Source: Acidobacteriota bacterium (lineage in GTDB: Bacteria; Acidobacteriota; Terriglobia; UBA7540). Taken from it: a DNA stretch of 64,000 bases. A program made the position numbers and the translations under genes. Below the pieces are notes generated by a model. That model worked only from the letters and a program-made list of their open reading frames with translations, searched no databases and was not told where the DNA came from. The DNA lies in assembly GCA_902812365.1 (NCBI GenBank), contig CADDZC010000001.1:1-64000 (forward strand). The letters run 5' to 3'. This document shows positions 1 through 64,000 of the stretch, one piece after another. The number at the start of each line of letters is the position of its first letter. Position 1 is the first letter of the stretch.

Positions 1-579
1 GTTATTTAGGATCAATCAGATGGGTGGAAATGGGGGTCGGGAGCTTGGTGTAAGTGATTGAAAACAGGAGGGGAGAAAAGACAGGCGAGGGGCGGGGCGC
101 GGGACAAAGCCACTAGGTTGATGAAAAGAATGGAGATAGTTGAGAAATGGGGGGTTCGGACAGGATGTAGAAAATACGTCGAAGCTCGGAGCCAACGGCC
201 TCGGAAAGCCACTAAGTATATGAAAATAAAACTGATAATAACTTTATGGAGATTCCGGCTCCCCCGCCGATCGCCCTCGGTCGCCCCGCTTCGCTGCGGT
301 CTCCAAAACGGCAGCGATCCGCTACGAACCGTGATGGTGCGCGATTCAGACGATGGGCGACCTTCTTTGGTTCTCAGTTCGCTGGCCGGGCGAAAAAAGC
401 TAAGGTCTGCTTTGACGGAACACACAAAGACCGGCCCTAGAAATGTGCTAGATAGGAGCCAAGCCGAGCCGCCAGTGGAGAGAGCCAAACCGGACGCGTC
501 ACGGATGTACCGGAACCCGGACACGTGTTACAATCACTGCCTTTTTGCAAGGCTGGACCCGCAGAGCGGCGGAGGAATC
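1..579. other. Intergenic region upstream of the DUF2961 gene
   Basis: No convincing gene is visible here. Long open frames exist on both strands, but their translations are compositionally odd and match nothing I recognise. The first 250 bases are purine-rich and lower in GC than the rest of the window. They contain an imperfect direct repeat (106-128 and 205-227). The plus-strand frame continuous with the DUF2961 gene is best explained as read-through upstream of the true start at 580. Confidence 0.6.
106..227. repeat. Imperfect 23-bp direct repeat, 99 bp apart
   Basis: Positions 106-128 and 205-227 share AAAGCCACTA followed by a near-identical second half ending ATGAAAA, with about four mismatches over 23 bases. 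Both copies lie in the AT-richer part of the leading intergenic region. Function is unknown; it could be a regulator site pair or a remnant of a dispersed repeat. Confidence 0.45.
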
Positions 580-1668
580 ATGGGGCGAACAGGGCATTTC
601 ATGCTGTCAATGGCTTTGACTGCCATCATCTGGGGCGGCACGCCGGCCAGCGGCCAGGAGCTCGCGGGCGCCGGCTGGGAGCGGCTGGCGCAACCCCAAG
701 CGTACGTGCTCAAGCGTTCGTCGAGCTACGACCGGACGGGGGGCAACGCGGATTACCGCGTGGTTCAGCCGGGCGAGACCTTGACGCTGCTCGATGCCGA
801 CGGCCCCGGCCTGATCTCCCACCTATGGATCACCATTGCCAGCCCCGAAATCTACCACTTAAAGAAGATCGTCCTGCGGATGTACTGGGACGGCGAAGCC
901 AGCCCCAGTGTGGAAGCGCCCCTCGGCGACTTCTTTGGGCTTGGCCTCGGCGACTATTTCCGGTATCAATCCGTGCCGCTCGCGGTGGGCTCCGACAAGG
1001 CCCTCAACTGCTTCTTTCCCATGCCCTTCCTCCGGCACGCCCGCGTCACGGCCACCAACGAAGGGAGCGAAAAGATCGACGCCTTTTATTTCAACATCGA
1101 TTACCGCGTCTATTCCCGCCCCCTGCCTGCCGATACGCTTTACTTCCACGCTCAATACCGGCAGTGCGCGCCATGCCAAGCCGTCGCCGGCGACGGCTTG
1201 AATCTCGACGGGGCCCACAACTACGTCTGGATGGAAGCGGCCGGACGCGGGCACTTCGTGGGCGTGACGATGTCGGTGCTCGAAAACGCCGACGGTTGGT
1301 GGGGCGAAGGCGACGATATGTTCTTCATTGACGGCGAGCGGCGGCCTTCCATCAACGGCACGGGCTCGGAAGATTATTTCCTCGGCGCCTGGGACTTTGG
1401 CGGCGTTCCCTTCTCTTACGGCCTGTTTGGGGCGCCGGTGGTGGGCCGCGAACGCGCCGGCGAGCGCTGGTCGGTTTATCGCTTCCACCTCGACTCGCCC
1501 ATCCCGTTCACTCGGTCGCTCAAAGCCACCATCGAGCACGGCCACGCGAACGACCGCGGCGACAATTACTACTCCGTGGCCTACTGGTACCAGACCGAGC
1601 CGCACGCACCGTTTCCGCCTCTCCCGGCGGTCGGCCAGAGGATCCCGCGGCTCCATCCGCGCGAGTAA
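580..1668 (+). CDS. Secreted DUF2961 family protein
   Basis: A 362-residue protein with an N-terminal hydrophobic export signal (residues about 5-24, ending near ASGQE) and then a DUF2961-type domain over most of its length. Family-typical stretches visible include GPGLISHLWITI, APLGDFFGLGLG, NYVWMEAAGRGHFVG and INGTGSEDYFLGAWDFG. DUF2961 proteins are jelly-roll-like, and some members act on glycans; no substrate can be assigned here. The start at 580 is chosen because GGAGG lies at 571-575 and the signal peptide follows directly; an open frame extends upstream without coding character. It converges with the next gene. Confidence 0.8.
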   Translation: MGRTGHFMLSMALTAIIWGGTPASGQELAGAGWERLAQPQAYVLKRSSSYDRTGGNADYRVVQPGETLTLLDADGPGLISHLWITIASPEIYHLKKIVLRMYWDGEASPSVEAPLGDFFGLGLGDYFRYQSVPLAVGSDKALNCFFPMPFLRHARVTATNEGSEKIDAFYFNIDYRVYSRPLPADTLYFHAQYRQCAPCQAVAGDGLNLDGAHNYVWMEAAGRGHFVGVTMSVLENADGWWGEGDDMFFIDGERRPSINGTGSEDYFLGAWDFGGVPFSYGLFGAPVVGRERAGERWSVYRFHLDSPIPFTRSLKATIEHGHANDRGDNYYSVAYWYQTEPHAPFPPLPAVGQRIPRLHPRE

Positions 1669-1699
1669 AGGCGAGGTCGCCCGAAGTTTGAAGGGAGCG

Positions 1700-1719
1700 C
1701 CGCCGGGCCTCACCGGCGG
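1700..1719. terminator. GC-rich hairpin between convergent genes
   Basis: Perfect 7-bp stem CCGCCGG (1700-1706) and CCGGCGG (1713-1719) with a 6-nt loop, located between the convergent DUF2961 and LamG-like genes. There is no T-tract, so it may only help transcription end on both strands. Confidence 0.4.
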
Positions 1720-1737
1720 ATGATGCCGCGATGGGCC

Positions 1738-2469
1738 TTATTCTCGTGATCCGCGCTTCTTTTTTCGGGTGTGACTCAAGTCGGGAAGGGCGCAATCCGG
1801 TTCGCTCGATTCCAACTGCACATCGTCAAAGTCGCCGGTCTCGTCGAACGATCCGAGTCCGATCTGCCCGCAGCCGAAAGTGTGATCAACGGCAGAAAAT
1901 AGCGGCCGGTCCTGCTCATCCAGGAACACTTGAATGGAGCCGGTCGCTACGCCTCGGAGCACCCGCACCGTGTGCCAGTTCCGATCAGGCAGCGCCGGGG
2001 GTGCGTCTTGTCCGGCGATCCGCTGGCGCGGACGGCCATCGACGATGAAGATGCCGTTGTGCACACTCTGGTCTTCCCCGCGATCCGCCGAGAGGTGCGC
2101 GTAATAAAAGTGCAGCGTATCCACGTAATCGAACACGATGATCATCGAGCGGCCTTCACGCCGCAGGCGCACGCGAAAGTCGAAGCTGCCGACGCGGATG
2201 CCCTGCAGCCGGACAAACTGCAGCGGGCGCCGCGGCACGCCCGGATTTCGCGGCCGGATCAGGTGCAGGTAATGATTGATCCCATCGCTCAGGATGACCC
2301 AGTCCTCGGGGTGCGGAGCCTGCCAGGCGCTCAGGTTCTCCGACTCAAAATCATCGCGAAAAGAGAGGGCCGGAGCCTCGGGATTACGTGGAGCCTGGGC
2401 CAGCAGCAGACCCGCCGCGCCCGCGGCCAGCGCGCACGCCGCCACCTGCCTCACTCTTCGGTCAGACAC
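1738..2469 (-). CDS. Secreted concanavalin/LamG-like (DUF1080-type) protein
   Basis: A 243-residue protein with an N-terminal export segment (residues about 6-26) followed by one jelly-roll domain. The visible signature is FRDDFESENLSAW near the N-terminus, then alternating strands such as GSFDFRVRLRREGRSMIIVFDYVD and IQVFLDEQDRPLF, ending GLGSFDETGDFDDVQL. This pattern is typical of LamG-like or 3-keto-disaccharide-hydrolase-like domains that bind or cut carbohydrates. No catalytic residues can be assigned. The start is a GTG at 2469 with a weak ribosome site; a second GTG a few codons later is possible. Confidence 0.7.
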   Translation of the reverse strand: MSDRRVRQVAACALAAGAAGLLLAQAPRNPEAPALSFRDDFESENLSAWQAPHPEDWVILSDGINHYLHLIRPRNPGVPRRPLQFVRLQGIRVGSFDFRVRLRREGRSMIIVFDYVDTLHFYYAHLSADRGEDQSVHNGIFIVDGRPRQRIAGQDAPPALPDRNWHTVRVLRGVATGSIQVFLDEQDRPLFSAVDHTFGCGQIGLGSFDETGDFDDVQLESSEPDCALPDLSHTRKKKRGSRE

Positions 2470-2625
2470 CCGCGCCCCCGCTCGCTTGAATCCAGCCTAT
2501 TATACGGCCCGGCGATCAGTAATGTCAGGCCGCAGATCGGCGTCCGAGCCGCATCGTTTTTCCGGGCCGGCGCTCGGCCGCCCTCGGACGCCGGAACCGG
2601 GTTCCGTCCGCCGGCCGGCGCCGCG

Positions 2626-4686
2626 CTAAGGCTTGAGCTTCTTGAGCGCGGCGAGAGCTTCCGGGTTGCGCGGGTCGGTCTCGAGGCCGGCCTCGTACTG
2701 AGCCCTGGCGCTGGCCGTGCGGCCTTCGGCAGCGTAAAGCGCACCGAGCGCAAAGCGGGCGTGACTGTCAAAGCGGTTGAGCTCGAGCGCATGGCGGAAG
2801 GCGTCTTCGGCCTTGGCCCGCTCGCCAAGCGCCAGCTCAATGTCCCCCAGGCCGTCGAAAGCGGCGCTGTGGGGTTCACAGCGGAGCGACGTTTCGTACT
2901 CTTCTCGCGCGAGCGCCGTCTTCTTTTCGTCCAGGTACAGTTTGGCGAGTTCACGGTGGGCCGAAGCATTCAGGGGAGAAAGGATGGTAGCGACGCGGAG
3001 CTGAAGTTCGGCGGCCGCCGGCTGGCCCAGCTCGCGGTAGGTGATCCCGAGGTTCAAGTGAGGATCGGTGTACTTGGGTTTCAGGCGCATGGCCCGCTGG
3101 TAGAGAGCGACGGCGTCGTCGTAGCGTTTCTGGTGGCTGAGCAGCAGGGCGAGATTGTTGAGGATGATCGCATTATTCGGCGCCAGCCGCACCGCCTCGC
3201 GCCACTCGCGCTCCGCCGCCGCGGCGTCTCCTTCCCGCCAATACACTGTCCCGAGATTATTGCGAATCGGATAAGCATTGGGTTCGGCCGCCAGCGTGCG
3301 CCGGTAGAGCGTGACGTCGTTTCGCCAGTCGCGATTGCGCGTCACGATGCGGACGGCGCCCAGACCCAGCAGGATGGCAAACCCTGTGCCGAACGCCGCG
3401 CGGTACCGGCGCGCCCGGAAGGCACGGGGCTGGCCGCCCGCGCGCCCGGCCCAAGCCCAGAGCCGCGCCGCTGGCCAGGCGAGGAGCCAGCAGAAACCGA
3501 CGGAGGGCAGGTAAAGATAACGCTCCGCGAACACGTTCGCCGCCATCCAGCGTGCGTTCAGGACCGGCGCCAGCGTGCCCAAAAACCAGAGGATGCCGAA
3601 CGAAGCGAGCCGGCGGCCGTCATCGAGGGTGGCGGCCTGGCCGCGCGGCCGCCCCAGAAAGAAAAACAACGTCACCAGCGCGCCCAGGATAAGAAAGCCG
3701 CGGAGAAAGCGCGCGTCCAGGGGGCTGGCGCTGAGGTGAAATCCGTAGAACGCCGACAGGTGCACGGGCCAGAGGAATTTTATAACGTATTGGCCGGCCA
3801 GGGCGACAGCGGAGAGAATCGCCTGCGGCCACGTCAAACCGGGCAATTGGGTGACCGGTGCGATGGCTCCGAGAAACCGGACTCGAAACAGCAGATCAGC
3901 GGCGGCCAGCAACCACAGTACGCCGTAGCGGGACACTTTCTGGCCGAAGGTCGTTTCCGCGCGGTCGCTTCGGTAAAAATGTTCGTAGAGCGTGGCGAGA
4001 GCCGGGAGAGTCAAAGCTTGTTCCTTGGAAAGGAGGGCCAGCACAAAGCTGGCCGTCATCGCGCTCAGCGCCCGTTCCGAGCGCCGGCCTGCGGGTCGGG
4101 CCAAGTCGAGGAAGAACCAGAACGTCAGAAGGTAAAACAGCGTCAGCTCGAGATCGGTGACGGCGGCGATCCAATCGACGGACTCCGTGTGAACGGGATG
4201 CAGCGCAAAAAGGCTCGCGGTGACGAAGGCCACGGGCGGCTGCGGGAACAGGCGGCGCGTGACGGCAAAGAGTAAGCCGACGATGGCGGCGTGGAGCAGG
4301 ACGTTAGCGAGGTGGAATCCGTAAGCCAAAGGTCCGAACAGCTGGTAGCAAATCAGGTAGCCCAGGGTCATCATCGGCCGGTAATAGTTCGTCAGCCCTT
4401 GCGCGCCCACGTAGGACCAGACCGTGGTGGTGAAGATTTCCCGCAGGTGGCCGAAGGACTGGATGAAAGGATTATTCATGACCTGGGTGTTGTCGTCGTA
4501 AACGAAAGCGTTCAACAGAGTGTTGAGATAGGGAAGCGCGGCGATCAGGGCCAGCAGCGCGATCGAGCTGGTTGCGTGGCGGGCGGGGCCGCGGTCCGGG
4601 GGTGGAAGCGGTGAAGGCGCGGTTTTCAAATGAACAGAGCTCCGATCATCTTGTCGCTCGGCGCGCGAGCAACTCGCTGTTGTCAC
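2626..4686 (-). CDS. GT-C-type membrane protein with C-terminal TPR repeats
   Basis: About 686 residues: an N-terminal polytopic region of roughly ten membrane segments, then at least six TPR units from about residue 440 to the end (for example YPIRNNLGTVYWREGDAAAAE and DPHLNLGITYRELGQPAAAE). The membrane half has the layout of TMTC/O-mannosyltransferase-like GT-C proteins: VYDDNTQVMNNP in the first loop, FALHPVHTESVDWI, and ANVFAERYLYLPSVG. GT-C enzymes take sugars from polyprenyl-phosphate donors; the acceptor here is unknown. A GTG at 4686 overlaps the PAP2 stop (GTGA) and suits translational coupling; an open frame extends much further upstream but covers the PAP2 gene. A paralogue lies at 58109-59962. 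Confidence 0.75.
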   Translation of the reverse strand: MTTASCSRAERQDDRSSVHLKTAPSPLPPPDRGPARHATSSIALLALIAALPYLNTLLNAFVYDDNTQVMNNPFIQSFGHLREIFTTTVWSYVGAQGLTNYYRPMMTLGYLICYQLFGPLAYGFHLANVLLHAAIVGLLFAVTRRLFPQPPVAFVTASLFALHPVHTESVDWIAAVTDLELTLFYLLTFWFFLDLARPAGRRSERALSAMTASFVLALLSKEQALTLPALATLYEHFYRSDRAETTFGQKVSRYGVLWLLAAADLLFRVRFLGAIAPVTQLPGLTWPQAILSAVALAGQYVIKFLWPVHLSAFYGFHLSASPLDARFLRGFLILGALVTLFFFLGRPRGQAATLDDGRRLASFGILWFLGTLAPVLNARWMAANVFAERYLYLPSVGFCWLLAWPAARLWAWAGRAGGQPRAFRARRYRAAFGTGFAILLGLGAVRIVTRNRDWRNDVTLYRRTLAAEPNAYPIRNNLGTVYWREGDAAAAEREWREAVRLAPNNAIILNNLALLLSHQKRYDDAVALYQRAMRLKPKYTDPHLNLGITYRELGQPAAAELQLRVATILSPLNASAHRELAKLYLDEKKTALAREEYETSLRCEPHSAAFDGLGDIELALGERAKAEDAFRHALELNRFDSHARFALGALYAAEGRTASARAQYEAGLETDPRNPEALAALKKLKP

Positions 4687-5687
4687 TCCGCCGGCATCGA
4701 AACTCCCAGCCGCCGGATCCATTCGACCCAGGCCGCCGGCAGCCCGATGGTGACGGGAATCTCTCCCCAGCGCCGGTAAAGCGCGTTGGCCAGAAGATAA
4801 CTGAGGGGCGCGAGGATGAAGCCGACGACGCAGTCGATCAGGTAGTGGTAGCGCAGATACACGGTGGAGAACCAGAGGCTGAGGATCAACGGCATCAGAA
4901 TCCAGAAGAGGCGCTTCGAGTTGCGCCAGGCGTAAAGCCATACGACGAACGAGATGCCGACGTGGAGGCTCGGAAATACGTCGCGGCGGACGCGCGCGAA
5001 GTCCATGAAGGCCATCTCGCGGTTGAAGACGGTCAGCGGCGTTTCCAGCCCGACCGTATATTGATTCCGCAAGGTATACATGGGGCCGACGGCGGGAACC
5101 AGGATGTAGCCGAGCAGCCCGATAAAACTGATGACGATCAGGCCCAGCATCATCTCGCGGAAACGGGCCCGCGGGCGGCGCAGGTAGATGAAGCAGGCGA
5201 CGATGGGAATATTGAAGAGGTGAAAGGCGTAGGCAAAGTCCATCCATTCGGTGAGCGGCGGACTGACGATTTTCTGCAAGAGGAGGCTGATCTGGCAGCC
5301 GAACAGCCGCTGGTCCCACGCGATCAGGGCGGCGTCGCGGTCATGCGTGACGAGCACGTGGGTGGCGCCACCCCAGAGCGAGTAGTACATCATCAGGATG
5401 ATCAGGAAGGGGAACCAGTCGCGCACGATTTCCCAGTACGGGCGGACGAACGGAAAGACATCGCCCGATTCTTCCGGCGCCTTCCGGCCGGCCAGGAAGT
5501 AGTGCACCACCTCTTTGCCGAGCAGCAGGGCCACGGCTGGGATGATGATGAGCACGTCCGCCGGGCTCAGATTCTCACCCCGCATCTCGCGGAAAAGGAG
5601 TTGCAGGAGGAGGTTCAGTCCGAAGAAAACCAGGGCGATCACGTCTTCCAGGCGCAGCGCGAGCCGAAGTTGACGGTTACTGAGCAT
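4683..5687 (-). CDS. PAP2-family membrane phosphatase
   Basis: 334 residues with about six or seven membrane helices. The acid-phosphatase motif is present as FPSLHVGISF, and a later YHYLIDCVVG supplies the second catalytic histidine and aspartate. The long N-terminal part and the GPMYTLRNQ loop resemble inositol-phosphorylceramide-synthase/AUR1-type PAP2 members, which transfer or remove phosphate from lipid-linked substrates in the membrane. It sits between two TPR membrane proteins and overlaps both (11 nt upstream, 4 nt downstream), so the three are probably one transcript. Lipid-carrier recycling or phospholipid headgroup exchange are the likely roles; which one cannot be told. Confidence 0.8.
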   Translation of the reverse strand: MLSNRQLRLALRLEDVIALVFFGLNLLLQLLFREMRGENLSPADVLIIIPAVALLLGKEVVHYFLAGRKAPEESGDVFPFVRPYWEIVRDWFPFLIILMMYYSLWGGATHVLVTHDRDAALIAWDQRLFGCQISLLLQKIVSPPLTEWMDFAYAFHLFNIPIVACFIYLRRPRARFREMMLGLIVISFIGLLGYILVPAVGPMYTLRNQYTVGLETPLTVFNREMAFMDFARVRRDVFPSLHVGISFVVWLYAWRNSKRLFWILMPLILSLWFSTVYLRYHYLIDCVVGFILAPLSYLLANALYRRWGEIPVTIGLPAAWVEWIRRLGVSMPAE

Positions 5688-6450
5688 AAAGGGCTTTTAA
5701 GGCCTCGAAACGCCGGCGCGCTTCGGGAGGAAACGGATACTTGGCGGTGGCATCCAGCACGGCCTCAGCGCGGGCGGCATGGCCCTCGAGGAAATAGGCG
5801 TGGGCGAGGCCCACGACGGCGTCGGTTTGGGTGGGAACGAACTGCAAGAAAGCGAGAAACACGCGCTCAGCCTCGGAATAGTTTTTGGAGTCGGTATAGG
5901 CAGCGCCGGCGAGAAGATAGGCGAGAGGGTTAAGCCGGTCTTTGCGGATGAGATCGTTTCCCGTGGCCGCGGCCTGCTCGTAGTGCCCGAGCAACAAATG
6001 GCAGAAACCGAAATGGACCTCGTCGTCTTCATCCAGTTGGCCGTGGCTGAGAGCGCGAAACGCCGGTTCGTCTTCCAGCAACGATTCGTATTGGCGTCCG
6101 GCGAGTTTGACGCGGGCCAGCGTTTGCCAATAGCCGAGTTGCGCGGGACGCATGGCCACCGCCCGCGCGGCGTTGGCATAGGCCCTGGGCAATTGGCCGT
6201 CCCTCAAGTTGCTCAGGCTTGCCCGGTCGTAAATCTCGGCGGCGATGGCGACGCCGATCGGGTAGGCGCCGAGCGCCACCAGAATGGCCACGAGCGTGTA
6301 GAGAAGGATCCGAATCGTTCCCGCCCGGCGGGGATCGCGGCCGCGCTCTTGGGCTGTCCAGTGCGCGGCCGATTTCAGCGCCAGCAGAGCCATAAACATC
6401 AAGGCCAGCGCCTTGATCGATTCCCAAAAGATGAATTCCACTTCGGCCAT
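5677..6450 (-). CDS. TPR-containing membrane protein
   Basis: 257 residues. Two N-terminal hydrophobic helices (about 11-27 and 47-70) are followed by TPR-like helical repeats, for example HFGFCHLLLGHYEQAAATGND and PLAYLLAGAAYTDSKNYSEAE. No catalytic motif is visible. It is the first gene of a tightly overlapping trio with the PAP2 phosphatase and the GT-C/TPR protein, so it probably scaffolds a membrane complex in the same envelope pathway. The family name is unknown to me. Confidence 0.65.
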   Translation of the reverse strand: MAEVEFIFWESIKALALMFMALLALKSAAHWTAQERGRDPRRAGTIRILLYTLVAILVALGAYPIGVAIAAEIYDRASLSNLRDGQLPRAYANAARAVAMRPAQLGYWQTLARVKLAGRQYESLLEDEPAFRALSHGQLDEDDEVHFGFCHLLLGHYEQAAATGNDLIRKDRLNPLAYLLAGAAYTDSKNYSEAERVFLAFLQFVPTQTDAVVGLAHAYFLEGHAARAEAVLDATAKYPFPPEARRRFEALKALYAQ

Positions 6451-6535
6451 AGAGCCCTCGTTGCCGGTTCTCAGCCGCCGGTTACCGATCCTCTTGCCGA
6501 GACACGATGCGATGCCGCCCGGCAGCCTCCTTCGT

Positions 6536-7435
6536 TCATTGCGCCAGCGCCAGGTTCACCCGGCTCTGGGGCGACACCGCGGCCCGCCCGTCTTTTCCCA
6601 CGACGTAAGGGACGCCGGACGGATCGATGGGCACGGCGGGCAGCATCCCCGCCCGCACCAGGTCCGTCAGCGAAACCGCCGCGCGTCCCTGACTTTTCCG
6701 ATACTCGGCCAGCAGGATATCAAGATGATTGATCTCCTCCTGAGCCCGGAGCGCTTCCAAGTGCTCGCGGGCGCTGGCCCGAATGGAGTCGTTCTGAGCC
6801 TGGCGATAGATTTCGGACCACAGCGCCTGCGACGTTGCCCATCGTCCGCCTTTGGCGGCGACCGTGGCCGCCAGAGTCTTCATCCACAACTCTGCTCCCG
6901 GCCTCTCGCTGCCGATCTCGAAGGCGCGCGCGGCGGCGGGGTAGTCATGAAGGTCCCAGTACTCGATAAAACCCAAATCCTGCCACAGCCGCCAGTAGTC
7001 GGGATTCGCCACGACGCCTCGGCGGAGCAAGGCCAGCGCTTCCTGCGGCCGGCCGGCACCGGCGGGAGGCTTCTCGGCCAAAAATACAGCCCCGAACCGG
7101 TAGGCGATCAGCAGTTGCGGATCGAGTCGGGTGGCCACGGTGAGCAACGGCCCCAAGGCGTTGAACTCCGTGGCCCGGCGCAGTTTCTGCCGCCCAAAGT
7201 ACTGCACGGCGCGCGTCCAGTACAGATCGGCGAGCAATCCGTTGTAACCGAGACAGAGGCGCCGCAGCGTCTGTCCGGAAGTGACATACAGCAGGTCCGG
7301 GGTCGCGGCCGAAACGGCGGATTCCGCCGCCAGTTTTCGGCGCAGCGGCAGCGTGGCCGCCAGCGCCAAGACCAGCAGGGCGCTCAGCAGGAGCTTTCGT
7401 CGCCGTGCCGCCCGAGTTTCACTCTCGCTGACCAT
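6536..7435 (-). CDS. Membrane-anchored TPR-like protein of unknown function
   Basis: 299 residues with one N-terminal membrane anchor (about 14-30) and an otherwise helical, TPR-like extracytoplasmic part. YNGLLADLYWTRAVQYFG and the repeated A/W-rich helices (PDYWRLWQDLGFIEYW) are conspicuous. It lies 24 nt downstream of an ABC-2 permease gene and shares its orientation, so it probably belongs to that transporter operon. No enzymatic motif was found. Confidence 0.6.
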   Translation of the reverse strand: MVSESETRAARRRKLLLSALLVLALAATLPLRRKLAAESAVSAATPDLLYVTSGQTLRRLCLGYNGLLADLYWTRAVQYFGRQKLRRATEFNALGPLLTVATRLDPQLLIAYRFGAVFLAEKPPAGAGRPQEALALLRRGVVANPDYWRLWQDLGFIEYWDLHDYPAAARAFEIGSERPGAELWMKTLAATVAAKGGRWATSQALWSEIYRQAQNDSIRASAREHLEALRAQEEINHLDILLAEYRKSQGRAAVSLTDLVRAGMLPAVPIDPSGVPYVVGKDGRAAVSPQSRVNLALAQ

Positions 7436-7459
7436 GAGCCCTCATCCAGACCACGCCCT

Positions 7460-8239
7460 TTAGCGAAATTCTCTCTCCTCGAAGATCAGGATCGCGGCGC
7501 CCACCAGAATGGTGACGTAGAGCAAGGCGTAAAGGGAACTGGACGTGACCAGGTAGGCGGGAACCCTCTGTCCGTGAGACGCGGCCGTAATCTGGTTAAA
7601 GGTGCTGAAATTGGGAAGCAGGTAGTACAGCAGGTTGGCCAGTTGCCCGACAACGCGATCGTGCACCTGGCGGCCGAAGTCCTGGATGTCATCGAGAAAG
7701 TTTCCCACGATAAAGACACAGAACGTGAACATGGCGGACAGCACGGGGCTGGACAGGGTGGAGAACAACAGGGCCACGCCTACCACCAGCGCCAGCTCGA
7801 GCCCAATCAGGTAAACGCTCAGCAAGGGCGCGAGGTCGTCGCTGCCAAGGCCGCGCTGCTGGTAGAAAAGCGTCAGGTAGAACCCGGCCGTCATGACGCC
7901 GGTGTTGACCACCAGGGTCAGCAACAGACCCAGATACTTGCCCAGGATGAATTCGTAACGCGCCACCGGTTTGGAGAGAAGGTTGTAAATCGTGCGCCGC
8001 TCGATCTCCTTGGAGACCAGGCTGATGCCAATGAAGATGGCGATGAGGAGGCCAAACACGGAAATCGCCGACAATCCGAGATTCACCAGCAGAACCTTGT
8101 CGATCCCGATCGAGACGCTGCCGATCAAGATCGCGGCGCCGATCAGAAGCAGAGCGAACACCACCAGGGTGTACAGCACCCGCTCGCGGACGCACTCCTT
8201 GAAAGTGTGCAGGGCGATCGTGGCGACGCGGTGGCTCAT
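7460..8239 (-). CDS. ABC-2 type transporter permease
   Basis: 259 residues with about six membrane helices. The N-terminal cytoplasmic run before the first helix (HTFKECVRERVLYTLVVFAL) and the SKEIERRTIYNLLSKPVARYEFILGKYLG loop are characteristic of ABC-2 permeases. It overlaps the ATPase gene by 4 nt (ATGA), which couples their translation. The substrate is unknown; such pairs commonly export lipids, polysaccharides or antibiotics, or serve gliding and cell-surface assembly. Confidence 0.85.
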   Translation of the reverse strand: MSHRVATIALHTFKECVRERVLYTLVVFALLLIGAAILIGSVSIGIDKVLLVNLGLSAISVFGLLIAIFIGISLVSKEIERRTIYNLLSKPVARYEFILGKYLGLLLTLVVNTGVMTAGFYLTLFYQQRGLGSDDLAPLLSVYLIGLELALVVGVALLFSTLSSPVLSAMFTFCVFIVGNFLDDIQDFGRQVHDRVVGQLANLLYYLLPNFSTFNQITAASHGQRVPAYLVTSSSLYALLYVTILVGAAILIFEEREFR

Positions 8240-9210
8240 TGCGGCATTCTGATTTCGGCCCGAACGGCCTCGCCGGCTTGCGCGGGCGCGGCGTTGACCC
8301 GGGCCAGGAAGTAGTCTTCAAGGGATTTTTTGATCGGATTCAGGGAGATGATCTTGGCGCGCGCCCGCAGCAGCGCCTCCAGCACCGCCTCGACGTCGAA
8401 CTCCGGCGGAACGTCGAAGCGGAGTCGCTCGCCGGTGCGGACGAGGGAACGAGCGTAGAGCTCCGCAACTTGAAGCACCTCAGGCGTCGGAGCTTCCAGG
8501 GTAATCTCGGTGCCGGCGATCTCTCCCGACAGGAGCTGGCGTAACTCGCCGCAGCCTTGCAAGCGGCCCCGGCTCAGCACGGCGACACGGTCGCACAGCG
8601 CCTCGGCGTCCGGCAGGATGTGGGTGGAAAAAACCACGGTTTTCCCTTCGCGCCGCAATTCCACAATCAGATCGCGCACTTCGCGCCGCCCGATCGGATC
8701 CAGGCCTGACATCGGCTCGTCGAGAAAAATCAAGTCGGGATCGTTGACCAAAGCCTGGGCGATCCCCAGCCTTTGCACCATGCCTTTGGAAAACTTGCGG
8801 ATGGCCACCCCCTCCGACTCGGCGAGCCCCACCCGCTCGAGCAGATGCTGAACGCGGCGGCCCCTTAAGGGCGCACGAATGCCGAAAAGATTGGCCGCGT
8901 AAGTGAGGAATTCTCTCGCCGTCAGATGGTCGTAGAAGCAGGGGTTCTCGGGCAGGTAACCGATGCGGTTGTGCATCGAGACGTCGTCCAGCGGCCGGCC
9001 GAGGACGCGGGCGGTGCCCGAGGTGGGAAAAATCAAGCGGAGCAGAAGCTTGAGCGTGGTCGTCTTGCCGGCTCCGTTCGGTCCCAACAAACCAAAAATT
9101 TCACCTTGTTCCACCCGCAGGGTAAGCCGATCCAAGGCCAGTTTCCGGCGTCGACCCCAAAAACCGAGTCGGTACTCCTTGGTCAGATCGTTGGTTTCAA
9201 CGCCCCACAT
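8236..9210 (-). CDS. ABC transporter ATP-binding protein
   Basis: A 324-residue ATPase partner of the downstream ABC-2 permease. It shows Walker [10 protein letters not shown], a Q-loop/D-loop region, a signature-like [15 protein letters not shown], Walker [14 protein letters not shown] and the switch histidine in STHIL. The C-terminal 90 residues form the accessory domain common in ABC-2 exporters. The ATG at 9210 starts directly before [13 protein letters not shown], where family members begin; the frame is open 22 codons further upstream but that extension has no family resemblance. Stop and permease start overlap as ATGA. Confidence 0.85.
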
Positions 9211-9340
9211 GACTGGCTGCCGTACTTGCCGGCTGTGCCGGCGCCTCCGAAGTCCGGGTACGGAGGGGCCGGGCACAGAATGGTCAACGGTTTAGTATAA
9301 ACCCGGATCGGGATCGCCGGACGCCGCCGGACTCGGGCGG

Positions 9341-9894
9341 TTAGCCGCCCACCGGACTATCTGTTGGCCCGGCGGTGGCGGCGGAATTCTGGCGAATCAA
9401 CCCAGTAGCGTCGGTGAAATAGAAATTCGTGCCCGTCGTCCCCACGGACGCTGGGTTGGCGTTGATCGCGTAAGTGCTGTAGTGACCATTGGCATCCGGG
9501 TGGCGGCGTAAACGAACACGTATCCGCTCTTCGTTCCTGAGGCCAGCAGACTGTCAATCAAGTTGGCGGAGGTCGCACTCGATAGAGTGCCGGGCGCAGG
9601 CGGTCCGAGAGAAACGATGTTCGAACTATACCCCTGAGCGTACGTCGCCGAATAGACGACTTCGGCCGAGTTCAGAGTGCGCAGGGATTGTACCACCGAC
9701 GCTGGGTTGGCGGCGATCTTGGAGCGGATGAAATTCGGTATGGCGATGGCCGCAATCACCAGAATAATCGCCACCACGATCAGCAGTTCGATGAGCGAAA
9801 ACCCGCCGGATCGGGTCCGCGGGTCATGACTGCGAAAACTCAAGTTTCTTGGGCAGCCATCAGGTGTGCGATGGATCGCTCTCGGCCGTGGCAT
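9341..9894 (-). pseudogene. Type IV pilin gene with a one-base frameshift
   Basis: The N-terminal half is a clear type IV pilin (GFSLIELLIVVAII, with the prepilin peptidase Gly-Phe cut site and Glu5) and matches the three neighbours. After VFVYAAT the frame breaks at a CCC run on the coding strand (9498-9500). Adding one base restores PDANGHYSTYAINANPASVG through RQNSAATAGPTDSPVGG and a TAA at 9341, which closely follows the intact pilins. It is therefore either a recent single-base deletion or a homopolymer sequencing error. The start is also unclear: an ATG at 9894 has an AAGG upstream, and a TTG at 9843 would give a leader nearer in length to the other copies. Confidence 0.75.
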
Positions 9895-9959
9895 GGCTAC
9901 CTTATCGACCTTTGCTGGGCGCCCGGCTGCGGCAGTCGATTCCGGGCGACAAAGCAGAT

Positions 9960-9980
9960 GGGGGAGCCTTGTGCTCCCCC
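9960..9980 (-). terminator. Hairpin downstream of the second pilin gene
   Basis: Perfect 8-bp stem GGGGGAGC (9960-9967) and GCTCCCCC (9973-9980) with a 5-nt loop, 33 nt past the stop of the pilin ending at 10013. The following bases on the minus strand are not a clean T-tract, so termination strength is uncertain. Confidence 0.5.
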
Positions 9981-10012
9981 GGATACTCCAATGCCGCGCT
10001 GCATCTGCAAAG

Positions 10013-10492
10013 CTACCCGCCGATCGGGGAATCCGTGGCGCTCGCCGTAACTGTCGAGTTCTGGCGAATCACGTTCGACGCATCGGTGTAGTAGAAGTTC
10101 TGGCCGGTGGTCCCGACGGTAATGGGGCTGGCGGTCAGGGTGTAGTTGGGCGTCACATTGTTGACCGCAGCCGAAGCCAAGTAAACAAAGCTGTAGCCGC
10201 TCTTGCTTCCGGATGCCAGCACGCTGTCAATCAGGCCGGCTGCCGCTGATGTGGCAGGGCCAGAGGCCGGAGGCCCGAGCTGGGCCAGGTTCGAGGTGTA
10301 GCCCTGGTTGTAAGTGGAGCTGTAGGTAACCTCCGATGTGTTCATGGTGCGCAAAGATGCCACCGCCGAAGCCTGGTTTGCCGCCATTTTTGACTTCAAC
10401 AGGTTCGGAATAGCAATCGCCGCGATGATCAGAATGATCGCCACGACGATCAACAGTTCAATGAGTGAAAAACCTTGCGAATTCTTTCGCAT
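10013..10492 (-). CDS. Type IV pilin, PilA-like
   Basis: 159 residues. MRKNSQGFSLIELLIVVA contains the prepilin peptidase site (Gly7-Phe8) and Glu12, which is Glu5 of the mature pilin and is needed for assembly. The hydrophobic helix IILIIAAIAIPNLLKSKMAA is followed by a short globular domain ending SPIGG. No cysteine pair is present. A strong AGGAGG precedes the ATG. It has its own sigma-54 promoter (10553-10567) and upstream operator cluster. It is nearly identical in design to the pilins at 10963 and 11525, so this is a recent tandem family. The product is probably a pilus or pseudopilus subunit exported through the inner membrane. Confidence 0.9.
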   Translation of the reverse strand: MRKNSQGFSLIELLIVVAIILIIAAIAIPNLLKSKMAANQASAVASLRTMNTSEVTYSSTYNQGYTSNLAQLGPPASGPATSAAAGLIDSVLASGSKSGYSFVYLASAAVNNVTPNYTLTASPITVGTTGQNFYYTDASNVIRQNSTVTASATDSPIGG

Positions 10493-10552
10493 TCCTTCCT
10501 CCTGACGAGAGTTGCCATTCCAGAGTTTCCGGTGATGGCGATAGAGGTGGAA

Positions 10553-10567
10553 GCAACTGCAGTGCCA
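10553..10567 (-). promoter_or_regulatory. Sigma-54 (-24/-12) promoter of the pilin gene at 10013
   Basis: On the minus strand the sequence reads TGGCAC-N5-TTGC, an exact match to the RpoN -24/-12 consensus. It lies about 61 nt upstream of the pilin ATG at 10492, giving a leader of roughly 50 nt. A second box with the same distance to its ATG stands before the pilin at 11525, and a sigma-54 activator gene is adjacent. Confidence 0.85.
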
Positions 10568-10962
10568 AAGCTTTTAATCTGAATCTCTGGCCTGCTCGCC
10601 CGGTATCCTCGTGAGCGAACGCCAGTTGTTACCCGGATGAGAGACGACTCATGAAGCCGCCACAGCGTTATTTGCTAAGGCTGGACTATTTTTGTCACTT
10701 CACGCTGACAACTCTTGTCATTTTCTGTCTCCAGCCCACTGCCGCACGCGGTGAAATCCGTGTGCTGTCACTGTTGCGATACCCGGCGCGCCTGAAATAG
10801 CGAGACATGGTTAAGCTTTTTTCACAAAAACCAGGGGACGAACCGATCCTACCCTGCCGCGGGTGGAAGAACCGTCTTCAGTATTAGCGTCGAAGATGGC
10901 CCGGCCGGGAAAGTGGCGCGGGAGGCCCCGAGGGCTCCCCTGGCAGAGGCGGGAAGGGTCGA
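10568..10962. other. Intergenic region between pilin genes
   Basis: No gene is seen. On the pilin-promoter side the segment carries the TGTCA/TGACA operator cluster (10693-10730). The region is markedly lower in GC than its surroundings, as expected for a regulatory region. An extra TGTCA occurs near 10766. A purine/pyrimidine-rich stretch near 10845 has no evident role. Confidence 0.5.
10693..10730 (-). promoter_or_regulatory. Upstream activator site cluster, TGTCA-N8-TGACA
   Basis: TGTCA (10693-10697), an 8-nt spacer and TGACA (10706-10710) form an inverted repeat, followed after 5-nt spacers by TGTCA (10716-10720) and TGTCT (10726-10730). The cluster begins 126 bp upstream of the sigma-54 box. 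An equivalent array stands 125 bp upstream of the other pilin promoter. TGTC half-sites are known for PilR of Pseudomonas, so binding by the adjacent PilR-like protein is the likely function. Confidence 0.7.
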
Positions 10963-11442
10963 TTATCCCCCGATCGGCGAGTCGGTACTCGAAGCGGTTT
11001 GGATCAGGTTTTGACGGATGACGTTGGTGGAGTCGGAATAATAGAAATTTTGACCGCTGGTGCCCGGGGTCATCGGGCTGGCGGTGATGCTGTAGGTGGG
11101 TGTCACACCATTCACCGTTGCCCCCGGCGTATAGTTGAAGCTGTAGCCGCTTTTGATCCCTGAGGCCAGCACATCGTCAATCATGCCGGCTGCCGCCGAG
11201 GTGGGCGGGCCGGAAGCTGGAGGACCCAGTTGGGTCAAGCTTGACGCAAACCCTTGGCTGTATGTAGCGCTATAAGTAATCTCGGCGCTCGAGATGGTGC
11301 GCAACGACTGGACAGCCGAGGCCTGATTCGCAGCCATCCGTGCTTTCAGCCAATTCGGAAGGCTGATCGCCGCAAGGATTAGAATGATCGTCACCACGAT
11401 CAACAACTCAATTAGCGAAAATCCCAGTGAGCTCTTCTGCAT
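10963..11442 (-). CDS. Type IV pilin, PilA-like
   Basis: 159 residues starting MQKSSLGFSLIELL, with the same Gly7-Phe8 cleavage site, Glu12 and 20-residue hydrophobic helix as its neighbours; here the helix reads LILAAISLPNWLKARMAA, a slightly divergent copy. The globular part again ends SPIGG. The ATG at 11442 is preceded by GAGGG; an open frame extends upstream but lacks pilin features. It lies 82 nt downstream of the pilin at 11525 with no sigma-54 box in between, so it is probably transcribed together with it. Confidence 0.88.
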   Translation of the reverse strand: MQKSSLGFSLIELLIVVTIILILAAISLPNWLKARMAANQASAVQSLRTISSAEITYSATYSQGFASSLTQLGPPASGPPTSAAAGMIDDVLASGIKSGYSFNYTPGATVNGVTPTYSITASPMTPGTSGQNFYYSDSTNVIRQNLIQTASSTDSPIGG

Positions 11443-11524
11443 GGTTCCCTCAAGACCAACGGCCTTGGGAACCGGAGGCGCACGGAGTTCTGCCGGCTCC
11501 CCCGAGCCCCTAGCCGAGCCGCGC

Positions 11525-12004
11525 TTAGCCGCCGATCGGCGAGTCCGTGGCACTGGCGGTGACGGTCGAGTTCTGACGAATCACGTTCGACTCATCTGTG
11601 AAATAGAAGTTTTGGCCGGTCGTTCCCACCGATATGGGGCTCGCCGTAACCGTGTAACTGGGGGTCACGTTGTTGACCGCGGGAGCGGCGGTATAGTTGA
11701 AGACGTAACCGCTCTTCGTCCCGCCCGCGAGCACGCTGTCTATCAGCCCAGCCGCCGCCGAGGTTGCCGGGCCGGAGGCCGGCGGGCCAAGCTGAGCCAG
11801 GTTCGACGAGTAGCCCTGGTTATAAGTCGCACTGTAGGTCAGTTCGGACGTATTGATCGTCCGCAGTGAAGCCACCGCCGAGGCTTGGTTCGCCGCCATT
11901 TTCGACTTCAGCAGGTTCGGAATGGCAATGGCCGCGATGATCAAAATGATGGCTACAACAATCAATAATTCAATCAGCGAAAAACCGCGAGAATCGCTTC
12001 TCAT
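11525..12004 (-). CDS. Type IV pilin, PilA-like, first gene after the activator
   Basis: 159 residues beginning MRSDSRGFSLIELL, with the prepilin peptidase site, Glu5 of the mature form and a hydrophobic helix identical in layout to the pilin at 10013. The globular domain is also almost the same (GQNFYFTDESNVIRQNSTV). The ATG at 12004 has GAGG seven bases upstream; the 23-codon upstream extension carries no signal-like residues. Its sigma-54 promoter and operator array lie in the gap to the PilR-like gene. Confidence 0.9.
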   Translation of the reverse strand: MRSDSRGFSLIELLIVVAIILIIAAIAIPNLLKSKMAANQASAVASLRTINTSELTYSATYNQGYSSNLAQLGPPASGPATSAAAGLIDSVLAGGTKSGYVFNYTAAPAVNNVTPSYTVTASPISVGTTGQNFYFTDESNVIRQNSTVTASATDSPIGG

Positions 12005-12062
12005 TGAATACCTCACCCATGATATATGGCTCGTCCCGCATCGAGTGGCCGGATAGGATCGA

Positions 12063-12077
12063 GCAAACTGCATGCCA
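12063..12077 (-). promoter_or_regulatory. Sigma-54 (-24/-12) promoter of the pilin gene at 11525
   Basis: The minus strand reads TGGCAT-N5-TTGC, one base from the RpoN consensus, with the invariant GG and GC at the correct spacing. It is about 59 nt from the ATG at 12004, matching the 61 nt seen at the other pilin promoter. Confidence 0.8.
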
Positions 12078-12201
12078 CAGACTCCAACCTCAATCGCTTC
12101 CGCGGCCGCGTTCTAAGTCTATGTGTCGTCCCTACTTAGAACCAGACCGCCGCGGCCTGAAGAAGCTTGGCCGGCCGGCGGCCGGCGTAATCAACATTTT
12201 A

Positions 12202-12229
12202 TGTCAAGCCGGAGTGACATTTTTTGTCT
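12202..12229 (-). promoter_or_regulatory. Upstream activator site, TGTCA-N8-TGACA-N5-TGTCT
   Basis: TGTCA (12202-12206), 8-nt spacer, TGACA (12215-12219), 5-nt spacer, TGTCT (12225-12229). The array starts 125 bp upstream of the sigma-54 box at 12063-12077. The half-sites and spacing reproduce those in front of the pilin at 10013, while the spacer bases differ, which argues for a conserved operator rather than simple duplication. Confidence 0.7.
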
Positions 12230-12268
12230 CTCAGGTCCGGCCGGAAAATCCCAAGCCTGCCAGGTCGG

Positions 12269-13639
12269 CTACACTCCATGCTTCTTGGCGTAATGGCGAA
12301 ACGAGCGGTAAGAGATGTGCAACAACTCGGCAGCGCGAGTTCGGACTCCGCCCGCCTTCCGAAGGGCTGTCTCCAAGTATCTCTTTTCCACGTGGCCGAC
12401 TTGCTCTTCAAAATCCACTCCGCTGTCAGGGATATCCAAGGCCTCGGGCGCTTCGGGGGCGGATCCCGTCACGGATTCCGGAAGATGTTCAGGTCGCAGA
12501 ACGCGGTCCCGATCGCTGCTCACGGCGACTGCCCGCTCGATGGCATTTTCCAGCTCGCGCACGTTTCCCGGCCAGCGATAGCGGAGCAGGGTGGACACCG
12601 CTTGAGGATCGAAGTCGTTCACCGGTTTTCGCATCTCCGAGGCGAACGCGGCCAGGAAGTGCCGGGCCAGTAACTCGATGTCCTCGCGGCGCTCGCGGAG
12701 CGGCGGCAGGTGGATCGGGATCACGCTGATCCTGTAATAGAAATCTCCGCGAAACTGGCCTTCCGCCACCATCTTCTGGAGGTCGCGATTGGTCGTGGCC
12801 ACCAGCCGGACATCCACCGGAATGTCGGCCGTACCTCCCAAGGGGCGGACTCGCCGCTCCTGGAGCACGCGAAGCAGCTTAACCTGCATGCTCAGGCTCG
12901 TTTCGCCGATTTCGTCAAGCAACAGCGTGCCGCCATCGGCCGATTCAATAATGCCTTTTCTGCTGGTGTCCGCTCCCGTAAAAGCTCCCTTGGAATAGCC
13001 AAACAATTCGCTCTCGAGCAGAGTCTCCGGAAATGCGCCGCAATTGATTGAAACGAAAGGCTTTTCTCGCCGCAAGCTGGCCTCGTGGACCGCCCGCGCC
13101 ACCAGCTCCTTGCCCGTCCCGCTCTCACCCAGCACCAGGATGGTGCTGTTGGTGGGAGCGACGTTGCGCACGGTTTCCAGAACCTGCCGCATCTGGGGAC
13201 TATTCCCTAGGATGTTATCGCGCGCGAACGCCCGCAGCATTTCCCGCCGCAGGCGTGTATTTTCTTCGCGAAGGGCGAGCTCTTCGAGGGCCCGATCAAT
13301 GACCAGCTTCAGCTCTTCCACCAGCCGGTCGGTTTTGATGACGTAGCGATAGGCACCGAGCTCGAGGGCTTGAATCGCCGTATCGACCGTCGGCACGGCC
13401 GTGATGAGAATAAACAGAGCGGGGCTGCGCGTGGCCCGAGCGTGCTCGAGGAGTTCCAGGCCGGTGGCGTCGGGCATCCGGATGTCGGAGATGATAAGGT
13501 CGTAGAGGCGGGTTTCGATCTTTTGCCGGGCCGTCGGGGCGGTGGAGGCGGTCTCAACGTCATGGCCGGCGCGGCGAAAGGCGATCTCGAGCATCTGGCA
13601 GAGGGATTCTTCGTCGTCGATCACCAATAGCCGGGCCAT
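12269..13639 (-). CDS. pilR: Sigma-54-dependent response regulator, PilR-like
   Basis: 456 residues with three NtrC-family parts. The receiver domain (1-115) has the acidic pocket Asp8/Asp9, phospho-acceptor Asp52 and Lys102. The AAA+ domain has Walker A GESGTGKE (171-178), the sigma-54-contacting GAFTGA loop (218-223) and Walker B GGTLLLDE. The C-terminus ends in a Fis-type helix-turn-helix (TRAAELLHISYRSFRHYAKK). It activates RpoN promoters after phosphorylation by a sensor kinase. The adjacent pilin promoters carry sigma-54 boxes and paired upstream sites, so PilR is the best name. No PilS kinase is next to it in this window. Confidence 0.88.
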   Translation of the reverse strand: MARLLVIDDEESLCQMLEIAFRRAGHDVETASTAPTARQKIETRLYDLIISDIRMPDATGLELLEHARATRSPALFILITAVPTVDTAIQALELGAYRYVIKTDRLVEELKLVIDRALEELALREENTRLRREMLRAFARDNILGNSPQMRQVLETVRNVAPTNSTILVLGESGTGKELVARAVHEASLRREKPFVSINCGAFPETLLESELFGYSKGAFTGADTSRKGIIESADGGTLLLDEIGETSLSMQVKLLRVLQERRVRPLGGTADIPVDVRLVATTNRDLQKMVAEGQFRGDFYYRISVIPIHLPPLRERREDIELLARHFLAAFASEMRKPVNDFDPQAVSTLLRYRWPGNVRELENAIERAVAVSSDRDRVLRPEHLPESVTGSAPEAPEALDIPDSGVDFEEQVGHVEKRYLETALRKAGGVRTRAAELLHISYRSFRHYAKKHGV

Positions 13640-13832
13640 ACTCTGGGCTCTGTGTGGATATTATACGGCGAGCGGAGGTTGGCAAGCACGCGGTTAGGCG
13701 GTCGATCAGCGTGGGGAGGACAGAACCGCTCCCGGAGCCGCAAGACTTCGTCCGGACGGCCTCCGCTGGCCAATACGCTACCCCTTAACAAATATTAGAA
13801 TCAATGACTTAGCTGTTTTTCAACCGCGCGAG

Positions 13833-14330
13833 CTACCGGTCGGCTCGAACCGACCCTCCTCGGCCCCCCAGCTCGAGCCGGATGGGCTCGATCCAGCGGG
13901 AGTGCTGCCGTCTAAGGACCGCTGGCATCCCCCGGAGGGCCTCCAGGACCCCTTGGCGTGTCACTCCTGCCTCGCGGAGCAGTTGGCAGGCCCGGCTCGA
14001 CAAGAAATTCGACGGCGCAGCTGAAGAGTGGTTCTTAGAAAACTGAGAGAAGATTGGCCAGTACGGGGAACCCGGAGTCCACGGTATGTCTTCGATCACC
14101 GTATCTCGCAGACAGCGTGGCGTGACGCCACCGTAGCAATCAGGCTCAGTCCTACAGACACCGGTCAGGTTGTCTCCCACTCTCATGGTCGTCCTCGCGA
14201 CTGGCGCGCATTCACTGAGGTTAGCGATGGAACAGATCGCACCGCACAGGAAACTATCAATGACCGCCGCCAAGTAAGTATGCGTGTATTCTACGCCCTC
14301 GGTGGCGACGATTTGCTGGCTGTTCGTCAT
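13833..14330 (-). pseudogene. Open frame of possible gene remnants
   Basis: The 165-codon frame is not a recognisable protein as a whole. Near its N-terminus, EYTHTYLAAVIDSF resembles the first catalytic-Asp segment of IS3-type transposases (usual form YLAAVIDLFSR), but the rest of the DDE domain is absent. Near its C-terminus, ACQLLREAGVTRQGVLEALRG resembles the start of the ClpB linker region. Both similarities are short and could be chance. It has no ribosome site and no operon partner. Confidence 0.25.
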
Positions 14331-14420
14331 GCTGAGATAACTGTTCCCTCAGACGGCGCTTCCCGTTTCCCAGCCACCCACCAAGGGCATTGAAGACTAG
14401 CGGCGCGTGATGAGTGTGAT

Positions 14421-14595
14421 GGCATTCGCTCGCGGGCTGGGCGAGCGGCGTCGGGCAGATGCCGTTTGTGGCTCCACCGACGGTCACAGAGGTATCCATG
14501 TCGCTCCCATCCGCGATGTCACTCGGGCACGGGCTGTACGGGGGTCATCGCCTCCCGGCTCAACCGGTTTCGGACCAAGCCGGGAGGATTTTTGC
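14421..14595 (+). ncRNA. Candidate structured RNA or leader upstream of the O-methyltransferase
   Basis: Consecutive potential stems are visible: CGCTCGC (14427-14433) with GCGAGCG (14441-14447); CGTCGG (14449-14454) with CCGACG (14477-14482); and finally the terminator stem at 14551-14587. No protein-coding gene precedes the terminator on this strand. The segment may be a small RNA or an attenuator/riboswitch-like leader of the O-methyltransferase that starts 75 nt later. It does not match a known RNA class that I can recognise. Confidence 0.35.
14551..14593 (+). terminator. Strong Rho-independent terminator
   Basis: Perfect 10-bp stem CCTCCCGGCT (14551-14560) and AGCCGGGAGG (14578-14587), 17-nt loop, then ATTTTT. 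It lacks an obvious upstream gene on the plus strand and sits in the presumed leader of the O-methyltransferase gene. Confidence 0.75.
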
Positions 14596-14668
14596 CCGGC
14601 AGTGGGAAGTTTGCCAAAAGGCGGCTATGATTGCCATTGACCAACCGCCCCATTGGGAGAGAGGGACA

Positions 14669-15307
14669 ATGGCAGGGATCGTCGATGCGGTAACGGAAAG
14701 ATACTTATATTCCTTACTTCCCGCGCGGGACGCGACGCTGCGCGGGATGGAACGCTATGCGGCAGCCCATGGGGTACCCATTGTGGGGCCGGCGTGTGGA
14801 CGGGTTCTGTATCAGTTGGCCCGCTTGATCAAGGCGCGGCGAATCTTTGAAATGGGATCGGCGATCGGATATTCAACCATCTGGCTGGCCCGGGCCGCGG
14901 GCCCGAAGGGGACGGTCTATTACACGGATGGCGATCCGGCCAATGCCGAGCGGGCTCGAGCCAATTTGCGCCGAGCGGGGCTGCTCCCTCGCGTTAAGAT
15001 GCTCGTGGGTGACGCGCTGGAGTCCCTCGCCTCAACCGAGGGGTCTTTTGATCTGATTTTCAACGATGTCAACAAAGAGCAGTATCCCGAGGTCTTCCGG
15101 CGCGCGGTGCCCCGTCTGCGAGTGGGTGGTCTGTTCATCACCGACAACGTTCTTTGGTCGGGTCGCGCCGCCCGTCCGGCCGCCCGGGGCGACTCCGCGA
15201 CGCGCGCCATTCAGAAGTTCAACGGGTTGATCTACGGCTCGCCCCGGCTGCTGACGACGATCCTTCCACTCCGCGATGGGCTCGCCGTGTGCGAGAAACT
15301 GAGATGA
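14669..15307 (+). CDS. SAM-dependent O-methyltransferase (class I, COMT-like)
   Basis: 212 residues. The Rossmann SAM-binding motif is EMGSAIGYSTIWLARA; TDGDPANAERARANL supplies the acidic ribose ligand, and the metal/catalytic region LIFNDVNKEQYPEVF and LFITDNVLWSG follow the caffeoyl-CoA/catechol O-methyltransferase pattern, except that LIFNDVNK has Asn where many members have Asp. The ATG at 14669 follows GAGAGAGGG; an earlier ATG at 14630 in frame is less well placed. The substrate is unknown. It stands alone behind a terminator-like element. Confidence 0.82.
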   Translation: MAGIVDAVTERYLYSLLPARDATLRGMERYAAAHGVPIVGPACGRVLYQLARLIKARRIFEMGSAIGYSTIWLARAAGPKGTVYYTDGDPANAERARANLRRAGLLPRVKMLVGDALESLASTEGSFDLIFNDVNKEQYPEVFRRAVPRLRVGGLFITDNVLWSGRAARPAARGDSATRAIQKFNGLIYGSPRLLTTILPLRDGLAVCEKLR

Positions 15308-15463
15308 GTCGCGGCTAGCCCGTCCGCAGCCAGCGCCAAGGCCAACTTCGCTCCGCTGGACTCCAATGTCACGGCTCGCCGCGCCGTTTTCAGGGGTGCC
15401 GTCGAAATCGATCTCGCCCGCGCCACCACACAGTTGCCGGCACTCCACGACCGGCAGAGCGCT

Positions 15464-15469
15464 TATAAT
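15464..15469 (+). promoter_or_regulatory. Perfect -10 box (TATAAT) at the start codon
   Basis: TATAAT ends seven bases before the ATG at 15476, so transcription from it would begin at or next to the start codon, a leaderless mRNA. No convincing -35 hexamer lies 17 bases upstream, and no Shine-Dalgarno is present before this ATG, which fits leaderless translation. Confidence 0.45.
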
Positions 15470-15475
15470 ACAGAT

Positions 15476-18636
<3,161 letters not shown>

Positions 18637-18675
18637 CCGTGGGTACGACGCCGAACCGGCGCCCCGGGCCCGCCG

Positions 18676-19890
18676 CTACGTCCGGTAGGAGGCGTTGATG
18701 GTGATGTAATCCGGGGTTAGGTCGCAGGTCCACATTCGCGCTGCCGCCGCCCCCTGGCGCAGCGCAACCTGAATGGTGACCTCTCTCTGATCGAGGCGCC
18801 GCTTCGCCTCTTCTTCATCGAAACCGGCGTCGACGCCCCGACGGCAAAGACACAGATCATTAACGCGGATCTCGACCCGCGCGGGATCGAACATGGCGCC
18901 GGAGTAGCCGGCGGCGCAAAGGATGCGCCCCCAGTTCGGATCGCTGCCGGCGATCGCCGTCTTAACCAGGGGCGAGTTGGCAATCGCCCGCGCCACCCGG
19001 TCGGCGTCTCGCACCGTCTTCGCGCCCCGCACCTCGACCGTCACGAGCTTCCGAGCGCCTTCGCCGTCCCGCGCGATCATGCGCGCCAGCGTCTGGCACA
19101 GCTCCGTCAATCCTCGTAAAAACCACCTGCTTCCGGCGCGATGGAGGCGAACCCCGGAACATCCGCTCGCCAACAGCAAGACCGAGTCGTTCGTCGAGGT
19201 GTCGCCGTCCACGGTCACGCAGTTGAACGAAGCATCGACGGCGTGCTGGAGCATCTGGCGCAGCCACCGGGGATCCACGGCGACATCGGTGGCCAGGAAC
19301 GCCAGCATCGTGGCCATTCGCGGGTGGATCATGCCGGCGCCTTTGGCCACGCCCGCGAGGTGAACAGCCCGACGCCCGGCGAGGGTTCGCATCACGCATG
19401 ATTTGGCGAACGTGTCGGTGGTCATGATGGCTTCCGCAACCGCGGCGGCGTCCTCGCGGGAAAGGCCGGCGGCGAGCCGGGGCAACTGGCGGAAGATCAA
19501 AGCCGCCGGCAGGGGCACGCCGATCACTCCCGTGGAAGCGACCGCCACCTGTTCTGGCTTGATCCCCAGCAGGCGCGCCGCGACGCGGGTGGTTTGTTCG
19601 GCGACGCGCACTCCGGCGCGGCCGGTGCAGGCGTTGGCGTTGCCGGCGTTCACCACCACGGCGCGGAGGCGGCCGCGGCTCTTCGCCAAATTCCGGCGCG
19701 ACACCAGCACGGGAGCGGCGGCGACGAGATTGGAGGTGAAGACCCCCGCCGCCGCCGTCTCCGGCGCATCGGAACAGATCAGCGCTAAGTCAAGCGCACC
19801 CGCTGCCTTCTTAATCCCCGCGCGCACCGCTGCGGCGCGGAATCCCAACGGCGTGGCGATGTGTCCTGGAACGATTTCCCACGTTGGCAT
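18676..19890 (-). CDS. argJ: Arginine biosynthesis bifunctional protein ArgJ
   Basis: 404 residues. ArgJ transfers acetyl from N-acetylornithine to glutamate and can also acetylate glutamate from acetyl-CoA. The self-cleavage site lies in GAGMIHPRMATML, between Ala193 and Thr194; Thr194 becomes the nucleophile of the beta chain. VVNAGNANACTG, STGVIG, FNCVTVDGDTSTND and SDPNWGRI are family blocks. The ATG at 19890 begins at the usual IVPGHIATPLGFRA entry; an in-frame GTG at 19929 adds 13 unrelated residues. It converges with thiC 40 nt away. Confidence 0.95.
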   Translation of the reverse strand: MPTWEIVPGHIATPLGFRAAAVRAGIKKAAGALDLALICSDAPETAAAGVFTSNLVAAAPVLVSRRNLAKSRGRLRAVVVNAGNANACTGRAGVRVAEQTTRVAARLLGIKPEQVAVASTGVIGVPLPAALIFRQLPRLAAGLSREDAAAVAEAIMTTDTFAKSCVMRTLAGRRAVHLAGVAKGAGMIHPRMATMLAFLATDVAVDPRWLRQMLQHAVDASFNCVTVDGDTSTNDSVLLLASGCSGVRLHRAGSRWFLRGLTELCQTLARMIARDGEGARKLVTVEVRGAKTVRDADRVARAIANSPLVKTAIAGSDPNWGRILCAAGYSGAMFDPARVEIRVNDLCLCRRGVDAGFDEEEAKRRLDQREVTIQVALRQGAAAARMWTCDLTPDYITINASYRT

Positions 19891-19971
19891 AGCTGAGCCG
19901 TCTCCGTTTCGAACTGAAAGGAAGGTCACTCGCCCCCGATTTCTTCGGATCGTCCGCCCACGAGACGTCGC

Positions 19972-20598
19972 TCAATGACCGGGTTCGACTTCTTCGAGCG
20001 CCGGATGCGGGGCGGGAGAAGGCTGTGGTCCCGCCACCTGAATGGTGTGCAGCGTCTCGTCGCACGCCTGTAAATAGAGATTTTCGTCCGTCTCGGCGCC
20101 CGGGGAACAGGCAGCTTCAATGATCCGTTCCGGCGAAATCACATAAGCCGTCTCGAACATGATGCGGCCTTTGCGCTGCCAGATGATGGCGGCGTCACGG
20201 TTGTTGATCTTGACGTGCTCGAAGTTGTAATCGGGCAGGTTGTCCGTCACGCCCTGTGCCTGCCACCGCGCCAGAATCTGCGGCGAGAATTCAAAAGCGC
20301 CGTCGGGGTTCGGCTGCGTGGTAATGGTAAGGGACGGACCGGGGCCGAAAAGTTTCCACCGGCGGATGCGGACTCCCCCGGGGAAGTTTTCCACCCGGCC
20401 GTAAATTCCGGCAGCGATTTGCATGCTGATATCCAGGCTGTCGTTGCGGTACGGCCACAGCCTCAGCGTCTTCTCGGCTACATGCTGCTCGTGGATCGGA
20501 TACCAGCGCACCAGAAAATATTCGCCGACAAGACCACCGCCGCCCACAGCCACGATAACGATCAGCACGATCAGTTGGGTCGGAAGCTGAAATTTCAT
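19972..20598 (-). CDS. Single-pass membrane protein of unknown function
   Basis: 208 residues with one N-terminal membrane helix (about 8-29), then a soluble domain of mixed strands. No motif is recognised. GIYGRVENFPGGVRIRRWKLFGPGPSL and FETAYVISPERIIEAACSPG are the most distinctive stretches. The C-terminus is proline- and glutamate-rich. It precedes argJ in the same orientation with about 80 nt between them, so it may be cotranscribed, but there is no functional link in the sequence. Confidence 0.6.
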   Translation of the reverse strand: MKFQLPTQLIVLIVIVAVGGGGLVGEYFLVRWYPIHEQHVAEKTLRLWPYRNDSLDISMQIAAGIYGRVENFPGGVRIRRWKLFGPGPSLTITTQPNPDGAFEFSPQILARWQAQGVTDNLPDYNFEHVKINNRDAAIIWQRKGRIMFETAYVISPERIIEAACSPGAETDENLYLQACDETLHTIQVAGPQPSPAPHPALEEVEPGH

Positions 20599-20843
20599 AA
20601 GGGGTCATCATAACCCGAAACCGGCGGATGGCCCACCCAACCGGGAAGACGACCGCCAGTACGGCTGCGGCGGAGGATCGCTTAGCGGGTCCTGGAAGCC
20701 GTTCAGGGCCAGGATGTGACGAAGGCGCCGGCGCTGCCAACACCGCTCCCATTTTTAATCCTCAGGTGATTGCCAACAAACTGCTGGACGAACCTTTCCG
20801 GACCTTGCGATGCTAGGTCCGGATGCTACTCCTGGAGGATGTG

Positions 20844-22178
20844 ATGAGATCTTTCGGTTGGTTCCTCTTGCTTGTGTGGATTCCTGCGGCCGCAGTTTGG
20901 GCCGTCCCAGGCGGGACGGGAGAGGGGTCGGCCCCAGTTGCCCCACTGGTGACCGGCAACTCCGAGCCAGCGACAGCCTCGGCCTCCCCTCCGCCAACCC
21001 AAAACGCTTCGGCGCCGGGGGCTTACGGCTCCAGCTCGCCGCAGGCTCCATTATCTGCCGAGCAGGTGAGGGCATTACTCTATAAAATTTACATGGCAAC
21101 CTATCGGGTGACCGATCTGTTGAGCGTGCTGCAACCTGCCCAGTTGCACCTCCGCGACGCCGACCTCGCAGCCTTTAGCCAGCGGGTAAGTTCTCTGCGC
21201 GCCGATTTGGATATCCTCGAGAAGTCGCGCTCTGAGCTTTACAACGATCCGGATCATCTGGAGGCCGGCGAGCAGACTACCAAGATGCTCAGCACCGCGC
21301 TGGCCGAAATTCGCGGCTTTGCCGATGACCTGGCCCGCCATGGAGACGCTGGTGACGCCGCGCTCTACCGACAGGCCGCTGCGGACATGGCCCGCTGGCA
21401 ACAAGATCTTGAGCGCTATGTTGGGGCACTCGGGGCGCGGTCGGCGAAGTTAACGCCTCGTTCGATCTCCCGCGGCCCGGGTCTGACGACGGAGACCGTG
21501 ACCGTACCCGCCAACGCGCCACCGCTGAATTACGCGACACCGCCCGAAGGGGGAGCTGGATATCTGAAACCGGCCGACGTCAAGGCGCTGCTGGACAAAG
21601 TGTACATGGCCGCTTATCGCGCCTCGGACCTTCTAACCGTCCTTCACCCGGATCGGCGGAAGCTCAGCGCGGTCGAGTACAACAACCTCGTGACAGACTC
21701 AGAGCAGGTCCGCGAGGCGCTGAAGGAACTCGAGCCCTGGCGCCGTCAATTCGCCGAGCGGCCCGATAGCATGTATCTGGCGTTCCAGACGTACGCCGCG
21801 CTGAACGTTTTGGGGCCGGGCGTCGGGGAGCTGGGGCACGCGGTCACGCGGTTGGTTGATCCCAATCTTGGAGCCCAGTACGGCGCCTCCAGCCGGGAAT
21901 TGACCGATCTCGAGCGGCAGTTGTCCGCCTACGTCGGCTATCTTGTTGCCCGCCAACACCAGAGCGTGGCGGCGCTCGAAGATAATCTGGCCCGGTGTCA
22001 GAGCACGCTCGGCTACGCCTTGATGCCCCGCCGGGAGCCGGTGATTCCGATGAAAAACATCGTTCCCCAGTTCAAGGGTCGTCGCGCGCGGCCTCATGAG
22101 CCCAGGTCGGTCACTCCTCACGGCGCAGGTAAGAAAAAGTCGGAACCGCTCGCCGCCAAGACGACGAGCGGCCGGTAA
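20844..22178 (+). CDS. Secreted protein with two duplicated helical domains
   Basis: 444 residues with a signal peptide (about 1-21, WIPAAAVWAVP) and a Pro/Ala/Ser-rich linker. It has two similar helical domains, about 72-195 and 245-375. The repeats align at YKIYMATYRVTDLLSVLQP and DKVYMAAYRASDLLTVLHP, and later at DLERYVGALGAR and DLERQLSAYVGYL. The C-terminus is basic. Nothing catalytic is visible and I do not recognise the family. The start is set by GGAGG at 20834-20838 and the signal peptide. Confidence 0.65.
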   Translation: MRSFGWFLLLVWIPAAAVWAVPGGTGEGSAPVAPLVTGNSEPATASASPPPTQNASAPGAYGSSSPQAPLSAEQVRALLYKIYMATYRVTDLLSVLQPAQLHLRDADLAAFSQRVSSLRADLDILEKSRSELYNDPDHLEAGEQTTKMLSTALAEIRGFADDLARHGDAGDAALYRQAAADMARWQQDLERYVGALGARSAKLTPRSISRGPGLTTETVTVPANAPPLNYATPPEGGAGYLKPADVKALLDKVYMAAYRASDLLTVLHPDRRKLSAVEYNNLVTDSEQVREALKELEPWRRQFAERPDSMYLAFQTYAALNVLGPGVGELGHAVTRLVDPNLGAQYGASSRELTDLERQLSAYVGYLVARQHQSVAALEDNLARCQSTLGYALMPRREPVIPMKNIVPQFKGRRARPHEPRSVTPHGAGKKKSEPLAAKTTSGR

Positions 22179-22208
22179 GCCTGCTTGCCGCTGCCGCCTT
22201 CCGCCGTT

Positions 22209-23639
22209 TTACGTGGCGGCCGGCTCTTCAGCTCCATAGTGAGTCACCTTTTCCCACTGGCGGAATCCGGCGAAGAATCGAGCCACCCCTTGGACTCGGA
22301 ACCAAAGCTCGGCTTGACGGTAGCCGAAGTTCTCGAGCAGGGCATAAAGCAACAGCCCTTGCAGGTCGCGCAGGTGGGGATAGCGGCGGTGAGTGATCTC
22401 CTCAAGGAGGACCGATCCGACCGAAAGAAACATGGCGTAAGCCAGGCCGAGGAGGATGAACGCCGCGTACAGCCTGGCCAGCGCCACGTGGAACCAAAAT
22501 AAGAGTGGCAGGCTCAGGTAGCCCAGGAACTCCACCACAGCGCCCAGTCCTACGATGAAAAGGTGAAACGGAAAGCTCACCATTCCCGCGGCTCCGTAAG
22601 CGGGATTAAACAGCATACTCAGGTTGCGAGCCAGGGTTTGGCACAGTCCCAATTGCCAGCGGCGGCGCTGCCTCCCCAACATGCGGAGTGATGTGGGACA
22701 CTCCGTCCAGCAGACCGGGTCGGACGTGAACGACATCCGGATGCGCCGCTTCTGATGGCGTGCCCAGCGGCGCAGGCGAACAATCAGCTCCATGTCCTCA
22801 GTCACCGTATCGCTGTTGAATCCCCCGGCGGAGGCTACGGTTTGCCGGTGGAAAAGCGCGAAGGCCCCGGATACGATCAAGGTGCCGCCCAGCAAATCCC
22901 ACCCAGTGCGGCCGAACAGGAATCCTCGCAAATATTCCACCACCTGAAACCTCTCCAGGCTGGTTCTGGGCAGCTCGACTTTCACGACCCGGCCGTTCTT
23001 GACTTCGCAGCCGTTCAGTACGCGAACGATGCCACCACTGGCTACGGTGTTAATGGGAGCGCTCACGACGGGCCGCATCAAGCGCAGCAGGGCATCGGGC
23101 TCGAGCACGCAATCCGCGTCCAAAGTGCAAAAGTAAGGCGTGCGGCACAGGTTGATCCCGGTATTGAGCGCGTCCGGCTTGCCCCCGTGTTGTTTGTCAA
23201 CCACGATCAGATTGGTCACTTCCGAGCTCACGTAGAATCCTTCGATGGGTCGAGTGTTCAGCTGCGGACGATAGATAAAGTCGGCCCGAACCAAGCTCAA
23301 GCCGTCGATCAATCGCTCGAGCGTGTGGTCTGTGGAGCCGTCATTAATCACGATCACCTGCAACCCGGGATAATCGGCGGCGAGCGCTGACCGAACTGAC
23401 GCGACGGCACTCTCCTGTTCATTCCAGAGCGGCATGATGATCGTGACGGGCGGCGTTGCCAAAGATTCTTTGAGCTCGCGGAGTCCTTGATAGCATAAGC
23501 GCCGATTGTGAACCCACACTGAAATCAGCGACGTCGCCATGAGGATCGTGTAGACGCCGTTGCCGGCGATAAAATAGCCGGCAAGCACCACGTTAAAAAA
23601 CGAAAGCCAGTGCTCTATCAGCAGTTTCTCGGCGCTCAT
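22209..23639 (-). CDS. Processive family 2 glycosyltransferase, membrane-bound
   Basis: 476 residues. An N-terminal helix pair precedes a GT2 domain with VTIIMPLWNEQ, VINDGSTDHT, the metal-binding LDADC, the base TEDMEL and the processive-enzyme motif QRRRW, followed by three or four C-terminal helices. This layout is that of BcsA/PgaC-type polysaccharide synthases, which polymerise and export sugars from nucleotide-sugar donors. No PilZ domain is present. The ATG at 23639 is preferred over a 67-codon upstream extension that overlaps the HEAT-repeat gene. The two genes form a pair 73 nt apart. Confidence 0.85.
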   Translation of the reverse strand: MSAEKLLIEHWLSFFNVVLAGYFIAGNGVYTILMATSLISVWVHNRRLCYQGLRELKESLATPPVTIIMPLWNEQESAVASVRSALAADYPGLQVIVINDGSTDHTLERLIDGLSLVRADFIYRPQLNTRPIEGFYVSSEVTNLIVVDKQHGGKPDALNTGINLCRTPYFCTLDADCVLEPDALLRLMRPVVSAPINTVASGGIVRVLNGCEVKNGRVVKVELPRTSLERFQVVEYLRGFLFGRTGWDLLGGTLIVSGAFALFHRQTVASAGGFNSDTVTEDMELIVRLRRWARHQKRRIRMSFTSDPVCWTECPTSLRMLGRQRRRWQLGLCQTLARNLSMLFNPAYGAAGMVSFPFHLFIVGLGAVVEFLGYLSLPLLFWFHVALARLYAAFILLGLAYAMFLSVGSVLLEEITHRRYPHLRDLQGLLLYALLENFGYRQAELWFRVQGVARFFAGFRQWEKVTHYGAEEPAAT

Positions 23640-23712
23640 CTTCACAACGGTTCGGGCCGATACCGGCCAGCGCGGATCGTAACCGCACGGTCGACAACAA
23701 CCGGGTTGGCCG

Positions 23713-25200
23713 TCACGAGCCCGAGCTGTCAAGACTGCTTTCAGCCCTTTGTTCGGGGGCAGGCGCGGGCCCGGATGGCACGCTGTAAGCCGCCCGCGGC
23801 TTCCCCGCCCACTGCCGCACAAAGCTCTGCACCGCGGCATGGGGGCTGGCTTTCAGGCGGCTCAGCAACTCGAGCTTCTCATCCCGGCCGCCGGCGAGGG
23901 CGGACCGAATCGCATTCGTCTTGCCCGTCTCGATCAAAAGCTGAATCGCCCGGAACTCCCGCCCTCCGGCTTCGCCATGACGCCGCAGAAGGCTTGCGAT
24001 GAAGCCGCTGCGCCCCATCTGCTCGGCGACTTGTTCTCGGCTGTACCTGTCCGGCGTGGTCACGAAGTGCTCGAGCAATAAGGCGAATCCTGCCGAACCA
24101 CGCCGCGCGAGCGCCTGTGCCGCTGCCTCGCGGACCCGCCAGTGGGCGTCGGTCAAGCACCGTGCCAAAGGAGTGATTTCCGGCAGGCGGCGGCGACGTC
24201 CCAGCGCCCGAACGGCGTGGAGCCGCACAAACCACACCGAGTCGGTGGTTAGCCTCCACAGGGCCGGGATCACGCGCGGGTCCTCTAGGTAGGGGATCAC
24301 CAAGGCGGCGCGGCCGCGGACGTCAGCGTCGGGGTCGACGACGAGTCGGTCGAGAAAGCAATCTACCAGTGCCGGAGGGAAGAGCGCGGGCTTCAATACA
24401 AAGTTCAGTTCGTATCCTGCCGGGCGCTCGATCATCTTCAGAATGATGTCGGCGGCTGCAAACCGAACCCGGGGATGAGCGTGGTCGAGGCAGGGCAGGA
24501 GCTCGGGAGCGGCTTCCAGAGGAAAGCGGGACATCGCCGATTGCAGATGGCGAATCGATAGGCTGTGTGGCCGCCCTTCCAACGAGTCGCGGAGGCGCTT
24601 GACAAGGGCCGGGAAACTGGCCGGTTCGGCGATCAGGCCAAGGGAGCGGGCTGCCACGGCGCGCACATCCTGATGACGATCGTCAAGGGCTCGGACGAGC
24701 AGCGGCCAACTGGGCCGATGGCGGATGAGACCAAGAAATTCGGCGCTCTTGGCACGCACCAAAAAGCTGAGCGGACCGGCCTGGGCCAGGCGATTTCCGG
24801 GCTGGGCGAAAGCGTAGCGGAAACGGGGGGCTTCGAAGTCGCCTTGCAGGCGCCGCTGCCACCGGCCAACGAAACCCAGGTCGGCGGCTAGTTGCCGCAG
24901 TACCGGGATGTTGGCCGCCTTGAGAAGTTTTTCCTCGAACAGAGCCTCGAAAATGTTTTCTTCGGCCCGCCTCCTGCCGGCCTGCACGGCGGCTAGACCT
25001 TTGGCATAAGAGATTTCTCCCCGCAACAGGGAATCGAGAATTGCACCCAAGTTCTCACGCAGGTGATCTACGGCGGCGAAATGCTTTTGGCGTTGGTGGC
25101 GGCGCAGAAGCACCAAGCTTACCAAGGTGCCGGTGGCGAGAAGTACAACTAAGGCGAGACCGAACACTACCTCGGCAGCGTCGTGGTGAGGAGCCAGCAT
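23713..25200 (-). CDS. Membrane-anchored HEAT-repeat protein
   Basis: 495 residues: one N-terminal membrane helix (about 12-32), a helical linker and then a long array of HEAT/PBS-lyase-like repeats from about residue 150 to 440 (DVRAVAARSLGLIAEPASFPALV, HPRVRFAAADIILKM, WRVREAAAQALARRG). Such arrays are protein-docking scaffolds. It is directly upstream of the processive glycosyltransferase in the same orientation, so it probably supports or regulates that synthase at the membrane. Confidence 0.75.
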   Translation of the reverse strand: MLAPHHDAAEVVFGLALVVLLATGTLVSLVLLRRHQRQKHFAAVDHLRENLGAILDSLLRGEISYAKGLAAVQAGRRRAEENIFEALFEEKLLKAANIPVLRQLAADLGFVGRWQRRLQGDFEAPRFRYAFAQPGNRLAQAGPLSFLVRAKSAEFLGLIRHRPSWPLLVRALDDRHQDVRAVAARSLGLIAEPASFPALVKRLRDSLEGRPHSLSIRHLQSAMSRFPLEAAPELLPCLDHAHPRVRFAAADIILKMIERPAGYELNFVLKPALFPPALVDCFLDRLVVDPDADVRGRAALVIPYLEDPRVIPALWRLTTDSVWFVRLHAVRALGRRRRLPEITPLARCLTDAHWRVREAAAQALARRGSAGFALLLEHFVTTPDRYSREQVAEQMGRSGFIASLLRRHGEAGGREFRAIQLLIETGKTNAIRSALAGGRDEKLELLSRLKASPHAAVQSFVRQWAGKPRAAYSVPSGPAPAPEQRAESSLDSSGS

Positions 25201-25338
25201 CGTCTTCGGATCGCAGGAAATTTAGCGACTCGGTTGGTCAAAGTCAAGCCCAGGAAGGCGTTCCGGGGTGTGCCTTGTCGCGGGTTCGTTTCGCTCAGCC
25301 GGGGCCGCGGGTGCGGGACGGAGGGTGATGCCTCATCG

Positions 25339-26052
25339 CTAGATTGAGCGCACGGGCATAGCGACAATGTCGTCGACGGCAGCCACTTCCCGCGTCACGA
25401 AAGGCTCGCCGTAACGTACGCCGACCATCAGGCCGAAGTGCCGAGCCAGCGAGCCGACGCGTTCCCGAAGGTCGGCGCGGGCCGGGAAGAGGTTCTGAAG
25501 ATCCTGCCGGGGCGAGAACTGGGACGAATAGCAAAGGATGGCCTTCAGCTTCTTTCCGAGCTGGGCGGTGATATCGACTACAAACGTCGGGCGAACGGCG
25601 GGCACGTAGAAGCTGGCGTAGATGATCTTATAAGGACGATGCGGCCTGCCTTCGAGGGGCAGCTTGGCCAGGCCGGCAAGGAAGCAGGCTTCATAGCCCA
25701 GGCGTCCGGTCGTATAGTGATCGGGATGGCGGCCTTCCCAGTAGGGCAAGATCACCGTCCGGGGTCGCAGGTCCCGAATTTTTTGCGCCAGCCGAAGTTT
25801 ATAATCCCGAACATTTTCAATGGCAGCGTCAGGAAGTCCAAGATTCTCGCGGTGGGCGATCCCCATGACGCGCGAGGCTTTGGCCGCCTCCTTTTCGCGT
25901 TGAGCGGCACTGCCGCGCGTGCCAGACTCGCCGGCCGTCAGGTCAAGCAACCCCACCTTGTACCCGGCCTCGGCCATCTTAATAATCGTACCGCCGCACG
26001 TTAACTCCGTGTCATCCGGGTGGGCAGCAATGGAGAGAAGGTCAAGTTCCAT
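25339..26052 (-). CDS. bshB1: Bacillithiol biosynthesis deacetylase BshB1-like
   Basis: 237 residues of the LmbE/PIG-L fold. The zinc motif is AAHPDDTEL near the N-terminus and HPDHY later (WEGRHPDHYTTGRLGYEACF). DLTAGESGTRGS and the LGLPDA segment are the BshB1 pattern rather than that of mycothiol MshB. BshB1 removes acetyl from GlcNAc-malate in bacillithiol synthesis. Other bsh genes are not in the window, so a different N-acetylglucosamine deacetylase role is possible. Confidence 0.82.
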   Translation of the reverse strand: MELDLLSIAAHPDDTELTCGGTIIKMAEAGYKVGLLDLTAGESGTRGSAAQREKEAAKASRVMGIAHRENLGLPDAAIENVRDYKLRLAQKIRDLRPRTVILPYWEGRHPDHYTTGRLGYEACFLAGLAKLPLEGRPHRPYKIIYASFYVPAVRPTFVVDITAQLGKKLKAILCYSSQFSPRQDLQNLFPARADLRERVGSLARHFGLMVGVRYGEPFVTREVAAVDDIVAMPVRSI

Positions 26053-26227
26053 GAGAGGGCCTGCACCGGGTTCTGCGGGCGGTTCGGGCTGAAGCAGGGG
26101 GATCAGGCTCGTCGCCGTCGCTGTGCCTTGGCGACCGCGTCCGGCGACTCGGCGATCGACTTACCTCAGCCAGCCCGAGAGCTTGGCACGACGTTCAATT
26201 TCGGGCATCATCGAAAACGAACATTCT

Positions 26228-27046
26228 ATGGTTTCAACTGAACGCGGTCAAGGAAGCCGAGTGGCCGGCCGGGATTCTGACCGGAGTCGACGAGCACCTC
26301 GCGCGGGGGAGCGCAGGCTGGAGGGCCGCGTGGCCCTTGTGACCGGCGCGGGACGGCGGATCGGACGCGTGATCGCCCTCACCTTGGGCGGCGCCGGAGC
26401 CAAGGTCGTCGTCCACTACCACGAGTCGCGGCCCGGGGCGGAAGCGACGGTTCGCGCGATCCGGGCCCAAGGGGGGGAAGCCGTCGCTTTGCACGCTGAC
26501 GTATCAAGCCCCGCGCAGGTATCGGCCATGTTTCGCGTTGTCGAGAGACGTTTCAGGCGTCTCGATCTGCTCGTCAACAATGCCGCGGTTTTCTTTCCGC
26601 GGCGCTGGGATCAACTGGCCGGGAAGGACTGGGATCGCATCCTGGGCGTTAACCTCAAGGGCACATTTTTCTGCGCTCAGGCCGCGGCGCGTCTGATGCA
26701 GCGCCAGGAAGGCGGACGCATCATCAACATCTCATCGCTTGGGGGACTGCTGGCTTGGCCCGATTACCTGCACTATTGTTCTTCGAAAGCTGCGGTCATT
26801 ATGCTGACACGCTGTCTGGCCAAAGCCCTGGCTCCGACCATTCGGGTGAACAGCATTGCCCCCGGCACGATTTTGATGGGCGACGAAAAGCCGAGCCCGG
26901 CCCTCGAACGGGCCGTGCGCCGCGCGCCTTTGCAGAGGGCGGGCAGTCCGGAGGATATTGCCGAGATGGTGCTATTTTTGGCGACCTCGGGGGATTTTAT
27001 AACCGGCCAGGTATTCGCCGTTGACGGTGGGCAGTCAATTGCATAG
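26228..27046 (+). CDS. Short-chain dehydrogenase/reductase (FabG/pteridine-reductase-like)
   Basis: 272 residues. The NAD(P) loop is TGAGRRIGRVIAL, with an HYHESR acceptor typical of NADPH enzymes of the pteridine reductase group. NNAAV, the catalytic serine ISSLGG and the YxxxK motif are visible; the last reads YCSSK, in DYLHYCSSKAAV. The C-terminus FITGQVFAVDGGQSIA is standard. The ATG at 26228 has a poor ribosome site; a GTG at 26261 with AGGAAG upstream is a realistic alternative and removes 11 residues. The substrate is unknown. Confidence 0.8.
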   Translation: MVSTERGQGSRVAGRDSDRSRRAPRAGERRLEGRVALVTGAGRRIGRVIALTLGGAGAKVVVHYHESRPGAEATVRAIRAQGGEAVALHADVSSPAQVSAMFRVVERRFRRLDLLVNNAAVFFPRRWDQLAGKDWDRILGVNLKGTFFCAQAAARLMQRQEGGRIINISSLGGLLAWPDYLHYCSSKAAVIMLTRCLAKALAPTIRVNSIAPGTILMGDEKPSPALERAVRRAPLQRAGSPEDIAEMVLFLATSGDFITGQVFAVDGGQSIA

Positions 27047-27104
27047 GCTGACCGCTTCGATAAGGGATGCTGGCGGCGAATCGACGCCAACACGCAAGGG
27101 CTTG

Positions 27105-29378
27105 TCAGGCTTTGGCGGTTGGCTGCTCGCGGCTCACATTTTTGCCCCCGCCTTGTTTGATTTCCTTCAGCAAGCCGCAAAGCTTCCCAAGCGAGACGGC
27201 TCTTCCGCCGAACCGCGCCTCATTGTAGAGCCGCGTAAAGTCGGCCAGGGGCTGAGCCCAGGCGGGCGGAGTGCGGGCTGCCGACAGGGCCAGCGAGAAC
27301 TGCAACGGAGTTTGCGAGGCAGGTTTACCGAAACCGTGTCGGGCGAGGATGTGGAGGAGCTCCCGGTAGAGCGCCGCCGCCGCCGGCGGCTGGACTACGG
27401 ACTCTCTCCGTTTGAGCTTCCCCATCCATATCAGGCGGATGGCGGCCATGGAGTCACGGTGGCCGACCGCTATCGGCAGCCCCAGCAGCGTGGCCGCCAG
27501 CGCGAGCACGATCCGTCGGTGTGCGCCTAGCCACTGCTCGAACTGGGCGGCACGGCGCGTTCCGTCCCGCTCGAGGCGAGCCCACCGCTCCTCGATCGCG
27601 TTGTGAAATTGTCGAGAGTCGGTTTCAACCTGCCGCCCCAAGCGCATCTGGTGAGTGAAGTCGTAGTTGATGACCCACTCGTTCCAGAAAAGGCTGGCGG
27701 CGTCCACACAGCCGTCGAGCGCGCCGAGCCGCTGGCCAGCGTCGGGATCAGCCGGCGTGGGATCAAAAGAAATCCAACCGAATCCGGGGAAATACACCTC
27801 CACCCAGGTATGCGCGTCGCGCGCGCGGACGATAAAGTCTCGGCCCACCGGATTGTAAGTTCCCGTCGCGAAACCGTTAACCAGCCGGGAAGGAATGCCG
27901 AGCGTCCGCAGCATCACGGCCATCGCGGCGGCGAAGTACTCGCAATAGCCTTTCTTCACCTTGAACAAGAAGCTGCCCACCGGGTCGGCGGGATCAAGGC
28001 CGGCCGGATCCAGCGTGTAGCCGTAATGACTTCGTAAATAGTCCTGAATCGCCACCGCCCGGTCGTAATTGTTAGAGGATGAGCCGGTAAGGCGCCGGGC
28101 GAGATCCCCGATCTGAGGATTGAGGGGCGGCAGAGTCAGATAGACACGCCGAAGTTCGGGCTCATAGGCGGTGCTGGCGCGGCGAAGCTCGGCGGGGGAG
28201 GGAAGTCCGGTGTCAGAGGCGACTTCGTAACTGAGCGGCAGAGAGCTGTGCTGGCCGTTGTGGAGGGAGCCCGTCTGGTCGAGCGTGACCAGCCGCAGAC
28301 GGGCGTCGAGCTCGCGGGGAACGGCGGCGGCGAACAGAACGTCCGTCGAGACCGGCGAAAGCAGAACGTGGTAGCGCAACGGCTCGCGCGGAAGCGGGTT
28401 CCGCGTGGAGGGCGGTTTTTCCAGCCCGGGAACGATGAACCGGCCCTGGGATACCGGTTCAAGCGGGAATTCTGACCTGTTGTCATCGTACCAGTGCCGG
28501 CCGTCGAAACTGGTCAGTCCCAATCCTCGCCACTTCACGCCTTGAAACCGGAGCGGGCTGCCGTCCACGGCTACCCGCATCACGACGGCGTTAGAGCGCA
28601 AGATGGCCCGCAGGTCTCCCAAATCAACGCTTTGAGAAAATCCGGTGAGGTTCTGCTGCTGCATTCCAATTCCCATGAAAGCTCGGCTGCGGCCCCGCGG
28701 GATTACGAAGAAGAGAACCAAGGCGAGGAGCAGGATGCCCGCGCCGGCCGCCCCGCTGATGCCAACCAGCGCGCGCTCGAGCGCCGCTCGGGACTGGCGA
28801 CTGGGGGTGCGCGGTCGAAATGGGGTTTCCCAGACGTCAGCTTTTAGGTTAGCGGCGGCTTCCGAGGCCCGCTGCATCTCGTAACTGAGGAAGGTTGAGA
28901 CGGCAGCGAGCAGGTAGAGCGTGAATCCGACGATAAAAATGGTGCCGACGGTGAGAACGGCGCTCGCCAGCATGGTGAGGAAGGAGAGCGTGGCGAGATA
29001 CCCGTAATCGCGATGGTGGCGGGCCGACAAGACCTTGACGGCCACCGTGAAAAGGATCAGGTGGACGGTGGATTGCAGCAGGCGATCCGCCCGGCTGGCG
29101 CCGGGCGCGAGTACCACGAGATCCAGGAAGAAAAAGGGGAGGTAAGCGATCGAGAGCCGCGTCACGGTTCGGGGTCGGAGCGCCCAGCCGAGGCCGCGCA
29201 GGCTGGCCTCCAACTTGACGACGAGCGCCAGCAACACGACAGCCACCGCGGCGAGGTTGAGCTTTCCGGTTGCTGCCAGCGTGATCAAGCTCGTCGCCAT
29301 CATCACCAGCAAGGAGACTTCGAAGTAGCGCTGAACGAGCGGGCTCGAGGAGTGCGGCAGGGGAGGCCGGGCCGTCAT
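27105..29378 (-). CDS. TgpA-like transglutaminase-domain membrane protein
   Basis: 757 residues: about six N-terminal membrane helices with a DUF3488-like region, then a periplasmic part with a transglutaminase core (Cys in KKGYCEYFAAAMAVMLR, His in RDAHTWVEVYFPG, Asp in WISFDPTP), another membrane helix near residue 640 and a DUF4129-like cytoplasmic tail. TgpA proteins are linked to envelope maintenance in Pseudomonas. The MoxR ATPase and DUF58 genes that usually accompany it are not adjacent here. Confidence 0.88.
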   Translation of the reverse strand: MTARPPLPHSSSPLVQRYFEVSLLVMMATSLITLAATGKLNLAAVAVVLLALVVKLEASLRGLGWALRPRTVTRLSIAYLPFFFLDLVVLAPGASRADRLLQSTVHLILFTVAVKVLSARHHRDYGYLATLSFLTMLASAVLTVGTIFIVGFTLYLLAAVSTFLSYEMQRASEAAANLKADVWETPFRPRTPSRQSRAALERALVGISGAAGAGILLLALVLFFVIPRGRSRAFMGIGMQQQNLTGFSQSVDLGDLRAILRSNAVVMRVAVDGSPLRFQGVKWRGLGLTSFDGRHWYDDNRSEFPLEPVSQGRFIVPGLEKPPSTRNPLPREPLRYHVLLSPVSTDVLFAAAVPRELDARLRLVTLDQTGSLHNGQHSSLPLSYEVASDTGLPSPAELRRASTAYEPELRRVYLTLPPLNPQIGDLARRLTGSSSNNYDRAVAIQDYLRSHYGYTLDPAGLDPADPVGSFLFKVKKGYCEYFAAAMAVMLRTLGIPSRLVNGFATGTYNPVGRDFIVRARDAHTWVEVYFPGFGWISFDPTPADPDAGQRLGALDGCVDAASLFWNEWVINYDFTHQMRLGRQVETDSRQFHNAIEERWARLERDGTRRAAQFEQWLGAHRRIVLALAATLLGLPIAVGHRDSMAAIRLIWMGKLKRRESVVQPPAAAALYRELLHILARHGFGKPASQTPLQFSLALSAARTPPAWAQPLADFTRLYNEARFGGRAVSLGKLCGLLKEIKQGGGKNVSREQPTAKA

Positions 29379-29719
29379 TGGATAAGAAGAGCATATCCAG
29401 GGTTATGGGGCTGTGCAACCGTTTCAGGTAAAAAGCGGCCATCCGCGCCCGGCCGCCCGCCCCGCCGGGTCGGAAACGCCGCCTTCAGCGTATCAATTGG
29501 CGTGAACCAGAGCACCGTCATCCGGCCGCCTGAAGCGGCCCACCTTGTTGGAGGGCAATTCCGGCGGGCCCAAAGGCGCCAGAATCGGCTGGAGTCCTGC
29601 CTCCGGCCGGACCGCAGGTGCGGCCTACCCTCCACGGGAGTTATCGGAATGGGGGAGTCTCAACATGAGTCTTCGGGGAAAAGCTCCCGAAGACGGGCCG
29701 CGAACATGGCGGCGCGCGG
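29379..29719. other. Intergenic region between the TgpA-like and BON genes
   Basis: No coding gene is supported. The segment holds a hairpin near the BON gene end (29669-29694). The remainder shows no feature I can name. Confidence 0.5.
29669..29694 (-). terminator. Hairpin downstream of the BON-domain gene
   Basis: Perfect 9-bp stem GTCTTCGGG (29669-29677) and CCCGAAGAC (29686-29694) with an 8-nt loop, 25 nt past the BON gene stop. No T-tract follows, so it is a terminator-like or RNA-stabilising stem. Confidence 0.45.
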
Positions 29720-30577
29720 TTAGGAACCCGCCGTGATCCTCACCGGGGTTCGCAGTGTGAAATCGAGCCTGGTCTCCGCCGGCACCCAGACGGCTGCACC
29801 TTTGGTGACGGCCTGGATGCCGGCCCCGGTCGCGGCTCCGGCTCCGGCGCCGATCGCCGCGCCTGTGCGCCCTCCGGCGATGGCTCCAATGAGGGCACCG
29901 ATGGCCGCGCCCCCGCCCACTGTCTCGGCCGTCCGCCGCCCTCGTGACAGGCCGTGCTGTTCGTAGTAACCGCTCTCGACGTTGTACGTGATGCCCCGCA
30001 CCGTTAAGGACACCAGCTCCAGTTGGAGTGCGGAGCTTCCTCGCATATGACCGGCGTTCGATGCGTTGACCAATCGCACCCGCGCCGTCGAGTTTTTGGG
30101 TATCGCCACGCGGTTGCCCAACGCCACGGGAGCGTCCACCGTGGCGTCAAACTCGTCTCCCGGGTGATGGCGGCGAGAATCGACGCTGTCGATCATCCGC
30201 ACGGTAATGATCGTGCCCGCCGGCACAGTGAAGACCGCCGGGTGCAAAGAACGCGACGGGGCCTCTTCCGGCAACGCGGGCTCGGAAAGGCTCATGGAAT
30301 CGATCACCTGCTTGACTCCCGGTTCGTAGCTGGCGATGCGCTCGGCGGCTCTCTTTTCTTCCCGGCTGCGCACGGAGCCGGTCAGGGTCACGACGCCTCC
30401 CTGAGCGCTGACGTGGATGTTGCGCCTCTTCAGCACCGGATCCTGGAACAGCTTCGCCTCGATGTCGGTCACGATGCTTTGGTCGCTCGGGCTTCCGGGC
30501 GGGCCGAAAGCCAAAACCGGGCGCCCGAAACAGAGCACCACCCCGAGGGTGGCCACCCATCCTGTGTGCCTCTGCAT
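29720..30577 (-). CDS. Secreted BON-domain protein with glycine-zipper
   Basis: 285 residues with a signal peptide (about 1-23). A BON domain covers about 33-97 ([40 protein letters not shown]); BON domains bind membranes or ligands in the periplasm. Next comes a beta-rich part, [21 protein letters not shown], that resembles TrbI/VirB10-like surface domains seen in acidobacterial proteins. A glycine-rich zipper ([22 protein letters not shown]) follows, suggesting insertion into or contact with the outer membrane. No neighbour shares its orientation closely. Confidence 0.72.
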
Positions 30578-30766
30578 AAAGCCTCCTCGCCCTCGTTTCC
30601 CCCTTGCCTGTAGCCTACTCCGCAGTTTCGATTCCGTGCAAGTCTCCGCCCATGGTCACCGGGCGCCGGACGGACGGAAAGCCGGGCGCGCCAGAACATG
30701 TTAGAATTCATCGGCGAGGGTCCGCGAGAAGTCGCGGTCCCGCACGGCTGATGAGGGGCCGAGGCT

Positions 30767-31594
30767 ATGACCGTGGCGCCAACGGAACGCCCGAGGCTGA
30801 GCGTGGTCATTCCGGTTTACAACGAGGAAGAGAACGTGCAGCCGCTCGTGGATGAACTGGGGCGGGCGCTGGAAGGCTTTGCGGGAGGCGTGGAGTACCT
30901 CTTCGTGGATGACGGCAGCACCGACCGCACGCTGGATCGGTTGCGGGCGGCCCGAGGACTCGACGCCCGGGTCCGCATCGTCCACTTTCGCCAGAACCGC
31001 GGCCAGACGGCGGCCATGGCGGCGGGATTCCGCATGGCCCGCGGAGACCGGATCGTCACCCTGGATGGCGACTTGCAGAACGATCCGAAGGAGATCCCGC
31101 GCCTGGTTGAGATGCTGAACGATTGGGACGCCGTGTGCGGCGTTCGCGTCCGTCGCGTCGATACGCGATGGAAGAAGTTCAGTTCGCGAATTGCCAACCG
31201 TTTTCGCAACTGGGCCACCGGGGACGACATTGTCGATACGGGTTGCACGCTGAAGGCCTATCGTCGGGACTGTGTCGCCGGCCTCGAGCTGTACAACGGC
31301 CTGCACCGCTTCCTGCCGACGTTGCTGAAAATGCGGGGACATCGGGTGACTCAGGTGCCGGTCAGCCACCGCGCGCGGCTCCGCGGCCAGACCAAATACG
31401 GAACCTGGCGACGGTTGACGAAAGGATTGGCCGACGTGTGGGCTGTCCGCTGGATGAAGAAAAACTGGCTGGATTATGAACCCGTGATGGAAGTGATGGA
31501 CGAGCGGAGGCTCCCCGCGGCGCGGCCTGATGACGGCACCGAGGCGGCGCAAGTCATGGCTCCGCGCCAGGAAAAGGCCACGGCGCGGGGGTAA
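30767..31594 (+). CDS. Family 2 glycosyltransferase, polyprenyl-phosphate type
   Basis: 275 residues. SVVIPVYNEEENV, LFVDDGSTDRTLDRL and the metal site LDGDLQNDP are typical of DPM1/GtrB-type enzymes that move a sugar from a nucleotide donor to dolichyl or undecaprenyl phosphate. QNRGQTAAMAAGFRMARGD also fits. No C-terminal membrane helices are present, so it would act as a peripheral protein. The ArnT-like gene 77 nt downstream would use the lipid-linked sugar, so the two form a plausible donor/transferase pair. Confidence 0.85.
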   Translation: MTVAPTERPRLSVVIPVYNEEENVQPLVDELGRALEGFAGGVEYLFVDDGSTDRTLDRLRAARGLDARVRIVHFRQNRGQTAAMAAGFRMARGDRIVTLDGDLQNDPKEIPRLVEMLNDWDAVCGVRVRRVDTRWKKFSSRIANRFRNWATGDDIVDTGCTLKAYRRDCVAGLELYNGLHRFLPTLLKMRGHRVTQVPVSHRARLRGQTKYGTWRRLTKGLADVWAVRWMKKNWLDYEPVMEVMDERRLPAARPDDGTEAAQVMAPRQEKATARG

Positions 31595-31671
31595 GAGGGC
31601 GCAATGGATGCGCCGGCACGTGACCGCCGAGCTCATTCCGAACTCTCCGCGTTCGGTGATCCCACTTTTGC

Positions 31672-33522
31672 ATGAATTCAGCATCCCGCCAAGCCCTACT
31701 CCAGCTGGTCCTGCTGGCCGCGGTGGCGGTCTGCCTGTTTTTCGTCGCCCTCGGCCGCCTGCCCCTGCTAGAACCCGACGAAGGTCGTAACGCCGAGGTG
31801 GCGCGCGAAATGCTCGCCACTCATGATTGGATCACACCTCACTTTGATGCCCTCCCTTATCTTGACAAGCCGGCCCTCTACTTCTGGATGGTAGCCGCCT
31901 CCTTTCGTCTCTTCGGGCTCTCCGAAGCGGCGGCCCGACTGCCTTCCGCGCTCGCCGCCCTCGCCACGATGCTTTTGACATGGTGGCTGGCCCGCCGTCT
32001 GATCGGCAGCGGTGCCGGCTGGCGCGCCGCCCTCATTTTTGCCACGTCTCCGCTCACCCTGGCGCTGGCGCGCACGGTCATCTTCGACATGACGCTCACG
32101 TTGCTCGTGACGCTGGCCATGGCCGGCTTCTGGCTGGCCGAGCAAGGACATTTCGGCCGTCCCGGGTGCGACCGGGTGATGTTCGCGGCCATGGGGCTCG
32201 CCGCCATTACCAAGGGTCCGGTGGGATTCCTTTTGCCGCTGTTATCCGCCGTTGCCTACCTGGCGGTGCGGGGCCGCTTGGGTGATCTCGGGCGGTTGCG
32301 CTGGGGTGCGGGCGTTGCCATCTTCCTCGCTTGTGCCCTCCCCTGGTTCTTGGCAGTCTCGATTCGCAATCCGGATTTTCCCCGGTACGCGTTCTGGCAG
32401 GAAAGCCTGCTGCGATTCGCCACCGGTCACGCGCATCGCGAAGGCGGCCTCTTCTACTATATCCCCGTCTATCTGGGCGGCTTCCTACCCTGGAGCTTTT
32501 TCCTGCTCTTCGGGCTTTGGAATCATCGCGCCGCTTGGAAGCAGGTGCGCACTCCGTGCCGCCAGCCGGAGGCGTTTCTGCTCTGCTGGGCGGGCGCCAT
32601 TTTCGTATTCTTCACCATCTCCCGCTCGAAGCTGCCCGCTTACATTTTGCCGGCGCTCGTTCCGCTCAGCATCCTGACGGCCCGGCTTTGGGACAGCGCT
32701 CCGAACGCCTTTCGGGATTTGTCCCGCCACCCCGACTGGCTGACGGCCGGCTTTGCCACGCTGATTCTCCTGGGGCTTTCGACCGCCGCCGCCCCGGTCC
32801 TATTGAAGCTGGCCAGCGTCGAGCGGCTCGAGGCGAAAAAAATCCATCCAGCGGTTCTCCCCTTGGTTGTCCCGGCGCTCGTCTACACCGGTGTGGCTCT
32901 GGCCGCCATGGGCGTCCTCGGGCGGAACCTGGTGACTCGATCGCGAGCCCGGCACGGCGTCCTTTTGGCCTTTATCCTGACGGCGCTGACCGTACCGCTC
33001 CTGCTGGTAAGGTGGATTCGGCCGCTCGCGGCTTACGCTGCCACCGCCAGCAGCCGCCGCCTGGCCGCCAGTCTTCTCGAGGGCCGCGAAGGAAGCTGGC
33101 CCGTCTACGGGTATTATTATTTTCGCACCAGCTTGCCGTTCTATCTCCGGCGGCCGGTCGGGCTGGTGACGGCGGACGGCGGCGAGACGACGAGCAACTA
33201 CGTCGTTTCGCGGTTTTCGGAACTGCGGCGGGCGACCGTCGGCAACTGGCCATTGTTGCTGGACGCCCAAAGATTCCAAGCTCTCACGCAGCGTTCATCC
33301 GAACCGGTGCTGGTCATGGCGCGCAACGAGTTGGTTCCGGCCCTCGCCAAGAGCGCCGGCCATCTGCGGCCGCTGTGGGATGCTTGGCAGTACTCAGTGT
33401 GGGTGATCCTGCCCTCCCCGGCCGAGCCGGAAACTCCTGTGGCCGGGCAGTCCCCGGCCGGCTTCCGGCTCGGGGCCGGGATGGATCCTGCTGCTTCGCG
33501 CGCCGGATCAGCGATACCCTGA
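31672..33522 (+). CDS. ArnT-like GT-C glycosyltransferase
   Basis: 616 residues with about 11-12 membrane helices. The first extracytoplasmic loop carries LEPDEGRNAEVAREM followed by LPYLDKPALYFW, the GT83/PMT_2 signature in which the acidic residue acts in catalysis. AITKGPVGFLLPLL and FTISRSKLPAYILPALVPLS are other family blocks. ArnT relatives add a sugar from an undecaprenyl-phosphate donor to lipid A or other envelope molecules. It follows the GT2 gene and precedes asnB by 4 nt. The start has no clear ribosome site; the position fits the first helix. Confidence 0.85.
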   Translation: MNSASRQALLQLVLLAAVAVCLFFVALGRLPLLEPDEGRNAEVAREMLATHDWITPHFDALPYLDKPALYFWMVAASFRLFGLSEAAARLPSALAALATMLLTWWLARRLIGSGAGWRAALIFATSPLTLALARTVIFDMTLTLLVTLAMAGFWLAEQGHFGRPGCDRVMFAAMGLAAITKGPVGFLLPLLSAVAYLAVRGRLGDLGRLRWGAGVAIFLACALPWFLAVSIRNPDFPRYAFWQESLLRFATGHAHREGGLFYYIPVYLGGFLPWSFFLLFGLWNHRAAWKQVRTPCRQPEAFLLCWAGAIFVFFTISRSKLPAYILPALVPLSILTARLWDSAPNAFRDLSRHPDWLTAGFATLILLGLSTAAAPVLLKLASVERLEAKKIHPAVLPLVVPALVYTGVALAAMGVLGRNLVTRSRARHGVLLAFILTALTVPLLLVRWIRPLAAYAATASSRRLAASLLEGREGSWPVYGYYYFRTSLPFYLRRPVGLVTADGGETTSNYVVSRFSELRRATVGNWPLLLDAQRFQALTQRSSEPVLVMARNELVPALAKSAGHLRPLWDAWQYSVWVILPSPAEPETPVAGQSPAGFRLGAGMDPAASRAGSAIP

Positions 33523-33526
33523 TCTT

Positions 33527-35437
33527 ATGTGCGGCATCTGCGGCATTTTCAACGTTTCCCTGGCGCCGGCCGCGCACCGCCAGCGGATCGACGCCATGTC
33601 GGCGCGCCTGATCCATCGCGGACCCGACAGTGCCGGCAAGTTCGAACTGCCGCATCTCGCCCTCGGGATTCGGCGCCTCAGCATCATCGACCTGGAGACC
33701 GGGGATCAGCCGATTGAAAATGAGTCCGCGGACGTGGCCCTGGTCTTCAACGGCGAGATTTACAACTACCGCGAGCTTCGCCGGGACCTGCTCGGTCGCG
33801 GCCATCGCTTCCGGAGCCGTTCGGACGGCGAAGTCATCGTGCACCTCTATGAGGAAAAGGGTCCGGAGTGCGTGCGCGACCTGAACGGGATGTTCGCCCT
33901 GGCGCTGTGGGACGGGCGAGCCCGGCGGCTCGTCTTGGCCCGCGACCGTGCCGGCGAAAAGCCGCTTTACTACTGGCAAAAGAACGGCACCCTGGTGTTC
34001 GCTTCGGAGATCAAAGCGATCTTTGAATATCCGGAGGTGAGCCGCGCCATCGATCCCGAAGCCCTGACGGAATACTTCTTTTACGGATACTTCCCCGCTC
34101 CTCGCACCGCCTTTGCCGAGATTCGGAAGCTTCCGGCCGCCCACCTTCTGATCGTGGAGGACGGAAGAGTGTGCGAAAAGCCGTTCTGGCGGCTTCAGGA
34201 TTATCTTCGCCCCCCCGGGAGGCCGCGCCCGACAGAGGCGGACGAGGCGCAAATCATTGACGAGCTCAGGGCACGCATCCGCGAGGCGGCCACCTCCCGC
34301 CTGGTCAGCGACGTGCCCTTGGGAGTGTTCCTGAGCGGCGGCGTTGATTCCTCCACGCTGGTGGCGCTGATGAGCGAACTGACGCCGGGTAACGTCAGCA
34401 CGTTTTCCGTGTCGTTCCCCCAAAAAAGCTTTAATGAAGAACCGTACGCCAGCCGGGTGGCGCATCACTTTCGCACCCGCCATCACATCCTGACGGCCGA
34501 TGAGCGGAGCCTGCGCGAGGCGCTCGACCAGCTCGCCGGCCATCTCGACGAGCCGCTGGCGGATCCGGCCGTGATTCCAACCTATCTGATGTCCTGCTTT
34601 GCCCGCCGGCACATCAAAGTGGCGCTGAGCGGAGAAGGCAGCGACGAGCTTTTTGGCGGTTATCCCACCTATCTGGGAGCTCGGCTGGCCCAATACTATC
34701 TTCGCTTGCCGGCCCCCGCCCGGCGGATGGTTTTCCGCTATTTACGGCCGCTCCTGCCGGTCTCCTCCAGCGCTGTTCCCAAGGGTTTGTTCCTGCGCCG
34801 TTTTCTGGCTCATGCCGACAAGCCGCCCGCCGAGCGCCACTTGAGTTGGTTCGGAATGTTTTCGCCCGAAGAGCTGGATCGGCTCTTGGCGGGCGGCTGG
34901 AGCGGCCCCTGCCCGCCAAGCGGCGCCATCTTTCGCCCCTTTGCGCGGGTGCTCGAGGGCATTCAATTTGAAGATACGCTGGCGGAAGTCCTTTATCTCG
35001 ACTTTCGCACTTACCTGGAGGACAACCTGCTCGTGAAGGTTGACCGCGCCAGCATGGCCTGTTCGCTCGAACTCCGCACGCCCTTTCTCGATCATCGCCT
35101 GATCGAGTTCGCGACCGGGCTGCCCGCCGCGCTCAAAGTGCGGCGCTTTCGCCTCAAGCATGTTTTGAAGCGGGCGGTCGAGCCCTGGCTGCCCCCGGAC
35201 ATCGTTCACCGGCAGAAGCGCGGCTTCTCCGTGCCGATCGCGCAGTGGATGCGAAACGGACTCCGTCCCCTGTTGGACGACACGCTGAACGCGGGAAAGT
35301 TAAAGCGCGACGGTCTGTTCGACCCCGCCTTCGTGCGGGCGTTGCTCCGCGAGCATTGGAGCGAGAAGGCCGATCATCGCAAGGCGTTGTGGACGTTACT
35401 CTGCTTCCAACTGTGGCACGATCGCTGGGCCGCGTGA
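33527..35437 (+). CDS. asnB: Glutamine-hydrolysing asparagine synthetase
   Basis: 636 residues. The N-terminal nucleophile is Cys2 (MCGICGIFN), with RGPDS and FNGEIYNY in the glutaminase domain. The synthetase domain has the PP-loop SGGVDSST (270-277) and GEGSDELFGGY. It converts aspartate, ATP and glutamine to asparagine. Many members of this family in glycan clusters amidate sugar acids or act on exopolysaccharide precursors, so a role linked to the flanking glycosyltransferases is possible; housekeeping asparagine synthesis is equally so. It is 4 nt after the ArnT-like gene. Confidence 0.92.
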   Translation: MCGICGIFNVSLAPAAHRQRIDAMSARLIHRGPDSAGKFELPHLALGIRRLSIIDLETGDQPIENESADVALVFNGEIYNYRELRRDLLGRGHRFRSRSDGEVIVHLYEEKGPECVRDLNGMFALALWDGRARRLVLARDRAGEKPLYYWQKNGTLVFASEIKAIFEYPEVSRAIDPEALTEYFFYGYFPAPRTAFAEIRKLPAAHLLIVEDGRVCEKPFWRLQDYLRPPGRPRPTEADEAQIIDELRARIREAATSRLVSDVPLGVFLSGGVDSSTLVALMSELTPGNVSTFSVSFPQKSFNEEPYASRVAHHFRTRHHILTADERSLREALDQLAGHLDEPLADPAVIPTYLMSCFARRHIKVALSGEGSDELFGGYPTYLGARLAQYYLRLPAPARRMVFRYLRPLLPVSSSAVPKGLFLRRFLAHADKPPAERHLSWFGMFSPEELDRLLAGGWSGPCPPSGAIFRPFARVLEGIQFEDTLAEVLYLDFRTYLEDNLLVKVDRASMACSLELRTPFLDHRLIEFATGLPAALKVRRFRLKHVLKRAVEPWLPPDIVHRQKRGFSVPIAQWMRNGLRPLLDDTLNAGKLKRDGLFDPAFVRALLREHWSEKADHRKALWTLLCFQLWHDRWAA

Positions 35438-35465
35438 TCCAGGATCGGCCAGGGGAGGAACCGCC

Positions 35466-36173
35466 ATGCCGCCAAGCCGATCCGAGAATCCCCCTGCTCG
35501 ATCAGCCAGGGTTCATCGTCGCCTGTCGCCGAGCCCGGCCCCGCCCCGGGAGGCTTTCCGGCCCAAGGAGTGGCGCATCATCCAGACCTACCGGACGCCG
35601 CGCCAGGTGCAGCAGTTTCTGCGCTCGCTGCCTTACAACTGGGAGGAGCAAGGCGAGACGCTGCGCACCTTTCGCGGTGTCGTCGAGCACTGGAGCGCCC
35701 ACTGCCTGGAGGCGGCGCTGGCGGCGGCAACAATTCTCGAGCAACACGGCTATCCACCCCTGCTGCTCGACTTCGAGTCGCAGGACCGCCTGGACCACGT
35801 TCTGTTTCTCTTTCGCCAGCGCGGACGCTGGGGCGCCGTGGCCCGCTCCCGCGACGCGGGATTGCACGGCAGAAAACCCGTCTTCCGCACCGTGCGCCAA
35901 CTGGCGCTCAGCTACGCCGATCCTTACGTCGACGGCTCGGGCCGCATCATCGCTTACGCCGTCGCCGACCTGCGGGCGCTCGTGCGTACGGACTGGCGGC
36001 TCTCCTCGAGAAACGTCTGGGCCGTCGAGCGGGCCCTGATCGCGCTGCCGCATAAACCCCTCAAAACCTCGGAGCGCCGCTACCGGACGGTGCTCAATCG
36101 CTTCCGGGCCTTCCGGGCCCGATATCCGGACCGTCCGGTGACCTTCTACCCCAACCGCCACCAGTGGATGTGA
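35466..36173 (+). CDS. Transglutaminase-fold protein of unknown function
   Basis: 235 residues. A candidate Cys-His-Asp triad is visible: Cys80 in WSAHCLEAALAAATILEQ, His111 in DRLDHVLFLFRQ and Asp130 in VARSRDAGLHG, in the order and spacing of small transglutaminase-like cysteine enzymes. The N-terminal 30 residues are basic and low-complexity. GGGGAGG before the ATG is a good ribosome site. It is 28 nt after asnB and closes the glycan block. No signal peptide is seen, so it would act in the cytoplasm. The family is not one I can name. Confidence 0.65.
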   Translation: MPPSRSENPPARSARVHRRLSPSPAPPREAFRPKEWRIIQTYRTPRQVQQFLRSLPYNWEEQGETLRTFRGVVEHWSAHCLEAALAAATILEQHGYPPLLLDFESQDRLDHVLFLFRQRGRWGAVARSRDAGLHGRKPVFRTVRQLALSYADPYVDGSGRIIAYAVADLRALVRTDWRLSSRNVWAVERALIALPHKPLKTSERRYRTVLNRFRAFRARYPDRPVTFYPNRHQWM

Positions 36174-36240
36174 AGCGCTTCGAAGGGCCGGGGTGGGGGA
36201 GTCACGCAGCGGGGAAGGCGCGGGTCAACCTCCAGCCACG

Positions 36241-36501
36241 TCAATATTCGGTCACAGTGCCGTTTTGGGCGTCGAGATCGATGCGCATGATCCATTCGCA
36301 GTTCACATGGCGGTCTTCGAACCACCGTTCCAGGGTGGGTTGATCGGGGGCCTCGATCTCGGTCAGCATCCGTCCGCCGACCTGGCCGGCGACGCAGCGG
36401 CGCACCTTCACGTCCGTCGCTGCCAGCAATTCCCGCATCAGCTCGCGGAGGGCCTGCTTGGTCAGGCAGGCGGTGGTATGGGCAGAAAAATAGAGAGGCA
36501 T
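36241..36501 (-). CDS. Small ferredoxin-fold-like protein
   Basis: 86 residues, MPLYFSAHTTACLTKQALRE to the end, with beta-alpha-beta-beta-alpha-beta spacing like small DUF4242/DUF3303-type or dimeric ferredoxin-like proteins. Cys12 and Cys35 are present but no metal motif is clear. It stands alone between the glycan block and a lipoprotein gene. Function is unknown. Confidence 0.55.
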   Translation of the reverse strand: MPLYFSAHTTACLTKQALRELMRELLAATDVKVRRCVAGQVGGRMLTEIEAPDQPTLERWFEDRHVNCEWIMRIDLDAQNGTVTEY

Positions 36502-36565
36502 AGGCTGTTAACGATCACCGGGTTCGAGTGTCCTGGGCGAAAGCTCGTCCGCCCAGTCGGGCCTG

Positions 36566-37123
36566 CTACCGTCGCTCCAGCGCGGCCACGATCAATCTGG
36601 CCTTCTCGGCCAGTACCCAGGCTCGCTGCCAATCGCCGTCTTCGGAGGCGCGATTGGACTGGGCCAGGAACGATCGCGCGTCTTCGAGCGTCCGGCGGTC
36701 GGAGCCGGTGAGGCCGAGCGAAAGCATGGCGATGCGGTGCTCGACGCCGGCTTGCAATTCTCGGACTCGCCGCTCAAGCGCCGTCGGCTGGCCTCGCGGC
36801 TCGAGATTCAAGGTGTCCGCCGGTACCGTCTCCACTCGAGCCGCTTCCTCGGGCCCGGCGGGCTCTGGGCGTACCGGGCGGCGCCGGCGAGGCATCAGAG
36901 CCGACTGGCCAGGAACGTTCGACGGCAGGACGAGCGCCGGCTCGGGAGGCGGCGGAGGCGGCGGTTCCTCAATCAGAAGCGCTTCTGTCGCCTTCGCGGA
37001 ATCGGGCTGTGCCGGCGGCGGAGGCGAGGGAACATAGATCAGGCGCACCCCGCTTTGGCGCTTTGGGCATCCGCCGAGCCAGAGCAAGAGAGCGCAGGTC
37101 GTCGTTAACAATCGATGGTTCAA
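36566..37123 (-). CDS. Proline-rich lipoprotein
   Basis: 185 residues. LLLWLGGC at the N-terminus is a lipobox (cleavage before Cys19). Next comes a Pro/Glu-rich spacer with a run of seven prolines (EEPPPPPPPEP), which may cross or span the periplasm, then a helical coiled region (LERRVRELQAGVEHRIAML) ending EKARLIVAALERR. It resembles envelope-spanning lipoproteins. No partner gene is adjacent. Confidence 0.65.
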   Translation of the reverse strand: MNHRLLTTTCALLLWLGGCPKRQSGVRLIYVPSPPPPAQPDSAKATEALLIEEPPPPPPPEPALVLPSNVPGQSALMPRRRRPVRPEPAGPEEAARVETVPADTLNLEPRGQPTALERRVRELQAGVEHRIAMLSLGLTGSDRRTLEDARSFLAQSNRASEDGDWQRAWVLAEKARLIVAALERR

Positions 37124-37845
37124 AGCAGCTTGATTCTACCACCTCCCACCCGTGGCGTGCAGAGGCGGGTCAACGATATATTCCAGGCCAACGCGGGCGC
37201 CGAGCAGAGATTGGGGGGCAAAGTCGGCGCGAGGACGGCTGCCGGACCCGGCCGGTAAAACACTAGCGCGGATAGCTTGCGACGGTGAGCTGACGGAGCG
37301 ATTGTGCTGAACCTGAAAAAAGTGAGGGATGGCGAGCCTCTCAAGTCGCTGGCTCGCCAAGTCGTGAAGATGTCTGTAACCTGTTGATGCTAAATAGAGA
37401 AAGTGTTGATGTCGGCCATCGTCGCGCCTGCATGTTCGTCTGGGGCCGACCCTTCGCCGGCTGATTCGAGAGCCGGCCGGCTATGGGTATAAGTCATTTC
37501 AGGTGATAGTGTTACGATCGCATACCCCGGGATTGTACGGATGCGCCTGGTTGCATCTAGCTTTCGATCACTGGAATAGGAGGATGGTTGGGCTTGGGCT
37601 ACCAAATTTCGTATACGTTTTTTCGTAGTACCGACCGGACGGACGGTCGTAGTATCTTCGATGAGCTGGAATACGTTGATTCTATTACTCTTATATTCTC
37701 AACTTATTCCGCCAATTTGGCACGGTAGATGCTTCACATACAGCGGGGGATGGTTTGGGGCCTTTCCCAAGTACAACGGACTACGTGAGTTATTTCTAAT
37801 TTTCAAACAGCTGCGCGAGAAGAGTTTGGAAGCTGGAGGGCGCAT
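37124..37845. other. Long intergenic region upstream of the TonB receptor gene
   Basis: 722 nt without a convincing gene; small open frames near 37661-37849 have no support. The base composition is clearly lower in GC than in flanking genes, as expected of a regulatory region. It holds a sigma-54-like box (37718-37734) and a short inverted repeat CGACCG (37632-37637) / CGGTCG (37644-37649). Confidence 0.55.
37718..37734 (+). promoter_or_regulatory. Sigma-54-like promoter of the TonB receptor gene
   Basis: TGGCACG-N4-ATGCTT at 37718-37734 keeps the TGGCAC -24 element and the GC of the -12 element at the right spacing; the first base of the -12 element is A rather than T. It lies about 110 nt upstream of the ATG at 37846. 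No TGTCA/TGACA pair is found upstream, so the pilin activator is not implicated. Confidence 0.5.
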
Positions 37846-40800
37846 ATGAAAAGAGCGGTATGGCTGGTACTGCCGATGCTCTGCTGCCTGGGAGTGTCTG
37901 TGTGGGCCCAGGACACAGCGAACATTGTCGGCACGGTTATGGACAGCACGGGAGCGGCGATCCCGGGCGCCAAAGTGACGGTGGAAAACCCCCAAAAAGG
38001 GTTTGTCCGGCACCTGGTGAGCAACGCCGCTGGCGAATATGCCATATCGGCGATACCGATCGGGAACTACATTGTGACCGCCGAGGCGCCGGGTTTTCAG
38101 AAGCTGGTGCGGTCGGGGATCACGCTGACGGTGGGCCAGATTCAACGGGTCGATATGAAGCTCAGCGTCGGGCAGGTGACGCAGGAGGTGACAGTTACCG
38201 GGAACGTTCCGCATGTGCAGACCGAGACGGCGGCGATTTCGGACGTCATTACCGGCCAGCAGATTTCCCAGCTCGAGCTGGACGGCCGCAACTTTGTGAC
38301 GCTGGCTCTCTTGGTTCCCGGGGCCTCGCCCGATAACGGTTTGGACACTTCCCACGTCGGCGTGTACGGCAACAACAGTATCTCCTTTAATGGCAGCCGC
38401 ACGCAGTACAACAACTGGGAGATTGACGGCGGCAACAACACCGATGAAGGCTCGGCGGGGACGTTTAATACCTATCCGAACCTGGACACCATCGCCGAGT
38501 TCCGGATTTCGACCTCGAATTATGGCGCTGACATGGGGAAGCATGCTGGAGCGACCATCGAGGTAGCCACCAAGTCCGGCACGCGGGATTTTCACGGCGA
38601 CGCCTTCGAGTTTGTCCGCAACGATATATTCGATTCGAATGACTGGTTTGTGAATCGCCAGATTGCTCCTCCGGGCGGCCACGCCCCCAAGCGGCCGCTG
38701 AAGTGGAATGACTACGGTTACACGCTGGGGGGCCCCGTCTATATTCCCAACCATTACAACACCGACAAATCGAAGACTTTCTTTTACTGGTCGGAGGACT
38801 GGCGGGCTTATCGGGAAGGCCAAGTGGTGTCGAGCGGCGTGCCCAGCCTTCTCGAGCGGAAAGGCGACTTCAGCGAGTGCGACAAGAATTCGCCGAATTA
38901 CAATTCCGTCGTGGCCAGCGGTTGTGTTCTGCCGACGGTCAACGGCGTCACCTACGACAACATCAACCAAATCCCCGGCCTTGACCCGGTGGGCGTCACG
39001 AACGCCACCGACCTGATTAATGGTCTGGTTCCTTTGCCCAACAACGGGCCGAACAACTGGATTCTCTCCTCGAGCACGGCCACCAACTGGCGGCAGGAAC
39101 AGATTCGCGTGGATCAGAACGTGAGCGACAAGACGCAGGTCTTTGTTCGCTACACGCAGGATGCCTGGAACACCCTGGCGGTTCCGTCCCTTTGGTCGTG
39201 GTCGAACTTTGACACCATCAAGACGCCGTTCGACGGGCCCGGCAAGAGCGCCGTGCTCCACATCACCCATAGCTTCAAGCCGAACCTGATGAACGAGTTT
39301 GTGATGGGCTACACCGTCGACCACATCCTGCTCTACAACCAGCCCGGAACGTCGTGCGCCGGCGGCACCTGCCAGATCAACCGGCCGTCGAACTTCCAAA
39401 TGGCTCACTTCTTCCCGGCTAACAACGGCAATCCGCTGCTGCCGGGCATCGTGGTGTGCGGCGGAGGGCCCTGCTTTGCGGAAGATGCCTCGAACCATCC
39501 GTGGTTTAACTCGAACCCGATCATCACCTGGAAAGACAACGTGGGCTACACCACCGGCCGGCACTCCATGAAGTTTGGATTCTTCCTCGAGAAATACCGC
39601 AAGAACGAGCAGTTCGGAGCGGACACCCAGGGATACGCCCAGTTCGCCAACTGGGGCTCCAACACCAGCGGGAACGCCCTGGCGGATATGTTCCTCGGAC
39701 GGCTGACGCAGTACACGGAGGGAACCGAAACCTTTAACGGCGTTCCCGTCGGCGGTTATCCCAAAGGCCACTGGCGGATGACCGACTTCGAACCCTACAT
39801 CCAGGATGATTACAAGGTGAACCAGAAGCTGACTTTGAACGTGGGCTTACGGTTCTACTGGCTGACCCGTATCCATGATGTAACCAGGCCGACCGTGGAT
39901 TCGGGATTTCTGCCCAACCTTTATAACCCCGCCAACGAGGCGCAGTACGACGCCAACGGCAACCTGATCCAGGGGACGGGGCATATCTACACGACCTTCG
40001 GCAACGGCTTGGTGGAGTGCGGCCATAATGGCATCCCCAAGGGTTGCCAGCTCCCCAATACCTGGGGTAACTGGGCTCCACGCTTCGGCTTCGCCTACGA
40101 TCCGTTTGGGACGGGCAAGACCGTAATCCGAGGCGGGTACGGCATCTACTACGAGATGGGCAACGGCAACGAGGCTCAGGCGGAAGGCGGCGAGGGGAAC
40201 CCGCCGGTCGCGCTGAGCCCGTCGAACTTCAATGTGACCGGTTACGAAAGCATCCAGCCCGTCTTTGTTAATGGACAATATGCCGCGCCCCTCGGTCCCA
40301 CCGGCTACACCGCGTGGCCTTACAGTCAAGGGTGGGGCAGCGAGCAGCAGTTCAGCTTCGGCGTCCAGCACGAGTTCGGAGAGAACAATCTATTCAGCCT
40401 GCAGTACGTGGGCATGCTGGGACGGCACTTGGCTCGCGAGCGCAGCTTGACCCAGGTTCCCCTGGGCGAGGGGACGGTGCGCGTGCCGCAGTTGGCCGGC
40501 GATAATTACTGTGACGCCCAGGGCAACTGCGATGTGCAGAACTTCCTGATCCATCAGACGGGTCCGGCGCTTTTCTTCCAGCCGTATCGAGGCTATAGCA
40601 GCATCGGCATGAAGGAAAACACCGCCGTCTCGAGCTACCACGCTTTGCAGGCGGACTGGCGTCACACCTTCGGCCACGGCCTGACGTTCCAGGTTGCCTA
40701 CACCTGGGCTCACAACATCGACGACTCGACCAGCACTTACGCTTCCTCTCCCAATGGTTATGATGACTATCACTTGAGCCGTTGGAAGGCGACGTCGGAC

Positions 40801-41466
40801 CTCAATCGCACCCATGTTCTCACGACCAACTACATCTACGATTTGCCGTTCTTCAAAAACAGTTCCAACAAATTCGCCAAGGGCCTGTTCGGCGGATGGG
40901 AGATCAGCGGTATCTCCAGCTTTTTCTCCGGCGAGCCCATCAACATCGGCTGCGGGGTGAACGGCTACAGCACCGGCATCGGAGGTTCCGTGCGCTGCAA
41001 TTCGGTCGGCCCGCTGAAAATTCAGAAAGGGGTATTTAACGACCCCACTTACGGCCCCACGCCGACGTGGTTCAACGGGTTCGCTTACACCCAGCCTCTG
41101 TATTCGCAGCTTTTCGCCAACGGCGAGCCGGGCATGTTCGGCTATATGGGGCGCAACACCCTGACCGGGCCCGGCCGGAACAACACCGACCTGGCGCTGA
41201 TGAAGAACATTTCGCTGCCGTGGTTCCGGGGTGAACACTCCACCATGCAGTTCCGGTGGGAGACGTTTAACACCTTTAACCACCCGCAGTGGAAGTATGT
41301 CAATGCCGGCTGCGATGGATCGCCCAACGTTGACGGCTCACCCGCCTTCGGCCGCCCGTGCGCCGACATGACGATTGCGGGAACGCGCTTCAACGCCGGC
41401 AATGGTCAGATCAACACCGCCTGGCCGGCGCGCATCATGCAATTGGGGTTGAAGTTCATCTTCTAG
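37846..41466 (+). CDS. Oar-like TonB-dependent receptor
   Basis: 1206 residues. A signal peptide (about 1-22, ending SVWAQD) is followed by a carboxypeptidase-regulatory-like beta-sandwich (about 23-108, GTVMDSTGAAIPGAKVTVEN), a plug domain (about 120-260) and a long outer-membrane beta-barrel ending in the aromatic residue of LGLKFIF. This is the Oar/CarboxypepD_reg TonB receptor design that is heavily expanded in Acidobacteriota. The substrate is unknown; glycans or peptides are usual for related receptors. GGAGGG precedes the ATG. A strong terminator follows, so the gene is a single transcription unit. Confidence 0.92.
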   Translation: MKRAVWLVLPMLCCLGVSVWAQDTANIVGTVMDSTGAAIPGAKVTVENPQKGFVRHLVSNAAGEYAISAIPIGNYIVTAEAPGFQKLVRSGITLTVGQIQRVDMKLSVGQVTQEVTVTGNVPHVQTETAAISDVITGQQISQLELDGRNFVTLALLVPGASPDNGLDTSHVGVYGNNSISFNGSRTQYNNWEIDGGNNTDEGSAGTFNTYPNLDTIAEFRISTSNYGADMGKHAGATIEVATKSGTRDFHGDAFEFVRNDIFDSNDWFVNRQIAPPGGHAPKRPLKWNDYGYTLGGPVYIPNHYNTDKSKTFFYWSEDWRAYREGQVVSSGVPSLLERKGDFSECDKNSPNYNSVVASGCVLPTVNGVTYDNINQIPGLDPVGVTNATDLINGLVPLPNNGPNNWILSSSTATNWRQEQIRVDQNVSDKTQVFVRYTQDAWNTLAVPSLWSWSNFDTIKTPFDGPGKSAVLHITHSFKPNLMNEFVMGYTVDHILLYNQPGTSCAGGTCQINRPSNFQMAHFFPANNGNPLLPGIVVCGGGPCFAEDASNHPWFNSNPIITWKDNVGYTTGRHSMKFGFFLEKYRKNEQFGADTQGYAQFANWGSNTSGNALADMFLGRLTQYTEGTETFNGVPVGGYPKGHWRMTDFEPYIQDDYKVNQKLTLNVGLRFYWLTRIHDVTRPTVDSGFLPNLYNPANEAQYDANGNLIQGTGHIYTTFGNGLVECGHNGIPKGCQLPNTWGNWAPRFGFAYDPFGTGKTVIRGGYGIYYEMGNGNEAQAEGGEGNPPVALSPSNFNVTGYESIQPVFVNGQYAAPLGPTGYTAWPYSQGWGSEQQFSFGVQHEFGENNLFSLQYVGMLGRHLARERSLTQVPLGEGTVRVPQLAGDNYCDAQGNCDVQNFLIHQTGPALFFQPYRGYSSIGMKENTAVSSYHALQADWRHTFGHGLTFQVAYTWAHNIDDSTSTYASSPNGYDDYHLSRWKATSDLNRTHVLTTNYIYDLPFFKNSSNKFAKGLFGGWEISGISSFFSGEPINIGCGVNGYSTGIGGSVRCNSVGPLKIQKGVFNDPTYGPTPTWFNGFAYTQPLYSQLFANGEPGMFGYMGRNTLTGPGRNNTDLALMKNISLPWFRGEHSTMQFRWETFNTFNHPQWKYVNAGCDGSPNVDGSPAFGRPCADMTIAGTRFNAGNGQINTAWPARIMQLGLKFIF

Positions 41467-41493
41467 GCCGCGGGGCCGGCTACCGATCCCAGG

Positions 41494-41538
41494 GCCCTGG
41501 TCATCTGCTCCGGGCAGGCGACCAGGGCTTTTCTTTTT
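41494..41538 (+). terminator. Rho-independent terminator after the TonB receptor gene
   Basis: Perfect 9-bp stem GCCCTGGTC (41494-41502) and GACCAGGGC (41520-41528) with a 17-nt loop, then TTTTCTTTTTC. It closes the receptor transcript 28 nt past its stop. Confidence 0.88.
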
Positions 41539-41625
41539 CGGCCTTGTCAAAAGCGCCGCTTCTGACGATACTGTCCGGTACCGTAATGTCCCGGGCGCCG
41601 AGCGCAACGCGGGCCGTCTCTGTTC

Positions 41626-43533
41626 ATGACCCTCCTGACCCGAAGATGGTTTTTCCTGCCTTCCCTGGCTGGCATGAGGCTGGTATTGACGCTGCTGGCG
41701 GCGATGGGGGCGTTCTCTCGTTCCGGGTTCGGCCAGGATCGGGCCGCGCTCCGCTTGCAGTATGAAGTCCGTATCGCCCGCCCCACCACCCACCTCGCTG
41801 AAGTTGAGATCACCGTGGCGCCCGCTCCGGAGCCTGGCCTTGACTTCGTGATGCCGGCATGGTCTCCCGGGCGCTATGCCATCTACGACTTCGCCAAGAA
41901 CGTACAGGAATTCGAAGCGCGGGGCGCTCAAGGGCAGCCGCTGCCGTGGACGAATACGGACAAGGAAACCTGGCGGGTGTCGACGGCGGGCGCGGGCGGC
42001 GCCTTGCGCGTCCGCTATAAGGTCTTCGCCAACGACCTGAACGGAACTTTTTCGCAGGTGGATGCCTCACACGCGAACCTCAACGGCGCTTCAATCTACA
42101 TGTACGTGGCCGGCCACAAGCACGACCCGCTGACGCTCACCGTGGCGGTTCCGGCGGGATGGAAAGTGATCAGCGGGTTTTCGCTCTCGGCCCGTGATCG
42201 CACTTTTCCGGTCGCCAACTATGACCGGCTGATTGATACCCCGCTCGAGATGACTCCCGACCCGTCGATGGCGTGGTTTTCGGGGGGCGGGAAGACGTTT
42301 CGGGTGGTCGTGCACAGCTACGGGGATGATCCCGAAACGCGGGCGCAACGGGTCAATGAATTGGCGGCTGATCTGAAGAAGATCGTGGACTCCGAAATGG
42401 CGATGATGCCGGCGCCCGACTTTGACCATTACACGTTCCTGCTCCATTTTGAGCCCGACATCAGCGCCGGCGACGGCATGGAGCACCTCAACTCCAGCCA
42501 AATCATCGTTCGCGGCACCTGGGGCGGCGGTGCGCTCCGCGAGGCGCTGGAAGACGCGGCGCACGAGTTTTTTCACGCCTGGAACGTCAAGCGGCTGCGG
42601 CCGGCTGCTCTCGGACCGTTCAATTACACGCGCGAGGCCTATACGCGGTCATTGTGGTTCGCCGAGGGCGTGACGCAGTACTACTCTTACGTCCACATGC
42701 TGCGCTCCGGCCTGTGGGACCGGAGGCAGTTTCTCGATCGCCTGGCGAGCGAGATTCGGCAGCTCGAGGGCGATCCGGGACGCGCGCTGATGTCGGCGGA
42801 AAGCTCGAGCTTCCACGCGTGGTTTTACGACCGGGCGCCGCAGATGCAGGAGACCAATTTCGCCAATACGACGATCTCCTATTACAACAAGGGTGCGCTG
42901 CTGGGCCTGCTGCTCGACCTCGAAATCCGGGCGCGCACGCGCGGCGAAAAATCGCTCGACGACGTCGTGCGCCTGATGTATCGCAACTTCTACCAGTCCG
43001 GCGCCGCCACCTACTACCTGAGCGGCCGCGGGTATCGGGAAAGGGACATCCTGAACGCGCTGAACGCGGTCACGGGCACGGATTTCGAGTCCTTTTTCCG
43101 GCAATACGTCGCCGGCACGGTGCCGTTGCCCTATGATCAGGTTCTGGCCTTGGCCGGATTGCACCTGACGATTGGAACGAGGCCGGGCGAGCCTCCGAGT
43201 CTCGACGCCATCACCCGCCCCGAGGATATGGGTGTTAGAATTGTGGCCGTCCGCCCGGGCGGGGCGGCGGACCGTGCCGGGTTGAGCCGTGACGACTTGC
43301 TGATTGCCGTGGATGAGTTTTCGCTGGCCACCGAGTCGCTGGCGGAACGGCTGCGAATCTATCCCCCCGGCGCGGAGGTTCCCTTCACGGTGCAGCGTCA
43401 CGGGGAACGGGAACGGATCACCGTCCAACTGGATCCGCCCGAGCCGAATGAGTATTCGATCCGGGAATCGCCTCTGGCGACGCCGGAGCAGGTGAGAATC
43501 CGGGAAGGCTGGCTGGGGAGCGGCCAACCCTAA
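41626..43533 (+). CDS. M61 family peptidase (glycyl aminopeptidase type) with PDZ domain
   Basis: 635 residues with an N-terminal export segment. The zinc motif is HEFFH (His313-His317) within AAHEFFHAWNVKRLRP, and the third ligand Glu lies in SLWFAEGVTQYY. The N-terminal beta domain (YEVRIARPTTHLAEVEITV and DFVMPAWSPGRYAIYDFAKNV) and a C-terminal PDZ domain (about 530-610) complete the family layout. M61 enzymes are periplasmic or surface peptidases that remove small N-terminal residues. It lies after the TonB receptor's terminator and is therefore transcribed separately. Confidence 0.92.
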   Translation: MTLLTRRWFFLPSLAGMRLVLTLLAAMGAFSRSGFGQDRAALRLQYEVRIARPTTHLAEVEITVAPAPEPGLDFVMPAWSPGRYAIYDFAKNVQEFEARGAQGQPLPWTNTDKETWRVSTAGAGGALRVRYKVFANDLNGTFSQVDASHANLNGASIYMYVAGHKHDPLTLTVAVPAGWKVISGFSLSARDRTFPVANYDRLIDTPLEMTPDPSMAWFSGGGKTFRVVVHSYGDDPETRAQRVNELAADLKKIVDSEMAMMPAPDFDHYTFLLHFEPDISAGDGMEHLNSSQIIVRGTWGGGALREALEDAAHEFFHAWNVKRLRPAALGPFNYTREAYTRSLWFAEGVTQYYSYVHMLRSGLWDRRQFLDRLASEIRQLEGDPGRALMSAESSSFHAWFYDRAPQMQETNFANTTISYYNKGALLGLLLDLEIRARTRGEKSLDDVVRLMYRNFYQSGAATYYLSGRGYRERDILNALNAVTGTDFESFFRQYVAGTVPLPYDQVLALAGLHLTIGTRPGEPPSLDAITRPEDMGVRIVAVRPGGAADRAGLSRDDLLIAVDEFSLATESLAERLRIYPPGAEVPFTVQRHGERERITVQLDPPEPNEYSIRESPLATPEQVRIREGWLGSGQP

Positions 43534-43653
43534 GCGGGCAGGCGGGCTGAGCCGCGATCCCCCGGGGCGCGGCCGGCTGGGCTTTGCCACTGAAAGCGGT
43601 GTCGGGCGGTTTTGGGGCAGCGATCGCGGCGGATAGAGCCGCTCGGAGGAACA

Positions 43654-44934
43654 ATGAAACTCTGGCAACGTTGGACGCGTCTGATCGCGGCTTTCGTAGG
43701 GCTGGTCGTGGCCGGGCAGGGTGCGCGGGTGTGCGGGCAAGCCCCCAGCCGCTTCTATTTGAAGAACGGCGACCGGGTGGTGTTTTACGGAGACAGCATC
43801 ACGGACCAGCGGCTCTACACAACGTTTGTGGAAGACTATGTCGTCACCCGCTTTCCCGACCTCAACGTCACCTTTGTGCACTCGGGCTGGGGCGGCGATC
43901 GGGTGACGGGAGGCGGAGGCGGGCCGATCGACGTGCGGTTGCGCCGCGACGTGATCGCCTACAAGCCGACGGTGATGACCATCATGCTGGGCATGAACGA
44001 CGCCGGTTACCGGGCCTTCGACCGAGCCCTGTTCGACACCTATTCCCAAGGGTACGAGCACATTCTCGATACGGTACGCAGCGCGCTGCCGGGGATTCGC
44101 CTCACGCTCATCCAGCCGTCGCCATACGACGATGTGACTCGGCCGCCAAACTTCGAGGGCGGCTATAACGCCGTCCTGATTCGTTACGGTGAATGGGTCA
44201 AGGAGCTCGGTGAGCGCGGGCATCTGCTGGTGGTGGACATGAATTCGCCGCTCGTTCGGACGCTCGAGTGCGCCGAAAAGAGCGATCCCGACGGCGCCAA
44301 GCAGATCCTGCCCGATCGCGTTCATCCGCGTGCCGGCGGCCACTTGGTCATGGCGGAGGCCTTGCTGAAGGGTTGGGAGGCGCCGGCGCTGGTCAGCTGG
44401 GTGGCCATGGACGCGGCCGGGCCCCGCCTGGTGAGCGCTCAGAACACCCGCGTCAGCGACCTTCAGGCGGACGATCAAGGATGGAGTTGGACCCAGAGCG
44501 ACCGCGCCCTGCCCATGCCCCTTGACATGGCGGATCCGACGGTCAAGCTGGCGCTCCAGTGCTCGGATTTCGTGCAGGCTCTGGACCAGGAAACCCTCAA
44601 AATTACGGGCCTGAAGGGCGAGCGCTACAAGCTTCAGATTGACGGCGAACCGGTGGGCGAATTCACCCGGCAACGACTGGAGGAGGGGGTGAATCTGGCC
44701 ACCTTTTCGACGCCCATGGAGAAGCAGGCGGCCAGCGTCCACGCCCTGACCGTCAAGCATAACGACATCCATTTTGCTTGCTGGCGCAACCTTCAGGTGC
44801 CGCTCGCCGGCGAGCCGTTGCCTCACCTCGGGAGAGCGCTCGACGATCTCGACCGGCTGGAGAACGACGTGATCGAAGAGCGGCGCGGGGCGGCGGCGCC
44901 CAGACCCCACCACTACCAGTTGATAGCGGAGTGA
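43654..44934 (+). CDS. Secreted SGNH/GDSL hydrolase
   Basis: 426 residues with a signal peptide (about 1-29, ending VCGQA). The SGNH blocks are FYGDSITDQR (Ser nucleophile), the Gly block SGWGGDRVTGG, the Asn block MLGMNDAG and the C-terminal DRVHPRAGGH (Asp-His). The C-terminal 150 residues are not part of the hydrolase core. It is probably a carbohydrate or lipid esterase acting outside the cytoplasm. GGAGGA precedes the ATG at 43654; a frame open 14 codons upstream lacks a signal. Confidence 0.88.
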   Translation: MKLWQRWTRLIAAFVGLVVAGQGARVCGQAPSRFYLKNGDRVVFYGDSITDQRLYTTFVEDYVVTRFPDLNVTFVHSGWGGDRVTGGGGGPIDVRLRRDVIAYKPTVMTIMLGMNDAGYRAFDRALFDTYSQGYEHILDTVRSALPGIRLTLIQPSPYDDVTRPPNFEGGYNAVLIRYGEWVKELGERGHLLVVDMNSPLVRTLECAEKSDPDGAKQILPDRVHPRAGGHLVMAEALLKGWEAPALVSWVAMDAAGPRLVSAQNTRVSDLQADDQGWSWTQSDRALPMPLDMADPTVKLALQCSDFVQALDQETLKITGLKGERYKLQIDGEPVGEFTRQRLEEGVNLATFSTPMEKQAASVHALTVKHNDIHFACWRNLQVPLAGEPLPHLGRALDDLDRLENDVIEERRGAAAPRPHHYQLIAE

Positions 44935-45036
44935 GGAGCTAGGGGCTCGGCGGCGGGTTCCAGCGGCGAAAAACCCCTTGACCAAAAGCGAATAAAAAGC
45001 GAAACTCGGTCGAGGCCATCACCCTCGGGGGTTCGC

Positions 45037-46032
45037 ATGGAGTCGACTCTCTTCCCGTTGCCTACCCCGACCCGGGCCGGAATCGCCCGCTTGGCGGCGG
45101 CAAGCCCCGCCGTCCGCGAGCGCTCGGACGTCCGCTACTTCGCCCTGGCTTGCCGTTCGGCTTTGAACCGCCAGTCGAGCGGCCGCATGCCCTTTGCCTT
45201 GACCCTCAACCCCTATCGCGGCTGTGAGTTTGGCTGCCACTACTGCTACGCTCGTTACACGCATGAGTTCATGGAAATATGGGACGGCCGCGACTTCGAG
45301 CGCAAGATTTTTGCCAAAGTGAACGCGCCCGAGCTGCTGCGGTCGGAACTGCGCCGGGCCAAAGATAAAGCTCTGCCGATTGCCGTCGGCACCGCCACCG
45401 ACCCGTATCAGCCGGCGGAGAGGCAGTTCGAGGTGATGCGCCGTTTGTTAGGCGTGTTGGCGGAATTCGAGGGCCTGTCCGTTTCGATCACCACGAAGTC
45501 CGTACTGATTCTTCGCGACCTCGAGCTGCTGAGGGCCATCGCCCAGCGGCATGACTTCAGGGTACACGTGACCGTCACGACGACCCATGCGCGGCTCGCC
45601 CGGCGGCTAGAACCCAAGGCTCCACCCCCGGCCAAGCGCCTGGAGGTCGTCGCCAAATTGAGTCGCAGCGGGATTCGGGTGAGCGTCAACGCCATGCCAA
45701 TACTCCCCGGGATTACCGACGACCCCGGCGATCTCGAAAAGCTGGTGCGAGCCGCCGCGGAGGCCGGAGCGGACTCGATTGAAGACCGCCTCCTCTTCCT
45801 CAAGCCTTCGGCCATGAAATGCTTCCTGCCGTTCCTGGAGGAGGAATTCCCGCAGCTCGTTGCCCGTTACCGCCGGCTCTACGCCGGCTCGCCCTATCTT
45901 TTTGGTGAGTACCCGAGGCGGGTGAAACGACTGATGGACGTGCTGCGCGCCCGCTACGGGCTCAGTGAGAAAGGCCGCGGGCCCGCCCGAGTCTTTCCTT
46001 CGCGGCAGCTCAGTCTGGGGCTGAAGGTGTGA
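45037..46032 (+). CDS. Radical SAM protein, spore-photoproduct-lyase-like family
   Basis: 331 residues. The iron-sulfur motif is CEFGCHYC (Cys63, Cys67, Cys70), a CxxxCxxC site that binds SAM. AVGTATDPYQPAERQF and LRDLELLRAI match the SplB/Rv2578c subgroup of radical SAM proteins, many of which have no known substrate. The C-terminus carries no extra cysteines. No neighbours point to a pathway. Confidence 0.88.
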   Translation: MESTLFPLPTPTRAGIARLAAASPAVRERSDVRYFALACRSALNRQSSGRMPFALTLNPYRGCEFGCHYCYARYTHEFMEIWDGRDFERKIFAKVNAPELLRSELRRAKDKALPIAVGTATDPYQPAERQFEVMRRLLGVLAEFEGLSVSITTKSVLILRDLELLRAIAQRHDFRVHVTVTTTHARLARRLEPKAPPPAKRLEVVAKLSRSGIRVSVNAMPILPGITDDPGDLEKLVRAAAEAGADSIEDRLLFLKPSAMKCFLPFLEEEFPQLVARYRRLYAGSPYLFGEYPRRVKRLMDVLRARYGLSEKGRGPARVFPSRQLSLGLKV

Positions 46033-46107
46033 AGCCGGGCGCAGCCGACGGCTGGGCCGGCGGGTGCTGGCGGATGGCTTTACCGGGGCTCGGCCGCGGG
46101 CGCGGCT

Positions 46108-47409
46108 TCATTCCGCCACCTGATTGAGCGTGGCGAAGAATTCAGGGAATGAAATATTGACGCAGCGGCTGCCGTGTAGGATCGAGCTGCCGTCGGCTAC
46201 GAGGCCGGCGACCGCGAACGCCATGGCGATGCGGTGGTCGCCGTAACTGTCAAGCTCCGCGCCGCGCAAGGGCTGGCGACCGGGTACGATCAAGCCGTCC
46301 TCGAGTTCCTCGACCTGTGCTCCCATGCGGCGCAGATTTTGCGCCACGGTTTTGATGCGATCGCTTTCTTTGACGCGCAACTCCGCCGCGCCGCGAAACG
46401 CGAGGCCGCGCTCCGCTTGGGTGCCGAGTACCGCCAGCACGGGCAGCTCGTCAATGAGCCGAGGGATCAGTTCAACCGGTAGATCGCCGCCTTGCAGCCG
46501 GCTCGATTGTACGTGCAAGTCACCCACCAGCTCGCCGCTGATCGTCTGCACGTTGAGGACGTTGATCTGACCGCCCATCGACGCCAGCACATCTAAAATC
46601 GCGGTCCGGGTGGGATTGAGGCCCACGTTTTGGATCACGAGGTTCGAATCGGGGACTAGCAGGCCGGCAACGATGAAGAAGGCCGCCGAAGAAATGTCGC
46701 CCGGTGTGTAAAGCGCCTTCGCCGCGGGTTGGGCGGGGCCGCGCACCGTGACCGTCCGGCGCCGGCGCTCGACGTCTACGCCCATCTGTTCGAGCGCAAT
46801 TTCGGTGTGATCGCGCGTCGCCAGCGGCTCGCGGATCTCGGTGACGCCTTCCGCAAACAGTCCTGCCAGCAGGATTGCCGACTTCACTTGGGCGCTGGCA
46901 ATCGGCATCTCATAGCAGATAGGTTTGAGCTGGCCACCCTGGATGTCCAGCGGGGGCAGGCCGCCATCCGCCGAGGAGATCCTGGCGCCCATCTGAGTGA
47001 GGGGGTCGATAATGCGCTTCATGGGCCGGCGGGAAAGGGAAGCGTCGCCGGTAAGGATGGAACGGAAGGGCTGGCCGGCGAGAATGCCCGAGAGCAGCCG
47101 CATGGTTGAGCCGGAATTTCCGGCGTCGAGCGCGGTGGGCGAAGCCCGCAAGCCTCGCGGACCAACTCCCTGAATCGTGACCCGATCCGGACGTCGTTCG
47201 ATGGGGACTCCCAGTTTTGCCAGGCAGTCGAGCGTGCTTTGGCAGTCGGCGCTCGAGGCAAAGTTATGGATCTCAGTCGTGCCTTCGGCGATGGCTCCCA
47301 GGAGGGCATAACGGTGGGAGATGGACTTGTCTCCCGGCATGCGGATGGAGCCCGCCAGACCCTTGGCCGGCCGTATGAGCTGAGTGTCGGGCAATGGCTG
47401 CTGTGCCAT
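46108..47409 (-). CDS. aroA: 3-phosphoshikimate 1-carboxyvinyltransferase
   Basis: 433 residues. EPSP synthase joins phosphoenolpyruvate to shikimate-3-phosphate in aromatic amino acid synthesis. PGDKSISHRY near the N-terminus, LDAGNSGSTMRLLSG, GDASLSRRPM, RVKESDRI and GDHRIAMAFAVAG are intact. Length and order are normal. The glyphosate-relevant loop reads NSGSTMRLL, so insensitivity cannot be judged by eye. Next upstream, on the same strand, is the candidate selenoprotein gene. Confidence 0.96.
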   Translation of the reverse strand: MAQQPLPDTQLIRPAKGLAGSIRMPGDKSISHRYALLGAIAEGTTEIHNFASSADCQSTLDCLAKLGVPIERRPDRVTIQGVGPRGLRASPTALDAGNSGSTMRLLSGILAGQPFRSILTGDASLSRRPMKRIIDPLTQMGARISSADGGLPPLDIQGGQLKPICYEMPIASAQVKSAILLAGLFAEGVTEIREPLATRDHTEIALEQMGVDVERRRRTVTVRGPAQPAAKALYTPGDISSAAFFIVAGLLVPDSNLVIQNVGLNPTRTAILDVLASMGGQINVLNVQTISGELVGDLHVQSSRLQGGDLPVELIPRLIDELPVLAVLGTQAERGLAFRGAAELRVKESDRIKTVAQNLRRMGAQVEELEDGLIVPGRQPLRGAELDSYGDHRIAMAFAVAGLVADGSSILHGSRCVNISFPEFFATLNQVAE

Positions 47410-47456
47410 AAAAAACCGCTAGCTTCCGGGAGTGCCCGGGGCCGCCCGAGCCGCGG

Positions 47457-48035
47457 TTACTGGGCGGGCAAAGTTGCGTCGACCGCCTTCAGCAACTCGG
47501 CGGCGGAGGGCATGTCGCCCGGATGGGTTCCGCGGTGAAGCCACAAAATCTTTCCCCCGGGCGCGACGAGCGCCGCCCCGGGAAGCTGCAGGATGTCCGT
47601 ATGCTTGCGGAAGGTACCCTCCAGGCTAACCCTACATCCGGCCGCGCTGGCTTCTTTCCGCCGCGCCCTCAAGCCGGGCGATGCGAAGATCATGTCTTTC
47701 CACAAGGCGCGACCGAAGCCCATGGCGCGATAGCTGGCCTTGTCCGGATCCGGGATGCAGGCCTGCTCGAAGCCGTACCGGCTGCAAAATTGCGCTGCCT
47801 CTGTCGCCGTCCCTTGCACAACGCACGCGACCCGCACACCTCGGCGCTCGAACTGTGCCCTCTGCTCGCGCAACTGCGCAAGTGTTTCCGCATAGAAAGG
47901 TCAGCCGAAATGGCGGAGCCAGACGACCAGCGCTGCTCCCTCCGCCCACAACTCGGCCAGGTGCCTCTCCTGGCCGCGGACGGTCAGGTAAACGAAGTCC
48001 GGCGCCGTACTGCCGATCTCAAGCGCAGGCGACAT
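47457..48035 (-). CDS. Redoxin-like (AhpC/TSA_2-type) candidate selenoprotein with in-frame TGA
   Basis: Reading through one in-frame TGA (47901-47903) gives 192 residues. The N-terminus is MSPALEIGSTAPDFVYLT, then LVVWLRHFG, the TGA as residue 45, then PFYAETLAQLREQRAQFERR and a normal thioredoxin-fold remainder (VVQGTATEAAQFCSRYG, PGAALVAPGGKILWLHRG). In AhpC/TSA_2 redoxins the peroxidatic Cys stands exactly there (RHFGCPFC), so the codon most likely specifies selenocysteine. The ATG at 48035 has GAGGG five bases upstream. A bacterial-SECIS-like hairpin follows the TGA. The C-terminal part alone begins only at a TTG inside the thioredoxin domain. A nonsense mutation or sequencing error remains possible. 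Confidence 0.75.
47865..47903 (-). promoter_or_regulatory. TGA codon and bacterial-SECIS-like hairpin
   Basis: After the TGA (47903-47901) and an 18-nt spacer lies a 7-bp stem, CTTGCGC (47882-47876) pairing with GCGCGAG (47871-47865), with one G-T pair. The loop is AGTT, so its second base is G. Bacterial SECIS elements sit within the coding region just 3' of the UGA, with a G near the start of the apical loop about 16-37 nt away; here the loop is 25 nt away. Confidence 0.6.
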
Positions 48036-48119
48036 TGAAACCCTCGCTGCTATTGTAACCCATCCGGCGCCCCAGGCAGAGCGGCGCCACCTTTGACTTT
48101 TGAGCCTGAGTACGATGGA

Positions 48120-49826
48120 ATGGCCTCGATGAGCAAAGCCCGCCGACCGCCCGCGGAGTTCCGCAGCCCTGAGCCGCCTGGCGGCACATCTCCTCGCCGG
48201 GACCCGGGCGCACCGGGGGCGGCCTCAGACGGTCCAGCCGCTCCCCGCAGTTGGACGACTTTTTCCGGTATTCCCGTCGAGCGCGTTTACACGCCGCGGC
48301 ACTTGGAAGGGTTCGAGTACGCGCGCGACCTCGGCGACCCGGGAGACTACCCCTATACGCGCGGCATCCACCGTACGATGTATCGCGGAAAGTTGTGGAC
48401 GATGCGCCAGTTTTCGGGTTTCGGCACCCCCGAAGACACCAATCGCCGGCTGCGATATCTTCTCGAACAAGGGCAGACCGGCCTTTCCATCGCCTTCGAT
48501 TTGCCCACGTTGATGGGCTATGACTCCGATCATGCGCTGGCCGAAGGCGAGGTCGGCAAGTGCGGGGTGGCAGTTTCGTCGCTCGCTGACATGGAGACGT
48601 TGCTGCGCGGCCTGCCCCTGGAAGACGTGACGGCCTCGATGACCATCAATTCCCCGGCGGCGGTCCTTTGGGCGATGTATCTGGTGGTGGCCGAGAAGTG
48701 CGGCGCCGATTGGCGGAAAATTTCGGGCACAATCCAGAACGACATCCTGAAGGAGTACATTGCCCAAAAGGAGTATATTTTCCCGCCCGAGCCTTCGATG
48801 CGGCTGGTGACCGACACCATCATTTTTGCAACCTGCGAAGTTCCGCGCTGGAACCCGATTTCGATCTCCGGCTATCACATTCGCGAGGCGGGATCCACGG
48901 CGGTCCAGGAACTGGCCTTTACCCTGCGCGACGCGATTGAATATGTCGAATGGGTGTTAAGACGAGGGCTCAACATCGACGAATTCGCCCCCCGCCTGAG
49001 CTTCTTTTTTAACGCCCACAACGATCTATTCGAAGAAGTCGCCAAATACCGCGCCGCCCGCAAGATATGGGCCCGGGTGATGCGCGAGCGGTTCGGGGCT
49101 CAAAATCCCCGGTCCTGGCACTGCCGGTTTCACACCCAGACGGCCGGATGCTCGCTGACGGCGCAGCAGCCTTACAACAACGTCGTCCGCACGACCATCC
49201 AGGCCCTGGCAGGCGTCCTGGGCGGCACCCAGTCGCTCCATACGAACTCCCTCGATGAGGCGTGGGCGCTGCCGACCGAATCCGCCGCCACGCTAGCCCT
49301 CCGGACTCAGCAGGTGATCGCTTATGAAAGCGGGGTGACGAACGTCGTTGACCCGCTCGGGGGCTCCTATTTTCTGGAAAAGCTGACGCTGGAAATCGAG
49401 CGGGCCAGTCTCGATTACATCCAGACTATCGACGGCATGGGGGGCATGATCGCGGCGATCGAGAAAGGTTTCCCGCAGCGCGAGATTCACGAGGCGGCGT
49501 ACCGCTACCAGCAGCAGGTTGAGCGGCAAGAGAAGGTTATTGTTGGCGTCAATCGCTTCGTCGAGGCGGACCCCATTCCCGTCCCGATTCTGGTGATTGA
49601 CGATAGCGCCGCCCGCCGCCAGCACGCAGCTCTGGCCCAGCTTCGGCGCCAGCGCGACAACCTCCGCGTGCGCACGGCGCTCGAGGCGCTCGAGGCGGCG
49701 GCGGCCACCGATGCCAATCTGATGCCTTTCATTCTCGAGTGCGTTCGCAGTTACGCCACCCTGGGTGAGATTTGCGATGTGCTGCGCCGCGTTTTTGGAA
49801 CCTATGAAGAACCGGCCACCGCGTGA
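48120..49826 (+). CDS. Methylmalonyl-CoA-mutase family large subunit
   Basis: About 568 residues forming the TIM-barrel substrate domain of a B12-dependent acyl-CoA mutase; the cobalamin-binding subunit is absent and must be encoded elsewhere. [43 protein letters not shown] (catalytic His) and [14 protein letters not shown] are family blocks. EPSMR keeps the Arg that binds the methylmalonyl carboxylate. The segment [10 protein letters not shown] has His (residue 84) where true MCMs have Tyr89, so the substrate may differ. The ATG at 48120 is preferred over a TTG at 48093; another ATG at 48129 is close. Confidence 0.88.
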
Positions 49827-49868
49827 GGCCGCCAAACCCTTTCGGGTTCCCCAATTCAGGTGTCTTGC

Positions 49869-50438
49869 TTATCCCGGCCCGGTTTGGCGGAGGAGCTCGG
49901 CCAGCCGTGAAATCGGCAGCCCAACGACGTTGAAATAACACCCTTCCACACGCGTGACGAACTTTGAGGCCAGGCCCTGGATGCCGTAGCCGCCGGCTTT
50001 ATCCAAGGGTTCGCCGCTGGCCACGTAATCCTGGATCTCATTCTCGTCAAGTTTGCGAAAATATACCCACGTCGTTTCATGGTACTGGGCGATCAGGCGA
50101 TCCGGTGCCCTGACCAGGCAGATTCCGGTGATGACTCGATGGGCGGCGCCGGAAAGCCGGCGCAGCATTCGGACCGCGTCGGCGGCGTCCGCGGGTTTGC
50201 CGAAAATCTCTTCTTCGATCACCACCGCCGTATCGGCTCCGAGCACGACACTGGCCGGAGGGGCGGTGGCGGCCACGTCGAAGGCTTTCTGCCGCGCCAC
50301 TCTCTCCGCCAGTCGCTCGGCTGTCTCTCCCGGCTGCCGCTCTTCGCTGGCGCGGCTCGGGCGCACCTCAAAGTCCAGGCCGGCGGCCCTCAGCAGTTCG
50401 CGCCGGCGCGGGGAGCTCGAAGCAAGAATCAGCGTCAT
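49869..50438 (-). CDS. maf: Maf-family nucleotide pyrophosphatase
   Basis: 189 residues. ILASSSPRRRELLRAAGLDFEV is the invariant N-terminus; EERQPGETAERLAERVARQKA and the catalytic LGADTAVV, then GYGIQGLASKFV, follow. Maf proteins hydrolyse non-canonical or dTTP/UTP-type nucleotides to monophosphates. The start at 50438 coincides with the conserved N-terminus; a 99-codon upstream extension overlaps the DciA-like gene on the opposite strand and is not coding. Confidence 0.92.
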   Translation of the reverse strand: MTLILASSSPRRRELLRAAGLDFEVRPSRASEERQPGETAERLAERVARQKAFDVAATAPPASVVLGADTAVVIEEEIFGKPADAADAVRMLRRLSGAAHRVITGICLVRAPDRLIAQYHETTWVYFRKLDENEIQDYVASGEPLDKAGGYGIQGLASKFVTRVEGCYFNVVGLPISRLAELLRQTGPG

Positions 50439-50580
50439 GGGAACTTCATTGTAACGCCAAACCTCCGCGCCAAGATTGATGGAGCGGGTTGCGAGCCGAT
50501 AGAACCGTGTGGCGGGCATCGTTACGCGGCCTTCCATCGCTTCCGAAAGTTGTGTTAGACTACGCCCCTGCGGGTGGGAC

Positions 50581-50964
50581 ATGGAAGAGGTCGGCGAGAT
50601 TCTGGCGGCGCTGTTCAGACGGCGGCTGCGGAAAGAAGGATCGGGCGTCGTCGAAACGCTGGCTTGCTTTTGGCCGCGGGTGGTCGGCGCGGTTTTGGCG
50701 CAGAATTGCCGACCGGCGGTTTTCGCCCACGGCACGCTGACGGTGGTCGTCGACGATCAATCGTGGGCCGCGCCGCTGAACAGTCTGGCCGCGGCGGCAC
50801 TGACCCGCATCAACGGCTTTTTGGGCGCGGCCATCGTGCGCGATCTGCGGGTGAGAACCCAGCCGAGGTATGCGTCCGCCGCGTTCCGCGGGAAGAAGTC
50901 CGGCGCCTCCGCCTGGCTCCGGCCGCCGGCCGCCGGTACCTTTGGGCAACTCGGATCCGGCTGA
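50581..50964 (+). CDS. DUF721 (DciA-like) protein
   Basis: 127 residues. The pattern VVETLACFWPRVVGAVLAQNCRP followed by GTLTVVVDDQSWAAPLNSLAAAALTRIN is the DUF721 fold. DciA members load the replicative helicase in bacteria lacking DnaC; this identification is from the family and not tested here. The ATG at 50581 follows GGGTGGG. The frame opens further upstream without matching residues. It ends 34 nt before gatC. Confidence 0.78.
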   Translation: MEEVGEILAALFRRRLRKEGSGVVETLACFWPRVVGAVLAQNCRPAVFAHGTLTVVVDDQSWAAPLNSLAAAALTRINGFLGAAIVRDLRVRTQPRYASAAFRGKKSGASAWLRPPAAGTFGQLGSG

Positions 50965-50998
50965 ATCCGCCCGGCGGGCGGTCACACCCGAACTTACC

Positions 50999-51304
50999 AT
51001 GGCTCTCACCGAAAAGGACGTCCGCTACGTCGCCGCGTTAGCCCATCTGGAGTTGACCGCCGAAGAGGTCAGGAAGTTCCTGCCCCAGCTCGATTCGATT
51101 CTTGACTACGTCCAGAAAATGAACGAATTGGATACCAGCCACGTCGAACCCATGGCGCAGGTGGTTACCTCGGCGAGTGAGAACCCCGCCTTGCGCCCGG
51201 ACGTTTCGCGGAAGGCCTTGACCCCGGAACAGGCCACCGCGAACGCTCCGGAGTCCGCCGCCGGCTACTTCAAGGTGCCCCGAGTCATCGATCGGGAACG
51301 ATAA
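50999..51304 (+). CDS. gatC: Glutamyl-tRNA(Gln) amidotransferase subunit C
   Basis: 101 residues. LTEKDVRYVAALAHLELT, the FLPQLDSILDYVQKMNELD helix and the conserved tail PESAAGYFKVPRVID are all present. GatC stabilises GatA and GatB in the amidotransferase that converts Glu-tRNA(Gln) to Gln-tRNA(Gln), and often Asp-tRNA(Asn) too. It precedes gatA by 94 nt in the same orientation. Confidence 0.95.
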   Translation: MALTEKDVRYVAALAHLELTAEEVRKFLPQLDSILDYVQKMNELDTSHVEPMAQVVTSASENPALRPDVSRKALTPEQATANAPESAAGYFKVPRVIDRER

Positions 51305-51397
51305 GCAGCCGAAAGCCAGTGGCCGACCCGGGTGTCGGTGGTAGCGTGGTATCCGGCGTGCGCCTCCGGTGTTCGCCCTCAAGATACACGTTGCGGA

Positions 51398-52852
51398 ATG
51401 GACTTGACGAATCTGACCATCCCCGAAATTCGCAGCGCGTTGACGAGCCGGCGCGCCTCGGCCGAGGAGATCGTTCGCGCGCACCTGGTGAAGATTGAGG
51501 AACGCGACCGGGAAATCCACGCCTATCTGACCCTTTCGCCGGAAAGGGCGCTCGCCAAAGCCCGTGAGATTGACCATTTGGTTGCCTCCGGCGCGCCGTT
51601 GCCGCCGCTGGCCGGCGTGCCGATCGCCATTAAGGACGTGATCCTGACCCGCGGCGTGCGCACAACCTGTGCCTCGCGGATTCTGGACAACTACATTCCG
51701 CCCTACGACGCCACGGCCGTCGAGCGCCTGGAAGCGGCGGGAGCCTGCCTCCTGGGAAAGACCAACTGCGATGAATTTGCCATGGGGTCTTCCACGGAAA
51801 ACTCGGGTTATGGGCCGACGCGCAATCCCCACGACCTCGAGCGGGTGCCGGGCGGCTCGAGCGGCGGATCAGCGGCCGCCGTCGCCGCCCGGCTCGCCAC
51901 GGCCGCGTTGGGCTCGGATACCGGCGGTTCGATTCGACAGCCGGCGGCCTTCTGTGAAACGGTCGGGATGATGGGAACGTACGGGCGCGTCTCGCGGTAC
52001 GGCTTGGTGGCCTTTGCGTCCTCGCTCGACCATATCGGTCCGTTTGCCCGCACCGTCCGCGACGTGGCGCTGGTGTTGAGGACGATCGCCGGCCGTGATC
52101 CGAATGATTCGACGTCGGCCGATATTCCGGTTCCCGACTATGTCGCGGCTTTGGATGAAAGCGTGCGCGGCCTGCGCATTGGCGTGCCGGGCGAGTATTT
52201 TGCCGGGCTCAACGCGGAGATCGCCGATAATCTTCAAAAGGGGATCGATCTGCTGGCTCGGCTCGGCTGCCAGATCAAATCCGTCCGCTTGCCCCATACC
52301 GAGTACGCGATCGCCTGCTACTACATCATCGCCACGGCCGAAGCCAGCTCCAACCTGGCTCGCTACGACGGGGTGCGCTACGGCGTGCGCTCCACCGGCT
52401 ATCGTGATCTGCGCGAGATGTATGAGAAGACCCGCAACCGGGGGTTCGGGGCCGAGGTCAAGCGCCGCATCATGCTGGGGACCCACGTGCTCAGTTCCGG
52501 GTACTATGACGCCTACTACCTGAAAGCCCAGAAGGTGCGCACGCTGCTGGCGCGCGACTTTGTGCAGGCCTTTGAGGAGGTCGACGCCGTCGTGACGCCG
52601 ACGTCACCCATTCCTCCCTTCAAGATCGGCGAGCGGATTGATGATCCTCTGCAGATGTATCTGACCGACATTTATACCGTGACGGCGGATCTGGCCGGGG
52701 TGCCCGGCATCTCGGTGCCGTGCGGGCGCACGCGCAGCCTGCCCCATCTGCCGGTCGGCATGCAGCTGCTGGGAAAACACTTTGACGAAGCCAGCCTGCT
52801 CTGCATCGCCCACGCCTTTGAGCAGGCCGGCGGGTTTGCGGCGGGCTCGTGA
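51398..52852 (+). CDS. gatA: Glutamyl-tRNA(Gln) amidotransferase subunit A
   Basis: 484 residues of the amidase-signature family. The catalytic triad is Lys79 (AIKDV), Ser154 (PGGSSGGSAA) and Ser178 (GSDTGGSIRQPAAF), at the positions found in GatA of other species. It releases ammonia from glutamine for the tRNA-bound glutamate. gatC is directly upstream; gatB is not in this window, so the operon is split. The start at 51398 gives the expected N-terminus, and the upstream frame is non-coding. Confidence 0.97.
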   Translation: MDLTNLTIPEIRSALTSRRASAEEIVRAHLVKIEERDREIHAYLTLSPERALAKAREIDHLVASGAPLPPLAGVPIAIKDVILTRGVRTTCASRILDNYIPPYDATAVERLEAAGACLLGKTNCDEFAMGSSTENSGYGPTRNPHDLERVPGGSSGGSAAAVAARLATAALGSDTGGSIRQPAAFCETVGMMGTYGRVSRYGLVAFASSLDHIGPFARTVRDVALVLRTIAGRDPNDSTSADIPVPDYVAALDESVRGLRIGVPGEYFAGLNAEIADNLQKGIDLLARLGCQIKSVRLPHTEYAIACYYIIATAEASSNLARYDGVRYGVRSTGYRDLREMYEKTRNRGFGAEVKRRIMLGTHVLSSGYYDAYYLKAQKVRTLLARDFVQAFEEVDAVVTPTSPIPPFKIGERIDDPLQMYLTDIYTVTADLAGVPGISVPCGRTRSLPHLPVGMQLLGKHFDEASLLCIAHAFEQAGGFAAGS

Positions 52853-52891
52853 CGCCAGCCCGGCCGCTCAGGGCTCGGCCGGTGACCGCCC

Positions 52892-53806
52892 TCACCAGGT
52901 GATCTGCGGCGGAAAATACTCCGCGATCAGGTCTTCGTAGTAGGGCCTCAGTTCCTTCGTATTCGGGCGCTCGGCGCTCTTCGAATACAGATCGTACGGG
53001 TTGAACTCCCGCACCCAGTAAAACATTTCTTTGTCGTGTTCGTTCATCAGGTACTCGTACGCGCCTTCGCGATGAGCGGGATAGAATGAATGATAGCGCA
53101 GCATATAGAGGCCCTCTTCGGGCAAGTAATCTTTGGCGACGTGGTAGATATACTCGTCGTGGCCCCAGGAAAGGTCCACTTGATCAAGGCCGCATCCCTC
53201 TTCGTATACCCCCAACCGGGTCTGATATTCGGGCACTTGCGAGTCCGGATTGTCGCGGAAGAATTCGGGAAAGACGATCTTGTCTGACCAGGCACAGCCG
53301 ACGGGAAAGGTGTCTCCCACCACCGCCCACTGGGGCTCCCCCCAAAGGCACAAAATCTTACCCAGGTCGTGCACCAGGCCCGTCAGAATAAACCAGCGCG
53401 GGCGCCCGTCGCGACGGCACGCCTCGGCCGTCTGGAGGAGATGTTCGATTTGCGAAAGATCCGTGTCGGGGTCGCTGTCGTCCACGAGTTGATTCAGATA
53501 CTCCATCGCTTCCCAAACGCCCATCCGGCGGTGGTTGAGGCCCAGGTACTCCCGCTTCTTCTGTTTTACGAAATCCCGCGTCTGATACGTGTGATTGAGT
53601 CGATAAAACTCTTTCACCGTTGGCCGCGCCTCGGCTCGATAGTTGCGAAATTCTTCTTTCTTCTTGTGAGGATTCGCGGCGGTCAACCGTTCCGCCTCCT
53701 CTCGACCGGCGGTCTCAGGGTATCGCCGTTTTAGAAAATCTTCCCACTCATCCAGGCTCTTGAGCGGGGTTTGAGCGGCTGGGTCGTGCAGAATGTTTTC
53801 AGCCAT
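52892..53806 (-). CDS. myo-Inositol oxygenase (MIOX-type)
   Basis: 304 residues. The non-haem diiron ligands expected of MIOX all appear: His in IEHLLQTAE, His-Asp in GLVHDLGK, His in SWGHDEY, His in RYHSFYPAH and Asp in [25 protein letters not shown], the substrate loop, is close to the animal enzyme. MIOX cleaves myo-inositol to D-glucuronate with O2. The ATG at 53806 has GGAGGAG upstream; the 16 further codons are not family-like. Bacterial MIOX genes are uncommon. No glucuronate genes are next to it. Confidence 0.9.
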
Positions 53807-53870
53807 GACGGGTCTCCTCCCGGCCACCATACCACCGGTTGAGCCGGCTTTCAAATGCGAATCCGCAGAC

Positions 53871-55529
53871 CTACCGGCCCACCGGACGTTCGGAAAGCGG
53901 CGGCTTGGGTATTCCGCCGCTGGGTTTCTTCAGGGTGACGTCGTCGAAAAGCAGGTCCGGCACCGCCACCGAGATGACCGGACCGTTTCCCCACTGCGTG
54001 TTATACAGGGCGGCCTGGCTTGAAGCGGCGACGATGTCTTTGAAGGAGCCGGCGGTTAGGTCTTCCGTCTGCAGGCCGCGCACGAGCTCGCGGCGGCCGT
54101 CGGGAAACAGGCGATAAGCCTCGATGACCGTTCCAGCGCCGCCTAACGATGAGTTGGCCAGGCGTTCCACGACCAGGCCAAACGGCTGAGCGCGATCCTT
54201 GACCAGGCGGAGCAACCTCCGCCGCAGCGCCGGATTCGTCAGGCCCTTGTCGACGCTTACCAGCAGGTTGCTGGGCATCGCCCCCAAGCCGCGCCGATTG
54301 CCGCCAACCGGCACCACGCCGGAAACCGGATCGTGTGTCGAAAGGAGCGTCTTCAGCATCCCATTCTCCACCAACAGCTTCCGCCGGGCCGGCACCCCAT
54401 CATCATCCACCGCGAACGAGGCGACCAGCGGCGCGTTGCCGTAGCCACTCGCCGTCGGATCGTCAGCAACGCTCAGAAAGTCGGGCAACACGCGACCTCC
54501 CAGCTTATCTTGAAAGGAGTTTTTGACGCGGGAGTAATAGGTCTCGAACTGCGGGTTATCGGAAACTGGACGGTGCATGGCGATCAGATGCGGCGCGAAG
54601 ACCTGGGCGAACAGTTCGGCGGCGGCTTCGCCTTCAAAAAGCACGGGCCCGTTATATCGGTCCAGAAGGGGCGCATTGCGCAATTTCAATAAGCGTTCGC
54701 CCATCGCCTCGACCTGCGCGCTCAGATCGCCCGCGGCGGGCATCTCCTCCCACCGGGGCGCGTAAGCCCGAACGCTATCGTTCAGCGGCCTGCCATCCAC
54801 CGCTTGCGTGTTGGCGACCACGTTCACCAAGGCTACGGCCGCATTGCGGGTATATTCGGTGCCTTCGCTGTTGAGGTACCGGGTGTAGAGCCGGCTTGCC
54901 TGCGCGACGGCCATTTCGGAGTAGATGTCCGGCGTGTTCTTCAGCACGCCGGACAGCCATGCGGCCAGCTTCTCGGCGGCGGTAAGGTCCAGCGGCGCGG
55001 AGGCTTCCGGCTCGTGATGCTGGCTAGGCGGCACGGGCGCGAAATCGGGAACATCTTCGGTGGCGGTCTGGTTCTGGAGCACGGCGCGTTTCCGCGCCAG
55101 ATCCTCGAGCGCCCTCTTGTAAGCTGAGTCCGTGGCCAGCCAGAGCTGCCGGCGGAGGCCGAGATAGTCGTCATCGAGCGGGAGCTGAACCGCGCCGATG
55201 AGGCGGAAGGGAATGGTGACGAAATTCGTATTGTCAAGTTTCGGGCTTCCCACCCGGACCTCGACCGTCAGCATTCGCATGCGGAAGCGATTGCTTCCGA
55301 GCAGCGCCCCGAAGTCCGCCGAGGCGGTGACCAGCGTGAGGTCTTCGGCGCGATAGGCGATGAAATAGGGCTTCTCGAGATTTTTCAGTTGAAGCTGGCA
55401 CATGGAACGCCCGAGCTCGTCCCGTATGGCGCGCAAAACCACGTCCTCAGCGCCCCAAGCCGCCGTAGCCGTTAGCACCCGAACGGCGACCGCACTCCCG
55501 AGGGCGATTGCAATTAGGACTCGTGCCAT
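53871..55529 (-). CDS. TldE/PmbA-like peptidase-family protein, secreted
   Basis: 552 residues with a signal peptide (about 1-27, ending AWGAED). It has the TldD/PmbA fold ([58 protein letters not shown]), but the HEXXXH zinc site of TldD is replaced by AQVFAPH, so it is the non-catalytic TldE-type partner. It starts at the same base where the upstream TldD-like gene ends (TGATG). Exported TldD/E pairs of this kind are common in Acidobacteriota and probably process periplasmic peptides. The catalytic partner here is broken. Confidence 0.8.
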
Positions 55530-57239
55530 CAGTTCGCGCTTCTTCCCGCCTCGACCGGCGGCAGAATGGGGGGCCGCTCCTCAGACTTGGACTTCTTTTG
55601 CACCTCGATTTGGGCGATGAGCACCGCGGGAGCCGAGGCCGAAACCGGCACCAGCCCGGATTCGGCCCCACAGATGCCATTAAACGTGGCCATCGCGTCG
55701 TCTCCGGCGATGATCCTGCTGAAGGTCGTCAGGGGCGTACCAATCAGATCCACGCCCCGCACCAATTGCTCGCGCCCGTCGGGATAGACCTTATAGACCA
55801 TGACCGGCAACACGTTGAAAGCGTTCGGCAACGTTCGGCCCGTCAGCGTAAAGCCGCCCTGAATGTCATCAAAGTAAAGCCCGAATGGCTTGCCGGCTTG
55901 CCGGATCTCGTCGATGAGCATCTTCTTGAGCTCGGCTGGAGTTACCGGGTGGGCCACCTCGACAATCAGGTTCGACTGGCGGGCCACGGGCATAAAGCCT
56001 TGTTGGCGGCGTCCGTGGCCGTTGGAGACCGGAAAGCCCTCGACGGGCATCCGTGACATCAAGAAATTCCTGAAAATGCCGCGATCGATCACCGTCACGC
56101 GCCGCGCCGTCAAGCCCTCGTTGTCGATCACGTAGGCTCCAGCCAGATCAGTGTCTCCCAGCCGGCGCCGCGTGGGATCGGAGTACACCGAAAAGCCCGC
56201 CGGCAACACCATCTGGCCCACCTTCTTTTTGAAGGTCTGGCCTTCCTCGGCTTCCTTTTGCCGATATCCTTCGACGCGGTGTCCCAAGACCTCGTGAAAG
56301 AACACGCCCGCGGCCCGCCCGGAGAGGATCGCTGGCCCCGTGTAAGGATCAACGATGGGCGCCACGCGCAAGGCTTCGAGATCGGCGATCATCTGTTTAA
56401 CCTTCGCCAAAACCACGCTGTCGCTCGGCAGGCCTTCCGGCGTAAACGAAAAGAACGACTCCTAGCGCGGCAGTTCCATCCCGTTGTCCGCCTTGGTCGT
56501 GGCCTCGATGAAGAGCCGGTAGTAGGGCTCCGACACCTGAAACTCGGAGCCGTCGCTGGCCGCGTACCAGCGGGTCTCGACGTCGGCGGTGAGGGTCGCC
56601 TGCGCCTGGTAGATGTCACCATGCGTGGAGAAGGGAGCCGTGTAGGCCCGGACTTTCCGTTCCCAAGCCGCCCGGTCCACCGACAGGGCGGTTAAAGGTC
56701 CGATGGAGTGGACGGGGGGTTCTCGTGAAAAATCATCCGATTGATCTTCCTGCTGCACCGCCACGCTGACGTCGGTTTTTTACCTTGGTCAGCTACTCGA
56801 CGGCGGTCTTATACCGCTGGTCTGTGTCGTACCACAGGATGCTGCGAACCGCTTCCGGGTCGTCGGTCACCGGAATCTGAGGAAAAGCCAAGGAATCGAC
56901 GTAGCTGACGCCCGGGCCGCCCAGGCGAATCGGGCGGGTGTTATCGAGGTGATAGTCTCCGACACGCAGATTAATATCCAGCTGCCGCGTGTGGGACTCG
57001 GTGCTGGAATTGAGGTCGCCGAACGACCCGACAACAAACACCGCCTGGTCGTCGGTGATTTCGTAGCTTAGGAAGTAGGGGGGAACCGGTTGCGACTTGA
57101 GCGTGGCGAGCGAGCGCAGGAGCTCTTCTCTCATGGCGGCGAGCAGGGGCGACGGAGTCGCCACCTGGCCGCTCGTCGGGAGTGGCACGGCGAGCATCAA
57201 TGTGAGAGAGAAGAAAAGAACCCGCGAGCCCGGTTTCAC
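55529..57239 (-). pseudogene. Decayed TldD-like peptidase gene, secreted
   Basis: Four conceptual fragments line up as one TldD-like protein: a signal peptide with an N-terminal domain (56793-57239), a middle part (56462-56764) and a C-terminal half (55529-56416). The last holds FFHEVLGHRVEG, the HEXXXH zinc site. Three lesions break it: TAG at 56793-56795, after AVE; a one-base gain in an A-run (T-run at 56776-56781 on the plus strand); and TAG at 56462-56464, after MELPR. Repair gives continuous homology through AVE-LTKVKTDVSVAVQQ and ELPR-ESFFSFTPEG. Base substitutions at two sites favour true decay over sequencing error. Confidence 0.75.
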
Positions 57240-57346
57240 TCACCGCCCCAAAAGCGCCCTCATGGTAAGCCCTCCGGCCGGCAGCGTCAAGGGTTTTCTC
57301 CACTTCGACTCTTCGCCGCGCCGGGCCGGCGCGGCCGCCCGGCGAG

Positions 57347-57868
57347 TTACTTCAAATTTTCGGAAATGAGGTACTCCATCAGCACCAAGTCGTGCCAGGT
57401 GTTGTTCAGCTTCCCGTGCTTTTCATGGACGCCAACCTCCCTCCAGCCGGTAACCTGGCACAGCTTGCGAGCGGGTTCGTTGGCGGCAATGGCGCGACCG
57501 ATCAGTTTGTAATAGCCCTTCTCGCGGGCGGCCTTCTGCATTCCTTTCATCAGTTCCTGCCCCACGCCGTGACCGCGCAGGCTGCGGTCAATGTAGATGG
57601 ACAGTTCGGCGATCCCGCTGTAGCAGGCGCGGGGGCTGTAAGGGGTGAGAGACGCCCAGCCCATCAACGTATGCTTAACCTCGGCGACGAGCACGGGATA
57701 TTTGTCAGGCCGGGCGATCAGCCACAGATAGCGCTCCTCGGGGGTGACGTACGCATTCTCGAAGGTCGCCACACGGTCCTGCACGCCCTGGTTATAGATG
57801 CGGGCGATCTCTTTCGCGTCGTCCACCCGCGCGGGACGCACCTTGAGGGGTTCAGTCCATTCGGTCAT
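57347..57868 (-). CDS. GNAT acetyltransferase (phosphinothricin-acetyltransferase-like)
   Basis: 173 residues. RPARVDDAKEIARIYNQGVQD at the start, SIYIDRSLRGHGVGQELMKG with the CoA-binding loop, and ANEPARKLCQVTGWREVGVHEKHGK near the end follow the Pat/ArsN group of GNAT enzymes. These acetylate amino groups of amino-acid-like or organophosphorus compounds; the natural substrate is unknown. It stands alone. Confidence 0.85.
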   Translation of the reverse strand: MTEWTEPLKVRPARVDDAKEIARIYNQGVQDRVATFENAYVTPEERYLWLIARPDKYPVLVAEVKHTLMGWASLTPYSPRACYSGIAELSIYIDRSLRGHGVGQELMKGMQKAAREKGYYKLIGRAIAANEPARKLCQVTGWREVGVHEKHGKLNNTWHDLVLMEYLISENLK

Positions 57869-58108
57869 AGTTCACCTTTCGCACCACGTTAAGGATCGAG
57901 CGCCGTCGGAGTCAAGCGGCGATTGTATCAAAGCCGGAGCCTGCTCGCAGAGGCTGCCGATCCGCGAGGTGGAGCGGCGGCCGGCTCGGCCGGCGGCAAC
58001 CGAAAGCGCGCTATGATGAGTCAGGAGCTCCACGCTCGTCGCGGCGGACCGCCGATGTCGCTTCGTGGTGTGAAGCTCTTCGGCGGTTTCTGCCGATATC
58101 TTACGGTG

Positions 58109-59962
58109 ATGGACGCGATGGTGGGGCCAGCTCGGGATCGAGCCCGGCAGCCTGATCAGCACGGCCGGCAGGATCAGCGCCGATGGGAAAGCTGGGACGG
58201 CTGGCTGCGGGACCGGTGCTTTTGGGTTCAGGCCGGGCTGTGGCTCTTCGCCTTCATCCTTTACGCTCACGCCCTGGCCAACGGTTTCGTGTCGGACGAC
58301 GACGAACAGATTATCCAGAATCCCCTGGTGCGCAACGCCCATCTGTGGCCCCGCCTCTTCACCGGCGGCGTCTGGTCGTTCCAAGGAAAGTCATTTACGA
58401 ATTTTTATCGACCGCTGCACATGGCGTCGCACTGGTTGGTCTTTCGCCTTGCCGGTCCCAACCCCGCCGCGTTTCACCTCTACCAGTTGATTCTTTTCGC
58501 GGCCACCGGCTGTCTGGTCTATCGCATCGGCTGGCTGATCCTGAACAGCGATCTCGCCGCCCTCGCCGGAACCTTGCTGTGGATGGCTCACCCCCAGAAG
58601 GTGGAAGCCGTGGGGTGGATTGCGGCCACGCCCGACGTCGGCATGGGCTTCTTTTACGCGCTGGCCTTCTGGTGGTTTCTCCAGGCTGAGAATCGCCCCG
58701 AGCGGCGCCTCAAGGACTATGCCTGGAGCGCCATCGCTTATTTCCCAGCCCTCTTCTTCAAAGAAATGGCGCTGAGCTTCCCCTTGATGATTCTCGCTTA
58801 TTGGTTTTTCATCTCCCGGCGGCCGGCCAGGGGGCGCGCGGCGATTGGCTGGCTTTTCTCCGCCATCGCGACCGGCGTGTATCTGGTCGTCCGGCGCGCC
58901 GCGCTCGGTCATCTGACCCAGCGCAGTCTTCTCTCGGAGGTTTCCGGCCGGCTCGCCGCCGCCGCCGTGGGTCTTCTCGGCCAGCACGCCAAGCTCTTCC
59001 TGTGGCCGGCTCATCTCAGCGTCTATCGGGCTTTCGAGTTGCGCTCCGCCCTGGTTTCGCCTTGGCCTTGGCTCGCGCTGGGAGTGCTGGCGGCCGCGCT
59101 CCTGAAGCGGAAGAGCGACCCGGGGACAGCGTTTCTGATCAGCTGGTGGTTCGTCGCGCTTTTACCGTGCCTCGATGTTCGCCAGCTCAGCGTGCCGTTT
59201 TGCGCCGACCGCTTTTCTTACCTCCCTTCCGTCGGGCCATGCATGGCCATCGCCGGGTTGCTACTGAGGGGCCTCCCCACCCGGTTACCGGCCGCCGCTC
59301 GGTCCACGGCGGCGCTCCCCGCCCTGGCCGCGCTGTTCGGCTCTTGGATCTTCGTGACGATCCGTACCATCCCCAACTGGCGAGACAACGAGGTCTTGAT
59401 GCAAGAGGGATTGAAGCAGGCCCCCAGCGATCCGTTCGTCCACGTCGCCAAGGCCATCGAGCTGCGCTATCGTGACGACGACCTGGTGGGAGCGCGTCGC
59501 GAGTATGAAGAGGCGCTGCGACTTAACCGCTCGAGTTGGCGCCCGGACCCCCGCGTCACCGTCGAGTCTTATATCGGTCTGGGAGCTATTGCCCAGCAAG
59601 AAGGGCGTCTCGACGAGGCGCTGTCCTACTACCACAACGCCTTGCGCCTTTCTTCGGGCTCGAACCGGACCTACGACGCCTTGGGCGCCGTCTACTTTCC
59701 GCGCGGCGAGTACGCCCGAGCCGCCGAGTACTTTGCCGGTGCCGCGCGGGCGAATCCGGACGACCCCGGCTCGCGCTTCTATCTCGGCATGTGCTGGATG
59801 AAGCTGGGCAGGTACCGCGCCGCCGCGGAGCAATTCCGAGCCGCCGCGGCCATCGATCCTTCATATTGGCAGGCCTACGAAGCGGAGGCTCAGGCCTGGC
59901 TGGCCGCCGGTGATCCGAAGGCCGCTGCGGAGGCTCGCCGCCTGGCCGCGCCCCAGCCTTAG
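58109..59962 (+). CDS. GT-C-type membrane protein with C-terminal TPR repeats (paralogue)
   Basis: About 617 residues with the same plan as the protein at 2626-4686: around ten membrane helices, then four or five TPR units (ESYIGLGAIAQQEGRLDEALSYY, YDALGAVYFPRGEYARAAEYF, YLGMCWMKLGRYRAAAEQF). The first loop carries VSDDDEQIIQNPLV; later blocks are WMAHPQKVEAVGWI and FCADRFSYLPSVG. It is a GT-C/TMTC-like transferase candidate. The start is uncertain: in-frame ATGs exist at 58013, 58055 and 58109; the last leaves about 40 residues before the first helix, as in the paralogue. Stop is followed 4 nt later by a convergent acetyltransferase. Confidence 0.7.
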   Translation: MDAMVGPARDRARQPDQHGRQDQRRWESWDGWLRDRCFWVQAGLWLFAFILYAHALANGFVSDDDEQIIQNPLVRNAHLWPRLFTGGVWSFQGKSFTNFYRPLHMASHWLVFRLAGPNPAAFHLYQLILFAATGCLVYRIGWLILNSDLAALAGTLLWMAHPQKVEAVGWIAATPDVGMGFFYALAFWWFLQAENRPERRLKDYAWSAIAYFPALFFKEMALSFPLMILAYWFFISRRPARGRAAIGWLFSAIATGVYLVVRRAALGHLTQRSLLSEVSGRLAAAAVGLLGQHAKLFLWPAHLSVYRAFELRSALVSPWPWLALGVLAAALLKRKSDPGTAFLISWWFVALLPCLDVRQLSVPFCADRFSYLPSVGPCMAIAGLLLRGLPTRLPAAARSTAALPALAALFGSWIFVTIRTIPNWRDNEVLMQEGLKQAPSDPFVHVAKAIELRYRDDDLVGARREYEEALRLNRSSWRPDPRVTVESYIGLGAIAQQEGRLDEALSYYHNALRLSSGSNRTYDALGAVYFPRGEYARAAEYFAGAARANPDDPGSRFYLGMCWMKLGRYRAAAEQFRAAAAIDPSYWQAYEAEAQAWLAAGDPKAAAEARRLAAPQP

Positions 59963-59966
59963 AAGC

Positions 59967-60407
59967 CTATAGCCGCTTCGCCATGACCCAGGCGGCCGCC
60001 CGGTTGGCGTAGTATTCTTCGATTCTTTTCACCTTCTGGTATCCTCGCTTTCGGTAGAAGGCTTGCGCGGCCAGATTATCCTCGGCGGTTTCGAGGTAGA
60101 TCAGCTCGGCTCCTGCGCCGCGCACCCAGGCCTCGGCGGCGTCCATCAAGGCGGTGCCGACAGCACGCCGGCGCCAGGCTTCGGCCACATCGAGGGTGAC
60201 AATATGCCCCGCCTTGGATGGCTGCCGGAAGGCGATCAGAAAGCCGACGAGCTGGCCGTCAGCCTCGGCAACCCAGGTTCGGGAGCGCCGGTGGGCCACG
60301 AATTGCGCGATCTCGTCTCGCGAGTAGGAGACGCCGGGTGGGAAGCAGGATTGGTCAAGTTGATAAAGGGCTTCGAGGTCGGAAGGTTGATAGAGTCGGA
60401 CCCGCAT
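59967..60407 (-). CDS. GNAT acetyltransferase, RimI-like
   Basis: 146 residues. VRLYQPSDLEALYQLDQSCFPPG, HIVTLDVAEAWRRRAVGTALMDAAEAWV and LAAQAFYRKRGYQKVKRIEEYY match the RimI/RibT-type N-acetyltransferases, with the acetyl-CoA loop RRRAVGTAL. The substrate may be a ribosomal or other protein N-terminus, or a small amine. Starts at 60407 and 60422 are both possible; neither has a strong ribosome site. Confidence 0.82.
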   Translation of the reverse strand: MRVRLYQPSDLEALYQLDQSCFPPGVSYSRDEIAQFVAHRRSRTWVAEADGQLVGFLIAFRQPSKAGHIVTLDVAEAWRRRAVGTALMDAAEAWVRGAGAELIYLETAEDNLAAQAFYRKRGYQKVKRIEEYYANRAAAWVMAKRL

Positions 60408-60532
60408 GAACTGAAAATACATTCCCAAGGCGCAAGTCGGGCGCGGTTCAGTTTACCCTGATCGGGAGGCTCGCCGGCGCCGGGCTGGGTTCGACACGAC
60501 GGCACCCCGGAAGCGGATGGCCCAGCCGCACG

Positions 60533-61366
60533 TCAGCCGAACGCGCGGCGAAACCACGGTTTCCGCCTCGGGGCCGGGGCCGGAATCTTGAGGCCGGACA
60601 AGAGCGCCTCCACTTCCGGTGCCGGAAGCCCGGAGGCCTCGCGGCGAAAAAGACCGACTTCCCGAAGGGCCGTCCATGCCTCGAGGCAGCTCAGACACTG
60701 CACGATATGGTGCTCGGTGGGCTCCTTTTCGTACCATGTGGTTTGGCCGTCCTGGATCCGGATAAATTGCCGCACCGGAGCGCAGCCCTCGCTCCTGGAA
60801 GCCCAGGCCTGCCTCAGCACTTTCATCCAGCCTGACGGCCAGATGCTGCGGTCGATCTGGCGCGATAAAGCGATCGAATAGTCGGCCTGCAGGCGCTCGA
60901 TGCCTTGCCGCGCCACGCCCGGGCTAATCCGCAGCAGCTTCTCGATCGTGGCGTCGGAATAGCCGGCGAGCTTGAAAAAGACGATCTCTTGCTGCAGCAG
61001 AGGAACACCGGCCAGCAGGGCTTTCAGTCTCTCGGACGTGGGCGGTTCGGCGCGGGAGTCGTCCCATGCCGGATCGAGCGCGGCGCAGCCCTGCTCCAGC
61101 AAGAACCTTCTGAGATCTATCAGAAACTCGCGTTCGGCCTGGTGCTCGAACCCTCTCAAGCGCTGGCAATCGTCAGCGGCGAGCGCTCCCAGGACGTCAC
61201 GCCAGAATACCTCCCGGCGTACGCCGCGGCCGCCTCCGGGGTCCAGATAGACGTCGATCACGCGAAAGGCCACCGGCGTATACTGAATGATAAACCAACG
61301 CCAAGCCTCCGCCTGTCCGTTTTCGCAACCGGCGATGATCTGATGGAAGGTTGGTATACGAGCCAT
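60533..61366 (-). CDS. Sigma-factor-like protein with C-terminal zinc anti-sigma motif
   Basis: 277 residues. The N-terminal half has the helical layout of sigma region 2 (FHQIIAGCENGQAEAWRWFIIQYTP, then FWRDVLGALAAD), and the middle resembles region 4 (GVPLLQQEIVFFKLAGYSDATIEKLLRISPG). Near residues 219-227, HHIVQCLSC gives Hx3Cx2C, the metal site of zinc anti-sigma (ZAS) factors, followed by a short basic tail. This looks like a sigma and its anti-sigma-like domain in one chain. The start at 61366 is the ATG before the conserved part; the upstream extension is not coding. There is no clear ribosome site. The target promoters are unknown. Confidence 0.55.
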   Translation of the reverse strand: MARIPTFHQIIAGCENGQAEAWRWFIIQYTPVAFRVIDVYLDPGGGRGVRREVFWRDVLGALAADDCQRLRGFEHQAEREFLIDLRRFLLEQGCAALDPAWDDSRAEPPTSERLKALLAGVPLLQQEIVFFKLAGYSDATIEKLLRISPGVARQGIERLQADYSIALSRQIDRSIWPSGWMKVLRQAWASRSEGCAPVRQFIRIQDGQTTWYEKEPTEHHIVQCLSCLEAWTALREVGLFRREASGLPAPEVEALLSGLKIPAPAPRRKPWFRRAFG

Positions 61367-61503
61367 ACCGGACGGGGATTGACGCGCGCCTGCTCCCAGC
61401 GGCCCGGCGGTGATGCCCGCTTGCCGGTTGGTCGCAGACACGAAATCGCGGGCGGAGCGCCGCAGTCCCGGGGCGGCCGGCAAGCCTAAACCGACGAGGG
61501 CGG

Positions 61504-62061
61504 CTACCTCGCCTCGGCCTCTCGGATGCTCGCTCTCAAATCGGCAACCACAGCCGCCGCCGTGTCCTCGAGCGCCTTGGCCAGCGTCGGAGGCCGGTAC
61601 GGCCGCCGCACAACATCTTGCCAGATGGACTCGCCATTGCGACCCATCAGAAACACTTCTGAATGTACGTGTCGCAACCGCGCCGAGTCCAGGCACGTTC
61701 CCCGCAGAATCGCATCCGCCTCCTTGGCGCTGGCGACGATCCGGAACGGGCCTTCTTTGGCAATGTCATCGGCCAGCTTTTCGTTCAGGTTATCGTCGAT
61801 CGGCTCGATGTAAATCGTATGGATACGGAGGAGCTTGCGGGGGTCGGTGGTGTTGTAGGTATGAGGACCCTTGAGCGACGGCGCCGTACCCAGCGTCGGA
61901 CGCTGGGTGTCATCCGGGTTTTTGCCGAGTGTGGGCGGCTTCTGTTGCTGGTCTGAGGCGGGCGGTGACTGCGGCTGGGACTGATCGTGGTGATCCTGCC
62001 CGGCCCGTGCGACTCCGCACGCCACCAGGACCGCCAGCACGGCCAAGGAGAGTCTTTTCAT
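61504..62061 (-). CDS. Secreted protein of unknown function
   Basis: 185 residues with a signal peptide (about 1-20, ending GVARAGQ) and a Gln/Pro-rich low-complexity linker to about residue 65. A compact alpha/beta domain follows (LLRIHTIYIEPIDDNLNEKL, GPFRIVASAKEADAILRGTC, LEDTAAAVVADLRASI). This pattern resembles periplasmic DUF4136-like or LptE-like small domains but I cannot place it firmly. GAGGAGG precedes the ATG. Confidence 0.6.
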   Translation of the reverse strand: MKRLSLAVLAVLVACGVARAGQDHHDQSQPQSPPASDQQQKPPTLGKNPDDTQRPTLGTAPSLKGPHTYNTTDPRKLLRIHTIYIEPIDDNLNEKLADDIAKEGPFRIVASAKEADAILRGTCLDSARLRHVHSEVFLMGRNGESIWQDVVRRPYRPPTLAKALEDTAAAVVADLRASIREAEAR

Positions 62062-62252
62062 GGCCGACCTCCTCAATCAATCGGCCTTAGTGTACCAGAA
62101 ACTATCCCCGGGGGAATCACCGTCCCGGAAGGCCGCCGGAATGACTGCCGGCGGGATCGCTTGGCTTGACTTCGCGTGGGGCCCTGGCTACATTCGAACC
62201 AGGCGAGGCCTGTGGTGTCGAAAGGCCGGCCCGCGCGAAGGCCCATGAGCTG

Positions 62253-63017
62253 ATGCAGAGTTTCCTCAAGCGCAAGGTGCTCGCCGTTCAAGACTTCGTT
62301 TATCTTTTCGCTTATTCTTTCCGCAATCTTGTCAGCCCACCGCGCTACTACGCGGACATGCTGGTGCAAATGGACGTGATCGGAGTCGGGTCGCTGCCGA
62401 TTGTGCTGCTGACCGGGTTTTTTACCGGCGCCGTCCTGGCCTTGCAAAGCTACCGCTCGCTCGCCCGCTTCGGAGAGGTCGCCCTTACCGGCCAAGTCGT
62501 GGCTTTATCGGTGGTGCTCGAGCTCGGGCCCGTGCTGACGGCTATCGTCGTGGCGGGGCGGAACAGCTCCGGGATTGCCTCCGAAATCGGCTCCATGCTC
62601 GTCAGCGAGCAAATCGATGCCCTGCGAGCCATGGGAACCGATCCGCAGCGCAAGCTGGTGGCTCCGCGATTTTTCGCCACTTTGCTGACCCTCCCGCTGC
62701 TGACCGTGCTGGCCGACTTCATCGCCCTGCTCGGGGGATATCTGATCGCCTTCAGCACGGCGCACCTGTCGAGCAAAGAATACTGGGTGCCCGCGTATCA
62801 GTCGCTGGGTCCGCACGACGTGGTCCAGGGGCTTTTGAAACCCTTTGTGTTTGCCGTCATTATTTCGCTGGTAGGATGTTATTTCGGCCTGAGGACCACC
62901 GGGGGAACGGAAGGAGTGGGCCGGGCGACGACCGAAGCCGTGGTGGTGGCGGTGGTGCTGATCTTCGTCTTAGACTTCTTCATCACCCGCTTCCTGATTG
63001 GAATCGGCTTCGCCTAA
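62253..63017 (+). CDS. mlaE: MlaE-like ABC permease (lipid transport)
   Basis: 254 residues with about five membrane helices. VVLELGPVLTAIVVAGRNSSGIASEIGSMLVSEQIDALRAMGTDP is the characteristic loop of MlaE/YrbE permeases, which move phospholipids between membranes in the Mla system. The stop overlaps the ATPase start (TAATG). Context favours a lipid importer or mce-type transporter. The start at 62253 lacks a strong ribosome site. Confidence 0.92.
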   Translation: MQSFLKRKVLAVQDFVYLFAYSFRNLVSPPRYYADMLVQMDVIGVGSLPIVLLTGFFTGAVLALQSYRSLARFGEVALTGQVVALSVVLELGPVLTAIVVAGRNSSGIASEIGSMLVSEQIDALRAMGTDPQRKLVAPRFFATLLTLPLLTVLADFIALLGGYLIAFSTAHLSSKEYWVPAYQSLGPHDVVQGLLKPFVFAVIISLVGCYFGLRTTGGTEGVGRATTEAVVVAVVLIFVLDFFITRFLIGIGFA

Positions 63018-63865
63018 TGATGGTGCCCCCGGCCGAGGAACCATTCTCGAAGCGCGACCAGATGAGCACCCCGGCTATTGAAATGCGCCACGTCTCGCTG
63101 GCCTTTGACGAAAAGCCGGTCATTGACGACGTCTCGTTTCAGGTTCCCCCCGGCGGCACCCTGATTCTGCTGGGTGCGACGGGCTCGGGCAAATCCCTCC
63201 TGCTGAAGCTGATTCTGGGGCTCCTCAAGCCCGACCGCGGAGAAATCCTGATTGAGGGTCAAGATATCGTTCCCCTGCCGGAGACGGCGCTGAACGCCAT
63301 TCGCAAGCGCATGGGCATCGTCTTCCAGGAGGGCGCGCTGTTTGACTCTTTACCGGTCTACGAAAACGTCTCCTACCGGCTGCGGGAGGACGGCGAACGC
63401 GACGAGGCCAAGATCGAAGCCAGGGTGCGGGAAGTGCTCGGTTTTGTGGAGATGGAACACGCCATCGATAAAATGCCCGCCGAGCTTTCCGGCGGCATGC
63501 GCCGCCGGGTTGCCATCGCCCGCGCCATCGCCAGCGCGCCTTCCATCATGCTGTACGACTCGCCCACCGCCGGCCTCGATCCGATCACGGCGCAGACCAT
63601 CAACGTGCTGATCATCAAGCTGCGTGACCTTCAGGGCGTAACCTCGGTCGTCGTCACCCACCGGCTGCAAGATACGGTAGTGCTGACCAACTTCGTCTAT
63701 TCGGCGGAAAGAAAAGCATTGGTTCCGGCTTTCACCGATGGAGGGCCGCGCCGCCGCGGTCCCGTCCTTTTTCAGATTATGCGCGAGGGCCGGGTTGCCT
63801 TCCAGGGGACGCAGGAGGAGCTGGCGCGGGCCGCGGACCCTTCTCTGCAGCGATTCGTGGCGTGA
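63017..63865 (+). CDS. mlaF: MlaF-like ABC ATPase (lipid transport)
   Basis: 282 residues. Walker A is GATGSGKS, the signature LSGGMRRRVAIARAIA, Walker B IMLYDSPTAGLDP and the switch His VTHRLQD; the variant SP in place of EP after Walker B Asp should be noted (usual form LYDEPTAGLDP). MlaF powers MlaE. It follows the permease with TAATG overlap. The next Mla subunit, MlaD, is not in the window, so the operon is short or the partner is elsewhere. Confidence 0.88.
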   Translation: MMVPPAEEPFSKRDQMSTPAIEMRHVSLAFDEKPVIDDVSFQVPPGGTLILLGATGSGKSLLLKLILGLLKPDRGEILIEGQDIVPLPETALNAIRKRMGIVFQEGALFDSLPVYENVSYRLREDGERDEAKIEARVREVLGFVEMEHAIDKMPAELSGGMRRRVAIARAIASAPSIMLYDSPTAGLDPITAQTINVLIIKLRDLQGVTSVVVTHRLQDTVVLTNFVYSAERKALVPAFTDGGPRRRGPVLFQIMREGRVAFQGTQEELARAADPSLQRFVA

Positions 63866-63950
63866 ATACCGACGGCGGATAGCGGGCCGGGCGATTGACG
63901 CGGCCGGAGGGGAACCGGCATAATGGGATTTTACAGGATGGGAATGCTCC

Positions 63951-64000
63951 ATGTCGGAGGCCCCGCAACGATTGCTTCAGGCCCCGGTGCTCGTGCTCAA
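63951..64000 (+). CDS. Start of a gene, possibly an HNH endonuclease, cut by the window edge
   Basis: A frame beginning ATG at 63951 gives MSEAPQRLLQAPVLVL and continues past the window end. The run LLQAPVLVL resembles the opening of HNH-endonuclease proteins of the type APVLVLNQNYEPL. The fragment is too short to be certain; an overlapping frame from 63942 is also open. Confidence 0.35.
   Translation, partial: MSEAPQRLLQAPVLVL

Follow-up and report, generated by a model that had tools for sequence, protein, structure and literature searches.

A predicted selenocysteine codon at the active site of a SelL-related redoxin with a UxxY motif from an Acidobacteriota genome

One redoxin-like gene in the genome of an Acidobacteriota bacterium (assembly GCA_902812365.1, a soil-type organism) has a TGA codon within its reading frame, which raises the question of whether the gene is broken or the codon is read as an amino acid, and if so which. 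The gene lies on the minus strand of the window analysed here (the first 64,000 nt of contig CADDZC010000001.1; Table 1), and runs for 192 codons from an ATG at 48035 to a TAA at 47459-47457; the TGA, between RHFG and PFYAE, is the only stop in it. The original prediction, made from this stretch alone, described such a continuous frame behind a good ribosome-binding site, and both descriptions hold, with a GAGGG 5 nt before the ATG. GC3 is 0.84 upstream of the TGA and 0.77 downstream, and codon-position composition is coding-like on both sides. It was also anticipated that automatic annotation would report only the C-terminal part from a TTG, and a standard gene caller does return just that (47457-47873, 138 aa). 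An orthologue (L152, see below) is likewise reduced by a standard caller to a fragment (4304-4717). With the gene cut in this way, misannotation is likely both for this protein and for its close relatives. The consensus promoter scan gave no match, and no Rfam family was found in the window.

Table 1. Positions of the redoxin gene, its predicted recoding elements and related loci (window coordinates unless a locus is named)
Feature	Position	Strand	Basis
Predicted selenoprotein gene, SelL-related / AhpC-TSA_2 redoxin, 192 codons	47457..48035	-	Pfam AhpC-TSA_2 1.3e-16; NCBIfam NF040769 122.1 bits
TGA within the frame (codon 45), predicted to encode selenocysteine as the nucleophile	47901..47903	-	Column is TGA in 48/70 and a Cys codon in 22/70 relatives
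TAT codon 48 (Tyr), where CxxC/UxxC has its second Cys	47892..47894	-	Aligns with C47 of human PGFS
Predicted bSECIS hairpin CUUGCGC-AGUU-GCGCGAG, 7 bp	47865..47882	-	Loop 25 nt past UGA; -9.9 kcal/mol alone
Shine-Dalgarno-like GAGGG, 5 nt upstream of ATG	48041..48045	-	Sequence
aroA-like gene (3-phosphoshikimate 1-carboxyvinyltransferase), 47 nt downstream	46108..47409	-	Named from translation
Acidimicrobiia UxxY loci	L131:831-1400; L136:1254-1847; L145:6239-6811; L159:2-547		

For the family searches, the TGA was replaced by a Cys codon. The predicted AhpC/TSA_2-like identity is borne out by a Pfam AhpC-TSA_2 (PF13911) match of 61.4 bits (1.3e-16; the gathering score is 27 bits), and the frame also scores as NCBIfam NF040769, SelL-related redox protein, residues 10-184 aligning with positions 2-172 of the 173 in the model. 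Membership of NF040769 seems to hold by a narrow margin: the score is 122.1 bits where the cut-off is 120, and falls to 113.2 in a six-frame scan, which does not translate the TGA as Cys. The protein shares the RH[FLY]G[U/C]xF motif of this family, and has its TGA at the same place as most aligned members from the phylum, but differs in having Tyr for the second Cys of UxxC. The classical peroxiredoxin motif PxxxTxxC/U was not found, VWLRHFGUPFY having no PxxxTxx before the Sec, and the motif here is UPFY, not the UxxU of SelL proper.

By sequence, the closest solved relative is human prostamide/prostaglandin F synthase (PGFS; PRXL2B, PDB 9us9/9usa; 1.4e-8), in which LRRFGC44VVC47 aligns with LRHFGU45PFY48, so that C44 falls at Sec45 and C47 at Tyr48; it differs in being a eukaryotic Cys protein with a CxxC motif, and is only 25-26% identical. 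In an AlphaFold2 model built from eight sequences (pLDDT 84.9, pTM 0.83), the Sec is placed just ahead of helix 46-57, which comes after strand 34-40. The predicted structure matches PGFS and many peroxiredoxins; a common fold of this kind is not proof of common function.

The TGA column was followed through the phylum with an NF040769 search of 396 genomes, which gave matches in 117; since stops are read through in this search, it is not biased toward TGA. In an alignment of 70 relatives from the phylum (71 sequences with the query), the column has TGA in 48 and a Cys codon in 22, with no other residue and neither TAA nor TAG. This is the outcome that the original prediction had proposed to look for, homologues with C or U at that position, and it agrees with its argument that a TGA landing exactly on this codon points to selenocysteine; the pattern is beyond chance. 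The prediction quoted RHFGCPFC as the family motif, with no comment on the second Cys being Tyr in this protein. At this position (+3) the 71 sequences have Cys in 63 cases, Sec in five, and Tyr (the query), Pro (L065) and Ser (L084) in one each, so that Cys or Sec occupies both CxxC positions, as is usual, in all but these last three (68 of 71). The UxxU double-Sec members, which have the SelL form, are L026, L029, L037, L078, and L091, all from the same phylum. L065 (576-1112) reads UVFP: it retains the Sec and a SECIS-like hairpin (AGGAU loop), with Pro for the second Cys.

The means to read the codon as Sec are in place. The host genome (3.5 Mb, 96.7% complete, in 123 contigs) encodes tRNA-Sec (70 bits; called by ARAGORN as SeC(tca)), SelB (330 bits), SelA (577 bits), and SelD (371 bits), the full selA-selD set for which a search had been suggested. 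The SelD gene, outside the window (L018:1501-2439, G000:C1:101463-102401), has an in-frame TGA of its own at the catalytic residue (AAGUAAKLSP), and is thus a selenoprotein as well. Of the order's 40 genomes, 37 have a SelA match, in 35 of them over the cut-off, which argues that Sec use is a lineage trait rather than the property of a stray gene. The idea that the machinery exists chiefly for a Sec-containing formate dehydrogenase was rejected: the Fdh-alpha matches in this genome were below the cut-off, and had no internal stop. Other genomes of the order yield short matches of AhpC/TSA type, each with a single TGA in frame (L093-L099, L102, and further places), which point to a Sec-rich redoxin repertoire cut short by ordinary annotation.

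The sequence following the UGA can be folded into a 7-bp hairpin with a 4-nt AGUU loop, beginning 18 nt downstream. The published bacterial SECIS model asks for a G among the first two nucleotides of the loop and a U next after it, at a spacing of 16-37 nt, with a stem of 4-16 bp and an energy of at most -7.5 kcal/mol; the hairpin here (AGUU, 7 bp, 25 nt, -9.9 kcal/mol) agrees on every point. In an unselected test against base-shuffled controls, 35 of 49 TGA genes had a G-loop stem of at least 5 bp (7.3 expected), as did 6 of 22 Cys genes (4.7 expected); in the exact register of the query, 23/49 and 1/22, respectively, had a stem of 4 bp or more. For five of the seven pairs, both sides have changed in relatives; the rows used were selected for forming at least 4 pairs, which inflates the percentage paired, but the double changes remain informative. 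The Leu codon at the loop is TTG or TTA in 28 of 40 TGA genes, compared to 122 of 746 other Leu codons (Fisher 6e-13), a bias that amino-acid conservation would not explain. The overall folding energy of the RNA after the TGA does not stand out (z -0.64), and the average energy of the hairpin does not tell TGA relatives from Cys relatives (-13.3 vs. -13.7), so that the two groups are separated only by loop identity, position, and covariation, and not by energy.

One alternative is that TGA is read as some other amino acid (e.g., Trp), through a changed genetic code or general read-through; the frame would indeed be open under any code in which TGA is sense. TGA is, however, the ordinary stop of the seven neighbouring genes checked, which argues against a code change of the whole genome, and relatives without TGA have Cys at this column rather than Trp. 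With a SECIS and the Sec machinery present as well, such a reading is very improbable.

Orthologues are scarce. At 1e-10, a search of the 39 further genomes in the order found none, nor did one of the 395 other genomes of the phylum, in which the remaining matches are relatives at 30-36% identity. Scans of genome_contigs and viral_contigs for close relatives, using the protein or a small alignment, also gave no match; their patterns used Cys codons, and so missed TGA versions. When the TGA was made part of a DNA pattern (RH[FY]G-TGA-xFY), the scan gave 61 hits in genome_contigs, of which seven are clear family members and the rest are chance matches or too short to judge. Orthologues, 58-63% identical to the query, were found in an Acidobacteria MAG (L152) and two Candidatus Acidiferrales MAGs (L116 and L126), and with the query form one clade in the tree (support 1.0). 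All three keep the TGA, Tyr48, and cysteines 71, 84, 93, and 134, as well as the 7-bp AGUU hairpin, in L152 with a compensated pair, and no further disruptions were found in these close relatives. On both sides of the TGA, pN (0.23-0.35) is far lower than pS (0.64-0.77), so that each half of the gene is under purifying selection.

These orthologues bear directly on the possibility that the gene is a pseudogene, a former Cys redoxin with a nonsense mutation at its active-site codon. The absence of an orthologue from most relatives might suggest this, as might the single base separating TGA from the Cys codons TGC and TGT, but the same TGA recurs in the three orthologues and in dozens of relatives, never as TAA or TAG. 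Together with the purifying selection on both halves, a conserved and covarying hairpin, and a whole Sec machinery in the genome, this makes a pseudogene highly improbable, and the conserved TGA in orthologues in practice refutes it. A sequencing or assembly error might likewise be suspected in a metagenome-type assembly broken into 123 contigs, but is scarcely credible when the same TGA appears in the same frame in independent assemblies from other projects (L152, L116, L126). The selenocysteine reading of the original prediction is therefore strongly supported, by the machinery, the U/C column, the SECIS, and orthologues that keep the TGA, and as judged from these comparisons, decoding of the TGA as Sec in a SelL-related redoxin is almost certain.

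The pattern scan also turned up a second set of UxxY genes, with the motif ULFY, in Acidimicrobiia or Ilumatobacter MAGs of the Actinomycetota (L131, L136, L145, L159). These make up their own clade (0.999), elsewhere in the tree from the acidobacterial one; in them, too, an AGUU loop lies equally far from the TGA, but the stem sequence is different. The separation of the two clades suggests that UxxY has arisen twice, or so it seems from a short and divergent alignment whose deep branches are uncertain.

What the protein might do can be proposed from its motif. UGA codon 45 would be read as selenocysteine via SelB, tRNA-Sec, and the downstream hairpin, to give a thioredoxin-fold SelL-related redoxin in which the Sec, taking the place of the first Cys of the family motif CxxC, would be the nucleophile. 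Sec45 would most likely reduce a peroxide or a disulfide, and we consider the peroxide/disulfide chemistry of a redoxin to be likely. Since the usual resolving Cys is Tyr48 here, the oxidised Sec would be resolved by another thiol, either one of the clade-conserved C71, C84, C93, or C134, or an outside thiol as in the 1-Cys peroxiredoxins. The protein is thus probably a single-Sec redoxin with its resolving thiol elsewhere, a function suggested by sequence comparison; for substrate and resolving partner alike, we only infer. Residues 71, 84, and 93 are not Cys in the Acidimicrobiia UxxY members, so that an internal resolving Cys, if one is used, would differ between the clades, and resolution by an outside thiol may be the simpler explanation. 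Gene context yields no substrate: no conserved operon partners were seen, the neighbours of L152, L116, and L126 differing from those in the window, and the aroA-like gene is not conserved near any of the three.

As another possibility, the gene could be a genuine Sec gene whose product, having Tyr48, acts on one particular small molecule, for instance as a PGFS-like reductase, rather than as a peroxidase or disulfide reductase of general kind. Human PGFS is the best solved relative by sequence, with C44 and C47 aligned to Sec45 and Tyr48, and Tyr48 is conserved in 4/4 clade members. The low identity, and the many peroxiredoxins that match the fold equally well, make this unlikely. A general redoxin is the preferred reading, and for it the 1-Cys peroxiredoxins (AhpE, Prx6) offer a partial parallel: they share the fold, and have one peroxidatic chalcogen with no adjacent resolving residue. 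They differ in the PxxxTxxC motif, which the query lacks; its Sec presumably stands at the Thr position of TxxC, not at that of the peroxidatic Cys.

Selenocysteine is already known in this family. A Prx-like UxxC/UxxU family appears in reviews, as does an AhpC-TSA_2 selenoprotein with UxxS (PMC9312934, PMC13188914). The latter (AhpC-TSA_2/cd02970) resembles the query in its Pfam domain, its single Sec, and the lack of Cys at the second motif position, and differs, in a comparison by description only, in having Ser rather than Tyr at +3. SelL (UxxU, with a diselenide) and the bacterial UxxU relatives mentioned above share the family and the Sec column, but have a second Sec at +3. What is uncommon is the UxxY active site, with Tyr for the usual partner cysteine. 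No UxxY entry was found among 119 families of prokaryotic selenoproteins inventoried in 2026; the search covered literature outside subscription journals, and UxxY may have been described earlier within them. A tentative proposal, which we hold to be somewhat doubtful, is that the acidobacterial and Acidimicrobiia clades have converged on UxxY as a class of single-Sec redoxin in its own right, in which the Tyr replacing the resolving Cys would be catalytic or would protect the selenium, with the resolving thiol elsewhere or in trans.

What began as a guess from a single sequence now appears to be a conserved selenoprotein with a conserved SECIS, and its UxxY active site, kept in two phyla, may offer a handle on how a Sec redoxin functions without a neighbouring resolving cysteine.
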